Source of the DNA: Microbacterium album
GTDB lineage: Bacteria > Actinomycetota > Actinomycetes > Actinomycetales > Microbacteriaceae
Assembly: GCF_014643695.1 (NCBI RefSeq)
Contig: NZ_BMJY01000001.1
Coordinates: forward strand, 186,001 to 250,000
Direction of reading: 5' to 3'
Length of the DNA: 64,000 nt
Shown here: positions 1-64,000 of the stretch, in pieces
How positions within the stretch are numbered: the stretch's first letter is position 1
Layout: each line of letters opens with the position of its first letter
The notes under the pieces: model-generated
Databases searched by the model: none
What the model saw: the letters and a program-made list of their open reading frames with translations, nothing else
Told to the model about the DNA's origin: nothing
Position numbers and translations under genes: made by a program

Positions 1-851
1 TCGTGCTGCACCTGCTCGCGATCGCGCGCGAGGCCGACGTCGACCTCAGCCTGCACGACTTCAACCGCATCGGCGACCGCGTGCCGCACGTGGCCGACAT
101 GAAGCCGTTCGGCAAGTACGTCATGAACGACGTCGACCGTCACGGCGGCATCCCCGTGATCATGAAGGCCATGCTCGACGAGGGGCTGCTGCACGGCGAC
201 GCGCTCACCGTCACGGGCAAGACCGTGGCCGAGAACCTGCGCGACCTGAACCCCGACCCCGTCGACGGGGAGGTCATCCACCGCTTCGACGACCCCATCC
301 ACGCCACGGGTGGCCTGACGATCCTGCACGGCTCGCTCGCCCCGGAGGGCGCCGTGGTGAAGTCGGCCGGCTTCGACGCGGACGTCTTCGAGGGGCCGGC
401 GCGCGTGTTCGAGCGCGAGCGCGCCGCGATGGACGCCCTCGCCGAGGGACGGATCTCCGCGGGCGACGTCGTCGTCATCCGCTACGAGGGCCCCAAGGGC
501 GGCCCCGGCATGCGGGAGATGCTCGCCATCACCGGCGCCATCAAGGGCGCCGGCCTCGGCAAGGATGTACTACTCTTGACGGACGGACGATTCTCAGGCG
601 GCACAACCGGTCTGTGCATCGGCCATATTGCACCCGAGGCGGTGGACGCAGGTCCGATCGCCCTCGTGCGCGATGGTGATCTGATCAGGGTCGATATCGC
701 GGCTCGCACGCTCGACCTACTCGTCGACGACGCTGAGCTCGAATCCCGCCGCTCCGGCTGGGAGCCCCTGCCCCCGCGCTACACCCGCGGTGTCCTGGCG
801 AAGTACTCGCGACTCGTGCGCTCCGCTGCGGAGGGCGCGACGACCGGCTGA
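1..851 (+). CDS. ilvD: Dihydroxy-acid dehydratase, 3' part
   Basis: C-terminal half (about 283 codons) of dihydroxy-acid dehydratase, which converts 2,3-dihydroxy-3-methylbutanoate or -pentanoate to the 2-oxo acids in valine and isoleucine synthesis. The gene starts before the window; the first full codon is at base 3. The stretch KGGPGM followed by [11 protein letters not shown] and IGHIAPEA is the family's second signature, and the Ser of SGGT is the presumed catalytic base. The Fe-S cysteines lie in the missing part. It stands 48 bases before ilvB, in the same direction, which suggests one ilv transcript. Identity is very secure. Confidence 0.97.
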
Positions 852-899
852 TCCGCGTCCTCGCGGAGATCCTCGATTCGATTCCAAGGAAGCACCCCC

Positions 900-2708
900 A
901 TGCCGTCCGAACCCGCAACGGCCCTGCCGCGGCCGCCTGCCCGCTCCTCCTCATCGTCCGCGTCGACGCCCGTGATGACGGGCGCCGAGGCGGTCGTCCG
1001 CTCGCTCGAGCTGCTCGGCGTCACCGACGTCTTCGGCCTTCCGGGCGGAGCGATCCTGCCCGTGTACGACCCGCTCATGTCGGCGACCGAGCTGCGCCAC
1101 ATCCTCGTGCGTCACGAGCAGGGCGCCGGTCACGCCGCGGAGGGGTACGCATCCGCAAGCGGAAGGGTCGGCGTCGCGATCGCGACGTCGGGTCCCGGTG
1201 CCACGAACCTCGTCACGGCGATCGCGGACGCCTACATGGACTCCGTGCCGATCGTCGCGATCACCGGTCAGGTGTTCTCGACCCTCATGGGCACCGACGC
1301 GTTCCAGGAGGCGGACATCGTCGGCATCACGATGCCGATCACGAAGCACTCCTTCCTCGTCAAGCGGCCGGAGGACATCCCGGGCGCCATCGCGGCGGCG
1401 TTCGAGATCGCCTCGACGGGGCGCCCCGGCCCCGTGCTCGTCGACATCACGAAGGACGCTCAGCAGGACGAGGCGCCGTTCGTGTGGCCGCCGCGCATCG
1501 ACCTGCCCGGCTACCGCCCCGTCACGAAGGCGCACGGCAAGCAGATCCAGGCCGCCGCGGCCCTGATGGCGCAGGCCGAGCGCCCCGTGCTCTACGTCGG
1601 CGGCGGCGTCATCCGCGCCCGTGCGGCGACCGAGCTCAAGGCGCTCGCCGAGGCGAGCGGCGCGCCCGTCGTGACCACGCTCATGGCGCGCGGCGCGTTC
1701 CCCGACTCGCATCCGCAGCACCTCGGCATGCCCGGCATGCACGGCTCAGTGCCGGCCGTGCTGGCGCTGCAGGAGGCCGACCTGCTCGTGGCGCTCGGCG
1801 CGCGGTTCGACGACCGCGTCACGGGCAAGGCCTCGCTGTTCGCGCCCAAGGCCAAGGTCGTGCACGTGGACATCGATCCTGCCGAGATCTCGAAGATCCG
1901 CGCCGCCGACGTGCCGATCGTGGGCGACCTGAAGGACGTGCTGGTCGATCTCGAGGCGGCGCTGCCGCGCGCGAGTGAGCGCGCCGACATCGACGAGTGG
2001 TGGGCGTACCTGCGCGGGCTGCAGGAGCAGTACCCGCTCGGGTACGCGCCGACGAGCGACGGCCTGCTCTCGCCCCAGTACGTCATCCAGCGCATCGGCG
2101 AGCTGACCGGACCCGAGGGCGTCTACGCCGCGGGCGTCGGGCAGCACCAGATGTGGGCGGCGCAGTTCATCAAGTACGAGCGCCCCAACTCCTGGCTCAA
2201 CTCCGGCGGCGCGGGCACGATGGGATACTCCGTGCCGGCCGCGATGGGCGCGAAGGTCGCGGAACCGCACCGCACCGTGTGGGCGATCGACGGCGACGGC
2301 TGCTTCCAGATGACCAATCAGGAGCTCGCCACCTGCGTCATCAACAACATCCCGATCAAGGTCGCGATCATCAACAACTCGTCGCTCGGCATGGTGCGGC
2401 AGTGGCAGACGCTGTTCTACGACGGGCGGTACTCGAACACCGACCTCAACACGGGCCACGACTCCATCCGGATCCCCGACTTCGTCAAGCTCGCGGAGGC
2501 GTACGGCTGCCTCGCGATGCGCGTCGAGAAGGAGGAGGACGTCGACGCGGCTATCCGCACGGCGCTCGAGACCAACGACCGCCCGGTCGTGATCGACTTC
2601 GTGGTGAGCGCCGACGCCATGGTGTGGCCGATGGTGCCGCAGGGCGTCAGCAACAGCTACGTGCAGTACGCGCGCGACCACGCGCCGGCGTTCGCAGAGG
2701 AGGAGTGA
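900..2708 (+). CDS. ilvB: Acetolactate synthase large subunit
   Basis: Catalytic subunit (602 aa, normal length) of acetohydroxyacid synthase: condenses two pyruvates, or pyruvate with 2-oxobutyrate, with thiamine diphosphate as cofactor. The N-terminal ThDP domain carries the catalytic Glu in [14 protein letters not shown] (E73). The C-terminal ThDP-binding motif starts with GDG at 465-467 and continues through NN. The central FAD-type domain is present. An AAGGA element at 886-890 supports the ATG at 900. Residues 1-22 are a Pro/Ser-rich extension before the conserved core. The ilvN start lies one base past its stop, so the subunits are probably made together. Confidence 0.97.
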
Positions 2709-2709
2709 C

Positions 2710-3219
2710 ATGACCACCCACGTGCTGAGCCTCCTCGTCGAGGACAAGCCGGGCCTGCTGACGCGCGTCGCAGGGCTGTTCGCCCGCAGGGGCTTCAACA
2801 TCGAGTCGCTCGCGGTCGGCGTGACCGAGGTGCCGGGCCTGTCCCGCATCACGGTCGTCGTCGACGTGGACCAGCTGCCCCTCGAGCAGGTCACGAAGCA
2901 GCTCAACAAGCTGATCAACGTCCTGAAGATCGTGGAGCTGGACCCCGCGACGAGCGTGCAGCGCGAGCACGTGCTCGTCAAGGTGCGCGCCGACAACCAG
3001 ACCCGCTCGAACGTGATCGAGGTCGTGAACCTGTTCCGTGCGAGCGTCGTCGACTACGCCTCGGACGCCCTCGTGATCGAGATCACGGGAGACAAGGGCA
3101 AGATCGACGCGTTCCTCCGCGCGATCGAGCCGTTCGGGATCCGCGAGCTCGCCCAGTCCGGCCTGCTCGCCCTCGGCCGCGGCAGCAAGTCCATCACCGA
3201 GCGCGTCCTGCGCAGCTGA
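2710..3219 (+). CDS. ilvN: Acetolactate synthase small (regulatory) subunit
   Basis: Regulatory subunit of acetohydroxyacid synthase (169 aa, usual length for the short actinobacterial form). It begins with an ACT domain (about residues 3-77, LLVEDKPGLLTRVAGLF) that binds valine for feedback inhibition, followed by the conserved C-terminal domain that activates IlvB. Its GAGGAGG ribosome site lies inside the last codons of ilvB, and only one base separates the genes, a sign of translational coupling. ilvC follows after 39 bases. Confidence 0.97.
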   Translation: MTTHVLSLLVEDKPGLLTRVAGLFARRGFNIESLAVGVTEVPGLSRITVVVDVDQLPLEQVTKQLNKLINVLKIVELDPATSVQREHVLVKVRADNQTRSNVIEVVNLFRASVVDYASDALVIEITGDKGKIDAFLRAIEPFGIRELAQSGLLALGRGSKSITERVLRS

Positions 3220-4287
<1,068 letters not shown>

Positions 4288-4323
4288 CCCGCGCCACAGA
4301 CCGCTCTACCTGAGCCGGAACAA

Positions 4324-4360
4324 GGCCCCCGCACCCAGAAGGTGCGGGGGCCGCTCCGTT
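4324..4360 (+). terminator. Intrinsic terminator after ilvC
   Basis: Perfect 12-base stem: GGCCCCCGCACC at 4324-4335 pairs with GGTGCGGGGGCC at 4341-4352 across a 5-base loop (CAGAA), followed by a short T-containing tail. It lies 36 bases past the ilvC stop and ends the ilvBNC transcript before the next operon. Confidence 0.85.
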
Positions 4361-4377
4361 TCCCGCTGCCGCGCGGA

Positions 4378-4413
4378 GTTTACGTATCGTTCACGTCCCC
4401 GTGGTCATTTCGT
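4378..4413 (+). promoter_or_regulatory. Candidate Pho box (tandem 11-mers)
   Basis: Two adjoining 11-base units, GTTTACGTATC (4378-4388) and GTTCACGTCCC (4389-4399), share GTTyACGT. A third, out-of-phase unit GGTCATTTCGT lies at 4403-4413. They resemble the actinobacterial PHO box, direct 11-base repeats of the form GTTCACC plus four variable bases. The block lies just upstream of a possible TACCGT -10 element (4428-4433) for the phosphorus operon. The match is by eye and degenerate; regulation by PhoP is inferred. Confidence 0.45.
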
Positions 4414-4438
4414 CTATGTAAGTGAAATACCGTAGACG
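4411..4438 (+). promoter_or_regulatory. Inverted repeat over a putative -10 box
   Basis: CGTCTA at 4411-4416 and TAGACG at 4433-4438 form a 6-base inverted repeat with a 16-base spacer; ATTTC (4407-4411) and GAAAT (4424-4428) form another. A TACCGT hexamer at 4428-4433 could be the -10 element. The string TACCGT followed by TAGACGC recurs, with two extra bases, before the RpiR-type gene at 9936. This might be that regulator's operator, but the evidence is only two sites. Confidence 0.3.
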
Positions 4439-4462
4439 CAACGTCCACAGCGGGAGAGCATC

Positions 4463-5182
4463 ATCGACACCATCGTCTTCGACTTCGACGGGACCGTGGC
4501 CATCGGGCCCGGGCCGGTCCTCGCCTATGCGCGACACGTCGAGCGCGTGCTCGGTGCGGCACGCGGCTTCGAGCTCCGCGTCGCCGCCGAGATCGTGACG
4601 GCCGAGGAGCGCGGCGCGTATCCCGTCTCGGTGCTCGACGGCTACGACCTCGTGCGGCAGCACGCCCTGGCTGCGGGCGCGACCGACGAGCAGATCGAGC
4701 TGGCATACCGGGCCAGCCGCTCGCAGCTCGGCAGCGGGCAAGCCCCCGTGGCCGTGCCACGGGGCATCGCGGCCCTGCTCGAGGAGCTGCGCGGGCGCGT
4801 GCGCGTCGCGCTGGTGACGAACGCGCCCGCGACCGGGCTGGACGGCGTCCTCGACGCGCTCGGCCTCGGCGGCGGCTTCCACGAGGTGCACGCCTCGGCC
4901 GGGAAGCCCGCCGGCCTGCGTGAGCTCGCCGCCGCCTGGTTGGCCGAGGGGCGCGTGCTCAGCATCGGCGACATCTGGGTGAACGACCTCGAGCCGGTCC
5001 ACGCGCTCGGCGGCGACACGGCGCTGGTCGGTTCGCCCCCCGACGGCGCGACGCCGACCTTCGCCGGTCAGAACCTGCCCGCGCTCTATCCCGACATCCG
5101 CCGCTGGGCCTCGTCCGCGCCGGACCACGACCTTCCCTCCTCCCACCCCGCCACATCCAACGAGACGGAGCCCACCCGATGA
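4463..5182 (+). CDS. HAD-superfamily phosphatase, apparent ATC start
   Basis: Haloacid-dehalogenase-fold hydrolase, probably a cytoplasmic phosphatase or phosphonatase-like enzyme. HAD motif I (FDFDGT, nucleophile Asp) is encoded at 4478-4495, motif II is VTNAPA, motif III the Lys of SAGKPA, motif IV IGDIWVNDLE. Motif I lies upstream of the first ordinary start codon (GTG 4496); the frame is open back to a TAG at 4433 with no ATG, GTG or TTG. GGGAG at 4452-4456 is well spaced for an ATC at 4463 (or 4460), so a rare ATC start, or a sequence error in an ATG, is likely. The stop overlaps the phnD start (ATGA), making it the first gene of the operon. Substrate unknown. Confidence 0.8.
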   Translation: MDTIVFDFDGTVAIGPGPVLAYARHVERVLGAARGFELRVAAEIVTAEERGAYPVSVLDGYDLVRQHALAAGATDEQIELAYRASRSQLGSGQAPVAVPRGIAALLEELRGRVRVALVTNAPATGLDGVLDALGLGGGFHEVHASAGKPAGLRELAAAWLAEGRVLSIGDIWVNDLEPVHALGGDTALVGSPPDGATPTFAGQNLPALYPDIRRWASSAPDHDLPSSHPATSNETEPTR

Positions 5183-6099
5183 ACACCAGGAAGCTGACCC
5201 GAACGCTTCTGCCCGCCGCCGCGGTCCTCGCGCTCGCGCTGTCCGGCTGCGCCGGCGGCGGCCAGAGCGCCGACGAGGACGAGCCGCTCGTCCTGCAGTT
5301 CGTGCCGACCCGCACCGACAGCGACATGCAGGCACAGGCCCAGCCGCTGGCCTCCCTGCTGTCCGACGAGCTCGGGCGCGAGGTGCAGGTGACGATCGCG
5401 ACCGACTACTCCACGATCATCGAGGCGATGGCGGCCGGACAGGTCGACATCGGCATCATGCCGCCGGCGACGTACGTGCTGGCGCACGACCAGGGCGCCG
5501 CCGAGGTGCTCCTGCAAGCGCAGATCCCGGCGATGGACCCCGACACCGCGACGCCGACCGACATGCTGGTCGACAGCTTCCGCGGCGAGATCGTCGTGCG
5601 GGCCGACAGCGGCATCGAGAGCCTCGAGGATCTTCGCGGCGCGACGATCGCGGCGCAGAACGCGGCCAGCGCGAGCGGCTACATCTTCCCCGTCGTCGAG
5701 CTGGCGGACGCCGGCCTCGACATCCACGAGGACCTCACCATCACGACCGTCGCGGGCATCGACTCCGCGATCCTGGCCGTGCTGAACGGCGACGTCGACG
5801 CCGCGTTCGCGTTCGAAGGCGGCCGCGTGCTGCTGCTGAGCGAGATCCCCGACATCACCGAGCAGGTCTCGGTGCTGTACCTGACCGAGAACCGCATCCC
5901 GAACGACGCGATCGCGGTGCAGCCCTCGATGGACGCCGACCTGAAGCAGCAGGTCAAGGACGCGTTCCTCGCCATCGCGGCGGATCCCGAGGGTCACGAG
6001 ATCGTGTCGAGCCTGTACTCGCACCAGGGTTACGCCGAGGCCGACCAGGCGGCGTACGACATCGTGCGAGAGTACACCGAGCGCGCCGGCGACCTGTGA
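5179..6099 (+). CDS. phnD: Phosphonate/phosphate-ester ABC binding lipoprotein
   Basis: Substrate-binding lipoprotein (306 aa) of a phosphate/phosphite/phosphonate-type ABC importer. Signal peptide with lipobox LSGC, lipidated Cys at residue 24; the mature part has the PhnD fold signature (QAQPLASLLSDEL, AAGQVDIGIMPPATYV, SGIESLEDLRGATIA). It is translationally coupled to the HAD gene upstream and is followed by a long hairpin before phnC. No C-P lyase or phosphonatase gene is in the window, so the ligand could be a phosphonate, phosphite or a phosphate ester. The nearby phosphatases favour an ester, as inference only. Confidence 0.9.
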   Translation: MNTRKLTRTLLPAAAVLALALSGCAGGGQSADEDEPLVLQFVPTRTDSDMQAQAQPLASLLSDELGREVQVTIATDYSTIIEAMAAGQVDIGIMPPATYVLAHDQGAAEVLLQAQIPAMDPDTATPTDMLVDSFRGEIVVRADSGIESLEDLRGATIAAQNAASASGYIFPVVELADAGLDIHEDLTITTVAGIDSAILAVLNGDVDAAFAFEGGRVLLLSEIPDITEQVSVLYLTENRIPNDAIAVQPSMDADLKQQVKDAFLAIAADPEGHEIVSSLYSHQGYAEADQAAYDIVREYTERAGDL

Positions 6100-6103
6100 G
6101 CGC

Positions 6104-6137
6104 GAGGGGCCGGGCGGTCATCGCCGCCCGGCCCCTC
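6104..6137 (+). promoter_or_regulatory. Intercistronic stem-loop between phnD and phnC
   Basis: Perfect 14-base stem (GAGGGGCCGGGCGG at 6104-6117 against 6124-6137) with a 6-base loop, four bases past the phnD stop. No T run follows and the downstream genes continue in the same direction, so it more likely protects the 3' end of phnD mRNA or partly stops transcription, giving more binding protein than transporter. Confidence 0.7.
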
Positions 6138-6162
6138 CGCTCCGCGAGAGAAGAGACGACGG

Positions 6163-7005
6163 ATGATCACGTTCCAGGGCGTCGGGAAGACGTATCCCAA
6201 CGGCGTGCGCGGGCTCCACGACATCGACCTGACGGTCGAGCGCGGCGAGTTCGTCGCCGTCATCGGCCTGTCCGGGGCCGGAAAGTCCACGCTGCTGCGC
6301 ACCATCAACCGGCTCGCGGACGTCACGGAGGGCGAGGTCCTCGTCGAGGGTGAGGCCGTCAGCCGCGCCACCGGACGTCGCCTGCGTCGCCTGCGCAGCC
6401 GCATCGGCATGGTCTTCCAGGGCTTCAACCTGGTGGGCGTCAGCAGCGTGCAGCGCAACGTGATCGTCGGGCGCCTCGCGCACCGGCCCTCGTGGCTCGG
6501 CACGCTCGGCCTGTTCGGGCGCGAGGACTACGCGCTCGTGCGGGACGCGCTCGACCGCGTCGGGCTCGCGGAGAAGATCCACACGCGCGCCGATCAGCTC
6601 TCGGGCGGACAGCAGCAGCGCGTGGCGATCGCGCGGGCCCTCGTGCAGCAGCCGGCCATCCTGCTCGCCGACGAGCCCGTGGCGTCGCTCGATCCGGTCA
6701 GCACCGACCGCGTGATGTCGGACCTCCGGCGCGTGAGCGAGCAGCTCGGCCTGACGGTGCTGACGAGCCTCCACTCGGTTCCGCTGGCGCGCCGCTGGGC
6801 GACGCGCATCATCGGGATGCGCGGCGGTGAGGTCGTGTTCGACGGCTCGCCGCAGGAGGCGACGGACGAGCGGCTGAGCGAGATCTACGGGGAGGAGTAC
6901 CGCGCGCTCGCCCTGCAGGGACAGTCGGCGCCGGCAGCCCCCGCTCCCGAGGCGGACGCCGGTCCGGAGGTGGACCCGGCCGCCACCACGCGGGGCCTGC
7001 TGTGA
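6163..7005 (+). CDS. phnC: Phosphonate-type ABC transporter ATPase
   Basis: ATP-binding subunit (280 aa) of the importer. Walker A GLSGAGKST at 35-43, ABC signature LSGGQQQRVAIA, Walker B ILLADEPVASLD, switch His in TSLHSV. The N-terminal part (VGKTYPNGVRGLHDIDL) matches PhnC. A Pro/Ala-rich C-terminal tail is unconserved. Its stop overlaps the start of the first permease by four bases (GTGA). Confidence 0.93.
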   Translation: MITFQGVGKTYPNGVRGLHDIDLTVERGEFVAVIGLSGAGKSTLLRTINRLADVTEGEVLVEGEAVSRATGRRLRRLRSRIGMVFQGFNLVGVSSVQRNVIVGRLAHRPSWLGTLGLFGREDYALVRDALDRVGLAEKIHTRADQLSGGQQQRVAIARALVQQPAILLADEPVASLDPVSTDRVMSDLRRVSEQLGLTVLTSLHSVPLARRWATRIIGMRGGEVVFDGSPQEATDERLSEIYGEEYRALALQGQSAPAAPAPEADAGPEVDPAATTRGLL

Positions 7006-7781
7006 GGCTGTCGGACACGATCCATCGGCGGCTGCCCCTGCACCTCGCCTTCGCCGCCGCCTTCGTCCTCCTGCTCGCTCTGAGCGGCGCCACCGTCGGG
7101 GCCGACACGGGACGCCTCTTCGGCAACCTGGATCGCGCGGGCAACGTGATCGGCCGGATGCTGAGCCCGGACTGGTCCTTCCTCCCGTCCGTGCTCCCCG
7201 CCCTGCGCGAGACGGTGCAGATGGCGATCGCCGGCACGGCGCTCGGCACCGCCCTCGCCCTGCCCGTGAGCTTCCTCGCGACCACCACCGTGAGCGGCAG
7301 CCGCGTCGTCACGTCCGCGGTGCGCGCCGTCCTCAACATCATCCGCACGATCCCCGACGTGCTCGTGGCGTCGCTCCTGGTGGCCCTCGTGAGCATCGGC
7401 CCCTTCACGGGAATGCTCGCCATCACGGTGTTCACGTTCGGGTTCATCAGCAAGCTCTTCTACGAGGCCATCGACACGATCCACCACGGGCCGGTCGAGT
7501 CGCTCGCCTCGGTCGGGGCGACGCGCCCGCAGATCGCGGTCCACGCGGTGCTTCCCCAGATCATGCCCAACGTCGTCAGCTACACGCTCTACGTGCTCGA
7601 GATCAACGTGCGCGCCTCGATCGTGCTCGGGATGGTCGGCGCCGGCGGCGTCGGCGTGCCGCTGCAGTCGGCCATGGGTCTGACCCGCTACGACAGGGTG
7701 GCGGTCATCGTCATCGCCGTGTTCGCCGTGGTGCTCGTGATCGACGCCGTGAGCGCCTGGGCGCGAAGGAGGATGCTGTGA
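7002..7781 (+). CDS. phnE: Phosphonate-type ABC permease 1
   Basis: Membrane subunit (259 aa) of the importer, with about five to six hydrophobic segments. The cytoplasmic EAA loop that docks with the ATPase reads EAIDTIHHGPVESLASVGAT, followed by VLPQIMPN, typical of PhnE. GTG start within the phnC stop. Paired with a second PhnE, with which it presumably forms a heterodimer. Confidence 0.92.
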   Translation: MRLSDTIHRRLPLHLAFAAAFVLLLALSGATVGADTGRLFGNLDRAGNVIGRMLSPDWSFLPSVLPALRETVQMAIAGTALGTALALPVSFLATTTVSGSRVVTSAVRAVLNIIRTIPDVLVASLLVALVSIGPFTGMLAITVFTFGFISKLFYEAIDTIHHGPVESLASVGATRPQIAVHAVLPQIMPNVVSYTLYVLEINVRASIVLGMVGAGGVGVPLQSAMGLTRYDRVAVIVIAVFAVVLVIDAVSAWARRRML

Positions 7782-8614
7782 CCGCGCTGCACGACGGGAA
7801 GGCGAGCGCCCCCGCGACCCCCGCGCCCGCCCGTCGCTCGCCGTGGCTACACCCGGGCCGCATCGCGATCGCCGTCGCGGTGGTCGCGCTGCTGGTGTGG
7901 GCCTTCCAAGGCATCGGCTTCCGGGGGCTGGGCGCCTCCTGGCCGCAGGTGCTGGCGGCGATCGGCCGCGGCTTCGCCGAGCCGGACTGGGCGTACGTCT
8001 ACGACGGCAGCGGCGAGGATCTGCTGAGCGCGCTGCTCGTCACGGTCGCGATCGCGTTCTTCGGGACGGTCCTCGCGGTGTTCTTCGCCGCGCCCCTGGC
8101 GTTCCTCGCCGCGCGCCGCCCGGGGATCCGGCGGATCCTGCTGCCCGGCGTGACGGGCGTGGGCCTGACGGTCCTGCGCACGTTCCCCGACCTGATCCTG
8201 GCGGTCATCTTCGTCGTGATCGTCGGCCCCGGGCCCTTCGCGGGCGCCCTGGCGATCGGCGTGGGCTCGATCGGCATGCTCGGGCGTCTCTTCGCGGAGG
8301 AGATCGAGAAGCTCCCACCGGGGCCCGACGAGGCGCTCACGGCGGCCGGCGCCGCCCGCGCCCACGTGCTCGTGTACGCCCAGCTGCCGCGCCTCGTGCC
8401 GCACTTCCTGTCGCTCGCGCTGAACCGTTTCGAGATCTCCGTGCGCTCGGCCGCGATCCTCGGCATGGTGGGAGCGGGAGGCATCGGCACGCCCATCCTG
8501 TTCGCGGTGAGCTCGCGCAGCTGGGACCGCGTGGCGATCATCCTGCTCGGCGTCGTCGTGACCATCACGCTCATCGACGCCGTATCGGGTGCCCTGCGAA
8601 GGAGACTGCGATGA
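7778..8614 (+). CDS. phnE: Phosphonate-type ABC permease 2
   Basis: Second PhnE-type permease (278 aa), with an N-terminal proline/alanine-rich cytoplasmic stretch, about six membrane segments and an EAA loop (EEIEKLPPGPDEALTAAGAA) followed by QLPRLVPH. GTG start overlapping the previous stop (GTGA); its own stop overlaps the metallophosphatase start (ATGA). Two-permease PhnE arrangements are common in phosphonate-type importers. Confidence 0.92.
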   Translation: MTALHDGKASAPATPAPARRSPWLHPGRIAIAVAVVALLVWAFQGIGFRGLGASWPQVLAAIGRGFAEPDWAYVYDGSGEDLLSALLVTVAIAFFGTVLAVFFAAPLAFLAARRPGIRRILLPGVTGVGLTVLRTFPDLILAVIFVVIVGPGPFAGALAIGVGSIGMLGRLFAEEIEKLPPGPDEALTAAGAARAHVLVYAQLPRLVPHFLSLALNRFEISVRSAAILGMVGAGGIGTPILFAVSSRSWDRVAIILLGVVVTITLIDAVSGALRRRLR

Positions 8615-9849
8615 GAGCCGACGGCACGCTCACCGTCTACGCGACGAGCGATCTGCACGCGCACGTCCAGCGCCCCGACGGCGGAATCGCCGCGGTCGCC
8701 GCGCACATCCGCGGCGCCGGGAGCGAGCGGTCGCTGTGGATCGACAACGGCGACACCCTGAGCGGGTCGGCGGTCGGCGCGTTCCTCTCCGGCCGCGCGG
8801 AGGATCATCCGATCCTTCCGGCTCTGGAGGACGCCGGGCTCGACGTGGGCGTGCCGGGCAACCACGACTTCGACCACGGCGCGGCGGTGCTGGCCCGCCG
8901 TGCGAGCGCGCTGCGGCGCGCCGCGTACGTGTGCGCCAACGTCCGCACGGCAGCGGGGGAGACGCTCTTCCCGCCGTCGACCGTGCTCGACCGCGCCGGA
9001 CTGCGCATCGGGATCATCGGGGCCGTCACGGGTCACCTGCAGCGCCTCACGCGCTACGACGCGGTCGTCGACGTCACGGTGGCCGATCCGCTCGCGGCCG
9101 TGACGGCCGAGGCCGAGCGGCTGCGCGGGGACGTCGACGTGCTGCTGCTGAGCTACCACGGCGGCTTCGAGGCCGACCCCGTCAGCGGCAGGCCCACGCA
9201 GTACGACACGGGCGAGGACCAGGCGGCGCGGCTGCTCGCGTCCGTGCCGGGGCTCGACGGCCTCATCGCGGGGCACCAGCACCGCGTCGCCGCGGGCGTC
9301 GCCCCGGGCGCGACCGGACCCGTCGCCTATGTGCAGCCCGGCTATGCGGGCGAGCGCATCGGCGTGCTCCGCTTCACGGTGAGCGACGGCGCGGTGGTCT
9401 CGCGAAGCGCCGAGACCGTCGTGCCCGCCGCCCCCGCGGACGCGGTGGCGCTCACGGCGGAGCACGCCGCGGCCCGGCGCTGGCTGGACACCGCGAGCGG
9501 GCTGGACGAGGACGCGATCCATCGCATCGTGGGCGCCCGCACCGGGGCGTCCGTCACCGTGCTGCAGCTTCCGGGCGGGTCCCCGACCTGGGCGGAGCTG
9601 TCGGCCGCGCTGCCCCCGCCGTACGGCGTGGAGCGCTACCGGATGCCCCGGGCCGAGCTCGCCGCCGCCCTCGCGCGGGCGCCCGAGGGCGTGAGCGTGC
9701 GCGGGCTGGATCCGGACCCGGCCGGGTGGCCGCTCCACGTCGATGTCGTGGCGAGCGCCGCGCTGCGCGGCGGCCTGCTGCCCGAGGGGCGCGTGCAGGA
9801 CGCACGCCCGTACGACTGGCTGGACGAGCTGGTGACGACGGCGGGGTGA
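8611..9849 (+). CDS. 5'-nucleotidase/cyclic phosphodiesterase-like metallophosphatase
   Basis: 412-residue calcineurin-fold metallophosphatase related to UshA/CpdB. Metal-site motifs: SDLHAH (D14, H16), WIDNGDTLSG (around D45-D48), GNHDFDHG (83-90), SYHGG, and GHQHRVAAG. The second half resembles the 5'-nucleotidase C-terminal substrate domain but is short. Unlike UshA and CpdB there is no signal peptide, so it should act in the cytoplasm, on material brought in by the transporter encoded just upstream. ATGA overlap with phnE2 and an AAGGAGA ribosome site set the start. Exact substrate unknown. Confidence 0.85.
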   Translation: MRADGTLTVYATSDLHAHVQRPDGGIAAVAAHIRGAGSERSLWIDNGDTLSGSAVGAFLSGRAEDHPILPALEDAGLDVGVPGNHDFDHGAAVLARRASALRRAAYVCANVRTAAGETLFPPSTVLDRAGLRIGIIGAVTGHLQRLTRYDAVVDVTVADPLAAVTAEAERLRGDVDVLLLSYHGGFEADPVSGRPTQYDTGEDQAARLLASVPGLDGLIAGHQHRVAAGVAPGATGPVAYVQPGYAGERIGVLRFTVSDGAVVSRSAETVVPAAPADAVALTAEHAAARRWLDTASGLDEDAIHRIVGARTGASVTVLQLPGGSPTWAELSAALPPPYGVERYRMPRAELAAALARAPEGVSVRGLDPDPAGWPLHVDVVASAALRGGLLPEGRVQDARPYDWLDELVTTAG

Positions 9850-9893
9850 CCGCCGAGGGTGACGTCCGTCGCTGAGCCGGACGCCGCCGACGC

Positions 9894-9913
9894 ACACGCG
9901 CTACCGTGTAGAC
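9894..9913 (+). promoter_or_regulatory. Putative promoter of the RpiR-type gene
   Basis: TACCGT at 9902-9907 fits a -10 element about 30 bases before the ATG. It is followed by GTAGACGC, close to the arrangement at 4428-4440 before the phosphorus operon. Flanking ACACG (9894-9898) and CGTGT (9905-9909) form a short inverted repeat. This may mark autoregulation, with low certainty. Confidence 0.3.
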
Positions 9914-9935
9914 GCCCGAACGGGGAAGGAGCCAG

Positions 9936-10826
9936 ATGACGGTCGGATCCGAGGAGAGCACCCCGGCGGTGCGCATCGCCGCTGTCCGCAACGAGCTGCG
10001 TCCGGCCGAGCTGCGCATCGCCGAGGCGCTGCAGGCCGATCCGGCGACCGCCGTCGAGTCGACCGCGCAGGAGTTCGCCGACCGGCTCGGCGTCGCGCGT
10101 TCGTCGGTCATCCGCACGTGCCAGAAGCTCGGCTACACGGGCTGGCCGCGGTTGCGCGTCGCCCTTGCCCGGCAGATCGCGCTCGCCGCGCCGGCGCGGC
10201 CCGCGCTGGGCGACCAGACGGGGCTGGGTGCCATGCGCGCCGAGATCGACCGGTTCGCCGCGCTCCTGCCGCAGACGCTCGCCCTCCTGGCCGAGGACGT
10301 GGTCGAGCGCGTCGTCGCGGCGCTCGTCAGCGCGCGGCGCGTGCTGTGCGTCGCGAACGGGCTGTCCAGCCCGCTCGCCCTGGACCTGGCGATGCGCCTG
10401 ACCGCGGCCGGGCGGCAGACGGACGTCCTGCAGGACGCCTTCGGCCAGCAGGTCGCCGCGCGCCACCTGGGCGAAGAGGACGTGCTGGTCGTCATCAGCG
10501 GCTCCGGTGCCAACGAGCTGAGCCTGCGCGCCGCCGCGGCGGCCCGGCGGGGCGGCGCGCGCGTGATCGCCGTCACCTCCTTCGCGTCCTCGCCGCTCAT
10601 GCAGCACGCCGACGACGCGCTCGTCGTCGCCTCCGTGCACGAGTCCTTCCGCGACGAGCTCGAGTACACCTCGCGCATCGCGCACGCCGTGCTGCTGCAC
10701 GCCCTGGTGCCCCTCGTCGTCGAGCGCCTCGGGCCGTCCGCTCGAGCCGCGCGCACGAGCGTGCTCGAGGTGCTGGGCGCAAACCTCAGCGACGAGCACG
10801 CGAGCGAGGACGCCTCCCGGGGCTGA
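9936..10826 (+). CDS. RpiR/MurR-family regulator with SIS domain
   Basis: 296-aa transcription factor: N-terminal helix-turn-helix of the RpiR type (about residues 8-85; TAQEFADRLGVARSSVIRTC) and C-terminal SIS sugar-isomerase-like domain (about 115-245; SARRVLCVANGLSS, VISGSGANE). SIS domains of this family sense phosphorylated sugars or similar phosphate esters. It follows the phosphorus operon in the same direction after 86 bases and has a good GGGGAAGGAG site; it is the most likely local regulator. Confidence 0.9.
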   Translation: MTVGSEESTPAVRIAAVRNELRPAELRIAEALQADPATAVESTAQEFADRLGVARSSVIRTCQKLGYTGWPRLRVALARQIALAAPARPALGDQTGLGAMRAEIDRFAALLPQTLALLAEDVVERVVAALVSARRVLCVANGLSSPLALDLAMRLTAAGRQTDVLQDAFGQQVAARHLGEEDVLVVISGSGANELSLRAAAAARRGGARVIAVTSFASSPLMQHADDALVVASVHESFRDELEYTSRIAHAVLLHALVPLVVERLGPSARAARTSVLEVLGANLSDEHASEDASRG

Positions 10827-10881
10827 GCGCGGGGGACGCCGCGCGTCGGCGCCGTTCGGTGCGGAGCCCGGTGCGGGGTGC

Positions 10882-11889
10882 TCAGCGCACGATGAGGCGC
10901 GGCTCGACGAGCACGTGGGCCGCGCCGGGCTCGGCGACGCGCGACGTCACGACGCTGCCGGTCGGGCCCATGAGCAGCTCGAGCGCCCCCGCCGCCACGG
11001 CCTCAGGCAGCTGCTCGACGCTGCTGATCTCCAGCGCCTCGGCCGTGGGCGTGTTGTCGAAGCCGACGAGCGGGAGGTCCGGTCGGCCCGCCGCCGTCGC
11101 GGCGAGATGGGCCCCGATCGCGAGCGCGTCGCTCGCGCAGACGAGCGCGTCGAGGGTCATGCCCGCCGCCAGCGCCTCCGCGACGGCCCGGCGGGCCTCC
11201 GCGACGCTCTCCTCCGCGGTGAGCCGGACGGGAGCGCGGCCGGCCGGCATCGCCTCGCGCCAGCCGCGTTCGCGATCGTCGCCGGTGCCGGAGCCCTCGG
11301 GCCAGCCCAGGAACGCGACGTCGGGGCCTGCGTGGGCGAGCGCCCAGTGCGTCGCCTGGCGCGTGCCGGCAGCGCCGTCGACATCCACCCACAGGTGGGC
11401 GGGGTCGTCCAGATCGTCGGCGCCCCAGGGGCGGCCGAACGAGACGAACGGCGTGCCGCGGCGGGCCAGCCACGTCGTGCGCGGGTCGTCGCGGAACGTG
11501 CCCGTGACCACGACCGCGTCGATCTCGCCGCCGTCGAGGAGGTCCCGCATCCGCTCGATCTCCTGCTGCGCCTCGCGCGCGGCGTACAGCTGCACTCGCA
11601 TGCCGCGTGCGTCCGCGTGCTCGGTGAGGGCGTGCACGAAGCGGTCGAGGACCGTGCCCGAGATCCCGCCCGCATATGGGTTGAGTCGGATGCCGATCGT
11701 CGAGCTGCGGCGCGTGCGCAGCTGACGCGCTGCCGCGTGGGGGCGATAGCCGAGGTCGGCGATCGCGCGCTGCACCCGTTCGCGCGTCGCCGGCCGGACG
11801 ATCTCGGGGGCGTTGAGCACGTTCGACACCGTCTGTCGGGAGACGCCGGCGGCCCGTGCGACGTCCTCGACCGTGGGTGCCTTCGCCAC
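10882..11889 (-). CDS. LacI-family transcriptional regulator
   Basis: 335-aa repressor with the LacI helix-turn-helix at the N-terminus (TVEDVARAAGVSRQTVSNVL, hinge YRPHAAARQLRTRRS) and a periplasmic-binding-like effector domain. GTG start at 11889, preceded by AGAGGA. It is transcribed away from a sugar ABC operon, and a perfect 12-base LacI-type palindrome lies in front of that operon, so it very probably represses it and responds to the imported sugar. Confidence 0.93.
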   Translation of the reverse strand: MAKAPTVEDVARAAGVSRQTVSNVLNAPEIVRPATRERVQRAIADLGYRPHAAARQLRTRRSSTIGIRLNPYAGGISGTVLDRFVHALTEHADARGMRVQLYAAREAQQEIERMRDLLDGGEIDAVVVTGTFRDDPRTTWLARRGTPFVSFGRPWGADDLDDPAHLWVDVDGAAGTRQATHWALAHAGPDVAFLGWPEGSGTGDDRERGWREAMPAGRAPVRLTAEESVAEARRAVAEALAAGMTLDALVCASDALAIGAHLAATAAGRPDLPLVGFDNTPTAEALEISSVEQLPEAVAAGALELLMGPTGSVVTSRVAEPGAAHVLVEPRLIVR

Positions 11890-11966
11890 TGTCCCGTCCT
11901 CTCGTCATCGCTGGGGACCGACCGTCATCCTATGGCGCCGCCCGGCGGTGCGCGCGCCGCGCCGGC

Positions 11967-12018
11967 TTGACACGCGCGGTGCCGGTGCTAGCGTGGATGA
12001 TCGTACTTGAACGTTCAA
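11967..12018 (+). promoter_or_regulatory. Sugar operon promoter and LacI operator
   Basis: TTGACA at 11967-11972, 16-base spacer, then extended -10 TGCTAGCGT (hexamer 11989-11994): the best sigma-70-type promoter in the window. Centred about 12 bases past the expected start is TTGAACGTTCAA (12007-12018), a perfect palindrome with the central CG typical of LacI-family operators. Binding there would block transcription of the binding-protein gene at 12084. Confidence 0.85.
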
Positions 12019-12083
12019 ATTCCGGGAAGACCGGCACCGACCTGCCACATCACACGGCCTGGCTCATCAAAGGAGAAGAGACA

Positions 12084-13325
12084 ATGACACGGCACACCAC
12101 ACGGAGGGCGCTGGGCATCGGCGCGCTCCTCGCGTCGGGGACGATGGTCCTCGCCGCCTGCGGCTCGGGCTTCGACGACACCGCGGACACCGCCGACCCC
12201 ACGGAGGGCGGCGGTGGGCTCACGATCCTCATCGGATCGTCCGGCGACGCGGAGACCCAGGCCGTCCAGGCCGCCGTCGACGCGTGGTCGCAGGAGTCGG
12301 GCGTGAGCGCGACCGTGCAGGCCGCCAACGACCTGCCGCAGCAGCTGTCCCAGGGTTTCGCCGCGGGCACGCCGGCGGACGTGTTCTACCTGGCACCCGA
12401 GGCGATCGCCGGCTACGCCGGGAACGGCTCTCTCGCCGCCTACGGCGACCAGCTGGCGAACAAGGACGACTTCTATCCGTCGCTCGTGGAGAACTTCACG
12501 TTCGAGGACGAGTTCTACTGCGCGCCGAAGGACTTCTCGACACTCGCGCTCGTGATCAACACGGGCCTGTGGTCGGAGGCGGGGCTCACCGAGGACGACT
12601 ACCCGACGACGTGGGAGGAGCTGGCGGACGTCGCGCAGCAGCTCACCACGGACGGCCGCGTGGGACTTGCGTTCAGCGCCGAGTACCAGCGCGTGGGCGT
12701 CTTCATGGCGCAGGCCGGTGGCGGACTCGTCGTCGACGGCGAGGCGGTCGCCGACAGCGAGGAGAACGTCGAGGCGCTGGAGTACGTTAAGACGCACCTC
12801 GAGGACGGCTCGTTCGCGTTCGCTCCCGACCTGGGCGCGGGCTGGGGTGGCGAGGCGTTCGGCGCCGAGAGCGCGGCCATGGTGATCGAGGGCAACTGGA
12901 TCACGGGCGCGCTCGCGAACGACTATCCGGACCTGGAGTACACGGTCGTGCCGCTCCCGGCCGGTCCGGGCGGACAGGGCACGCTGCAGTTCACGAACTG
13001 CTGGGGCGTGGCCGCGGACAGCCCGAACCAGGAGCAGGCGCTCGACCTGATCGAGTTCCTCACCAGCACCGACCAGCAGCTGGCGTTCTCCGAGGCGTTC
13101 GGCCCCATGCCGTCGATCCAGTCGGCCGCGGACGCGTGGTCGGAGGCCAACCCCGAGCTGACCGCTTTCCTCGAGGGGGCCGAGTACGCCCAGTTCCCGC
13201 CGAACCAGGCCGGGGCCGCCGACGTGATCGGCGACTTCAACGCGCAGCTCGAGTCGCTCCGCACGGGCGACCCCGCCGCGATCCTCGGCTCGGTCCAGGC
13301 GAACCTCGAGGCGATCGTCGAGTAA
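12084..13325 (+). CDS. Sugar ABC transporter substrate-binding lipoprotein
   Basis: 413-aa family-1 extracellular solute-binding protein (CUT1-type oligosaccharide importer). Signal peptide with lipobox LAAC, lipid Cys at residue 26. Typical motifs include the ADVFYLAPEAIAGY region and the MVIEGNW ligand loop. The ATG at 12084 has an AAAGGAGAAG site. The gene heads a LacI-controlled operon with two permeases and a glycosidase, which points to an alpha-glucoside or similar oligosaccharide; the actual ligand cannot be read from the sequence. Confidence 0.93.
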   Translation: MTRHTTRRALGIGALLASGTMVLAACGSGFDDTADTADPTEGGGGLTILIGSSGDAETQAVQAAVDAWSQESGVSATVQAANDLPQQLSQGFAAGTPADVFYLAPEAIAGYAGNGSLAAYGDQLANKDDFYPSLVENFTFEDEFYCAPKDFSTLALVINTGLWSEAGLTEDDYPTTWEELADVAQQLTTDGRVGLAFSAEYQRVGVFMAQAGGGLVVDGEAVADSEENVEALEYVKTHLEDGSFAFAPDLGAGWGGEAFGAESAAMVIEGNWITGALANDYPDLEYTVVPLPAGPGGQGTLQFTNCWGVAADSPNQEQALDLIEFLTSTDQQLAFSEAFGPMPSIQSAADAWSEANPELTAFLEGAEYAQFPPNQAGAADVIGDFNAQLESLRTGDPAAILGSVQANLEAIVE

Positions 13326-13341
13326 GACGACCGCTCGCACC

Positions 13342-14442
13342 ATGACTGATCGCACCGCACGCTCTCGCCGCGCCGCGCCCTCGGGCATTCGGCGCGGCGA
13401 GAGCGCCGCCGGCTGGCTGTTCACCCTCCCGGTGATCGTCATCCTCGGCACGTTCCTCCTGGTGCCCGTGCTCATGGCGCTGTGGGTGAGCCTGTCGGAC
13501 TGGACGGGGCGCGGCAGCCCGTTCTCGTCGGGCGTGGGCTTCGTCGGGCTCGACAACTACGCCGCCGTGACCACGGGCGGCGGGCTCGCCGAGCGCGACT
13601 TCGGCATCGCGCTGCGCAACAACGCCTGGTATGCGCTGCTCGTCGTGCCGCTGCAGACCGCGCTGTCGCTGTTCCTCGCGGTGCTCGTCAACCGCGCCGT
13701 CCTGCGCGGACGCGGGATCTTCCGCACCGCGTTCTACTTCCCGTCGGTCACGAGCTCGGTCGCGATCACGGTGCTGTGGCTGTTCCTGTTCTCGACGTCC
13801 GGCGTCGTCAACCAGGTGCTGTCGTGGATCGGCATCGCCGGGCCGAACTGGTTCAACGACCCCAGCGGCGTCTTCCACAACCTGCTCGCGGGCGTGGGGG
13901 TGCAGTCGGGACCCGCTGCGCTGATGGAGAACCGGTTCCTCGGCGTGTCCTGGTGGGACTGGCTGGGCGGGCCGTCGGTGGCGATGTTCGCCTTCATCCT
14001 CATGGGGGTGTTCACGACCTCCGGGACGTTCATGCTGCTGTTCCTCGCCGCGCTGCAGAACATCGGCGGCGAGGTGCAGGAGGCCGCGATGGTGGACGGC
14101 GCGACCGGCTGGCAGCGCTTCTGGCGCGTGACGCTGCCGCAGCTGCGCCCGACCCTGTTCACGGTGCTGACCCTGGGGCTGATCGGCTGCTGGCAGGTGT
14201 TCGACCAGATCTACACCGGCACGCAGGGCGCGCCGGGCAAGACGACCCTCACGCCCGCATACCTCAGCTATCAGTCCGCGTTCCTGTCGCAGGAGTGGGG
14301 CCGCGGCGCCGCGATCGCGTTCATCCTGTTCGGGATCATCGTGATCCTGACGATCCTGCAGCGCTGGCTGCTGCGCGACCGGCCCGTGTCGCGGCGCCGG
14401 ATGCGGCTCTACGAGGTCGCCACGGGCGGTGGTTCGCGATGA
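13342..14442 (+). CDS. Sugar ABC transporter permease (MalF-like)
   Basis: 366-aa CUT1 permease, MalF/LacF type: about six membrane segments, an extended periplasmic insertion between segments (around residues 155-215), and the EAA loop EAAMVDGATGWQRFWRVTLP. Sixteen bases after the binding-protein stop. Its stop overlaps the next permease start (ATGA). Confidence 0.93.
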   Translation: MTDRTARSRRAAPSGIRRGESAAGWLFTLPVIVILGTFLLVPVLMALWVSLSDWTGRGSPFSSGVGFVGLDNYAAVTTGGGLAERDFGIALRNNAWYALLVVPLQTALSLFLAVLVNRAVLRGRGIFRTAFYFPSVTSSVAITVLWLFLFSTSGVVNQVLSWIGIAGPNWFNDPSGVFHNLLAGVGVQSGPAALMENRFLGVSWWDWLGGPSVAMFAFILMGVFTTSGTFMLLFLAALQNIGGEVQEAAMVDGATGWQRFWRVTLPQLRPTLFTVLTLGLIGCWQVFDQIYTGTQGAPGKTTLTPAYLSYQSAFLSQEWGRGAAIAFILFGIIVILTILQRWLLRDRPVSRRRMRLYEVATGGGSR

Positions 14443-15320
14443 GCGCCGTGACGTCCACGCCGCGTCCCGCCGGGCCGCGCCGGCGCCGGCTCCGCACCGC
14501 GGGACCGTCGCAAATCCTGCTGTACCTGCTGCTGATCGCGATCGCGATCGTGTACGTCTATCCCTTCCTCGTGCAGGTCGCGACGTCGTTCAAGACCGAC
14601 GCCGAGGCGGCCGCGTCGGCGACCTCGCTGTTCCCGGCGACGTTCACGTGGGCGGCGTACGAGCGGCTGTTCCTGAACTCGGACTTCCCGGCCTGGTTCG
14701 CCAACTCGACGGTCGTGACCGTGCTGGTCACGCTCGGCCGGGTGTTCTTCAACTCGCTCGCCGGGTACGCGCTGGCCCGCCTGCGTTTCCGCGGTCGCGG
14801 CCTGATCTTCGCCGCGCTGGTCGCGGTCATGTCGGTGCCGGCCGTGGTCCTGCTGATCCCGAAGTTCCTCGTGATCAACCAGCTCGGCATCTACGACTCG
14901 TACGCGGGCATGGTGCTGCCGCTGCTCGTGGACGCCGCGGGCGTGTTCATCATGAAGAACTTCTTCGAGTCGATCCCCGTCGCGGTGGAGGAGCAGGCCC
15001 GCATCGACGGCGCGGGGATCTTCCGCACGTTCTGGTCGGTCGTGCTACCCATGGCCCGGCCCGCCCTCATCACGATCGTGATCCTGTCGTTCCAGGGCTC
15101 GTGGAACGAGCTGAGCCACTTCATCGTGTCGACGCAGTCGCCGGAGCTGACGACCCTCACGAAGGGCGTCGCGTCGCTCGCCAGCGGGCAGCTCAGTCAG
15201 GGCAGCCAGTATCCGCTCAAGCTCGCGGCGGCCGCGATCATGACGATCCCCGTCGCCGTCCTGTTCTTCATCTTCCAACGCCGCATCATGAACGCCAGTG
15301 AAGGAGCCGTCAAGGAATGA
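14439..15320 (+). CDS. Sugar ABC transporter permease (MalG-like)
   Basis: 293-aa CUT1 permease of the MalG/LacG type with EAA loop EEQARIDGAGIFRTFWSVVLP and about six membrane segments. ATGA overlap on both sides. The operon has no ATPase gene; in many actinobacteria a shared ATPase of the MsiK type, encoded elsewhere, energises such importers, and this is assumed here. Confidence 0.93.
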   Translation: MSAVTSTPRPAGPRRRRLRTAGPSQILLYLLLIAIAIVYVYPFLVQVATSFKTDAEAAASATSLFPATFTWAAYERLFLNSDFPAWFANSTVVTVLVTLGRVFFNSLAGYALARLRFRGRGLIFAALVAVMSVPAVVLLIPKFLVINQLGIYDSYAGMVLPLLVDAAGVFIMKNFFESIPVAVEEQARIDGAGIFRTFWSVVLPMARPALITIVILSFQGSWNELSHFIVSTQSPELTTLTKGVASLASGQLSQGSQYPLKLAAAAIMTIPVAVLFFIFQRRIMNASEGAVKE

Positions 15321-17245
15321 ACTCCGACCCCCGAGGGGCGCAGCTGCTGCTCCAGCCCCTGCTCGATGACGCCATCATCGCGCTCCGCGCACCCACGCAG
15401 GTGTGGTCCGGGCGTGACGGCGACCTGGGAGGGGCGGCGATCGACGGCGTCTTCCACGGCGACGTGCGGCACATCCGCGCGATCGAGTCGACGTGCGACG
15501 AGTCCCGGATCGAGTGGATCTCGCTGTCGTCGCACGGATCGTCGCGCGTGGTGTTCGCGGGGCTGTTGCGGGGCCTGGACGAGGAGTCGGTCGCCGATCC
15601 GCGCGTGCGGCTCGTGCGCGACCGGCGCGTGGACGGACGGGCGGTGACCGAGACCTGGTCGCTGCGCAACGGCCGCGACGTGCCCGTGGCGACGACGCTG
15701 CGCATGCGGATCGCGCCGGAGTTCGCCTCGCTGCACGAGGTGAAGGCGGGGGGATCGACGGCCGCCGAATTCGTCGTGACGGGCGAGGACGACCGCATCG
15801 TCGTCAGCGCCGGCGCGCAGAGCTTCACGCTGACGGCGCCGGGCGCGCGCGTGGAGCCCGAGGCCGGCGCGGTCGTGGTGTCGTGGCGCATCGAGGCGGC
15901 CGCCCGCAGCGAGGTACACGTATCCTGGGACGTCGCGCTCCACGACGACACCCTCGTGGTCGAGCCGGCGAGCCGGCCCGTGTCGTGGGACGCGTCGGAG
16001 GTCGCCGCCGGCGTCGCGCAGCGCCATCCGCGGCTCGCGCGCTGGCTCGAGACCGCGCTCGGCGACCTGGACGCGCTGCGCCTGGCCCTGCCGGGCCATC
16101 CCGAGGACGAGTTCTACGCGGCCGGCGCGCCGTGGTTCTTCACGCTGTTCGGCCGCGACTCGATCTGGGCCGCGCGCCTGATGCTGCCGCTCGACGCGGC
16201 GATCGCCGCGTCGACGCTGCGCGTGCTCGCGCGGCTGCAGGGCGACGTCGACGACGCAGCCACTGCGCAGGAGCCCGGCAAGATCCTGCACGAGCTGCGC
16301 TCGTCCGCGCTCGAGATCCCGGGCGAGAACGTCTCGCTGCCCCCGCTGTACTACGGCAGCGTGGACGCCACGCCGCTGTGGGTGTGCCTGCTCGCGGACG
16401 CCTGGCGGGCGGGCATGCCCGAGGACGAGGTGCGCCCGCTGATCCCGACGTTGCTCCGCGCGCTCGGCTGGCTGATGGAGTACGGCGACAGCGACGGCGA
16501 CGGGTTCATCGACTACATCGATCGCACGGGCACCGGGCTGGCGAACCAGGGCTGGAAGGACTCGGGCGACTCGATCCAGTGGCGCGACGGCCGCCTCGCC
16601 GAGGGACCCATCGCGCTGTGCGAGGTGCAGGGATACGCGTACGAGGCCGCCCTCGGGGGCGCGGCACTCCTGGAGCACTTCGGCGGCGGGGAAGGCGCCT
16701 GCACGCCGACCGCCCTGCGCGAGTGGGCGGGCGCCCTGCGTTCCCGCTTCGCGGACGCCTTCTGGGTCCGCACGCCCGAGGGCCGTTACCCTGCCGTCGC
16801 GCTCGACCGGCACAAGCGCCCCGTGGACACGCTCACGAGCAACATCGGTCACCTCATCGGCACGGGCATCCTGGAGCCGGACGAGGAGCGCCACGTCGCC
16901 GACCTGCTGCTGGGGGAGTCGATGCTGTCGGGCTTCGGCATCCGCACCATGTCGACCGAGGCGGCGGGGTACTGGCCGCTGTCGTACCACGGCGGCAGCG
17001 TGTGGACGCACGACACCGCGATCGCCGTGCACGGCATGGTGCGCGCGGGCCTGGAGCAGGCGCGCCGCGTGGTCGACGGCATGCTCGACGCCGCGGAGGG
17101 CTTCGTCTACCGCGTGCCCGAGCTGCACAGCGGCGACCCCCGCCTGGAGACCTCGGTGCCGACGCCGTACCCCGCCGCCTGCCGCCCGCAGGCCTGGTCG
17201 GCCGCCGCGGCGGTGACGGCGCTGACGGCGGTCGAGGAAGGGTAG
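15317..17245 (+). CDS. Glycogen-debranching/amylo-alpha-1,6-glucosidase-type protein
   Basis: 642-aa glycoside hydrolase-like protein. The N-terminal beta-rich domain (about residues 1-210) matches the bis-type glycogen debranching N-domain; the C-terminal (alpha/alpha)6-barrel begins around FTLFGRDSIWAARLM and includes EVQGYAYEAAL and LTSNIGHL. No signal peptide, so it should act in the cytoplasm on the imported saccharide. Coupled to the MalG-like permease by an ATGA overlap and last in the operon. Precise linkage specificity is not visible. Confidence 0.85.
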   Translation: MNSDPRGAQLLLQPLLDDAIIALRAPTQVWSGRDGDLGGAAIDGVFHGDVRHIRAIESTCDESRIEWISLSSHGSSRVVFAGLLRGLDEESVADPRVRLVRDRRVDGRAVTETWSLRNGRDVPVATTLRMRIAPEFASLHEVKAGGSTAAEFVVTGEDDRIVVSAGAQSFTLTAPGARVEPEAGAVVVSWRIEAAARSEVHVSWDVALHDDTLVVEPASRPVSWDASEVAAGVAQRHPRLARWLETALGDLDALRLALPGHPEDEFYAAGAPWFFTLFGRDSIWAARLMLPLDAAIAASTLRVLARLQGDVDDAATAQEPGKILHELRSSALEIPGENVSLPPLYYGSVDATPLWVCLLADAWRAGMPEDEVRPLIPTLLRALGWLMEYGDSDGDGFIDYIDRTGTGLANQGWKDSGDSIQWRDGRLAEGPIALCEVQGYAYEAALGGAALLEHFGGGEGACTPTALREWAGALRSRFADAFWVRTPEGRYPAVALDRHKRPVDTLTSNIGHLIGTGILEPDEERHVADLLLGESMLSGFGIRTMSTEAAGYWPLSYHGGSVWTHDTAIAVHGMVRAGLEQARRVVDGMLDAAEGFVYRVPELHSGDPRLETSVPTPYPAACRPQAWSAAAAVTALTAVEEG

Positions 17246-17316
17246 CGCCCCGGCTGGCCGGGACTGCTCGCCGGCCGGCTGGGAATGCGGACGGGGCGGG
17301 TCGCGCTGAACTGGGT

Positions 17317-17682
17317 ATGGAGCACCCCGTCCTTTCCGGTTCGCTCGTCGCCGAGCTGCGCGCAGCCCTGGTCGATCAGCGCCGCGCGGTGGAGCGCACG
17401 CTGGCCGCCCGCGCGGCCGACCTCTCGGGCGTGGCCTCCGCCCGCGGCGACGCGACCGCGGACGACGAGCACGACCCCGAGGGTGCGACGCTGTCGGGGG
17501 AGTGGTCGCGCCTGGCCGGCCTCAGTGCGGCGGCACGCCGCGAGCTGACGGACATCGACGCGGCGCTCGCCCGCCTCGACGCGGGCGAGGCCGGCGTGTG
17601 CGAGTCATGCGGCGAACCGATCCCGGAGGGCCGCCTGCGGGCGCGCCCCACGGCGACGCGGTGCGTCGTCTGTGCGACGTGA
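17317..17682 (+). CDS. DksA/TraR-family zinc-finger protein
   Basis: 121-aa protein with an N-terminal coiled-coil-like helix rich in Arg/Ala/Glu and a C-terminal C4 zinc finger, C-x2-C (CESC) and C-x2-C (CVVC) about 18 residues apart. Family members bind the RNA polymerase secondary channel. The conserved acidic tip (DD.HDPEGAT region) is present. Actinobacterial homologues are mostly uncharacterised. Encoded 71 bases after the glycosidase and probably separate from that operon. Confidence 0.85.
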   Translation: MEHPVLSGSLVAELRAALVDQRRAVERTLAARAADLSGVASARGDATADDEHDPEGATLSGEWSRLAGLSAAARRELTDIDAALARLDAGEAGVCESCGEPIPEGRLRARPTATRCVVCAT

Positions 17683-17698
17683 GGCTCCAGGCTTGCGG

Positions 17699-17737
17699 GC
17701 GCACAGGCAACGTCGGCGAGACTGCGTTGCCATGCGC
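17699..17737 (+). terminator. Stem-loop after the DksA-like gene
   Basis: GGCAACG (17706-17712) pairs with CGTTGCC (17725-17731), extended after a small bulge by GCGCA/TGCGC (17699-17703 and 17733-17737). It has no T run but is the only strong hairpin between the DksA-like gene and the endonuclease gene. TAGTGT at 17754-17759 may be the next gene's -10 element. Confidence 0.5.
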
Positions 17738-17787
17738 GTCGAGGCTGAGCCGATAGTGTCGTTTCGGCTGGGAGAAGGGAGCGTGCG

Positions 17788-18831
17788 GTGGCAAGGGCGT
17801 GGGTGATCAGGGCCGGCCGTTACGGTGAGCGCGAGGACTGGGCGCTTGAGCATGGGTTTTCGGGCGGCGGATGGTCGGAGCTACCGGACCTGACACCGTA
17901 CGAATCGCGCGAGCAGATCGCTGAACTCGTGGCCAGGGTTCACGCGGACAACCCCAAGGCGCACGCGAACTACACCGGCCAGCTCTACGCACTACGCTCA
18001 CGCGTGCAGCCTGGCGACCTGCTCGCGTTGCCGTTGAAGAGTGGTAGCGGCACGATCGCGCTCGGCAGGGTCACTGGCGGTTACCGGTACCTCGGAGATG
18101 ACATGCCCGCGGATCGCCGCCACGTGGTGGAGGTGGATTGGAGGGTCACGGACCTGCCGCGGACCGCGGTCAAGCAGGACCTCCTCTATACGCTTGGGAG
18201 CGCGCTGACGATCTTCGCTCCGTCGCGGGGCGCGGCGGAGGAGCGCCTGGAGGCGCTGATGCAGACGGGCGCGGATCCCGGGCAGCTCGCGATCACCAGC
18301 TCGTCGAAGGCGACCCGGGCGGCGACGAATGACGACGATGTCGATGACCCGGAGACGCAGACTGATCTGCTCGAGGTTGCTCGCGACAGGATTATGACGC
18401 GCATCTCGGAGGAGTTCGTGGGCGACGGACTGGAGGTCCTCGTCGCGGCGATCCTCGAAGCCGAGGGATTCGTGTGCAGGAAGTCGCCGATCGGCGCGGA
18501 CCGCGGGATCGACGTGATCGCCGGTCGCGGCGTGCTCGGCATGGACTCGCCTCGCGTGGTTGTGCAGGTGAAGTCGGGCGGGCAGGTGTCGGACGCCGTC
18601 GTCCGTGACCTGAGCGGCGTCGTCCACGAGCAAGGCGCTGATCACGGGCTGCTTGTCGCGTGGGGCGGACTCACGAGGCCGGCAAAAGACACGGTGTACA
18701 AGCAACAATTCCGCCTCAGAGCCTGGACCGCCGAAGAAGTCGTCGACGCCGTGCTCCGCACGTACGATCGCCTGCCGGACGACATCCAGTCGCGTCTTCC
18801 GCTCAAGCGAGTGTGGGTCCTGGCGGACTGA
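17788..18831 (+). CDS. Mrr-type restriction endonuclease with N-terminal PUA/EVE-like domain
   Basis: 347 aa. The C-terminal domain (about 205-325) is a Mrr-type PD-(D/E)xK nuclease in its QxK form: GIDV (D242) then VVVQVKSG (Q260, K262). The N-terminal domain (about 1-120; WVIRAGRYGERE, KPGDLLALPLK-like, GRVTGGYRY) belongs to a family often fused to such nucleases and probably reads modified bases or nucleotides. A variable linker of about 60 residues lies between them. This suggests a modification-dependent (type IV) restriction enzyme. GTG start with GGGAGAAGGGAG. It stands directly upstream of the type I operon. Confidence 0.85.
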   Translation: MARAWVIRAGRYGEREDWALEHGFSGGGWSELPDLTPYESREQIAELVARVHADNPKAHANYTGQLYALRSRVQPGDLLALPLKSGSGTIALGRVTGGYRYLGDDMPADRRHVVEVDWRVTDLPRTAVKQDLLYTLGSALTIFAPSRGAAEERLEALMQTGADPGQLAITSSSKATRAATNDDDVDDPETQTDLLEVARDRIMTRISEEFVGDGLEVLVAAILEAEGFVCRKSPIGADRGIDVIAGRGVLGMDSPRVVVQVKSGGQVSDAVVRDLSGVVHEQGADHGLLVAWGGLTRPAKDTVYKQQFRLRAWTAEEVVDAVLRTYDRLPDDIQSRLPLKRVWVLAD

Positions 18832-18951
18832 CACCTCGTCGTTCGTGGATCTCGTCTGAGGTCCGTGAGAGTATCCCTCAGTTACCCGGACACATCGATC
18901 CGAGGAGCCGCGAGTCACCCGCGAGCACCATCCCCCAAGGAGCAGACCCGC

Positions 18952-20532
18952 ATGACCCCTACAACAAAGGAAGCCCAGCGCGCTGAGCTGCACAAGGCGA
19001 TCTGGCGTATCGCCAACGACCTACGCGGCTCGGTGGACGGGTGGGACTTCAAGAGTTACGTGCTCGGCATGCTCTTCTACCGGTTCATCTCCGAGAACCT
19101 CACCGCATACATCAACAGGGGAGAGCACGACGCCGGCGACGAGTCCTTCGACTACGCGAAGCTGCCCGACGACGAGGCGGAGTTCGTCCGGCGTGACGTC
19201 GTTGCGGAGAAGGGCTTCTTCATCCTCCCGAGCGAGCTGTTCGTCAACGTGCGCCGTCGTGCCGCTCACGACGAGAACCTCAACGAGACGCTGGAGCGGG
19301 TGTTCAAGAACATCGAGGGTTCCGCGCTCGGCACCGACTCCGAGGATGACCTGAAGGGGTTGTTCGACGATCTCGACGTCAACAGCAACAAGCTCGGCTC
19401 CACCGTCGCCCGTCGCAACGAGAAGCTCGTGAAGCTGCTGGATGCCATCGGCGACCTGCCGCTGGGCCGCTTCGAGGACAACTCGATCGACCTGTTCGGC
19501 GACGCCTACGAATACCTGATGCAGATGTACGCCGCGAACGCGGGCAAGTCTGGCGGTGAGTACTACACGCCGCAGGAGGTCTCCGAGCTGCTGGCGCGCA
19601 TCGCGGTCTCGGGCAAGAAGTCCGTCAACAAGGTCTACGACCCGGCCGTCGGCTCGGGCTCGCTGCTGCTGAAGTTCGCCAAGGTGCTCGGCAAGAACAA
19701 CGTCCGCCAGGGGTTCTACGGCCAGGAGATCAACCTGACCACGTACAACCTGGCGCGGATCAACATGTTCCTGCACGACATCAACTACGCCGACTTCAAC
19801 CTCGCCCACGGCGACACCCTGACCGAGCCAGCCCACCGGGATGACGAGCCGTTTGAGGCGATTGTCTCCAACCCCCCGTACTCGATCCGCTGGGACGGAG
19901 ACGCGGATCCGCTGCTCATCAACGACGATCGGTACGCGCCGGCAGGCGTGCTGGCGCCGAGATCGAAGGCCGACCTCGCCTTCACAATGCACATGCTCAG
20001 CTGCCTAGCCGTCAACGGCACCGCTGCGATCGTCGAGTTCCCTGGGGTGCTGTACCGCGGGGGAGCGGAGCAGAAGATCCGCAAGTACCTGATCGACAAC
20101 AACTACGTCGACGCCATCATCCAGCTGCCGCCAGACCTCTTCTTCGGCACCACCATCGCGACCTGCATCCTGGTGCTCAAGAAGTCGAAGAAGACCAGCG
20201 ATGTCCTGTTCATCAACGCCTCTGGCGAGTGCAAGCGCGTGGGCAACAAGAATAAACTGCTACCGGGCAACCAGCAGAACATCCTCAGCGCCTACGAGCT
20301 CCGCGAGGACGAAGACCACTTCGCCAAGCTGGTGAGTAACGAGGACATCGCGGCCAATGGCTACAACATCGCCGTGTCGTCCTACGTCGAGGCTGAGGAC
20401 ACGCGCGAGGTCGTGGACATCCAGGCGCTCAATGCCGAGATCGCGCGCATCGTCGCGCGTCAGACTGAGCTGCGCAGCTCTATCGACGAGATCGTCGCTG
20501 ATCTGGAAGCGGGTGGACATGCGGCTGTCTGA
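18952..20532 (+). CDS. hsdM: Type I restriction-modification methyltransferase subunit
   Basis: 526-aa N6-adenine methyltransferase. N-terminal HsdM helical domain (IANDLRGSVDGWDFKSYVLG, characteristic of the EcoR124/type IC group), SAM motif I DPAVGSGSLL from D230, catalytic NPPY at 307-310, C-terminal coiled region that contacts HsdS. The ATG at 18952 has AAGGAG at 18937-18942; a longer frame to 18865 has no good site. It overlaps the DUF4145-like gene by 14 bases. Partners: hsdS and hsdR downstream. Confidence 0.95.
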   Translation: MTPTTKEAQRAELHKAIWRIANDLRGSVDGWDFKSYVLGMLFYRFISENLTAYINRGEHDAGDESFDYAKLPDDEAEFVRRDVVAEKGFFILPSELFVNVRRRAAHDENLNETLERVFKNIEGSALGTDSEDDLKGLFDDLDVNSNKLGSTVARRNEKLVKLLDAIGDLPLGRFEDNSIDLFGDAYEYLMQMYAANAGKSGGEYYTPQEVSELLARIAVSGKKSVNKVYDPAVGSGSLLLKFAKVLGKNNVRQGFYGQEINLTTYNLARINMFLHDINYADFNLAHGDTLTEPAHRDDEPFEAIVSNPPYSIRWDGDADPLLINDDRYAPAGVLAPRSKADLAFTMHMLSCLAVNGTAAIVEFPGVLYRGGAEQKIRKYLIDNNYVDAIIQLPPDLFFGTTIATCILVLKKSKKTSDVLFINASGECKRVGNKNKLLPGNQQNILSAYELREDEDHFAKLVSNEDIAANGYNIAVSSYVEAEDTREVVDIQALNAEIARIVARQTELRSSIDEIVADLEAGGHAAV

Positions 20533-21331
20533 ATTGCTTTCAAAAGCACCGAGCGTCATCTCCGCGCAGGTCGAAGGCTTTCTTGACGATCGCCCGCTCG
20601 CCTGGGGCAAGCACAAGAAGATCAAAGTGGGCAAGATATTCCACAACTTCCATTGCCGCGGCTGTGGTGATGTGCGTACCTTCGAATCGGGTGAGGAGCT
20701 CTACTGTCTCGGTTTAGGTGCTGAGCAGATCAGCATCGACGCAACGTTGCGATGTATGGTCTGTAAGGCCTCTGTGGAAGCTTGGTTTCTCGTCAGTGCT
20801 GACGAGAACATCTCTGGGCGCGCCCCCGAAGTCCGCGTTGACCGCTATGCCGAGAACCTTCGAGATCGGGCGGACCGAATTGGAGCTGTCGACGGTCCCT
20901 TCGCGGACCTTGTCAAACGTGCTCAGCTAGCCTACGAGTGTGGCCTCGGCGCGGGCGCTGTCATTTATCTGCGCAAGATCTTCGAGAAGATCACATGGGA
21001 AGTTGCCGACCTCGTCGGGGTGGAGACCAAGAAGCCAAACGGCAACCCTCGTCCGTTCGCTGCTGTGCTCAAGGAGGTGAACGATCAGCGAATGATCATC
21101 CCGCAGCGGTTTTCGAGTGATGGATACCATCTATTTAGTGAACTTAGTGGGATCATTCACGGTGACTCAAGCGAGACGGAGGCGCTAGAGAAGTTCAAGC
21201 CGTGTCTTCAGCTCGTGCTCGGCGTTGTTGAGGAGGTTAGCCGGGACAATAAGGTCGCCAAGGCGATCGAGGACCTTGGTTGGAACGTCGACGTAATCAA
21301 CGCAATCGCCGAAAAGGAGGACGCCGCATGA
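20519..21331 (+). CDS. Zinc-ribbon DUF4145-like protein inside the type I operon
   Basis: 270-aa protein of unknown function. The N-terminal half has two CxxC pairs (CRGCG and CMVC), a likely zinc ribbon; the C-terminal half (ECGLGAGAVIYLRKIFEKI, then SSDGYHLFSELSGIIHGDSSE) matches DUF4145, an all-helical domain often found beside restriction genes. It overlaps hsdM by 14 bases and hsdS by four (ATGA), so it is made with the complex. An in-frame GTG at 20513 is an alternative start. Base composition is clearly lower in G+C than the flanking chromosome. Possible roles: modulator of restriction, or DNA sensor. Confidence 0.75.
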   Translation: MRLSELLSKAPSVISAQVEGFLDDRPLAWGKHKKIKVGKIFHNFHCRGCGDVRTFESGEELYCLGLGAEQISIDATLRCMVCKASVEAWFLVSADENISGRAPEVRVDRYAENLRDRADRIGAVDGPFADLVKRAQLAYECGLGAGAVIYLRKIFEKITWEVADLVGVETKKPNGNPRPFAAVLKEVNDQRMIIPQRFSSDGYHLFSELSGIIHGDSSETEALEKFKPCLQLVLGVVEEVSRDNKVAKAIEDLGWNVDVINAIAEKEDAA

Positions 21332-22497
21332 ATCGCCTCGGTGAGCTTATCTCGGAACTTGCGCCGAGCGGTGTGCCGTATCTTGCTCTGGGTGACGTCG
21401 CTCGCTATTCAGACACGCGGGTGAATGCGTCTGAACTTGACGAGACGAACTTCGTTGGCGTTGGCAACTTGGTCGCAGATAAGGGCGGTCGTGTCGACGC
21501 GAGCCACCCGCCGAACAGCGCGCGTCTGACTGCGTACGAGCCGGGCGACATTCTCATAGGCAACATCCGTCCATATCTTAGGAAGGTCTGGCGCGCGACG
21601 AACGCGGGGGGCTGTAGCGGGGATGTCCTCGCTATTCGTATCGCGCAAGAGTGTCGCGAATCACTTAATTCTAAGTTCCTCTACTACTTGTTGTCCTCCG
21701 ACGGATTCTTCGCGTACAACATGCGACACGCGAAAGGTGCCAAGATGCCACGCGGCGATAAGCTAGCCATCTTGAGTTTTCGAATTCCCGTCCCGCCTAT
21801 CGAGATTCAGCGCGAAATTGTGGCAGTATTGGATAGGTTCACTCAGCTGGAAGCGGAGCTCGCAGCGCAGCTCGCAGTGGAGCTCGCAGCGCGGCGCGCT
21901 CAGTACTCGTATCATCTGCGGTCTGCTGTTTTGCCCGCAGGTGATATAGCTTGGACGACGCTTGGCCAGGCCACGCTCAACCACGATCGGAAGCGGAGGC
22001 CCGTCACGCGAGCTGACCGTCAGGACGGTGAGTTCCCATACTATGGTGCGAATGGTATTCAAGACTACGTCCACGACTTCCTCTTCGACGGAACCTTCCT
22101 ACTCGTCGGTGAAGATGGAAGCGTAAAGAACCGGGATGGGACTCCGATTCTCAATTGGGCTTCGGGTAAGATCTGGGTGAACAACCATGCGCATGTGCTG
22201 ACTGCTGCGAGCGAAGAGTTTAATCTGCGCTATCTGTACTACTACCTGGCGACGGTAGACGTTACGGCGTACGTCACTGGCGGCACCCAACCGAAAATCA
22301 ATCAGCGGAATCTGAACAAGATTCCTGTGCCCGTTGTGCGGCGAGAGTTTCAGGACCGGGTCGTCATCATGCTGGATAAGTTCGACGCCCTCGTCAATGA
22401 CATCAGTAACGGTCTCCCGGCTGAGCTCGCTGCGCGTCGTAAACAATACGAGTACTACTGCGACCGCTTGCTGACCTTCAAGGAGCTCGCGGCATGA
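21328..22497 (+). CDS. hsdS: Type I restriction-modification specificity subunit
   Basis: 389-aa DNA-recognition subunit with two target-recognition domains (about 15-165 and 205-345), each followed by a conserved helical spacer: LDRFTQLEAELAA...ARRAQY in the middle and LDKFDALVNDISNGLPAELAARRKQY at the C-terminus, the type IC (EcoR124-like) pattern. The middle spacer holds three 4-residue repeats (ELAA, QLAV, ELAA; residues 177-188). AAAAGGAGG precedes the ATG. G+C is low (a 60-base sample at 21661-21720 counts to about 43%), as usual for mobile specificity genes. Target sequence unknown. Confidence 0.95.
   Translation: MNRLGELISELAPSGVPYLALGDVARYSDTRVNASELDETNFVGVGNLVADKGGRVDASHPPNSARLTAYEPGDILIGNIRPYLRKVWRATNAGGCSGDVLAIRIAQECRESLNSKFLYYLLSSDGFFAYNMRHAKGAKMPRGDKLAILSFRIPVPPIEIQREIVAVLDRFTQLEAELAAQLAVELAARRAQYSYHLRSAVLPAGDIAWTTLGQATLNHDRKRRPVTRADRQDGEFPYYGANGIQDYVHDFLFDGTFLLVGEDGSVKNRDGTPILNWASGKIWVNNHAHVLTAASEEFNLRYLYYYLATVDVTAYVTGGTQPKINQRNLNKIPVPVVRREFQDRVVIMLDKFDALVNDISNGLPAELAARRKQYEYYCDRLLTFKELAA
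21856..21891 (+). repeat. Three 12-base tandem repeats in the hsdS spacer
   Basis: GAGCTCGCAGCG, CAGCTCGCAGTG, GAGCTCGCAGCG: units 1 and 3 identical, unit 2 differs at two positions. In frame they code ELAA-QLAV-ELAA. In EcoR124 the number of 12-base (TAEL) repeats at this same place sets the spacing of the two half-sites recognised, so a copy-number change here could switch specificity. Confidence 0.9.
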
Positions 22498-25400
22498 GTG
22501 ACGCGCCTGCTCGCAAGTACGACCCGATCGCCGTCTCCGCCGAGAGCACAGTTGTCGCTGAGTACGTTCCGGATGCTCCCGTCGAGTATGCCTACCAGTC
22601 GGAGGCCGCGCTCGAGCGGGAGATGATCCGTCTGCTCGAGGCGCAGGCGTACGAGTATCTGCCGGTGAGCTCCGAGGCGCAGCTCGTCGCTAACCTCCGT
22701 TCCCAGCTTGAGGCGCTCAACAACTTCACGTTCTCGGATGCCGAGTGGGACGTGTTCTTCTCGACGCGCATTGCCGGGCGCAACGACGGCATCGTCGAGA
22801 AGACCCTGCGCATCCAGGGAGACCACGTCCAGACCCTCAAGCGGGATGACGGGGCGACCAAGAACATCTCCCTCATTGACAAGAAGAACGTCCACAACAA
22901 CCGTCTGCAGGTCATCAACCAGTACGAGATGGCCAAGGGCGACGAGCGCGACGGCGGCGGCAACTATGCCAACCGCTACGACGTGACCGTGTTGGTCAAT
23001 GGCCTCCCGATGGTCCATGTCGAGCTGAAGCGCCGCGGCGTCGACATCCGTGAGGCGTTCAACCAGATCGACCGCTATCAGCGCGACAGCTTCTGGGCGG
23101 GCTCCGGCCTCTTTGAGTATGTGCAACTGTTCGTCATCAGCAACGGCACGCTGACGAAGTACTACTCCAACAGCACCCGCGCCAAGCACCTCAAGGAAGC
23201 GAGCGCCAAGCCTGGCCGCGGCAAGCAGTCGAGCAACTCGTTCGAGTTCACCTCGTGGTGGGCGGACGCGCAGAATAGGCCGATCCAGGATCTGACGGCC
23301 TTCGTCAAGACGTTCTTCGCCAAGCACGCTCTGCTCAACATCCTCACGAAGTACTGCGTGCTGACGGTCGACCGTGACCTGCTGGTCATGCGCCCGTACC
23401 AGATCGTGGCGACCGAGCGGATCCTGCAGAGGATCGCGATCGCTACCAACTACAAGAAGCTCGGCACGATCGAAGCCGGTGGCTATGTCTGGCACACCAC
23501 AGGCTCGGGCAAGACCCTGACTTCGTTCAAGGCCGCGCAGCTCGCCTCAAAGCTGCCAGACGTCAGCAAGGTGCTCTTTGTCGTCGACCGCAAGGACCTC
23601 GACTACCAGACTATGCGCGAGTACGACCGGTTCGAGAAGGGGGCCGCCAACTCGAACGCGTCGACGGCGGTCCTCAAGGCGCAGCTGGAGGATCCGAACG
23701 CTCGGATCATCATCACGACGATCCAGAAGCTCGCCACGTTCATCAAGGCGAACAAGGGGCACGAGATCTACTCAGGCCACGTCGTGATCATCTTCGACGA
23801 GTGCCACCGCTCGCAGTTCGGCGACATGCACGCGGCCATCACGAAGGCGTTCAAGCGCTACAACCTGTTCGGTTTCACCGGCACCCCGATCTTCGCCGCC
23901 AACGCGGACACGGGCGGCAACCCGACGCTTCGCACCACGGCGCAGGCGTTCGGCTGCTTCCTGCACGGCGACCCCGCGACGTGCCCGCCTGAGGCGCACC
24001 AGATGGCCATCCACACCTACACGATCGTCGACGCGATCACCGACAAGAACGTGCTGCCGTTCAAGATCGACTACGTCAACACTGTGAAGGTCGGCACCGT
24101 CATCGACAAGCAGGTGCCCGCCATCGACGCCGAGAAGGCGCTGCTGGATCCGCGCCGCATCCGCGAGATCGTGAAGTACACGCTCGAGCACTTCGACCAG
24201 AAGACCAAACGCGACGTCGCCGGCTACGAGCACTCAATCGTCACCAACGTCGCCGAGTCTGTCCGTGCCCGCCGGGCAATCGAAGCCATCCGCGAGAAGA
24301 AGCGAGTCCGGGGCTTCAACGCCCTGTTCGCGACGGCATCGATCGATGCTGCGCGTCGCTACTACAACCAGTTCCAGATCCAGATGGAGGAGCTGCCGGC
24401 CGATCGGCGCCTGAAGGTTGGGCTAATCTTCTCCTACGGAGCCAATGACGCAGTCGACGACGGGATCCTCGACGACGAGGCGTTCGAGACCGACGCCCTG
24501 AGCATGGACGTTCGAAGCTTCCTCGAGGACGCCATCCAGGACTACAACCACATGTTCGGGACGAGCTATGACACAAGCTCGGACAAGTTCCAGAACTACT
24601 ACAAGGACCTGTCGCAGCGGATGAAGAACCGCGAGATCGACCTGGTCATCGTCGTGAACATGTTCCTCACCGGCTTCGATGCCACCACGATGAACACCCT
24701 GTTCGTCGACAAGAACCTCCGCGCTCACGGCCTTATTCAGGCCTACTCGCGCACCAACCGCATCCTCAACTCCGTCAAGACTTACGGGCACATCGTCGCC
24801 TTCCGCGACCTTGAGGAGGAGACCAACGCTGCGCTCGAGCTGTTCGGCAACAAGGACGCTCGCGGCGTCGTGCTGCTCAAGCCGTTCGGTGACTACTACA
24901 CCGAGTACGCCGACAAGGTCACCGAGCTGCTCGAGAACTTCCCGCTCGGACAGCAGATCATCGGCGAGGCCGCGCAGAAGCAGTTCATCCAGCTGTTCGG
25001 CGCCATCCTGCGCCTGCAGAACATCCTGACCTCGTTCGATGAGTTCGCCGACCAGGACCCACTCACCGAGCGGCAGCACCAGGACTACCGCAGCGTCTAC
25101 CTCGATCTCTACGCCGAGTGGCGCCCCAAGACCGACGGCGACAAGGAACTGATCAACGACGATGTCGTCTTCGAGATCGAGCTCGTCAAGCAGGTCGAGA
25201 TCAACGTCGACTACATCCTCATGCTCGTCGAGAAGTACCGCAGTTCGTTCGGCGACGGAGAGAACAAGGAGATCCGCGCCGAAATCGCGCGCGCCGTCGA
25301 CGCGAGCCCGAGCCTGCGCAGCAAGCGTGACTTGGTCGAGAACTTCGTCGACTCGGTTTCTGTGGACGGCACGGTCGATGAGCAGTGGAGTGCGTTCGTT

Positions 25401-25652
25401 GCTGCGAAGCGCGAGGCGGAGCTCAACGCGATCATTGAGCAGGAGAACCTCAAGCCTGACCAGACGCGTGAGTTTGTCGATACTGCGTTCCGAGATGGCC
25501 AGCTGCGGACGACGGGCACCGAGATCACACGCATCCTGCCGCCTGTGTCCCGCTTCAACCGGGTCGCTGGCCACGGCGAGAAGAAGAAGCGCGTCGTCGA
25601 GGCCCTGGCGCGGTTCTTCGAGCGGTTTGCAGGACTCGGGACTGGGGACTAG
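22494..25652 (+). CDS. hsdR: Type I restriction enzyme, nuclease-translocase subunit
   Basis: 1052-aa HsdR of the EcoR124 group. N-terminal PD-(D/E)xK nuclease (VHVELKRRG; E177 and K179), SF2 translocase with Walker A HTTGSGKT (334-341), DECH box (435-438), FTGTPIF, MFLTGFDA and LIQAYSRTNRI, then a helical C-terminal domain that binds the methylase core. ATGA overlap with hsdS. All motifs are intact, so the system looks functional. Confidence 0.96.
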   Translation: MSDAPARKYDPIAVSAESTVVAEYVPDAPVEYAYQSEAALEREMIRLLEAQAYEYLPVSSEAQLVANLRSQLEALNNFTFSDAEWDVFFSTRIAGRNDGIVEKTLRIQGDHVQTLKRDDGATKNISLIDKKNVHNNRLQVINQYEMAKGDERDGGGNYANRYDVTVLVNGLPMVHVELKRRGVDIREAFNQIDRYQRDSFWAGSGLFEYVQLFVISNGTLTKYYSNSTRAKHLKEASAKPGRGKQSSNSFEFTSWWADAQNRPIQDLTAFVKTFFAKHALLNILTKYCVLTVDRDLLVMRPYQIVATERILQRIAIATNYKKLGTIEAGGYVWHTTGSGKTLTSFKAAQLASKLPDVSKVLFVVDRKDLDYQTMREYDRFEKGAANSNASTAVLKAQLEDPNARIIITTIQKLATFIKANKGHEIYSGHVVIIFDECHRSQFGDMHAAITKAFKRYNLFGFTGTPIFAANADTGGNPTLRTTAQAFGCFLHGDPATCPPEAHQMAIHTYTIVDAITDKNVLPFKIDYVNTVKVGTVIDKQVPAIDAEKALLDPRRIREIVKYTLEHFDQKTKRDVAGYEHSIVTNVAESVRARRAIEAIREKKRVRGFNALFATASIDAARRYYNQFQIQMEELPADRRLKVGLIFSYGANDAVDDGILDDEAFETDALSMDVRSFLEDAIQDYNHMFGTSYDTSSDKFQNYYKDLSQRMKNREIDLVIVVNMFLTGFDATTMNTLFVDKNLRAHGLIQAYSRTNRILNSVKTYGHIVAFRDLEEETNAALELFGNKDARGVVLLKPFGDYYTEYADKVTELLENFPLGQQIIGEAAQKQFIQLFGAILRLQNILTSFDEFADQDPLTERQHQDYRSVYLDLYAEWRPKTDGDKELINDDVVFEIELVKQVEINVDYILMLVEKYRSSFGDGENKEIRAEIARAVDASPSLRSKRDLVENFVDSVSVDGTVDEQWSAFVAAKREAELNAIIEQENLKPDQTREFVDTAFRDGQLRTTGTEITRILPPVSRFNRVAGHGEKKKRVVEALARFFERFAGLGTGD

Positions 25653-25934
25653 GAGCACCGTGAGGATCGCGAGCGCAGCGATTCACAGCCACCGCCGCTC
25701 TGTTCTGGCCCGCTTCCTCGGCTAACTCCGCCCGGGAAACACCCACCCCACCGACGCGCGTCCCTCTGGTATCCTGAAGCGTCACGCGTGTGCGTGGGGT
25801 CCGGCGTCGCCGGGCAGGCCCACCGCGTGGCGTACGACAATCCAACCACCGCCTCGGCTCGTCCGTGGACCCGCACGTCCGTGAGGGTCTCGTGCCGAAG
25901 GCCCGATCATCAACCCCATAAGGCAAACCACTAC
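25653..25934 (+). promoter_or_regulatory. rpsA promoter and structured leader
   Basis: No gene is seen in these 282 bases. TATCCT at 25770-25775 is a good -10 candidate, giving a leader of roughly 150 bases. The leader contains a tight hairpin (CCGGC 25801-25805 with GCCGG 25809-25813) within a weaker outer stem. It may carry autoregulation by S1, as known for other bacteria, but nothing here proves it. The region also marks the right edge of the restriction island. Confidence 0.4.
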
Positions 25935-27389
25935 ATGACTAACGTAACGACCGCCCCGGCCACCAAGCAGGTCGCGATCAACGACATCGGCTCTGCTGAG
26001 GACTTCCTGGCCGCGGTCGAGAAGACTCTCAAGTCCTTCAACGACGGCGACATCATCGAGGGCACGATCGTGAAGATCGACCGCGACGAGGTGCTGCTGG
26101 ACGTGAGCTTCAAGACCGAGGGTGTCATCCCCTCGCGCGAGCTCTCCATCAAGCACGACGTCGACCCGAACGAGGTCGTCAGCGTCGGCGACGTCGTCGA
26201 GGCGCTTGTTCTCCAGAAGGAGGACAAGGAAGGACGTCTGATCCTGTCGAAGAAGCGCGCGCAGTACGAGCGCGCCTGGGGCGACGTGGAGAAGATCAAG
26301 GAGAACGACGGCGTCGTCACCGGCACCGTCATCGAGGTCGTCAAGGGCGGCCTCATCGTCGACATCGGCCTGCGCGGCTTCCTGCCGGCGTCGCTCATCG
26401 AGCTGCGCCGCGTCCGCGACCTCACGCCGTACCTCGGCCAGGAGATCGAGGCGAAGATCCTCGAGCTCGACAAGAACCGCAACAACGTCGTGCTCTCGCG
26501 CCGCGCCCTCCTCGAGGAGACGCAGTCGGCTACGCGCACGCAGTTCCTCAACAACCTGCACAAGGGCCAGGTCCGCAAGGGCGTCGTCTCGTCGATCGTC
26601 AACTTCGGTGCGTTCGTCGACCTCGGCGGCGTAGACGGCCTCGTGCACGTCTCGGAGCTGTCGTGGAAGCACATCGAGCACGCCTCCGAGGTCGTCGAGG
26701 TGGGCCAGGAGGTCACCGTCGAGATCCTCGAGGTCGACCTCGACCGCGAGCGCGTCTCCCTGTCGCTGAAGGCGACGCAGGAGGACCCGTGGCAGGTCTT
26801 CGCCCGCACCCACGCGATCGGCCAGATCACGCCGGGCAAGGTCACCAAGCTGGTTCCGTTCGGTGCGTTCGTCCGCGTCGCCGACGGCATCGAGGGCCTC
26901 GTGCACATCTCGGAGCTGTCGAGCAAGCACGTCGAGCTCGCCGAGCAGGTCGTGTCGGTGGGCGAGGAGGTCTTCGTCCGCGTCATCGACATCGACCTCG
27001 ACCGTCGCCGCATCTCGCTCTCGCTCAAGCAGGCGAACGAGCTCGTGGACGTCAACGGCACCGAGTTCGACCCGGCGCTGTACGGCATGGTCACCGAGTA
27101 CGACGAGAACGGCGAGTACAAGTACCCCGAGGGCTTCGACCCGGAGACCAACCAGTGGCTCGAGGGCTTCGACGAGGCCCGCGAGAAGTGGGAGCAGGAG
27201 TACGCCGCCGCTCAGGCGCGCTGGGAGGCCCACAAGGCTCAGGTGGCGAAGGCCGCCGAGGCCGAGGCCGCCGCGGGCGAGGACTTCGGCGGTGCCGCCG
27301 GCTCGTTCAGCTCGGAGGCCGCCGGTGCCGGCACCCTCGCCGACGACGAGGCCCTCGCCGCACTGCGCGAGAAGCTCGCCGGTCGCTGA
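25935..27389 (+). CDS. rpsA: 30S ribosomal protein S1
   Basis: 484-aa S1 with four S1 (OB-fold) RNA-binding repeats at about residues 38-105, 123-190, 211-278 and 296-363; repeats 3 and 4 share FGAFV and GLVHxSELS. The tail (from about 385) is acidic and Ala-rich, as in actinobacterial S1. The ATG at 25935 is where family similarity begins. In many actinobacteria coaE follows closely; here about 12 kb of other genes intervenes. Confidence 0.97.
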   Translation: MTNVTTAPATKQVAINDIGSAEDFLAAVEKTLKSFNDGDIIEGTIVKIDRDEVLLDVSFKTEGVIPSRELSIKHDVDPNEVVSVGDVVEALVLQKEDKEGRLILSKKRAQYERAWGDVEKIKENDGVVTGTVIEVVKGGLIVDIGLRGFLPASLIELRRVRDLTPYLGQEIEAKILELDKNRNNVVLSRRALLEETQSATRTQFLNNLHKGQVRKGVVSSIVNFGAFVDLGGVDGLVHVSELSWKHIEHASEVVEVGQEVTVEILEVDLDRERVSLSLKATQEDPWQVFARTHAIGQITPGKVTKLVPFGAFVRVADGIEGLVHISELSSKHVELAEQVVSVGEEVFVRVIDIDLDRRRISLSLKQANELVDVNGTEFDPALYGMVTEYDENGEYKYPEGFDPETNQWLEGFDEAREKWEQEYAAAQARWEAHKAQVAKAAEAEAAAGEDFGGAAGSFSSEAAGAGTLADDEALAALREKLAGR

Positions 27390-27408
27390 TCCACAGCTGA
27401 CCTGACGT

Positions 27409-27458
27409 AACGGGGCCGAATCCCCACAGGCTCTACCGCCTGGGGATCCGGCCCCGTT
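27409..27458 (+). terminator. Strong terminator after rpsA
   Basis: AACGGGGCCG (27409-27418) pairs with CGGCCCCGTT (27449-27458); inside, ATCCCCA (27420-27426) and AGG (27428-27430) pair with CCT and TGGGGAT (27439-27447), leaving an 8-base loop and minor bulges. A second copy of the left arm (CGTAACGGGGCCG) at 27482-27494 could pair with the same right arm. Confidence 0.85.
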
Positions 27459-27556
27459 CGTCGTTCCCGCGCGGCTTCGCGCGTAACGGGGCCGTCGTAT
27501 GACGCTGTGTTGCGCTCCGACGCGCGGCGAGACGGCGCTTCCGCGAGCATGGGGGC

Positions 27557-28408
27557 ATGCCCGCCACGCTGACGTCGCCGCGCCCGACGCGCACCGCCGC
27601 CGCTGCGGGCGTCGTCGCGCTCTCCGGCGTCTCGCGCGCGTTCGACGGCCCGCGGGGATCCCGCGAGGTGCTCCGCGGCGTCGACCTCGAACTCGCCGCG
27701 GGCGAGATCCTGTCGGTCGTCGGGCCCTCGGGCGGCGGGAAATCGACCCTGCTGCGCCTCATCGGCGGGCTGGACGTGCCCACCACGGGCGCGATCACGA
27801 TCGACGGCACGCCGGTCGCCGACACGGATGCCCGCACCGCGGTGGCCTTCCAGGAGCCGCGTCTGCTGCCGTGGCGCACGCTCGCCCAGAACGTCGCGAT
27901 CGGCCTGCCGCGCGGCACCGGCAAGCGCGCCGGGCGCGAGCGCGTCGCCGAGCTGCTGCGCCTGGTCGGCCTCGAGCACGCGGCCGAGCTGCGCCCGCGC
28001 GAGGTCTCCGGCGGCATGGCCCAGCGGGCGTCGCTCGCGCGCGCCCTCGCCCGCAACCCCGACGTGCTGCTGCTCGACGAGCCCTTCGGCGCGCTCGACG
28101 CCCTGACGCGTCTGCGCATGCAGGACCTGCTGCTCGACATCCACGCGGCCCAGCCGACGACCGTGCTGCTCGTCACGCACGACGTCGAGGAGGCGCTCTA
28201 CCTCGGCGACCGCGTGCTGCTGCTGCGCTCGCTTGCCGACGCCACGTCCGAGACGACCGCCGACGCCGCACCCACGTCGCTCGCGCGCATGGTTCACGTG
28301 CCGGGCGAGCGCCCGCGCGACCGCGCCGCCGCCGAGCTCGCACAGCTGCGCGCGGGGCTCCTGGAGGGGCTCGGCGTCGACACCCACCACCACGAGGAGA
28401 ACTCATGA
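27557..28408 (+). CDS. Sulfonate/nitrate-type ABC transporter ATPase
   Basis: 283-aa ATPase of the SsuB/TauB/NrtD group. Walker A GPSGGGKST, signature VSGGMAQRASLARAL, Walker B VLLLDEPFGALD, switch His THDVEEAL. A C-terminal extension of about 60 residues is unconserved. First of three genes; ATGA overlap with the binding protein. The ribosome site is weak, so the start at 27557 is less sure than the identity. Confidence 0.9.
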   Translation: MPATLTSPRPTRTAAAAGVVALSGVSRAFDGPRGSREVLRGVDLELAAGEILSVVGPSGGGKSTLLRLIGGLDVPTTGAITIDGTPVADTDARTAVAFQEPRLLPWRTLAQNVAIGLPRGTGKRAGRERVAELLRLVGLEHAAELRPREVSGGMAQRASLARALARNPDVLLLDEPFGALDALTRLRMQDLLLDIHAAQPTTVLLVTHDVEEALYLGDRVLLLRSLADATSETTADAAPTSLARMVHVPGERPRDRAAAELAQLRAGLLEGLGVDTHHHEENS

Positions 28409-29430
28409 CCACCATCCGACGCGCCGCCTCCGTCGCCCTCGTCGCCGCGGGATCGATCGCGCTGCTCGCCGGCTGCGTCGCCGGTGAGGGGGCCGCCGCG
28501 AACCCCGACGACGGGTCCACGAGCGAGTGGTCGACCGACACCCTCGCCATCGACTTCGCCACCTACAACCCGCTCAGCCTCGTCGTGCGCGACCAGGGGC
28601 TGATCGAGGAGGCGCTGGGCGACGGCGTGACGGTCGAGTGGGTGCAGTCCGCGGGGTCGAACAAGGCCAACGAGCTGCTGCGCTCCGGGTCGATCGACGT
28701 CGGCTCCACCGCGGGATCGGCCGCGCTGCTCGCCCGGGCGAACGGCTCGCCCATCCAGGTGATCGGCATCTACTCGCAGCCCGAGTGGTCGGCGCTCGTC
28801 GTCGGCCCCGACAGCGACATCACCTCCGTGGGCGACCTCGCCGGCCGCTCCGTCGCCGCGACGAAGGGCACCGACCCGTACTTCTTCCTGCTGCAGGCGC
28901 TCGACGAGGCCGGCGTGGACGTGCGCGACGTCGAGGTGCAGAACCTGCAGCACGCCGACGGTCGAGCCGCGCTCGACGGCGGATCGGTGGAGGCATGGGC
29001 CGGGCTCGACCCGATCATGGCGGCCGCCGAGCAGGAGTCCGGCGCCGAGCTGCTGTACCGCAACGTCGACTTCAACACCTACGGCTTCCTCAACGCCACG
29101 GAGGAGTTCCTCACGAACCACCCGGACGTCGCGCAGATCGTCGTCGACGCCTACGAGGACGCCCGCGCGTGGGCGCTGGAGCACCCCGAGGAGACCGCCC
29201 AGCTGCTCGCGGACGTCGCCGGCATCGACATCGAGGTCGCCACGATCGTGATCCAGGAGCGGTCGAACCTCGACGTCAGCGGTGTGCCGGGAGCCGCTCA
29301 GCTCGCGGTACTGGAGCGGATCGCGCCGGTGCTCGTCGACTCGGGTGACGTCAAGACGGCCAAGGCCGTGGACGACGCGCTCGCCACGATCGTGAACGCC
29401 GAGTTCGCCGAGCGGGCGGTGAACCGGTAG
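28405..29430 (+). CDS. Aliphatic sulfonate/nitrate-type ABC binding lipoprotein
   Basis: 341-aa binding protein of the SsuA/TauA/NMT1 type. Lipobox LAGC, lipid Cys at residue 24. Typical motifs: SNKANELLRSGSIDVGSTAG, SVGDLAGRSVAATKGTDPYF, QHADGRAALDGGSVEAWAG. GAGGAGA precedes the ATG. Ligand likely an alkanesulfonate or similar organic anion, but family members also take nitrate, pyrimidine precursors or other molecules; no desulfonating enzyme gene is adjacent. Confidence 0.88.
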   Translation: MTTIRRAASVALVAAGSIALLAGCVAGEGAAANPDDGSTSEWSTDTLAIDFATYNPLSLVVRDQGLIEEALGDGVTVEWVQSAGSNKANELLRSGSIDVGSTAGSAALLARANGSPIQVIGIYSQPEWSALVVGPDSDITSVGDLAGRSVAATKGTDPYFFLLQALDEAGVDVRDVEVQNLQHADGRAALDGGSVEAWAGLDPIMAAAEQESGAELLYRNVDFNTYGFLNATEEFLTNHPDVAQIVVDAYEDARAWALEHPEETAQLLADVAGIDIEVATIVIQERSNLDVSGVPGAAQLAVLERIAPVLVDSGDVKTAKAVDDALATIVNAEFAERAVNR

Positions 29431-30287
29431 TGAGCCTTCCGGAGGCCGCAGCGCTCGAGGGCGCCCGCCGCGCGCTCGAACTCCCGGGCGCCGCGGCGGG
29501 GCGGCGCCCCGCGGGACGGAAGCGCTCGGTCTGGGATCGCCGCGCGGTGCGCGTGGCCGCCGGATTCGCGCTGCCCGCCGCCGTCCTGCTCGCCTGGCAC
29601 CTCACCACCGTCAGCGGGCTGGTGCCCGCCCACCGGCTGCCGGAGCCCGCGTCCGTCCTGACCGCGGCCGTCGACCTCGCCCAGCGCGGCGAGCTGTGGC
29701 ACCACATCGCAATCTCGGTGCAGCGGGTGTTCATCGGCTTCGCGATCGGCGGCGCCGTGGGCCTCGCGGTGGCGGCTGTCGTGGGCCTGTCCCGCGCGGG
29801 CGACGCGTTCCTGAGCCCCATGCTCGCAGCCCTCCGCGCCGTGCCCTCGCTCGCCTGGGTGCCCCTGCTCATCCTGTGGCTGCGGATCGGGGAGGAGTCG
29901 AAGATCACGCTTATCGCGATCGGCGCGTTCTTCCCCGTCTTCACCACCGTCGCCGCGGCCCTGCGCCACGTCGACCCGCAGCTCGTGGAGGCCGGGCGCT
30001 CGTTCAGTCTGCGCGGCTGGTCCCTGTTCCGCACCGTGCAGCTGCCGGCGGTCGTGCCCTCCGTCGTGTCGGGCCTCCGGCTCGCGCTCGCGCAGTCGTG
30101 GCTGTTCCTCGTCGCGGCCGAGCTGATCGCGTCGTCGATGGGACTCGGGTTCCTGCTGAACGACTCGCAACAGACCGGACGGGTCGACCGCATCCTGCTC
30201 GCGATCGTGCTCCTGGCGCTGCTGGGGGCCCTGGCGAACGCCCTGCTCGGGATCGCCGAGAAGCGGTTGCTTCGGCGCTGGACTTGA
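29430..30287 (+). CDS. Sulfonate/nitrate-type ABC permease
   Basis: 285-aa SsuC/TauC-like permease: an N-terminal cytoplasmic stretch of about 45 residues, about six membrane segments, and the loop EAGRSFSLRGWSLFRTVQLP. GTG start overlaps the TAG stop of the binding protein by one base. It ends the operon; a repeat-rich segment follows. Confidence 0.9.
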   Translation: MSLPEAAALEGARRALELPGAAAGRRPAGRKRSVWDRRAVRVAAGFALPAAVLLAWHLTTVSGLVPAHRLPEPASVLTAAVDLAQRGELWHHIAISVQRVFIGFAIGGAVGLAVAAVVGLSRAGDAFLSPMLAALRAVPSLAWVPLLILWLRIGEESKITLIAIGAFFPVFTTVAAALRHVDPQLVEAGRSFSLRGWSLFRTVQLPAVVPSVVSGLRLALAQSWLFLVAAELIASSMGLGFLLNDSQQTGRVDRILLAIVLLALLGALANALLGIAEKRLLRRWT

Positions 30288-30320
30288 CCCGGGGGTCGGT
30301 TGGGGTCGGGGTTGGGGGCG

Positions 30321-30421
30321 GTTTCGACTCGCTGCGCTCGCTCAACCCGTTTCGACTTCGCGGCTGCGCCGCTTCGCTCAACGAGCAGGGGGGGGCGGCT
30401 CCGCCGCTTCGCTCAACGAGC
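30321..30421. repeat. Intergenic repeat cluster
   Basis: CGGCTGCGCCGCTTCGCTCA plus ACGAGC at 30361-30386 recurs at 30396-30421 with one mismatch in 26 bases. A related unit (GTTTCGACTCGCTGCGCTCG then CTCAACCC) is at 30321-30348. Each unit contains a self-complementary core (GCGGCTGCGCCGC, GGCGGCTCCGCCGC). The cluster sits between two convergent operons, so it may serve as a two-way transcription stop. Similar GTTTCGACTCGCTGCGCTCG strings are, from memory, dispersed in Microbacteriaceae intergenic DNA. Confidence 0.75.
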
Positions 30422-30440
30422 GGGGTGGGGCGGGGGCGGG

Positions 30441-31070
30441 TCAGGTGTCGGTGCGGGCGGCGAGGGCGTCGGCGGCGCGCTGGTTGGCGAGCGCCTCCGC
30501 GTCCTCTTCGCCGGGGGGTGCCGACTCGCCCATGCTCATCATGAGGCGGTTGGCCCACGCGAAGAACGACGCGGACTCCACGATGTCCTGGATGTCCGAG
30601 CGCGAGAATCCGACCGCCTCGAGCGCCGTCACGTGGTGCGCGGCGAAGCGCGGGGGAGAGGCCGTCAGCGCCGCGGCGGCATCGACGATGGCGCGCCACC
30701 GCTTGTCGAGCTCGACGTCCACGCCCTCCGCCAGCAGCCGGTCGACGTCCTCCTCGCGCTTCGTGAACGTCACGGTGAAACGCGAGTGCACGCTCGTGCA
30801 CAGGTCGCACCCGTTGAGGCGCGATGCGACCGTCGCCGCCAGCTCACGCTCGCCGCGCGGCAGGCCGGGGCGCGCGAGGAAGATCGCGCGGTCCAGCGCC
30901 GTACGCGCCTCGAGCGCCGCGGGATGCCACGCCAGGAGGCGGAAGTAGGGGGAGTCGGGCCACACGCTGGACTCGTACGCGGCGATCTGCTCGGGGCTGC
31001 CGGTCTCGGGACCGACGGGCTCGATCCACGCGTGCCACGCGCGCTCGGCGGTCGTGAAGTGGGCGCTCAT
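30441..31070 (-). CDS. AhpD-like alkylhydroperoxidase domain protein
   Basis: 209-aa protein of the carboxymuconolactone decarboxylase/AhpD fold with the redox motif NGCDLCTSVHSRF (C88, C91, H95), as in alkylhydroperoxidase D. It resembles the Avi_7169-type subgroup, which usually occurs paired with a CMD-domain partner, as here. It overlaps that partner by four bases and is the last gene of the liv-type operon. Its physiological electron donor and substrate are unknown; peroxide or disulfide chemistry is inferred from CxxC. Confidence 0.82.
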   Translation of the reverse strand: MSAHFTTAERAWHAWIEPVGPETGSPEQIAAYESSVWPDSPYFRLLAWHPAALEARTALDRAIFLARPGLPRGERELAATVASRLNGCDLCTSVHSRFTVTFTKREEDVDRLLAEGVDVELDKRWRAIVDAAAALTASPPRFAAHHVTALEAVGFSRSDIQDIVESASFFAWANRLMMSMGESAPPGEEDAEALANQRAADALAARTDT

Positions 31071-31570
31071 GCGTGTCCTCCCTGCGCATCGGCGAGCACG
31101 CGCAGGCCGTGCGCGACGCGCGTCTGGTAGCTGACGAACCCGGTAATCTGACCGATCACGACGATCTCGGCCGGGCTCCAGCCGGCCCCCTCCAGCCCGG
31201 CCAGGTCGTCGGCCGTCGCCGCCGCGGGACGCGTGATGAGCAGATCGACGAACCGCAGCGCGGCACGGATGCGGCGCGGCGCGCGCACGCCCTGCGCTCC
31301 GTCCGGCCCCGCCACCACGAGGTCCTTGTGGACGTCCGCGTCCGCGACGCCCTCCAGGTAGAACTCCGCGGCCGAGGCGTCGCCGTCCAGCCACGCCGCG
31401 CGCGCCGCGAGCAGGTGCCGGGTCGGCCGGTCCAGCCCCGGGACCGGGTCGTCGGCGGGCACGTCGAACAGCGCGTGGTAGCTGGCCTGGGCGGCCTCCC
31501 GCACGACCGGCCGGTGATCGCGCGGCGAGTCGTCGCCCGCCTCCGCGATCCGCTCGATGACGTCCATCAC
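31067..31570 (-). CDS. CMD-domain protein (Avi_7170-like)
   Basis: 167-aa helical protein of the carboxymuconolactone decarboxylase superfamily lacking a CxxC motif; matches the type of protein found next to the AhpD-like Avi_7169 group. The start may be GTG at 31570, overlapping the livF stop, or ATG at 31567. Overlaps its AhpD-like partner by four bases. Likely works with that partner; function not established. Confidence 0.78.
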   Translation of the reverse strand: MMDVIERIAEAGDDSPRDHRPVVREAAQASYHALFDVPADDPVPGLDRPTRHLLAARAAWLDGDASAAEFYLEGVADADVHKDLVVAGPDGAQGVRAPRRIRAALRFVDLLITRPAAATADDLAGLEGAGWSPAEIVVIGQITGFVSYQTRVAHGLRVLADAQGGHA

Positions 31571-32397
31571 TCGCCCTTCCTCTCGTCGGCCGTGTCGCCG
31601 CCCGCCGCGGCAGCCTCGTCCAGCTCCTGCGCATCCCGGGCGATGCGCTCGGCGAGCGCGAGCGGATCGGCGTCCGGATCGCTCGCCTGCCCCAGATACG
31701 CCTCGCGCACCGCGGGATGCGCCAGCAGCTCGCTCGCGGTGCCCGCGATGGCGATGTGGCCCGTACGCAAAACGTACCCGCGCTGCGCCACGCTGAGCGC
31801 CAGCTCGGCGTTCTGCTCGACCACCAGGACGCTCACGCCGAGCTCCGCGTTGATGCGCGCGATGTGCTCCAGCACCCGCTCGACCACGATCGGCGCGAGG
31901 CCCATGGTCGGCTCGTCCATGCAGATCAGCCGCGGGCGGCTCATGAGCGCGCGCCCGAAGGCGAGCATCTGCTGCTCACCGCCCGACATGCTGCCCGCGC
32001 GCTGTCGGCGCCGCTCGTCCAGCCGCGGGAAGAACTCGTAGATCTCCGAGAGCGTGCGACGGATCTCGCGGTCGCGGCGCGTGTGGGCCCCCGTGAGGAG
32101 GTTGTCCTCGACCGTCATGTCCGGGAACACGCGACGCGCCTCGGGCACGGAGGCGATGCCGGCCGCGATGCGGCGCGGCGTGCTCCACGCGGTGATGTCC
32201 TGACCGTCGTACCAGACGCTGCCGGCGGCGGGCCTGACGAGCCCCAGGATCGTCTTCATGGTCGTCGACTTGCCCGACGCGTTGCCGCCCAGCAGCGAGA
32301 CGATCTGGCCCTCGCCGACCGTGAGCGACACGTCCTGCAGCGCATGGCTGGCGCCGTAGACGACGCTGACGTCGCGGAACTCGAGCAGGGTGCTCAT
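31567..32397 (-). CDS. livF: Branched-chain-type ABC transporter ATPase LivF
   Basis: 276-aa ATPase of the LivF type. Walker A GGNASGKST, signature MSGGEQQMLAFGRAL, Walker B LICMDEPTMGLAP, closing with VEQNAELAL. A 35-residue acidic C-terminal tail is extra. ATG at 32397 overlaps the livG stop. Ligands of this transporter class include amino acids, amides and urea. Confidence 0.93.
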   Translation of the reverse strand: MSTLLEFRDVSVVYGASHALQDVSLTVGEGQIVSLLGGNASGKSTTMKTILGLVRPAAGSVWYDGQDITAWSTPRRIAAGIASVPEARRVFPDMTVEDNLLTGAHTRRDREIRRTLSEIYEFFPRLDERRRQRAGSMSGGEQQMLAFGRALMSRPRLICMDEPTMGLAPIVVERVLEHIARINAELGVSVLVVEQNAELALSVAQRGYVLRTGHIAIAGTASELLAHPAVREAYLGQASDPDADPLALAERIARDAQELDEAAAAGGDTADERKGE

Positions 32398-33242
32398 GCG
32401 TCCGTCCCCTCTGCGAAGGACTTGCCGAGATAGGCCTCGACCACCCGCGGGTCGCGGCGCACCTCGGCGGGGGTTCCCTCCGCGATCTTGCGGCCGTTGT
32501 CGAGCACGACGACGCGGTCCGACAGGGTCATCACGAGGTCGAGCTTGTGCTCGACCAGCAGGATGGTCTGGCCCTGGCGCTTGAGGTCCTGCAGCTGCCG
32601 CAGCACCTCCGACGTCTCGGTCTGGTTCATTCCGGCGGTGGGCTCGTCGAGCACGAGCAGGCGCGGCCGCGACACGAGCGCGCGTGCGATCTCCACGCGG
32701 CGCCGGTTGGCGTAGCTGAGCGAGTAGGCGTAGTCGTCGATGCGCGGCGCGAGCCGCTCGCCGAAGCGCGCGGCCTCCTCCGCCACGCGCTCCCGGTCGG
32801 CGGCGTCCTGGCGGCGACGCGCGGCCGAGGGCACGAGCGCCAGGCCCGCCTCGGCCAGCAGCGGCAGCCAGCGCACGCCCGGTACCCGTCGCAGGGCCTG
32901 CAGCGGACGCCCCGTGCTCTGCACCGGCTCCAGCCCGACGGCGATGTTGTCGGCGACGGTGAGGTTGCCGATCACCCGCCCGTTCTGGAAGGTCCGGGTC
33001 AGGCCGAGGCGGGCGATGTCGTAGGGGCGGCGCCCGGTGATGCGCTGCCCCGCCAGGGTGACGGACCCGCCGTTGGCCGGCAGCGTGCCGCTGATCAGGT
33101 TGAGCGTGGTGGTCTTGCCCGAGCCGTTGGGTCCGATGACGGACACGACCTCGCCCTCAGCGACATCGAAGCTCACGTCGTCGACGACGGTGAGCCCGCC
33201 GAAGCGCCTCACGAGGTTCCGGACGCTCAGCAGCGCGGTCAT
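32394..33242 (-). CDS. livG: Branched-chain-type ABC transporter ATPase LivG
   Basis: 282-aa LivG-type ATPase. Walker A GPNGSGKTT, Walker B LLVLDEPTAGMNQ, LVEHKLDLVMTLSDR. The signature segment reads YSLSYANRRRVEIARAL, i.e. SYANRR in place of the usual SYGxQR. Four-base overlaps with the permease gene upstream and livF downstream. Confidence 0.92.
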   Translation of the reverse strand: MTALLSVRNLVRRFGGLTVVDDVSFDVAEGEVVSVIGPNGSGKTTTLNLISGTLPANGGSVTLAGQRITGRRPYDIARLGLTRTFQNGRVIGNLTVADNIAVGLEPVQSTGRPLQALRRVPGVRWLPLLAEAGLALVPSAARRRQDAADRERVAEEAARFGERLAPRIDDYAYSLSYANRRRVEIARALVSRPRLLVLDEPTAGMNQTETSEVLRQLQDLKRQGQTILLVEHKLDLVMTLSDRVVVLDNGRKIAEGTPAEVRRDPRVVEAYLGKSFAEGTDA

Positions 33243-35116
33243 CCCACGACCTCCTTCCGCCGGGCGCCGGCTCTGCTCTCACGCCAGGACCGCACGCGGT
33301 CGCGCAGACCGACGTGCGACCACAGCCCCTGCGGGCGCAGGAGGATCAGCAGCAGCAGGAGCACGCCGTAGAACAGCAGGCGCCAGTCGGCCAGGCCCCG
33401 GAAGAGCTCGGGCACGCCGACGAGGATCACCGCGCCGATCACCGCGCCCATGGGCGCCCGCAGGCCGCCCAGGATCGCGATCGTGACGGCCAGCACCGAC
33501 AGCGAGATGCCGAACTGCGCGGGCTCGATGTAGGTCACCTGCGCGGCGTAGAGCGCGCCCGCGAAGCCCGCGAGCACCGAGCCGAGGCCGAACGCGAGCG
33601 ACTTGTACGCGGCGGGGTGGATGCCGCTCGCGGCCGCGGCGACCTCGTCCTCGCGCACGGCGGCCCACGTGCGCCCGAGGTGCGACCCCGCCAGGCGCGT
33701 GACGAAGACCAGCGCGATCACGAGGACGGCGAGCGTGAGCAGGTACATGCCCCACGCGCTCGAGACGGGCTCGCCGAACAGCGTCGGCCGCGGGATGCCG
33801 TAGAGCCCGCGGGCGCCGTTCGTGATGTCGTGCAGGTTCAGCGCGAGCGCCGCGATCAGCGCGCCCGTGGCCAGCGTGGCCATCGACACGTAGTGGCCGC
33901 GCAGCCGCCACGTGGCCGCCGTGAGGATCACGCTCACGAGCGCGGCCACCAGACCCGCCGCGACGAAGCTCGCCCAGAAGCCCCAGCCCGCCTTGGTCAC
34001 GAGCAGCGCCGAGGTGTAGGCGCCGACCGCGAGCGCGCCCGCCTGCCCGAGCACGATCTGGCCCGCGAGGCCGCCCGCGATCGTGACCGACAGGGCGAAC
34101 AGCGCATAGATCCACACGAGCGCTCCGGCGCGCAGGACGTAGTCTCCGACCACGAGGGGCAGCAGCGCCGCGGCGGCGAGCAGGCCGGCTCCGACCCACG
34201 GGTTCAGCCGCACGGGTCGCCCGGCGCCGAAGAACGTCCCCGTCATCGGCTCGGACGCGAGCACCGGCACGCGGCCCAGGATGCCGCCGGGGCGGATCCA
34301 GAGCACGAGGATCAGCGCGCCGAACGTGATCAGCGCGCGCACCGAGTCGCCCCACAGCGCCACGCCGAACGCCTCCCCGACGCCGAGCACGAGGCCGCCG
34401 ATGATCGCGCCCGGCAGCGAGCCGAGCCCGCCGATCGTCGCGGCTGCGAACGCGGTCACGCCCGCGGTGAAGCCCATCGAGGGCTGGACGTTGGAGTAAT
34501 ACATGCCGACGAGGACGCCCGCGACGCCGCCCAGCGCCGAGGCGACGACGAAGGACGTCGCCTGCACCCGTCCCACGGGAATGCCCATCTGGGCCGCCGC
34601 CTCGGGATCCTGCGCCGTCGCGCGGATCGCGCGCCCGAGACGGGTGTACGCCAGCGTGAGCGCCAGGCCCACGACGCACACCACGCTCACGCCGATGATG
34701 ACCAGCGCGATCGTGCCGAAGCGGAAGCCGAACAGCTCGAAGTTGCTGCGCTCGAGCAGCGACGGGAAGCGCTTGGTCTCCGCGCCGAACACGCGCTGGG
34801 ACGTGTTGTCGAGGATGATCCCGACCGCGAAGGTCGCCAGCAGCACCGCGATCCCGGGCGCCGACCGCAGCGGGCGCACGGCGGCGAAGTAGATCGCCAG
34901 GCCCAGCACGCTCGTGAAGAGGATCACCCCCGCCAGCACGGCCCACAGCGGCCAGCCCAGCTGCGCCGCGAGGAACCAGCCCAGCATGCCGCCCACGGCG
35001 AAGATCGCACCGTGGGCGAAGTTGACGACGTTCGAGACGCCGAAGATGAGCGAGACGCCGACGGCGAGCAGAGCGTACGTGCTTCCGCTCACGATCCCGG
35101 CGAGCAGGATGTCCAT
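33239..35116 (-). CDS. Fused LivH-LivM branched-chain-type permease
   Basis: 625-aa protein joining both membrane subunits: LivH-like residues 1-290 (GSTYALLAVGVSLIFGVSNVVNFAHG) and LivM-like residues about 310-610 (GQIVLGQAGALAVGAYTSAL, RTWAAVREDEVAAAASGI). Such fusions occur in several lineages and fix a one-to-one heterodimer. Start ATG at 35116 with AAGGGA. A basic C-terminal tail follows the last segment. Confidence 0.93.
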   Translation of the reverse strand: MDILLAGIVSGSTYALLAVGVSLIFGVSNVVNFAHGAIFAVGGMLGWFLAAQLGWPLWAVLAGVILFTSVLGLAIYFAAVRPLRSAPGIAVLLATFAVGIILDNTSQRVFGAETKRFPSLLERSNFELFGFRFGTIALVIIGVSVVCVVGLALTLAYTRLGRAIRATAQDPEAAAQMGIPVGRVQATSFVVASALGGVAGVLVGMYYSNVQPSMGFTAGVTAFAAATIGGLGSLPGAIIGGLVLGVGEAFGVALWGDSVRALITFGALILVLWIRPGGILGRVPVLASEPMTGTFFGAGRPVRLNPWVGAGLLAAAALLPLVVGDYVLRAGALVWIYALFALSVTIAGGLAGQIVLGQAGALAVGAYTSALLVTKAGWGFWASFVAAGLVAALVSVILTAATWRLRGHYVSMATLATGALIAALALNLHDITNGARGLYGIPRPTLFGEPVSSAWGMYLLTLAVLVIALVFVTRLAGSHLGRTWAAVREDEVAAAASGIHPAAYKSLAFGLGSVLAGFAGALYAAQVTYIEPAQFGISLSVLAVTIAILGGLRAPMGAVIGAVILVGVPELFRGLADWRLLFYGVLLLLLILLRPQGLWSHVGLRDRVRSWRESRAGARRKEVVG

Positions 35117-35137
35117 GGATTCCCTTTCGACGGCGAG

Positions 35138-35170
35138 ATCCGGGCGGGCTCGGTGTGAGCCCGCCCGGAT
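35138..35170 (-). promoter_or_regulatory. Intercistronic stem-loop after the liv binding-protein gene
   Basis: Perfect 13-base stem (35138-35150 with 35158-35170) and 7-base loop in the gap between the binding-protein stop and the permease start. As after phnD, it sits right behind the binding-protein gene inside an operon and probably sets a higher level of binding protein relative to the membrane subunits. Confidence 0.7.
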
Positions 35171-35232
35171 TCGCGGTCCATGTCAGCTGGCGAGGGCGCG
35201 CCCGCTGCCCGATGCCCGGGCGCCCCCGGCGG

Positions 35233-36380
35233 TCAGTCGCGGAGCTGGAACGCGCCGTCCCTGACCACGAGAGGATACTGCTGCGCGTCGTCGACGCGGC
35301 GGTTCTCGTTGAACGTGATGTCGCCGTAGAGGATCGTCTCGAAGTCCGTGCCCTCGTCGAGCGCGTCGCGGATGCCCGAGCGCGTGAGGTCGCCCGCCTC
35401 GTGGGCGGCCTCAGCCGCCTGCGCCACGATGCCGAGCGCGTCGTAGGCGCGGATCGCGAAATCGCTGGGCACCTCGACGCCGTACTCGTCCCGGAAGTCG
35501 GCGATGAACTGCTGCACGCGCTCGTCCGGGTTCGAGGGCGTGAAGTAGCTGAGCGTCTCCACGCCCTCCGCCGCCTCGTCCGCGAGCTCGATGAACTGCT
35601 GGTTGTAGATCGAGCTGATGCCGACGATCGGCTGCTCGATGCCCAGCTCGCGAGCCTGAGACGTGATGAGCGCGCCGTCCGCGGCGTAGCCGATGATGAC
35701 GATCACCTCGGGATTCGCCCCGCGCGCGCTCAGCAGCAGGGGACGGTAGTCGGTGCCCTCCGGGTCGTGTACACCTGCTCGAGGCCGGCGTCCTGGGCGC
35801 CCTCGTCGAAGTAGCCGTACGTGTTCAGGCCCCAGTCGGTCTCGTGGTAGAACACGGCAGCCGTGTCCCCGTGCTCGAGGGCGAACTCGGCCAGGCGCGG
35901 CGCCTCGTACTCCTGCGACACCCACGTGGCGAAGATGTAGTCGCCGGGGTCGGTGACGTCCGAGGCGGACTGGGTGAAGAGGAACTGCACGAGCCCGGCC
36001 GGCTGATAGATCGGGCTCGCCGCGGCGGCGGCGGGGGTGCCGAAGTCGGCGAACGTCGCGAGGATGGACGAGTCGTCGACGAACTTCTGCGCGAGCGACG
36101 CCGCCTGGGCGGGGTCGGACTGCGAGTCCTCGTACACCAGCTCGACCGGTCGGCCCCCGATGCCGCCGGCCTCGTTGATCTCCTTCAGCTTGAGCTCGTA
36201 GCCCTGCTTGAAGTACTCGCCGTACTGCGCGTTGTTGCCGGTCTCGGGCAACGGCGCGCCGAAGCGGATCGGCGCGTTCTCGTCGCCCGATCCGCCGTCG
36301 CCGCCGGGAGAGGCGCACGCGGACAGTCCGACGGCGAGCAGGGCCGTGCCGAGGACGGCGGTGAGACGGCGTAGGGACAT
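35233..36380 (-). pseudogene. Branched-chain-type ABC binding protein, frameshifted
   Basis: LivJ-like binding lipoprotein (lipobox LSAC, Cys 22; expected about 382 aa) split by a one-base deletion. The first frame runs from ATG 36380 to about 35767 and would end at 35730 after 216 aa (last sensible residues EQVYT); the second continues from about 35766 (DPEGTDYRPLLLSARGANPE) to the stop at 35233. Restoring one G on the coding strand at 35766 joins VYT to DPEGTDY. Everything else is intact, so this is either a base-call error or a very recent inactivation. Total length, 1148 bases, is one short of a multiple of three. Confidence 0.85.
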
Positions 36381-36419
36381 GGGGGCTCTCTCCTCGAGGA
36401 CAGGCGATGTGCGAAGGAC

Positions 36420-36462
36420 GGCGCCGGGACGTGGCGGGGCCGGCGCCGGGACGTGGCGGGGC
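36420..36462. repeat. 22-base tandem duplication in the liv leader
   Basis: GGCGCCGGGACGTGGCGGGG plus CC at 36420-36441 is repeated at 36442-36462 (21 of 22 bases). It lies between the divergent operator pair and the binding-protein start, thus in the presumed 5' leader of the liv operon. Confidence 0.85.
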
Positions 36463-36469
36463 AGCCCAG

Positions 36470-36507
36470 CCGATTATCCGTGGTGCGGGTCGCCTTCCGA
36501 TAATCGG
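36470..36507. promoter_or_regulatory. Divergent operator pair CCGATnATCsG
   Basis: CCGATTATCCG (36470-36480) and CCGATAATCGG (36497-36507): odd palindromes with arms CCGAT/ATCGG (one mismatch in the first), 27 bases apart. Each contains GATAAT, on the minus strand in the first and on the plus strand in the second, so they may also serve as -10 elements for the liv operon and the flavoprotein gene. An AT-rich pair in GC-rich DNA, placed midway between divergent genes. Confidence 0.5.
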
Positions 36508-36594
36508 GCGGCGCTGCCGTGACACACAACGTCATCGGGCGCCACAGGCGTCCGCACGGGCAGGGCCCGGCCGCGGGTGCGACACAATCGGAGT

Positions 36595-38319
36595 GTGAAC
36601 CACGCCAGCCTCGCCATCGTCGGCGCCAGCGTGCGCGGCACGGCGCTGCTGGATCGCGTCGTCGCCAGCGCGCGCGAGTTGCTGGGCGAGGGCCAACTGG
36701 ACGTGCACGTCCTCGACCCGCACCCGCCGGGGTCCGGGCGGATCTGGCGCGCGGGACAGCCTCAGGAGCTCATCATGAACACCGTCGCGGCGCAGTCGAC
36801 GGTGTTCACGGACGCGTCGGTGCGGATGGAAGGCCCGGTGCGGCCCGGCCCGAGCTTCGCCGAGTGGTGCCGCGCGGTCGCGCCCGGGTTGCCCCTGCCG
36901 CAGGCGCTCGCGGACGAGGCGGCGCGCACCGAGGACTGGTCGAACCCGAGCCGCGTGCTGTACGGCCACTACCTCCGCTGGGCGTTCGAACGGATCACGT
37001 CGACCGCTCCCGCCGGTGTGCGCGTGACCGTGCACGCCCGCCGCGTCACGGCCCTCGCGCCCGACGGGACCGGCCACCGCCTGACCCTCGACGACGGCAC
37101 CGCGCTGCGCGTGGACGCGGCGATCCTCGCGCTCGGCTGGCTCGCGCGGGAGGGCGCGGCGCCGCATCCGCGCGTGATCGGGCCGGACAACCCGATCGAC
37201 CAGGACCTCTCGCGCATCCGGCCCGGCGAGCGCGTCGTCGCGCGCGGACTCGGGATGAACTTCTTCGACGCCATGAGCCTGCTCACCGAGCATCGTGGCG
37301 GCCGCTTCGAGCCGACCGGCACGGGGCTGCGGTATCGCCCGAGCGGACGCGAGCCGGTCATCCTCGCGGGATCCGCGCGAGGCGTGCCCTATCGCGCCAA
37401 GCCCGTCTTCGGGCGCGTGCCGCCGCCGGCCCCGCAGCCCGCGCTGCGCGCCGCGCTGGCCGAGCTGCGCGCGCGCCGCCCGCTCGACTTCGACCGTGAC
37501 GTCCTCCCGCTGATCGAGGCGGACGCCCGTGCCGAGCATCCCGAGCTGTCGCTCGGCGACGCGCGGGACCCGCTGCCGGCGCTGCGCCGGGCGCATCCCG
37601 ATCTCGACATCGACGCCCTGGTCGCGCTCGCGGTGAGCGCCGACGCCGCGGAGGCGGCCCGGGGGCTGGAGAGCCCGCTCAAGCGCGCGCTGCACAGCTA
37701 CCAGCTCTCCCGCGCGGCCGTGGTGGACCTGGTCGCCTTCGGCGGGCTGACGCCCGCCTCGTTCCCGGCCTACCGGCGCTACCTCGCCACCGCGGCGAGC
37801 TTCGGCAGCGGACCGCCGCTGCTGCGGACCCACCAGCTCCTGGCGCTGCACGAGGCCGGCCTGGTGCGTTTCCTCGGCCCGGGGCTGCAGGTGAGCGTGG
37901 CCGATGACGGCGTGACGGCCTGGGCGGACCACGCGCCGGCGGTGGAGGCCGACTGGCTGCTGGAGGCCTGGCTGCCGGCGCCCGGCATCGAGCACACGGC
38001 GGATCCCCTGCTGCGGTCGCTGAGGGACGCCGGCCTCGCGCGCGCATGGCGTCACGCGGACGGCACGCCCTCGGATGCGGTCGACGTGCGGCCCGAGGAC
38101 GGCGCGGTCGTCGCCGCCGCGGGCGACGTCGTGCCCGGGCTGTTCTCGGTGGGGGTGCCGCACGAGGACAACCGGGTGTTCACGATCATTGCGCCCATCC
38201 CGGGCGTGGACTCGCCCGTGCTTCGCGAGGTCGACGCGGCCGCGCGCGCCGCGCTGCGGCATGCGCAGGCTGCGACGCGGCGGGAGCGGGCGGCCGTCGC
38301 GAGAGGAGGGACGTCGTGA
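36595..38319 (+). CDS. FAD/NAD(P)-binding protein (YdhS-like)
   Basis: 574-aa flavoprotein of the FAD/NAD(P)-binding group with an N-terminal dinucleotide fold (SLAIVGASVRGTALL), a second nucleotide-binding region (AILALGWLAREG), and a conserved C-terminal end (GDVVPGLFSVGVPHEDNRVF). Members are poorly characterised and often sit near amino acid or siderophore genes. GTG at 36595 gives the natural start; a CACAAT element 8 bases before it would make a leaderless message. Coupled to the next oxidase gene by a GTGA overlap, so a joint oxidative pathway is inferred. Confidence 0.8.
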   Translation: MNHASLAIVGASVRGTALLDRVVASARELLGEGQLDVHVLDPHPPGSGRIWRAGQPQELIMNTVAAQSTVFTDASVRMEGPVRPGPSFAEWCRAVAPGLPLPQALADEAARTEDWSNPSRVLYGHYLRWAFERITSTAPAGVRVTVHARRVTALAPDGTGHRLTLDDGTALRVDAAILALGWLAREGAAPHPRVIGPDNPIDQDLSRIRPGERVVARGLGMNFFDAMSLLTEHRGGRFEPTGTGLRYRPSGREPVILAGSARGVPYRAKPVFGRVPPPAPQPALRAALAELRARRPLDFDRDVLPLIEADARAEHPELSLGDARDPLPALRRAHPDLDIDALVALAVSADAAEAARGLESPLKRALHSYQLSRAAVVDLVAFGGLTPASFPAYRRYLATAASFGSGPPLLRTHQLLALHEAGLVRFLGPGLQVSVADDGVTAWADHAPAVEADWLLEAWLPAPGIEHTADPLLRSLRDAGLARAWRHADGTPSDAVDVRPEDGAVVAAAGDVVPGLFSVGVPHEDNRVFTIIAPIPGVDSPVLREVDAAARAALRHAQAATRRERAAVARGGTS

Positions 38320-39413
38320 GGACGCGGTTCGTCGTCATCGGGGCGGGCATCATGGGGCTCGCCGCCGGCTGGCGGTTGGCGGAGGAGGGACACCGGCCCG
38401 TCGTGGTCGACCAGTTCCCGGCGGGGCATACGCGCGGAGCCTCCCACGGCGCCACGCGCAACTTCAACGATGCGTACTCCGAGGCGCACTACCTGCGGCT
38501 GCTGCGACGCTCGCGGCAGCTGTGGGACCGGCTCTCCGCCGTCGCGGGGGCGCAGCTGCTCGCCCTGCACGGACTGGCGACGCACGGCGACGAGGCCGAG
38601 ATCGAGCGCATCCGCATAGCGATGAGGGAGCACGACCTCCACCCGCGGCTCCTCACGGCTGCGCAGGCCGCCGAGCGCTGGCCCGGCATGCGCTTCGCCA
38701 CCGACGTGCTCGTCTCGGAGGACGCGGGGGTCGTGAGAGCGGCCGCGGCGCTCGCGGCCCTCGAGGGCCGCATCGAGGCCCTCGGCGGCCAGGTGCTGCG
38801 GGGCGCGCCCGTGTCGCACCTCGAGCCGGCCTCCGACCACGTCGACGTGCGCGTCGCGGGCCCGGCCGGCCCCGTGACGATCCGCGCCGACGTGGCGGTG
38901 GTCGCCGCCGGCGCATGGACCTCCCGCCTGCTGGCGGGGCTGGTGGACCTCCCGCCGCTCACCGTGACCGAGGAGAGCCCCGCGCACTTCGCGCCCGTGA
39001 TCGGCGCCCCCTGGCCGTCCTTCAACCACCTGCTCGGCGACGACTGGCCGGCTCCCGTCTACGGCATGCCCACGCCCGGCGAGGGCATCAAGGTGGGCTT
39101 CCATCGCGTGGGCGCGGAGGTCGACCCGGACGCGCGCACCCACGCACCGGCGCCCGGACAGGAGACTCTGCTGCCGCGCTACGTCCGCGAGTGGATGCCC
39201 GGTCTGGACCCCGACCGCCTCGACTGGGTGAGCTGCACGTACACGAACACGCCGGACGCGGCCTTCGTGCTCGACCGCCGCGGCCCGCTCGTCGTGGGCG
39301 CGGGCTTCTCGGGCCACGGCTTCAAGTTCGGCACGGGCGTCGGCGACGTGCTCGCCTCCCTCGCGCTCGATCCGGACGCGACCGCCGCCGACGCCTTCCG
39401 GCTCGCGCGCTGA
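38316..39413 (+). CDS. Sarcosine/N-methyl-amino acid oxidase-type flavoenzyme
   Basis: 365-aa flavin amine oxidase of the monomeric sarcosine oxidase/N-methyltryptophan oxidase (SolA) group, which oxidises N-methyl amino acids or related amines to imine plus peroxide. FAD-binding VIGAGIMGLAAG at the N-terminus; the Cys in SCTYTNTPDAAFVLD (C307) is at the place of the covalent FAD cysteine; GAGFSGHGFK closes the flavin site. AGGAGGG precedes the GTG start. Substrate not determinable. Confidence 0.88.
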   Translation: MRTRFVVIGAGIMGLAAGWRLAEEGHRPVVVDQFPAGHTRGASHGATRNFNDAYSEAHYLRLLRRSRQLWDRLSAVAGAQLLALHGLATHGDEAEIERIRIAMREHDLHPRLLTAAQAAERWPGMRFATDVLVSEDAGVVRAAAALAALEGRIEALGGQVLRGAPVSHLEPASDHVDVRVAGPAGPVTIRADVAVVAAGAWTSRLLAGLVDLPPLTVTEESPAHFAPVIGAPWPSFNHLLGDDWPAPVYGMPTPGEGIKVGFHRVGAEVDPDARTHAPAPGQETLLPRYVREWMPGLDPDRLDWVSCTYTNTPDAAFVLDRRGPLVVGAGFSGHGFKFGTGVGDVLASLALDPDATAADAFRLAR

Positions 39414-39463
39414 ACCGGAAGGGCGGTCCGCCTCGGGCCGGGCGGCCGTGGAAGACTGAGGTC

Positions 39464-40060
39464 ATGCCTCTTGTCGCCGTCACGGGCGGGATCGCGTCCG
39501 GCAAGTCGACCGTCGCCCGTCGCCTCGCGGAGCACGGCGCCGTCGTGGTCGACGCGGACGCGCTGGTCCGCGAGCTGCAGGCGCCGGGCCAGCCCGTGCT
39601 CGCCGCGATCGCCGAGCGCTTCGGCGCGGGCGTGCTCGCGCCGGACGGCTCGCTCGACCGCGCCGCGCTGGGCGCGCTCGTGTTCGGCGACCGCGACCGT
39701 CTCGCGGCGCTCAACGGCATCGTGCACCCGGCCGTGAAGGAGGAGTCCAAGCGGCGCTTCCGTGCCGCGTTCGAGGCGGATCCGGACTCGGTGGTCGTGT
39801 ACGACGTGCCGCTGCTCGCGGAGGCCCGCGGCGCGGGGGAGTGGGACACGATCGTCGTCGCCCACGCGCCCGCCGACGTCCGGATCGCGCGGATGGTGGA
39901 GCACCGCGGCCTGTCCGAGCAGGAGGCGCGGTCGCGCGTGGCCAGCCAGGCGAGCGACGAGGAGCGCCTGCGGCTGGCCGACGTCGTGATCGACACGTCC
40001 GGCACCATGGACGAGACCATCGCGCAGACGGACGCGCTGTGGGAGTCCCTGCGGGCCTGA
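39464..40060 (+). CDS. coaE: Dephospho-CoA kinase
   Basis: 198-aa kinase for the last step of coenzyme A synthesis. P-loop GGIASGKST (8-16 region), DADALVREL, the YDVPLLAE motif and the lid with [16 protein letters not shown]. Short enzyme without the C-terminal UPF0157-type domain seen in mycobacteria. In other actinobacteria it follows rpsA; here it has been separated from it. Confidence 0.96.
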
Positions 40061-40071
40061 CGGGAGAGCGC

Positions 40072-40842
40072 GTGGCGTCGATCGACCTCAACTCGGATCT
40101 GGGAGAGAACACCCCGGAGCGGGTCGTCGCGGACGACGAGGCGATGCTGGGGGTCGTCACGAGCGCGAACGTCTCGTGTGGCTTCCACGCGGGCAGCCCC
40201 GAGGGGATCCGCGCCACGCTCGCCGCGGCCGCCGCACGCGGCGTGACGGTCGGCGCGCATCCCGGGTACCGCGACTACGAGGGGTTCGGACGTCGCCCGC
40301 TCGACGTCGACTCCGCGACGCTGCAGGCGCACGTCGAGTATCAGCTGGGCGCCCTGAACGGCCTCGCGGCCGCCGTGGGCGCGGTGGTGCGCTACGTCAA
40401 GCCGCACGGCGCGCTGTACAACGCCATCGCGCGGGACGAGCGCCAGGCGAGGGCTGTGGTCGCGGCCGTCCGCGCCGTGGATCCGTCGCTCGTCCTGCTG
40501 GGGCTCGCGGGCGGAGTCGTGCTCGGCGTCGCGGAGAGGGCGGGGCTCGCGACGGCCGCGGAGGCGTTCGCCGACCGGGCGTACACGCCCTCCGGCGAGC
40601 TGGTGGCGCGCGGAACCCCCGGAGCCGTCCTGCACGATGCGGACGCCGTGGCCGCGCGCGTCGTTCGCCTGGTGACCGACGGCGTGATCCGGGCCGTGGA
40701 CGGGGCGGACCTTGCGCTGCGCGCGGACTCGGTGTGCGTCCACGGCGACAGCCCCGGCGCGGTGGCGATGGCGCACGCGATCCGCACGGCCCTCGACGCC
40801 GCGGGCGTGCGGATCGCTCCCTTCGCCGGGACGCGCGCGTGA
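40072..40842 (+). CDS. pxpA: 5-oxoprolinase subunit A (LamB/YcsF family)
   Basis: 256-aa PxpA: with PxpB and PxpC it hydrolyses 5-oxoproline to glutamate using ATP. Family motifs [46 protein letters not shown] and [13 protein letters not shown] at 40072 with CGGGAGAG; its stop overlaps the pxpBC start (GTGA). Confidence 0.95.
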
Positions 40843-42437
40843 GCGGTCTCGCGCCGCACTCGGGGCGGCGCGTGCTGCGCGCGGGGGACCGCGCCCTGCT
40901 CGTGGAGGAGGCGGACCTCGACGCCGCGACCCGCCTGCACGCCGCGCTGTCGGACGCCGCCCTGCCGGGCGTCACGGAGCTCGTGCCGGCGGCGCGCACC
41001 GTGCTCGTGCGCTTCGAGCCGGCGATCGTCTCCGCGCGGGACCTCGGCGACCGCCTACGTGCGGTGGAGCCCGCCGACGCGACCGCGCGTGACGGGCGGG
41101 CCGTGGTGCTGCGGGTCAGGTACGACGGCGAGGATCTGGAGGAGGCCGCCGCGGCGCTGCGCGTGTCGCCGGAGGAGCTCGCCGCGCGGCACGCCGCGGC
41201 GTCGTGGCGCGTCGCATTCACCGGGTTCGCGCCCGGATTCGGCTACCTGATCGGGGACGACCCGCTGTTCGACGTGCCGCGCCGGGCGTCGCCGCGGACG
41301 CGCGTGCCCGCCGGCGCCGTCGCCCTCGCCGGGCCGTACTCGGGCGTCTATCCGCGCGAGATGCCCGGCGGCTGGCAGGTGATCGGGCGCACCGACGCCG
41401 TCATGTGGGATGCGCTCCGCGACCCGCCCGCGCTGCTCGCGCCCGGCGCCGTCGTGCGGTTCGAGCGCGTCGAGCGGCTCTCGGTCACCGGGGCGGCGCC
41501 GGGGGCCGTGGGACGGAGCGCGGACGCGCGATACGCGGTCGAGGTGATCTCGCCGGGCGTGCAGCTGACCGTGCAGGATCGGGGCCGTGCGGGACGCGCG
41601 GCGCTCGGCGTGGCCGCGTCGGGCGCGGCCGATCGTCGCGCCCTGCGGGCGGCGAACGAGGCCGTCGGGAACTCCCCGTCCGCGGCGGCGCTCGAGGTCG
41701 CCGGGGGAGGTGCCGTGCTGCGCCTGCGGGGCGCCGGCGTCGTCGCCGTGGCCGGGGCGCGGATGGACGCCGTGCTCACGCGGTCCGACGGAACCGTGCG
41801 CATGCTCGAACGGGGCGTGCCCGCAGCCGCGGGCGACGGGGACGTGCTCGAGCTGGGGCCGGCGCAGGAGGGGCTGCGCGCCGTCGTCGCGGTGCGCGGC
41901 GGGATCGACGCCGAGCCGGTGCTGGGGAGCCTGTCGATCGACACGCTCGCGGGCCTCGGGCCGTTCGGCGGGGCGCCGCTGGCCGCGGGGAGCGTGATCC
42001 CCCTCCGCGGCCCGGCCGCCGTGCGGGCGGCCGTCCTTCCCGGGCCCGCCGCGCCGGTGCGGCTGCCGCGACCGGGAGACGTCGTCGAGCTCCGGGTCGT
42101 GCCGGGGCCCCGCGACGACTGGTTCACGCCCGCGGCCGCGCGGGCGCTCGGCGAGCGGGAATGGCTTGTGACACCCCGCGCCGACCGGGTCGGCGTGCGC
42201 CTGCAGGCCGAGCCCGGCGACGGGGCCCCGCTCGAGCGTGCTGTGACGCGCGAGCTGCCGAGCGAGGCGGCGGTGCCGGGTGCCGTTCAGGTGCCGCCCG
42301 ACGGCCATCCCGTGCTGTTCCTGCGCGACCATCCCGTCACGGGCGGCTACCCCGTGATCGCGGTCGTCGCGGACGCCGACCTCGACGTCGCCGGTCAGCT
42401 CCCGCCCGGCGCCCGCGTCCGCTTCCGTCCCGCCTGA
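40839..42437 (+). CDS. pxpB: 5-oxoprolinase subunits B and C, fused
   Basis: 532-aa protein joining PxpB (residues 1 to about 215; [36 protein letters not shown]) to PxpC (about 227-530; [46 protein letters not shown]), i.e. both allophanate-hydrolase-like halves in one chain. Fusion guarantees equal amounts of the two partners. Coupled to pxpA. In some species the same domain pair belongs to urea carboxylase; the adjacent pxpA favours oxoprolinase. Confidence 0.93.
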
Positions 42438-42516
42438 GGGTCGTCCCCGCGGCGTCCGGAGCGATCGCGCGCGTCCGCCGGTGGCGGAGAACGGGCCCGG
42501 TGTCGGTGGCCCCGCC

Positions 42517-42529
42517 TACGCTGGAGCAC

Positions 42530-42530
<1 letters not shown>
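42517..42530 (+). promoter_or_regulatory. uvrB promoter, leaderless
   Basis: TACGCT at 42517-42522 lies seven bases before the uvrB ATG, so transcription would begin at or next to the start codon. The context CGCCTACGCTGG closely matches that before uvrA (CGCCTACACTGG). No ribosome site is visible. No convincing LexA box was found here. Confidence 0.6.
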
Positions 42531-44611
<2,081 letters not shown>

Positions 44612-44646
44612 CAGGGGCTTCGGGCCGGTCGCGTCGGGCCCGCGGG

Positions 44647-44856
44647 TCATCTCGGGCAGACCAGGGCCCCGGAGGCGTCCTCCGAGTGCTGATCGCGACG
44701 GGAGCCGCAGTGCGCGCACGGATCCGCGTCCCGGTTGCGCGGGAGGTTCGGGCTCACCTGCGCGGGGCCCGCGAGGCGGATGAGGGTAGCGTTCACCCAC
44801 TGGTACATGCCTCCGGCCTCGCGCACCCTGGTTCGCCACTTCTTGGACTCGGCCAT
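44647..44856 (-). CDS. Small cysteine-containing protein divergent from ohrR
   Basis: 69-aa protein of unknown function. C-terminal CAHCGSRRDQHSED and a further Cys (LVCPR) could form a partial zinc or redox site. ATG at 44856; on the minus strand TACACT ends seven bases before it, suggesting a leaderless message whose -10 box overlaps the candidate OhrR operator. Divergent from ohrR with only 41 bases between, so it is a likely OhrR target in place of the usual ohr gene. Confidence 0.6.
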   Translation of the reverse strand: MAESKKWRTRVREAGGMYQWVNATLIRLAGPAQVSPNLPRNRDADPCAHCGSRRDQHSEDASGALVCPR

Positions 44857-44861
44857 AACAC

Positions 44862-44873
44862 TTAGTGTACTAA
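44862..44873. promoter_or_regulatory. Candidate OhrR operator
   Basis: TTAGT (44862-44866), GT, ACTAA (44869-44873): a 12-base inverted repeat in an AT-rich island (44857-44879). It covers the minus-strand -10 element TACACT (44864-44869) of the small gene and lies 24 bases before the ohrR GTG. AT-rich palindromes of this kind are typical MarR-family sites. Confidence 0.6.
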
Positions 44874-44897
44874 ATATAGGGCTGATAGCCTTGCTCC

Positions 44898-45344
44898 GTG
44901 CCTGTCACCCGGGAAGACCCTCTCGCGCTCGAGAGCCAGCTCTGCTTCGCCATCGTGACCGCTGCTCGCAACGTCGTCTCGATCTACCGGCCCGTGCTCG
45001 AACCGCTCGGGCTGACGCACCCTCAGTACCTCGTGATGCTCGCCCTGTGGGAGAACGCGCCCCGCACGCTGGGCGACCTCGCCGAGGAGCTCGCGTTCGA
45101 CCCGGCCACCGCGTCGCCGCTCGTGAAGCGCCTCGAGGCCCAGGGCCTGGTGCGCCGCGCGCGTCGCACGGACGACGAGCGCCGGCTCGACATCGACCTC
45201 ACGGAGGAGGGGCGAGAGCTGCGCGAACGCGCGCTCGCGGTGCCCGAGCAGATCATGGCGCGGGTCGGCATGACGCATGACGAGGTGGTGGCCCTGCGTG
45301 AGGCCCTCCGGCCGTTCTCGGGGCGGGTCGACCGCGCCGAGTGA
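44898..45344 (+). CDS. ohrR: Organic hydroperoxide sensor OhrR (MarR family)
   Basis: 148-aa MarR-type repressor. The N-terminal LESQLCFAIVTAARNV holds the peroxide-sensing Cys (C16) and YRPVLEPLGLTHPQYLVML matches OhrR closely; winged helix with FDPATASPLVKRLEAQGLVRR and DERRLDIDLT. No second C-terminal Cys, so it is the one-Cys type that needs a small thiol for derepression. No ohr peroxidase gene lies beside it, which is unusual. Confidence 0.9.
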   Translation: MPVTREDPLALESQLCFAIVTAARNVVSIYRPVLEPLGLTHPQYLVMLALWENAPRTLGDLAEELAFDPATASPLVKRLEAQGLVRRARRTDDERRLDIDLTEEGRELRERALAVPEQIMARVGMTHDEVVALREALRPFSGRVDRAE

Positions 45345-45378
45345 CCTGGGCTTCCGCTGAGCATCGGGGCGCGCGGGT

Positions 45379-45417
45379 TCGAACAAACGTCCGGATGTCC
45401 GTGGCGGCGCCTACACT
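45379..45417 (+). promoter_or_regulatory. uvrA promoter with LexA (SOS) box
   Basis: TCGAACAAACGTCCGG at 45379-45394 matches the actinobacterial LexA consensus TCGAAC-N4-GTTCGA at 10 of 12 defined positions. TACACT at 45412-45417 is the -10 element, six bases before the GTG, so the message is leaderless. The box overlaps the -35 region, well placed for repression and SOS induction of uvrA. Confidence 0.7.
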
Positions 45418-45423
45418 GGTCGG

Positions 45424-48321
<2,898 letters not shown>

Positions 48322-48323
48322 GG

Positions 48324-50252
48324 ATGTCGGACCAGCTCCCGTACCGGCCCGGGCCCGGCGAGATCCCCACCAACCCGGGGGTCTACCGCTTCCGTGACGC
48401 GAACGGGCGCGTGCTGTACGTCGGCAAGGCGAAGAACCTGCGTCAGCGCCTGTCGAACTACTTCGCGCCGTTGCACACCCTCCACGAGCGCACGCGCCGC
48501 ATGGTGACCACGGCCGCGTCGGTCGAGTGGACCGTGGTGCCGACCGATGTCGACTCGCTGCAGCTCGAGTACCAGTGGATCAAGGAATTCGACCCGCCCT
48601 TCAACGTCCGCTACCGGGACGACAAGTCCTATCCGTTCATGGCGATCACCCTCGCGGACGAGGCGCCGCGCGTCATGGTCACGCGCAACCGGCGCATCCG
48701 GGGCGCCAAGTACTTCGGGCCATACCCGAAGGTGTGGGCGGTGCACGACACGATCGACCTCATGATCCGGGTCTTCCCGATCCGCACGTGCAGCGACGCG
48801 TCGTACAAGCGGGCGATGCAGACCGGGCGGCCCTGCTTCCCCGGCCAGATCGGCAAGTGCGGCGGGCCCTGCTCCGGCAAGGTCACGATCGAGGAGCATC
48901 GCGCGATCGTCGACGATTTCATCGCCTTCATGAACGGGGGCGACGAGCGGTTCACGCGAGACCTGACGGCTCGCATGAAGGCCGCCGCGGCCGCGATGGA
49001 CTACGAGCAGGCCGCCGTGCTGCGCGACAAGCTCGCCTCGATCGAGGCCGTGCTCAACAAGAGCGCTCTCGTGCTGCCGTCCGACACCGACGCCGACCTG
49101 TTCGGCGTCGCCGAGGACGAGCTGTCGGCGGCGGTCCAGCACTTCGTGATCCGCGGCGGCCGTGTCCGGGGCGTCAGCTCCACGACCATCGACAAGGAGC
49201 TCGACATCTCCGGGGGCGAGCTGGTCGACCAGATCCTCCAGCGCGTCTACGGCGACGCGGCCCCGGTCGACATCCCCCGGCGCGTGCTCGTGCCGGTGCT
49301 CCCGCCGGACGCCGCCGAACTCCAGGAGTGGCTGCGCATGCGCCGCGGCAAGGCGGTCGAGATCGTCGTGGCCCAGCGCGGGCAGCGCGCCGAGCTGCTG
49401 CGCAACGCGACGCTCAACGCCCAGCAGGCGCTGCTGCGGCACAAGACCCGGCGCACCAGCGACTACGCCGCGCGCACGCAGGCCCTCGGCGATCTGCAGG
49501 AGGCGCTCGGCATGACCGAGGCGCCGCTGCGGATCGAGTGCTACGACATCTCCCACCTGCAGGGGACGAACGTCGTCGGCTCGATGGTCGTCTTCGAGGA
49601 CGGGCTGCCGCGGAAGGACCAGTACCGCTCGTTCTCGATCGCCGAGACGAGCGACGACACCGACTCGATCCATCAGGTGCTCACGCGCCGTCTCGCACAC
49701 CTCGATCGCGCGGACGAGCCGACCGGCGACGGCGACGGCGAGAGCCAGGCCACGAAGCGTCGGCGGTTCGCGTATCCGCCGCAGCTGCTCATCGTCGACG
49801 GCGGGCGGCCGCAGGTGCAGGCAGCCGCCCGCGCCCTGCGGGAATCCGGTCACGAGGAGATCGCCCTGTGCGGCATCGCGAAGCGGCTGGAGGAGATCTG
49901 GCTGCCGGACGAGGACTATCCCGTGATCCTGCCGCGGACGAGCGAGGCGCTCTACCTCGTGCAGCGACTGCGCGACGAGGCGCACCGCTTCGCGCTCAGC
50001 CACCAGCGCCGTCGCCGCAAGCGCGACATCCGCAGCGTGCTCAGCGAGGTGCCCGGGCTGGGGGAGGCCCGCATCCGGGCGTTGCTGCGCCACTTCGGCT
50101 CGGTGTCCGCGCTGCGGGGGGCGACCGTGGAGCAGATCGCGGAGCTGCCCGGCATCGGGCCCAAGCTCGCGCAGACGGTCCACCGCCACCTCCGCGCCGA
50201 GGACGTCGCCGACGCGTCCGCCGGGATGCCCGCAGAGGCCCCGACCCCCTAG
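48324..50252 (+). CDS. uvrC: Excinuclease ABC subunit C
   Basis: 642-aa dual-incision nuclease. N-terminal GIY-YIG domain ([21 protein letters not shown]) for the 3' cut, Cys-rich FPIRTC...[18 protein letters not shown] motif ([20 protein letters not shown]), RNase H-like domain for the 5' cut ([23 protein letters not shown]) and C-terminal HhH pair ([28 protein letters not shown]). Intact. Confidence 0.97.
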
Positions 50253-50272
50253 GCTGGAAGCCGAGGAGAGTG

Positions 50273-51235
50273 ATGATCGACGACGCTGACGCGACGCTCT
50301 CGCCGGAGCGGCGGGATCCCGCATTCCCGCCGTCGGACGCGCATCCGGGTCCCGCCGACGTGCGCCGCGGAGACGACAGCGGCGAGGTGCTGATCGTCAC
50401 GGGCATGTCGGGTGCTGGGCGCTCGACCGCGGCGAACGCCCTCGAGGATCTCGACTGGTACGTCGTCGACAACCTGCCTCCCCAGATGCTGCGCCCGCTG
50501 CTCGACCTGGCCGGACGGCTCGGGGGACAGCTGCCCCGGATCGCCGCCGTCGTGGACGTGCGCGGCCGGGACCTCTTCTCGGAGCTGCCGGCCGAGACCC
50601 AGGCGATCCGCGACCGCAGCAATCTGCGCGTCGTCTTCCTGGACGCCTCGGACGACGTCCTCGTGCGCCGTTTCGAGGCGGTGCGACGCCCGCATCCGCT
50701 GCAGGGGCAGGGCACCCTCATCGACGGGATCCGCCGCGAACGCGATGTGCTGGCGACGCTGCGCGAGAGCGCCGACGTGATCATCGACACGTCGCGTTTC
50801 AACGTGCACCAGCTGGCCAATCGCATCGCCGACCTGTTCGCCGACGCCGAGACGCCCGCCCACACCGTGACGCTGCAGAGCTTCGGCTTCAAGTACGGCG
50901 TCCCACCGGACGCCGACCTCGTCGCCGACATGCGGTTCCTGCCCAACCCGTTCTGGGACGACGACCTGCGCGCGCTCACGGGTGAGGAGCAGAGGGTGGT
51001 CGACTACGTGCTCTCCCAGGAAGGCGCGGCCGAGTTCCTCGACGCGTACGCGGCGGCGCTGCGTCCCGTCTTCGCGGGGTACCAGCGCGAGAACAAGCGG
51101 CACTCGACGGTGGCCGTCGGTTGCACGGGAGGCAAGCACCGCTCGGTCGCGATGGTGAACGCCCTCGCTGAGCGGCTCCGGGACCTTCCGGGCGTGGCGG
51201 TGCGCGTGCGCCACCGCGATCTCGGCCGCGAGTAG
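50273..51235 (+). CDS. rapZ: RNase adapter/nucleotide-binding protein RapZ
   Basis: 320-aa RapZ/YvcJ protein. P-loop GMSGAGRST (44-52) with Arg instead of the usual Lys, a variant frequent in actinobacteria; NLPPQM and the C-terminal domain ([29 protein letters not shown]) are intact. In Gram-negative bacteria RapZ controls amino-sugar sRNA decay; its actinobacterial role is unclear. Preceded by TAGGCT (50250-50255) and GAGGAGAG. An ordered uvrC-rapZ-whiA group is normal; here whiA is displaced. Confidence 0.93.
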
Positions 51236-51251
51236 CCCCTCCGCCGGACGA

Positions 51252-51287
51252 CGCGTGGGCCGGCGCCCGAAGGCACCGGCCCACGCG
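51252..51287. terminator. Bidirectional terminator between rapZ and the phosphatase gene
   Basis: Perfect 12-base stem: CGCGTGGGCCGG (51252-51263) with 51276-51287, 12-base loop, in the 63-base gap between two convergent genes. Confidence 0.8.
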
Positions 51288-51298
51288 GGCGGATCGGA

Positions 51299-54235
51299 TT
51301 ACCGGGACTCGGCGCCCTGGACCGTGAGCGTCGCGGGAGCGGTGTAGTTGGTGTACTCGTGTCCGTCGATCACGGTGGTGAACGCGGCGCGGGAGCGCGC
51401 GCCAGAGAGCTCCTCGGTCGCCACCACCGACAGCGTGCCGGACGTCGCGCCCTCGATGCGCTCCCACGAGCCACCGGGCAGCTCGCGCTGCCAGACGACC
51501 GTCGCCGCGGGGACGGCGTGCGCCGAGGCGCGGAAGGTCGCGACCTCACCGGCTGCGACGGTCGCGTGACGCGGCTCCTCCGTCACGCGCGGGGCCTGCC
51601 AGCGTCCCACGATCGTGACGGGCGCCGGCGTCGCGTTCGCGCTCGACGTGTAGACCAGGCCCGTGGTGGGGTCGACGGCGATGCCCTCGACGGCCCGACC
51701 GAAGGCGTTGTCCGCGTAGCGCGTCACGGTGCCGTCCTCGAGCGAGACGACCGAGATGCCCGCCTGGCCCGAGGAGGTGGGGCGGTGCCCGACGTAGGCG
51801 AGGCCGGCAGCCGGGTCGACAGCGACCGAGCGCACGCCACGGTCCAGGGTGTACGAGCCGACGACGGCAAAGTCGTTCCGGGTGTCGTACACGCGCAGCC
51901 CCTCGCTGCCGTTCTCATTGGTGTCGAAGGTCGCATACAGGCGTCCGCTGGTCTCGTCCACCGCGATCCGGTAGATCGTGCTCTCGGTCGGGATCTGGCC
52001 CACGAGGCGCTCGGTCGCGACGTCGAGCGTCACGATCCCGCCGCGGTTGAGCGTGAAGAACGCGAGGTTCCGGGTCTGGTCGACCGCCACGCCGCGCACC
52101 GAGTCGGGCAGCTGGATGACGTCGATCAGGGGCTGTCCGAACGTCGCCGCGGCCGTCGAGTACGCGCCGACCTTGCCGCCCGAGAACCCGACGGCGACGG
52201 CGTCGAGCAGGGGGATGTAGGCGAGGTCCCGCACGGGAGCGCCCACCGAGAACTCGTTCAGGAGCTGGTCGCCGTCGAGGCGGATCGCCTGCACCTTGCC
52301 CGCGGAGCTCGAGTCGCCGACGAAGAGGCGGCCGCCGGCCGTGTCGACGTCGACCGCGTCTCCCCGGCCGACCGTGGGGGAGGTGAGCGAGCCCACCGGC
52401 GAGTGGCCGAACGGCGCCTCGACGGGGGCGTCGCCGCGCACCTGGACGCGGACGGTGCTGGAGTTGGAGGGCTTGAAGGAGGCGTCGGCAGGGGTGAACC
52501 AGGCGGTGATCTCGTGGATCCCCTCCGGCAGGTCGGTGAGCGTCGCGGTCGCGACGCCCTCGATGACGGCGACGGGCTCACCCACGGGGTTGCCGTTGCT
52601 GCGGAACTCGACGGTGCCGTCGACCCGGGGCGCGACCTCGGCCGAGACGTCGATGCTCTGACCGAGCTCGATCGCCGAGGCGGAGGCGCTGACCGTGGTC
52701 ACGGTGATTCCCGAGGGCTGCTGGGGGTTGTTGCCGGTGTCGGGGTCGTCGGTGAGGTCGGTGACGATCTTGGGGCTGTTCCAGCCGTTGCCGGGCTTGT
52801 CGACGCGGTAGCCGTCGTAGAACTCGCCGGTGGCGAGGCGGGCCTGGTAGAGGAGGGAGCCTTCGGAGACGTCGATGAGCTGGTAGAGCTGGATGTTCTG
52901 TCCGTTGACGCGGAGGTTGGCGCCGTTGTTGGTCCAGTTCTGGCCCTGGTTGAGGGAGTACATCTTGCCGCCGGAGACGGAGATGGAGTAGACGGTGCCG
53001 TGCGACTTGGTGGGGTCGTTGGGGTCGTCGTCGGTGATGAGGTTTCCGCGGTTGTAGACGTGGTCGTGGCCCTGGAGGACGAGGTCGACGCCGTACTTGT
53101 CGAACAGGGGGGTCCAGTCGGCGCGGACGAGGGAGTTGTTGCGGGTTCCGGTGCCGGCGAATGCGGGGTGGTGGTAGGTCACGACGGTCCACTTGGGGCG
53201 CTCGGGGTCGGTGAGGACCTGCTCGAGCCATTCCTTCTGCGCGGCGCGGACGTGCTCCTGGACGGGGCCGTTCTGGAGGGGGCTGGAGTCGAGGGAGATG
53301 TAGCGCACGCCCTGGTAGTCGACGTAGTAGGCGCTGCGCTCGACCTCGGGCATGGGGGTGCCGTCGGCGAGGGCGGGGCCGTTGGAGGGGAAGGGGAACT
53401 GCGGCTTCCAGAACGGGGAGATGCTGGTGGAGGAGTTGTATTCGTGGTTGCCGGGGGTGGCGATCACGTTGCGCTGCTGATTGCTGTAACCGGCGGCCGC
53501 GTACCACTCGGCCCATTCCTTCTCCTGGATGCGGAGGGAGGAGTCGGTGGTGCCGGTCTGGTTCATCAGGTCGCCGGCGTGGAGGAGGATGCGCGCGTCG
53601 GGGCGGTCCTTGACGGCCTGCTGGAAGACGCGGGGGACGGCGGAGTCGATGTAGTTCTGCGCGTCGCCGAAGTAGATGAACGAGTACGGCTCGAGTCCGT
53701 CGGCGGCCGTGGTGAAGTCCATCCACGGGCTCCAGTTGTTGATCGAGCTGGCGCCCGAGCCGCTGGTGACGGGCTGGGTCGCGTCGCCGACGCGGTAGGA
53801 GTAGCGAGTGTTGGGCTTCAGGCCGGTGAACTCGGCGGTGTGGTACCGGTTCACGTATCCGGTCTTGGGGTCGACCTCTTCGGTGAACGCGGCCTCGACC
53901 TCGATCACGTCGTAGGCGGCGGCGTTGGAGCGCTGCACGTCGCCGAACGCGGCGGGGGCCTCGACGATCTGGGCGCGGGGGGTGGCGGAGTCCGCGCGCC
54001 AGGTCACGCGCTGGCTGGTGGCGGGGTCCTCGGTGGGGATCAGGGTGATCCGGTCGGGGACGGGGGTGATCGCATAGCGCTGCGCGGCGGGGTACGGGGT
54101 GTCAGCAGCGAAGGCGGCGGAGGCGGTGAGGCCGACGGAGCCGATCGTTGCGCACACGGCGACCGCGAACGCGAGCGCGACGCGGCCACGAGGGCGACGG
54201 GGAACGGGAGAACCGGAGAGCGGATGAGCAGTCAC
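51299..54235 (-). CDS. Secreted purple-acid-type metallophosphatase with Ig-like and propeller domains
   Basis: 978-aa exported protein. Signal peptide (RRPRGRVALAF..., cleavage near AFA-ADT, about residue 44), fibronectin-like N-domain of purple acid phosphatases, metallophosphatase core (YFGDAQNY, HAGDLMNQ, TPGNHEYN, TYHHPAFAG, QGHDHVYNRG), a Big_3_5-type Ig domain after the core, a beta-propeller-like segment with repeated GVAVD/SVAVD/GIAVD, and a C-terminal Ig-like domain. No sortase signal. GTG at 54235 lies just after a TAGCGT -10 element and a Pho-box-like array, so it is probably made under phosphate starvation. Inserted between rapZ and whiA. Confidence 0.88.
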   Translation of the reverse strand: MTAHPLSGSPVPRRPRGRVALAFAVAVCATIGSVGLTASAAFAADTPYPAAQRYAITPVPDRITLIPTEDPATSQRVTWRADSATPRAQIVEAPAAFGDVQRSNAAAYDVIEVEAAFTEEVDPKTGYVNRYHTAEFTGLKPNTRYSYRVGDATQPVTSGSGASSINNWSPWMDFTTAADGLEPYSFIYFGDAQNYIDSAVPRVFQQAVKDRPDARILLHAGDLMNQTGTTDSSLRIQEKEWAEWYAAAGYSNQQRNVIATPGNHEYNSSTSISPFWKPQFPFPSNGPALADGTPMPEVERSAYYVDYQGVRYISLDSSPLQNGPVQEHVRAAQKEWLEQVLTDPERPKWTVVTYHHPAFAGTGTRNNSLVRADWTPLFDKYGVDLVLQGHDHVYNRGNLITDDDPNDPTKSHGTVYSISVSGGKMYSLNQGQNWTNNGANLRVNGQNIQLYQLIDVSEGSLLYQARLATGEFYDGYRVDKPGNGWNSPKIVTDLTDDPDTGNNPQQPSGITVTTVSASASAIELGQSIDVSAEVAPRVDGTVEFRSNGNPVGEPVAVIEGVATATLTDLPEGIHEITAWFTPADASFKPSNSSTVRVQVRGDAPVEAPFGHSPVGSLTSPTVGRGDAVDVDTAGGRLFVGDSSSAGKVQAIRLDGDQLLNEFSVGAPVRDLAYIPLLDAVAVGFSGGKVGAYSTAAATFGQPLIDVIQLPDSVRGVAVDQTRNLAFFTLNRGGIVTLDVATERLVGQIPTESTIYRIAVDETSGRLYATFDTNENGSEGLRVYDTRNDFAVVGSYTLDRGVRSVAVDPAAGLAYVGHRPTSSGQAGISVVSLEDGTVTRYADNAFGRAVEGIAVDPTTGLVYTSSANATPAPVTIVGRWQAPRVTEEPRHATVAAGEVATFRASAHAVPAATVVWQRELPGGSWERIEGATSGTLSVVATEELSGARSRAAFTTVIDGHEYTNYTAPATLTVQGAESR

Positions 54236-54243
54236 GTGCCCTG

Positions 54244-54319
54244 ACGCTAAGCAGGGGCGATGACCCCGGCATGAACAGAAGCGACCTTCAGGCGACCCGC
54301 ACATGACGTCTGGGTTAAC
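54244..54319 (-). promoter_or_regulatory. Six-unit Pho-box-like array and promoter of the phosphatase gene
   Basis: Read on the minus strand from 54319: GTTAACCCAGA, CGTCATGTGCG, GGTCGCCTGAA, GGTCGCTTCT (10 bases), GTTCATGCCGG, GGTCATCGCCC, end to end down to 54255. Each resembles the PHO box unit G(G/T)TCAyyyrsG at 7-9 of its 11 positions, in the 11-base phase that PhoP uses. TAGCGT at 54249-54244 is the -10 element, directly downstream. Strongly suggests activation by a PhoP-type regulator, though not proven. Confidence 0.65.
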
Positions 54320-54351
54320 CGGGCTGGGCATGCTGCGCGACTCGGCTGCGC

Positions 54352-54807
54352 TCAGGCGCGCTCGAGCGGGTCGACCGTGAACCGGCCCTCGAGCGAGTAG
54401 ACGACGCACATGGCGTCGCGGTCGCCCTCCGCCCACGACCGCTCGGACGGCGGTGCGGGGTAGAAGGCGAGGTCGCTTTCGCCGGGCTTGCCCCAGAGCT
54501 CGTCGAAGCCCTCCTCGCACAGCGCGGTCGCCTCTTCCGCGACCCGCTCCTCGTCCCACGGGCCGTCTGACAGCTCTACGAACGTGTAGACCTGGTTGCT
54601 GGCGCCGACGCACTCCGTCGTGGTGAGCATTTCCTCCCCGAGCGCCCGGTTCTCCTCCAGGTCCAGGAAGCAGTCGCCGTTCTCGAATCCGAGGACGCCG
54701 GGAGTGTCGACGTTGATGAAGGACGCGTCCTTCACGGCGGGCTGCGACGTGCAGCCGGCGAGCAGGACGAGGGCGAGCGCGGGCAGGGTGCGGACGATCC
54801 GGGTCAT
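54352..54807 (-). CDS. Small lipoprotein of unknown function
   Basis: 151-aa predicted lipoprotein: signal peptide with lipobox LAGC (Cys 19), mature part acidic, with three further cysteines (GDCFLD, TTECVG, ALCEEG) and a fourth near the end (DAMCVVY), perhaps two disulfides; resembles the septum-formation/DUF4190-associated type of actinobacterial exported proteins only loosely. A GTG nine bases earlier (54816) is an alternative start. It lies upstream of the phosphatase gene on the same strand, with a separate promoter between. Confidence 0.75.
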   Translation of the reverse strand: MTRIVRTLPALALVLLAGCTSQPAVKDASFINVDTPGVLGFENGDCFLDLEENRALGEEMLTTTECVGASNQVYTFVELSDGPWDEERVAEEATALCEEGFDELWGKPGESDLAFYPAPPSERSWAEGDRDAMCVVYSLEGRFTVDPLERA

Positions 54808-54902
54808 GGCGCCCACGTTGCCCCCGGGAGATGAACGAGAGGTTGCGCACGGCGCGGAGCGGCGACTGAGAGGTCGCCCCGGTCGGATCGCGTCAGGACG
54901 GG

Positions 54903-55026
54903 TAGGCTAGTCCCTCGCGCCGACGTCGGCGTCGGAGTCGGCGGCCGTGGGGGCCACCGACGCGAGGGGATGCGACTGCGGCCCCGCCGTGCGGCGGGCT
55001 TCCCGGTCCGAGAAGTAGGGAGAACG
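54903..55026 (+). promoter_or_regulatory. whiA promoter and leader
   Basis: TAGGCT at 54903-54908 is a likely -10 element, identical to that before rapZ. The leader of about 110 bases can fold: CCCTCGCG with CGCGAGGG, and GCCCCGCC with GGCGGGC. AGTAGGGAGAA is the ribosome site. Because the phosphatase and lipoprotein genes lie between rapZ and whiA, whiA needs its own promoter here. Confidence 0.45.
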
Positions 55027-55998
55027 GTGTCACTGACCGCCGATGTCAAGGCCGAGCTGACCGCGGTGCGCGATCCGCGTCCGTCGGTTCGGGTCGCCGA
55101 GCTGACGGCGCTGCTGCGCTTCGCAGGCGGCCTCCACTCGATCGCCGGTCGCGTGGCCGTCGAGGCAGAGGTGGACACCGCGCCGCTCGCGCGCAGGACG
55201 GCGCGCGACATCGCGGAGATCTACGGCGTGCGTCCCGAGATCGCCCACGTGCAGGGATCCGGCACCCGCGACGGCGAGTTCTTCGCGGTCCGCATCATCG
55301 ACGGCGGTGAGACGCTCGCCCGCCAGACCGGGCTGCTCGACCTGCGGCGTCGCCCGGTGCGCGGGCTGCCGAACCGCCTCACGACCGGCTCCCGCGACGA
55401 CCTCGCCGCCGTCTGGCGCGGGGCGTTCCTGGCGTCGGGCAGTCTGTCGGAGCCGGGACGCTCCGCATCCCTCGAGGTCGCGTGCCCCACGGGGGAGGCG
55501 GGCATGGCGCTCGTCGGCGCGGCGCACCGCATCGGCATCGCCGCCAAGGCGCGCGAGGTGCGGGGCGTGCCGCGCGTGGTCGTGCGGGAGGCCGAGGCGA
55601 TCCGCGGCATGCTCATCGCGATGGGCGCCGCGAAGACGGCGGGCGAATGGGACCAGCTGCGGCAGCGCCGCGAGGTGCGCGCCGGCGTCAACCGCCTCGT
55701 CAACTTCGACGACGCCAACCTCCGCCGCTCCGCGCAGGCGGCGGTCGCGGCCTGCGCGCGCGTCGAGCGGGCGCTCGAGATCCTGGGCGACGAGGTGCCC
55801 CCGCACCTGAGGCAGGCCGGGGAGCTGCGTCTCGCGCATCGCGACGCGAGCCTCGACGAGCTGGGCCACCACGCCGACCCGCCGTTGACGAAGGACGCCG
55901 TGGCCGGCCGCATCCGCCGGCTCCTCGCGATGGCCGACAAGCGCGCCGAGCAGGACGGCGTCCCCGGCACCGAGTCGGCCGTCCCCGCCGGCAGCTGA
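55027..55998 (+). CDS. whiA: Sporulation/cell-division regulator WhiA
   Basis: 323-aa WhiA: N-terminal homing-endonuclease-like fold (about 1-220; [26 protein letters not shown]) and C-terminal helix-turn-helix ([32 protein letters not shown]). Present in nearly all Gram-positives, regulating division-related genes. GTG start. Normally adjacent to rapZ; separated here by about 3.8 kb. Confidence 0.96.
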
Positions 55999-56136
55999 CC
56001 CCCATCGCGAACCGCGTCAAGCGCGTCCCGTCCCCGTCCTCGCGTCACTAGGATGAGGATCGTCCGGTCCCGTCGCGTCCGCGACGTGGAGGTACACCGA
56101 TAGGCGCCGTTGTCGCGGCGCGGATGGGAACATCGC

Positions 56137-57853
<1,717 letters not shown>

Positions 57854-57869
57854 CACGCCGTCCGCAGCG

Positions 57870-57897
57870 AAGGCCCGCCGGTGCTCCGGCGGGCCTT
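57870..57897 (+). terminator. Terminator after gap
   Basis: Perfect 12-base stem AAGGCCCGCCGG (57870-57881) with 57886-57897 and a TGCT loop, followed by CCTCGTCC. Located between gap and the pgk promoter. Confidence 0.85.
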
Positions 57898-57917
57898 CCT
57901 CGTCCGCGCGGGCGCGG

Positions 57918-57931
57918 TAGAGTCGGATCGA
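57918..57931 (+). promoter_or_regulatory. pgk promoter, leaderless
   Basis: TAGAGT at 57918-57923 stands seven bases before the pgk ATG with no ribosome site, the same spacing as at uvrB; the pgk-tpiA message probably starts at the start codon. Confidence 0.55.
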
Positions 57932-59148
57932 TGTCACTGCGAACTCTCGAATCCCTCGGCTCGGTCGCCGGCAAGCGCGTGATCGTGCGCTGCGACCTCA
58001 ATGTGCCCCTCTCGGAGGGCCGCATCACGGACGACGGGCGCGTGCGCGCGTCGCTGCCCACGCTCGATGCGCTCGTCAACGCCGGCGCGCGCGTCGTGGT
58101 GTGCTCGCACCTGGGGCGCCCCAAGGGCGAGCCCGACCCGCAGTACAGCCTGGAGCCCGTCGCGCAGCGCCTGTCGGAGCTGCTCGGCAAGCCCGTCGCC
58201 TTCGCCCGCGACACGGTCGGCGAGTCGGCGCGCGAGGCCGTCGACGCTCTCGAGGACGGCGACGTGGCGGTGCTCGAGAACCTGCGCTTCAACGCCGGCG
58301 AGACCGCGAAGGACGACGCCGAGCGGCGCGCCTTCGCGGAGCGTCTCGCGGCGCTCGGCGACCTCATGGTCTCGGACGGCTTCGGCGTGGTCCACCGCAA
58401 GCAGGCGAGCGTCTACGATCTCGCGCAGCTCCTGCCGAGCGCGGCGGGACTGCTGATCGCCACCGAGCTCGAGGTGCTCGACCGGCTCACGCAGAAGCCC
58501 GAGCGGCCGTACACGGTCGTGCTCGGCGGATCCAAGGTCTCCGACAAGCTGGGCGTGATCGACCACCTCCTGCCGCGCGTCGACCGCCTGCTGATCGGTG
58601 GCGGCATGATGTTCACCTTCCTCAAGGCACAGGGTCACGCGATCGGCGCGAGCCTGCTCGAGGAGGACCAGCTCGACACCGTGCGCCGGTACATCGCCGC
58701 GGCGGAGGAGCGCGGCATCGAGCTGCTCCTTCCCACGGACGTCGTCGTCGCCGAGAAGTTCGCGGCGGACGCCGTGTGCGAGATCACACCCGCCGACGCG
58801 ATCGAGAGCACCGTCGACGGGGCATCGGGCATCGGCCTCGACATCGGACCCGAGACGGCCGCGGCCTTCGCCGACGCGATCCGCGGGTCGAAGACCGTGT
58901 TCTGGAACGGCCCGATGGGCGTGTTCGAGTTCCCCCGGTTCGCCAACGGCACGAAGGCCGTCGCCCAGGCGCTGACCGAGGTGGACGGCCTCAGCGTGGT
59001 CGGCGGCGGCGACTCGGCCGCCGCGGTGCGCCAGCTCGGCTTCGCGGACGACCGCTTCGGCCACATCTCGACGGGCGGCGGCGCGAGCCTGGAGTTCCTC
59101 GAGGGCAAGAAGCTGCCCGGACTGGAGGTGCTCGGATGGTCGGCGTGA
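57931..59148 (+). CDS. pgk: Phosphoglycerate kinase
   Basis: 405-aa glycolytic kinase. Motifs [61 protein letters not shown]. All substrate and nucleotide residues are in place; normal length. Thirteen-base overlap with tpiA. Confidence 0.97.
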
Positions 59149-59957
59149 ACGCGGCGGCGTCCGGCGCCCGTCCGGCACAGCGCACTCCGCTCATCGCCGG
59201 CAACTGGAAGATGAACCTCGACCACCTTCAGGCGGTCGCGTTCGTGCAGAAGCTCCACTGGGCGCTGAAGGACGCCAAACACGAGTTCGACACGGTCGAC
59301 GTGTCGGTCTTCCCGCCGTTCACCGACCTGCGCAGCGTGCAGACCCTGCTCGACGCCGACAAGATCCCGTTCGGGCTCGGCGCGCAGGACCTGTCGATCC
59401 ACGATTCCGGCGCCTACACGGGCGAGGTCTCCGGTGTCTTCCTCAAGCGGCTCGACGTCCGCTCGGTCATCATCGGCCACTCCGAGCGTCGCGAGTACCA
59501 CGCCGAGACGGACGAGGTCGTCGCGGCGAAGGTGCAGGCGGCGCTCCGGCACGAGCTCGTCCCCGTCATCTGCGTGGGCGAGACCGCCGAGGACCTCGAG
59601 CGCCACGGAGCGAGCGCCGTGCCCGTCGGACAGCTCGAGGCGGCACTGGCAGGCGTCCCCGCGTCGGCGGACGTCGTCGTCGCGTACGAGCCCGTGTGGG
59701 CGATCGGATCCGGGCAGGCCGCCACTCCCGAGCAGGCGCAGGAGGTGTGCGCCAAGCTGCGCGACGTCGTCCGCGCCGCCCTGGGCGACGACGCCGCGGC
59801 GCGCACGCGCATCCTCTACGGAGGCTCCGTGAAGGCCGCGAACATCGCGAGCTTCATGCGCCAGCCCGACGTCGACGGGGCCCTCGTCGGCGGCGCGAGC
59901 CTGCTGGTCGACGAGTTCGCGTCGATCATCCGCTTCCGCAAGCACGTCGGCGTGTGA
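59136..59957 (+). CDS. tpiA: Triose-phosphate isomerase
   Basis: 273-aa TIM barrel: substrate Lys in AGNWKMN, electrophile His in IIGHSERR, catalytic Glu in AYEPVWAIG, phosphate loop LYGGSVK and LVGGASL. ATG 59136 has GGAGG at 59124-59128 with good spacing; a GTG at 59145 that overlaps the pgk stop is the alternative. The first 14 residues are extra relative to the core. Confidence 0.96.
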
Positions 59958-60008
59958 CGGACGAGCGGCGCGCGGGCGCCGTCAACGGGCCCGTGCCTGC
60001 GAAGCCCG

Positions 60009-60014
60009 TATACT
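60009..60014 (+). promoter_or_regulatory. Putative secG promoter -10 element
   Basis: TATACT 50 bases before the secG GTG; nearest consensus -10 in the tpiA-secG gap. The leader then carries AAAGG before the start. Confidence 0.45.
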
Positions 60015-60063
60015 GAACCATCGTGCGGGTCCCCCGGCCCGCAGCCACGAAAGGCCTTATCCC

Positions 60064-60312
60064 GTGCAGATCATCGAATTCACCCTCCAGGTGCTGCTCG
60101 GCCTGACCAGCCTGCTCCTGACGCTGCTGATCCTGCTCCACAAGGGGCGCGGCGGCGGTCTCTCCGACATGTTCGGCGGAGGGATGTCGCAGGCGATGGG
60201 ATCGTCGGGCCTCGCGGAGCGCAACCTCAACGTCCTGACGGTCATCCTCGCGCTCGTCTGGTTCTTCGCCGTCGTCGGCCTCGGCCTCGTCACGAAGTTC
60301 CAGGTGCTCTGA
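60064..60312 (+). CDS. secG: Preprotein translocase subunit SecG
   Basis: 82-aa membrane protein with two transmembrane segments (about 4-23 and 56-76) and the conserved GRGGGLSDMFGGG loop. Part of the SecYEG channel. GTG start with AAAGG. rbpA starts one base after its stop. The tpiA-secG order is typical of actinobacteria. Confidence 0.95.
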   Translation: MQIIEFTLQVLLGLTSLLLTLLILLHKGRGGGLSDMFGGGMSQAMGSSGLAERNLNVLTVILALVWFFAVVGLGLVTKFQVL

Positions 60313-60313
60313 C

Positions 60314-60667
60314 ATGGCGGTCGGGGGTAACGCGATCCGCGGCACCCGCGTCGGCTCCGGCCCGATGGGGGAGCAGGACCACGGCCACCACGCCGAACGG
60401 ATCTCCGTCAGCTACTGGGACAGCCTCGGCAACGAGACCGTGCGCTACTACGCGGCGGGCGTGCCCGAGGAGGAGATCCCGGACGTCGTCGACCACCCGC
60501 ACTCGGGCCTGCCCGCGGGACGCGACAAGGACAATCCTCCGCAGGTCGCCAGGAACGAGCCGTACAAGACGCACCTCGCCTACGTGAAGGAGCGCCGCAC
60601 GGACGAGGAAGCCGAGCAGCTCCTCGACGAGGCGCTGCAGAAGCTCCGCGACCGCCGCGGGGAGTAG
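60314..60667 (+). CDS. rbpA: RNA polymerase-binding protein RbpA
   Basis: 117-aa actinobacterial RbpA, which binds RNA polymerase and group I/II sigma factors and stabilises open complexes. N-terminal basic tail (IRGTRVGSG), core with YWDSLGNETVRYY, basic linker and C-terminal sigma-interacting helices (THLAYVKERRTDEEAEQLL, LRDRRGE). No cysteines, so no structural zinc. Confidence 0.88.
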   Translation: MAVGGNAIRGTRVGSGPMGEQDHGHHAERISVSYWDSLGNETVRYYAAGVPEEEIPDVVDHPHSGLPAGRDKDNPPQVARNEPYKTHLAYVKERRTDEEAEQLLDEALQKLRDRRGE

Positions 60668-60699
60668 AATCTCCTCTTTTCCCGGTCGGCGGTGCCGCG

Positions 60700-61485
60700 T
60701 CAGTAGTCCGGGTCGATGAGGTCTTCGGGGACGTCGGCGGCGGCTTCCTGGTCGACGAAGACCACGGTCTCGTGCGTGCCCTCGGCTCCGGCGGCCGGCA
60801 CGCTCGAGTAGCCGGCGCCCGCGAGCACGAGCCCGAGCGCGGCCGCCTTGTCGGAGCCGGCGACGACCATCCAGATCCGCGATGAGGCGTTGATCACGGG
60901 ACGCGTGAAGGTGATGCGCTCGGGCGGGGGCTTCGGCGACTCGCGCACCGGGAGCACCGCGCGGTCGGTCACGTGCACCTCGCCGCGGTCGGGGAACAGC
61001 GACGCGATGTGCCCGTCCGGGCCCACGCCGAGGAAGCACACGTCGAACGCGGGCCAGGGGCGCCCGTCCGCGCCGAAGCGCGCGAGCTCCGCGGCATAGG
61101 CGTCCGCCGCCTCGTCGAGCGTGACGGCGTCGTCGGCCGCAGCCGGCTCGTGCACGTTCTCGGCGGGCACGGTGATGACGTCCAGGAACGCCGCCCGCGC
61201 CTGGCCGGCGTTGCGCTCGGGATCGCTGCGCGGCACGAACCGCTCGTCGCTCCACCAGAAGTGCACCAGCGACCAATCGATGTTCGACGCCCAGCCGTGC
61301 TGCGCCGCGGCGGCGAGCACGGCGGAGCCCATCGAGCCGCCGGTCAGCGACACGTGGACGGGGCGGCCCTCCTGGGTGAGCTGCGCGAGCTTGCCGACGA
61401 AGCGGCCCGCGACGTCCTCCGCGAGCCTCGCCTTGTCGGGATGCACGACGACGCGGCGGCCGTCCGCGCGGTCCGAGGCGGTCAT
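60700..61485 (-). CDS. pgl: 6-phosphogluconolactonase
   Basis: 261-aa lactonase of the oxidative pentose phosphate pathway. Motifs VSLTGGSMG, HFWWSDERFVP, DVCFLGVGPDGHIASLFP, ERITFTRPVI. ATG 61485 overlaps the opcA stop (ATGA). Encoded after opcA and zwf in one minus-strand run. Confidence 0.95.
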   Translation of the reverse strand: MTASDRADGRRVVVHPDKARLAEDVAGRFVGKLAQLTQEGRPVHVSLTGGSMGSAVLAAAAQHGWASNIDWSLVHFWWSDERFVPRSDPERNAGQARAAFLDVITVPAENVHEPAAADDAVTLDEAADAYAAELARFGADGRPWPAFDVCFLGVGPDGHIASLFPDRGEVHVTDRAVLPVRESPKPPPERITFTRPVINASSRIWMVVAGSDKAAALGLVLAGAGYSSVPAAGAEGTHETVVFVDQEAAADVPEDLIDPDY

Positions 61486-62420
61486 GCGGCGCCCCTCGGC
61501 TCGCTCAGTCGAGCCCAGCCCTCGCTGATCACCCGGCCGTACAGGGGATCCGGGTCCAGGCGACGAAGCTCCTCCGCGAGGCACTCGCGCAGCGTCCGGC
61601 GGGGCAGGTGCAGGTCGTGGTCGGGCTGCCCGGGCTGCGTCAGCAGCGCCATCGCGTCGCTCTGCCGCTCCAGCACGATGTCACCGCTCGCGCGCGTCAG
61701 GCGCACCGATCGGATGCCGTGGTCCCACACGTCCGGATCCTCGTAGCGCCAGTCGACGGGGAGGTCCAGCGCGAGTCCCAGCCATGCCGCGAGCAGCGCG
61801 GTGGAGGGGGATGTGGAGGCGCCCCGCACCTGCACGGCGGTCACGGGCTCGTAGGGCGGCTGGTCCAGCACGGCCGCGAGCTGCTCGCGCCACCGCGTGA
61901 GGCGGGTCCACGCGAGGTCCGTGTCGCCCGGCGTGTAGGAGGACTCCAGCTGCGTGAGGCGCTCGGACGAGTACGGCGCCGTCGCGGTGTCCGTGATGCG
62001 GCGCTGGGCGATCCGTCCCAGCGCGGACGCCCCGGGACGCGGCGGCGGCTCGTCGGGCCACCACGCCACGACGGGGGCATCCGGCAGCAGCAGGCCGGTC
62101 AGCAGCGTCGACTCGTTGCCGGCGGCGTCCCCGTAGGCCTGCAGCACGACGACCTCGCTGGCGCCGGCGTCGCCGCCCACGCGGATCTGCGCGTCGAGCC
62201 GCGCCTCGCCGTGCGGATCCGTGACGAGCACGATCACGCGCATGGGGTGCTCCCGAGACGCGTCGTTCGCGGCCTCGATCGCCGACTCCTCGAGCCCGCG
62301 GTGCGACGTGATGACGAGCGTCAGCACGCGGCCGAGGGCGACCGCACCGCCCTCCTCGCGCGTGCTCACGAGCTGGCGCGCGACCTTGCTGACGGTGGTG
62401 TCGGGCAGGTCGATGATCAC
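61482..62420 (-). CDS. opcA: Glucose-6-phosphate dehydrogenase assembly protein OpcA
   Basis: 312-aa OpcA, needed for active (redox-responsive) glucose-6-phosphate dehydrogenase in cyanobacteria and actinobacteria. Begins MIIDLPDTTVSKVARQLV, conserved LPDAPVVAWWPDEPP. GTG at 62420 behind GGAGAGACC, 34 bases from the zwf stop. Confidence 0.95.
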   Translation of the reverse strand: MIIDLPDTTVSKVARQLVSTREEGGAVALGRVLTLVITSHRGLEESAIEAANDASREHPMRVIVLVTDPHGEARLDAQIRVGGDAGASEVVVLQAYGDAAGNESTLLTGLLLPDAPVVAWWPDEPPPRPGASALGRIAQRRITDTATAPYSSERLTQLESSYTPGDTDLAWTRLTRWREQLAAVLDQPPYEPVTAVQVRGASTSPSTALLAAWLGLALDLPVDWRYEDPDVWDHGIRSVRLTRASGDIVLERQSDAMALLTQPGQPDHDLHLPRRTLRECLAEELRRLDPDPLYGRVISEGWARLSEPRGAA

Positions 62421-62454
62421 AGGTCTCTCCAGTCCATCGAGTCGGTCCGGCGCG

Positions 62455-64000
62455 TCACGGGCGCCTCCAGACGCGGCCGTCGCGGGCGAGCAGCTCGTCG
62501 GCCGAGGGCGGGCCCCACGAACCGGGGTCGTACTGCTCGAGCGGGCCGCCCTGCGCGGCCCAGAACTCCTCCACGGGGTCCAGGATGCGCCAGGACAGCT
62601 CGACCTCCTCGTGCCGCGGGAACAGCGGCGGGTCGCCCAGCAGGACGTCCAGGATCAGGCGCTCGTACGCCTCGGGGCTCGCCTCCGTGAACGCGTGTCC
62701 GTACCCGAAGTCCATCGTCACGTCGCGCACATGCGTGCCGGTGCCGGGCACCTTGGAGCCGAAGCGGATCGTGACGCCCTCGTCGGGCTGCACGCGGATC
62801 ACGAGCGCGTTCTGTCCCAGCTCGGCCGTCTGCCCGCGCGAGAACAGGTGCTCGGGCGCCCGCTTGAACACGACCGCGATCTCGGTGACCCGGCGCCCCA
62901 GGCGCTTGCCCGTCCGCAGATAGAACGGCACGTCCGCCCAGCGGCGGGTCGCAATCTCGAGCTTGAGCGCGGCGTACGTCTCCGACGTGGAGTGGGGGTT
63001 CATCCCCTCCTCCTCGAGGAAGCCGCACACCCGTTCGCCGCCCTGCCAGCCGCCCGCATACTGGCCGCGTGCCGTCGCCGTGGCCAGGTCGCGGGGCAGG
63101 CGCACGGCCGCGAGCACCTTCTCCTTCTCGGCGCGCAGGTGCTCGGCGGAGAGGCTGATGGGCTCCTCCATCGCGGTGAGCGCCAGGAGCTGCAGCAGGT
63201 GGTTCTGCATGACGTCGCGCGCCGCCCCCACCCCGTCGTAGTAGCCGGCGCGGCCGCCCACGCCGATGTCCTCCGCCATCGTGATCTGGACGTGATCGAC
63301 GTAGTTGCGGTTCCAGATCGGCTCGTACAGCTCGTTGGCGAAGCGCAGCGCCAGGATGTTCTGCACCGTCTCCTTGCCGAGGTAGTGGTCGATCCGGAAG
63401 ATCGAGTCGGCCGGGAACGCGGCCTCCAGGGCATCGTTCAGCGCGCGGGCCGACGCGAGGTCGTGGCCGAACGGCTTCTCGATCACGACGCGGCGCCACC
63501 GGTTGTCGTCCGGGGTGTCGTCGACGAGCCCGGAGTCCAACAGCTGCTTCGCCACGGTCGGGAACGCCTTCGGCGGGATCGACAGGTAGAACGCGTGGTT
63601 CCCCATCGTGCCGCGCTCGACGTCGAGCCGATCCACGGTCTCCCGGAGTCGACGGAACGCCTCGGGGTCGTCGAACTCGCCCTGCACGAACCGGATGCCC
63701 TGCTGGAGCTGCTGCCACGTCTCCTCGCGGAACTCCGTGCGCGCGTGGTCGCGGATCGCGTCGTGCACGACCTGCGCGAAGTCCTGGTCCTCCCAGTCGC
63801 GCCGGGCGAAGCCCACGAGGGCGAAGCCCGGCGGCAGGAGGCCGCGATTGGCGAGGTCGTACACGGCCGGCATCAGCTTCTTCCGCGACAGGTCGCCCGT
63901 GACGCCGAAGATGACCAGTGCGCTGGGCCCCGCGATGCGGTTGAGGCGCCGGTCGTCGGGGTCGCGCAGCGGGTTGACGCCGCGCGAGATCTGGACGGTC
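62455..64000 (-). CDS. zwf: Glucose-6-phosphate dehydrogenase, 3' part
   Basis: About 515 codons of Zwf; the 5' end lies beyond 64000. It oxidises glucose 6-phosphate with NADP in the pentose phosphate pathway. Near the N-terminus VIFGVTGDLSRKKLMPA (NADP fold), then VIEKPFGHDLASA, the active-site RIDHYLGKETVQN and, later, FYLRTGKRLGRR. A start at the internal ATG 63873 would remove the dinucleotide motif and is not used. Confidence 0.97.
   Translation of the reverse strand, partial: TVQISRGVNPLRDPDDRRLNRIAGPSALVIFGVTGDLSRKKLMPAVYDLANRGLLPPGFALVGFARRDWEDQDFAQVVHDAIRDHARTEFREETWQQLQQGIRFVQGEFDDPEAFRRLRETVDRLDVERGTMGNHAFYLSIPPKAFPTVAKQLLDSGLVDDTPDDNRWRRVVIEKPFGHDLASARALNDALEAAFPADSIFRIDHYLGKETVQNILALRFANELYEPIWNRNYVDHVQITMAEDIGVGGRAGYYDGVGAARDVMQNHLLQLLALTAMEEPISLSAEHLRAEKEKVLAAVRLPRDLATATARGQYAGGWQGGERVCGFLEEEGMNPHSTSETYAALKLEIATRRWADVPFYLRTGKRLGRRVTEIAVVFKRAPEHLFSRGQTAELGQNALVIRVQPDEGVTIRFGSKVPGTGTHVRDVTMDFGYGHAFTEASPEAYERLILDVLLGDPPLFPRHEEVELSWRILDPVEEFWAAQGGPLEQYDPGSWGPPSADELLARDGRVWRRP

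Follow-up and report, generated by a model that had tools for sequence, protein, structure and literature searches.

The number of repeats in a helix of the specificity subunit HsdS is a simple, published route by which a restriction system can alter its recognition site. The hsdS gene of a type I system in Microbacterium album carries an array of 12-base units at the corresponding place, and this raises the question of whether the number of units still changes or was set in the past. The window analyzed here is a stretch of 64,000 nucleotides that includes the whole operon. It is likely that the array is a ruler in the spacer helix of a type IC system, and that it was adjusted in the past, was interrupted, and is now largely fixed.

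The operon and the place of the array in HsdS

The host genome is 3.39 Mb in size with a GC content of about 71% (400 kb sampled). In the same genus, genome G171 and Microbacterium sp. T32 have HsdS ORFs of equal length with identical TRD1 sequences (loci L007 and L085). The operon has the gene order hsdM, a 270-amino acid ORF, hsdS, and hsdR, all on the plus strand (Table 1). The hsdS product matches Pfam Methylase_S (8.8e-29) and PADLOC Specificity_I (3.5e-92). Judging from its translation, hsdM may actually begin at the ATG at 18952. Features of type IC membership are found: a complete set of hsdM, hsdS, and hsdR is present, and HsdR has the C-terminal domain of EcoR124. The whole genome gives a single HsdS match at E <= 0.001, a threshold that a very divergent HsdS could escape. 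Switching by inversion or by multiple hsdS genes was rejected because of this single match and because the locus is without long inverted repeats (the longest arms are 27 nt at 74%, among the 25 pairs listed out of 28).

Table 1. Features of the hsd operon and its repeat array, with positions in the window.
Feature	Position	Strand	Remarks
hsdM, type I methyltransferase subunit	18865-20532	+	TIGR00497 hsdM 3.1e-222; N6_Mtase and HsdM_N; longest ORF
270-aa ORF between hsdM and hsdS	20519-21331	+	overlaps each neighbor by a few bases
hsdS, type I specificity subunit, 389 aa	21328-22497	+	TRD1, central helix with tetrad array, TRD2, C-terminal helix
Fourth, more diverged tetrad unit QLEA, first in array	21844-21855	+	CAGCTGGAAGCG
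Three 12-base units, ELAA-QLAV-ELAA, aa 177-188	21856-21891	+	GAGCTCGCAGCG / CAGCTCGCAGTG / GAGCTCGCAGCG
14-base exact repeat, copy 1	21855-21868	+	offset 24 from copy 2
14-base exact repeat, copy 2	21879-21892	+	offset 24 from copy 1
hsdR, type I restriction subunit	22494-25652	+	EcoR124_C 1e-74, HSDR_N, T1R_D3-like; TIGR00348 hsdR

Searches of Pfam, NCBIfam, and PADLOC with the 270-amino acid protein gave no match, and plasmids gave none at E 1e-5. The ORF is present in four of the 366 genomes of the genus (this one included), always directly upstream of hsdS, and the order hsdM-ORF-hsdS is found in three genomes of the genus besides this one. Two CxxC pairs are invariant across the four aligned sequences, and the structure prediction is weak (mean pLDDT 59.6). 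The GC content is 0.56 in this ORF and 0.57 in hsdS versus 0.62 in hsdM and hsdR, and the GC3 values are 0.66 for the first pair and 0.89 for the second. The lower values between 20519 and 22497 suggest a separate origin of that part of the operon. Just 5' of hsdM, the ORF at 17788-18831 resembles Mrr_cat restriction nucleases, and in PADLOC it is matched by PDC-S02, a candidate defence family (E 1.9e-130).

The preliminary description placed the repeats where EcoR124 carries its TAEL units, and this position is supported by sequence, homologs, structure prediction, and linker length. The closest solved sequence found by phmmer is EcoR124 HsdS (7bst), whose linker LDKFTALTAELTAELNMRKKQY is in the same frame as the linker here, LDRFTQLEAELAAQLAVELAARRAQY. 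The latter has 26 amino acids, the length found in proteins with three TAEL units; after EcoR124I and EcoR124II, linkers of 22 and 26 amino acids are classed as two and three units. In the AlphaFold model a single unbroken helix is predicted for residues 158-200 and takes in the whole array, for which the block pLDDT is 82. L182 is invariant among 31 aligned HsdS proteins, and L178 and L186 are nearly so. When the model is compared with solved HsdS chains, 7vs4_C (Z 24.4) and 5ybb_D (Z 24.2) lead, and 7bst_A ranks eighth (Z 19.0, rmsd 5.2, 345 residues). Since other HsdS chains match better and the model pTM is 0.65, the model does not point to EcoR124 in particular, and the pTM also makes the orientation of the HsdS domains uncertain.

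Repeat units and evidence for their copying

The DNA reads ELAA-QLAV-ELAA directly, as had been described, and the array is longer than that description by the QLEA tetrad in front. There are four tetrads in all, degenerate in sequence with the leucine spacing kept. Units 1 and 3 of the ELAA-QLAV-ELAA run are identical, unit 2 differs by two bases, and all three have the codons CTC-GCA. Several relatives in the genus and family (for example, loci L082 and L083) have a first unit identical to the QLEA unit CAGCTGGAAGCG. Tandem Repeats Finder (TRF) reports the array with period 12 at 21852-21891 (score 66) and with period 24 at 21844-21899 (score 77). In 464 kb of this genome, made up of the window and all 20 background stretches, 52 TRF rows score at least 66 and 36 score at least 77, where rows may overlap. 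The DNA repeat was therefore rejected as a genome-wide rarity, as many arrays in this GC-rich genome score as high. The array is distinctive for its place within HsdS rather than for its DNA repetition.

Homologous arrays carry a record of unit copying. In the AELE frame, units share 11.90 of 12 bases within arrays versus 10.43 between arrays (43 arrays). The corresponding values are 11.94 and 9.87 in the AELT frame (32 arrays), 11.71 and 10.15 in the ELEA frame (44 arrays), and 11.67 and 9.99 in the ELTA frame (29 arrays). The window was excluded from these comparisons, and none of 1000 shuffles was as high in any frame. The relatives thus have array-specific synonymous codons, which points to copying of units. 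Judged by these codons, the homologous arrays are under concerted evolution, of the sort that slippage or unequal exchange would give. The codons of the window array are unusual among its relatives. Among 125 leucine-containing units from 38 other arrays of the genus and family, CTC is found six times and GCA is not found at the corresponding place; the count took only units with leucine second and includes a few divergent linkers. The simplest reading, in which one changed CTC-GCA unit would have been copied along the window array, is supported by these counts, and with it past turnover of the array.

Two other origins of the likeness between units were weighed. If the protein alone were under constraint, the coiled coil would require leucine at each fourth position, and codon bias would account for the DNA likeness. 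The leucines are indeed kept while other positions vary. However, the three units have a pairwise DNA identity of 32/36, and synonymous resampling with the protein fixed seldom reaches this value (P = 0.0016 with codons of the restriction-modification operon, P = 0.0065 with host-gene codons, the table for the latter combining the window with a single one of the 20 background stretches). The same resampling of all four units gives P = 0.0014 and 0.012, respectively. GCA accounts for 8% of the alanine codons in the operon, yet it stands at the same place in all three units, and the synonymous codons of the relatives also speak for copying. An explanation by protein constraint is disfavoured, and we consider it very improbable. 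Alternatively, the central region with three LA-type units could have been imported as a block from another hsdS, with the copying of units having happened elsewhere. HsdS genes are described in a review as shuffling domains (PMC3874165), hsdS and the preceding ORF are lower in GC than hsdM and hsdR, and the nearest sampled relatives of TRD1 and TRD2 are in different organisms. Against such an import, relatives within the genus have exactly the same first unit, and DNA similarity to the genome G072 continues past the end of TRD1 and reaches into the array (80% up to about 21872), making this origin quite unlikely. Under the preferred reading, that of a ruler adjusted in place, slippage or unequal recombination would have spread an ancestral CTC-GCA unit through the array, and the repeat would afterwards have been broken up by point mutations that left the leucine ladder untouched (E to Q, A to V).

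Slippage potential and variation in Escherichia coli

The array had been called slippage-prone, and this part of the description does not hold up. The units are interrupted by the E-to-Q and A-to-V changes, and the longest exact run at a 12-base offset is 9 bases, which ranks 36th among 46 homologous arrays of the same length. Exact runs of 28-39 bases are reached by 28 of these 46 arrays. The uninterrupted tract that is a feature of phase-variable hsdS genes with simple tandem repeats is absent. Judged from the sequence, a phase-variation label thus fails on repeat purity. At an offset of 24 bases there is a longer exact repeat, and its two 14-base copies are possible endpoints of a two-unit deletion. 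Because the exact run is 14 bases at offset 24 versus 9 at offset 12, a rare two-unit loss would be likelier than a one-unit step. The 14-base repeat is close to the 16-base run of two-unit E. coli arrays that do vary, so the array here is not immune to change.

Arrays in E. coli provide a yardstick. The chromosomal allele L136 has 49 records with at least 80% cover, which are not independent (one strain is present twice); 43 have the two-unit length, four are longer by 12 bases, and two are shorter by 12 bases. Four of the six length variants were read and have 0, 0, 1, and 0 other mismatches, and the breakpoints of the two short ones differ. For the plasmid allele L138, 60 of 362 records were sampled and lengths were taken from spans; 53 of those sampled reach at least 80% cover, and they divide into 30 of three-unit length and 23 of two-unit length. 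One three-unit record in this sample is 89.8% identical, and one two-unit record is cut at 87% cover. The E. coli plasmid hsdS genes L137 (101-1372) and L138 (101-1384) were read and are identical except for one 12-base unit. Both of their lengths are common among the sampled records. Among E. coli hsdS genes that are otherwise identical, the number of units is thus one, two, or three, showing that clean arrays vary in nature. An interrupted E. coli array was also searched as a comparison for stability, and only 2 of its 67 records have at least 80% cover. Half-gene matches in the same list are about 95-97% identical, and their spans, from which the lengths were judged, either equal that of the query or exceed it by 12 bases.

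This natural variation is an argument for an active switch at the locus, in which frequent gain and loss of units by slippage would give populations that mix cells with different methylation gaps. Variable copy number is likewise reported for Mycoplasma pneumoniae and Neisseria gonorrhoeae. However, the array in M. album is interrupted, and its 9-base run at offset 12 compares with a run of 16 bases in E. coli arrays of two units and of 28 bases in those of three. An active switch is therefore unlikely. With the repeat interrupted by later mutations, the ruler that we favor is expected to be largely fixed, and we infer from the sequence that the array now probably changes rarely. Any rare losses of 24 bases, that is, of two units, would be likelier than 12-base steps. 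The array has kept the helix spacing and has lost the purity of the DNA repeat. The clean E. coli genes that differ by one unit and the interrupted array here offer a direct comparison that is testable in the laboratory.

The same hsdS was also sought elsewhere. No second genome with it was found among 366 genomes of the genus and 398 of the family, which are overlapping sets with one genome per species from which very near records may be omitted. The best full-length HsdS proteins in the genus and family are 54-55% identical. A megablast search of phages gave no near-identical copy of the locus among the records returned, where very near records may be omitted. In plasmids there are four records with 75-79% DNA identity over 16-39% of the region, none of them near-identical. 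The exact 36-base pattern has no match in viral contigs, where five distant relatives were found; very near records may likewise be missing from the plasmid and viral sets.

Unit number as a proposed ruler

Among published systems with tetrad repeats in HsdS, EcoR124I and EcoR124II are described in a review as having two and three TAEL units and gaps of N6 and N7, respectively (PMC3874165). NgoAV of N. gonorrhoeae has zero to three LEAT repeats, and one or two units correspond to a gap of N6 or N7 (PMC6789123). In M. pneumoniae a 12-base unit varies between strains in six of the seven hsdS genes (PMC4537597), and the number of units also varies between passages of one strain (PMC4537597; also PMC8836594). 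The repeats of type IC systems include TAEL, LEAT, SEAL, and TSEL (PMC10030836).

The M. album system resembles EcoR124I and EcoR124II (EcoR124/3) in having tetra-residue repeats encoded by 12-base units in the first connecting helix of HsdS, in the three-unit length class, and in the EcoR124_C domain of HsdR. It differs in that the units are ELAA, QLAV, and ELAA rather than perfect TAEL, with the DNA interrupted, and in the extra ORF between hsdM and hsdS. It shares tetrad repeats in the center of HsdS with NgoAV, in which copy number varies between strains, whereas the system here is known from one genome. Like the M. pneumoniae hsdS genes (AELS/TELS), it has a 12-base unit in the first dimerization helix. 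In contrast, M. pneumoniae has several hsdS genes and a copy number that varies by strain or passage, up to dozens of units, while M. album has one HsdS match and three interrupted units. The type IC features examined are all present, and by analogy the system would work like the published repeat-ruler systems. With each tetrad the helix separating the two target-recognition domains would lengthen by about one turn, so that the number of units would set the gap of the bipartite recognition site, as published type IC work indicates. Three units would then give the longer, EcoR124II-like gap. A more speculative extension, which is conceivable and rather doubtful, is that the ruler has become locked. 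Point mutations that spare the leucines would break the repeat and fix a useful gap length, and the 24-base repeat would allow mainly a jump from three units to one. If this were true, the jump would skip the intermediate specificity, and interruption would be a selectable way of ending type IC phase variation.

Linker lengths in relatives follow the tetrad. A regular expression without a length rule found linkers in 96 of 129 homologous ORFs, and the other 33, without a linker match, were dropped. The length is 2 mod 4 residues in 95 of the 96, and in all 96 once two over-long matches are trimmed. Lengths range from 14 to 50 amino acids: 14 (two linkers), 18 (two), 22 (44), 26 (46), 38 (one), and 50 (one). 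The comparisons of TRD1 described below took only linkers of 2 mod 4 residues (18 of 138 loci had no such linker and were dropped), so they give no support for a periodicity of four residues.

Unit number appears to be nearly independent of the first recognition domain. Among pairs with TRD1 80-90% identical, 17 of 31 differ in unit count, and 8 of 27 do so among pairs with TRD1 at least 90% identical; these pairs are not independent, as near-copies are included (for example, L131-L134 and L161-L163) and the doubtful zero-unit row L103 is counted. A TRD1 tree of 115 rows (five of 120 were dropped beforehand, and L103 is excluded) requires at least 39 changes of unit count, versus a mean of 42.3 when counts are shuffled, and 31 of 200 shuffles are as low. 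In this tree 33 of the 107 inner branches have less than 80% support and several branches are long, and unit count is without clear clustering on it. By TRD1 the window is nearest to L003, L084, L082, and L083 (72-74% identical); these four have two units each, and the window has three. Over the full length, its nearest relative in the family is L143 (55%), which has three units. Two proteobacterial HsdS genes, L008 (4001-5254) and L004 (4001-5194), have TRD1 sequences that are 87% identical, with nine perfect units in the former versus one in the latter, and they form an extreme pair for ruler testing.
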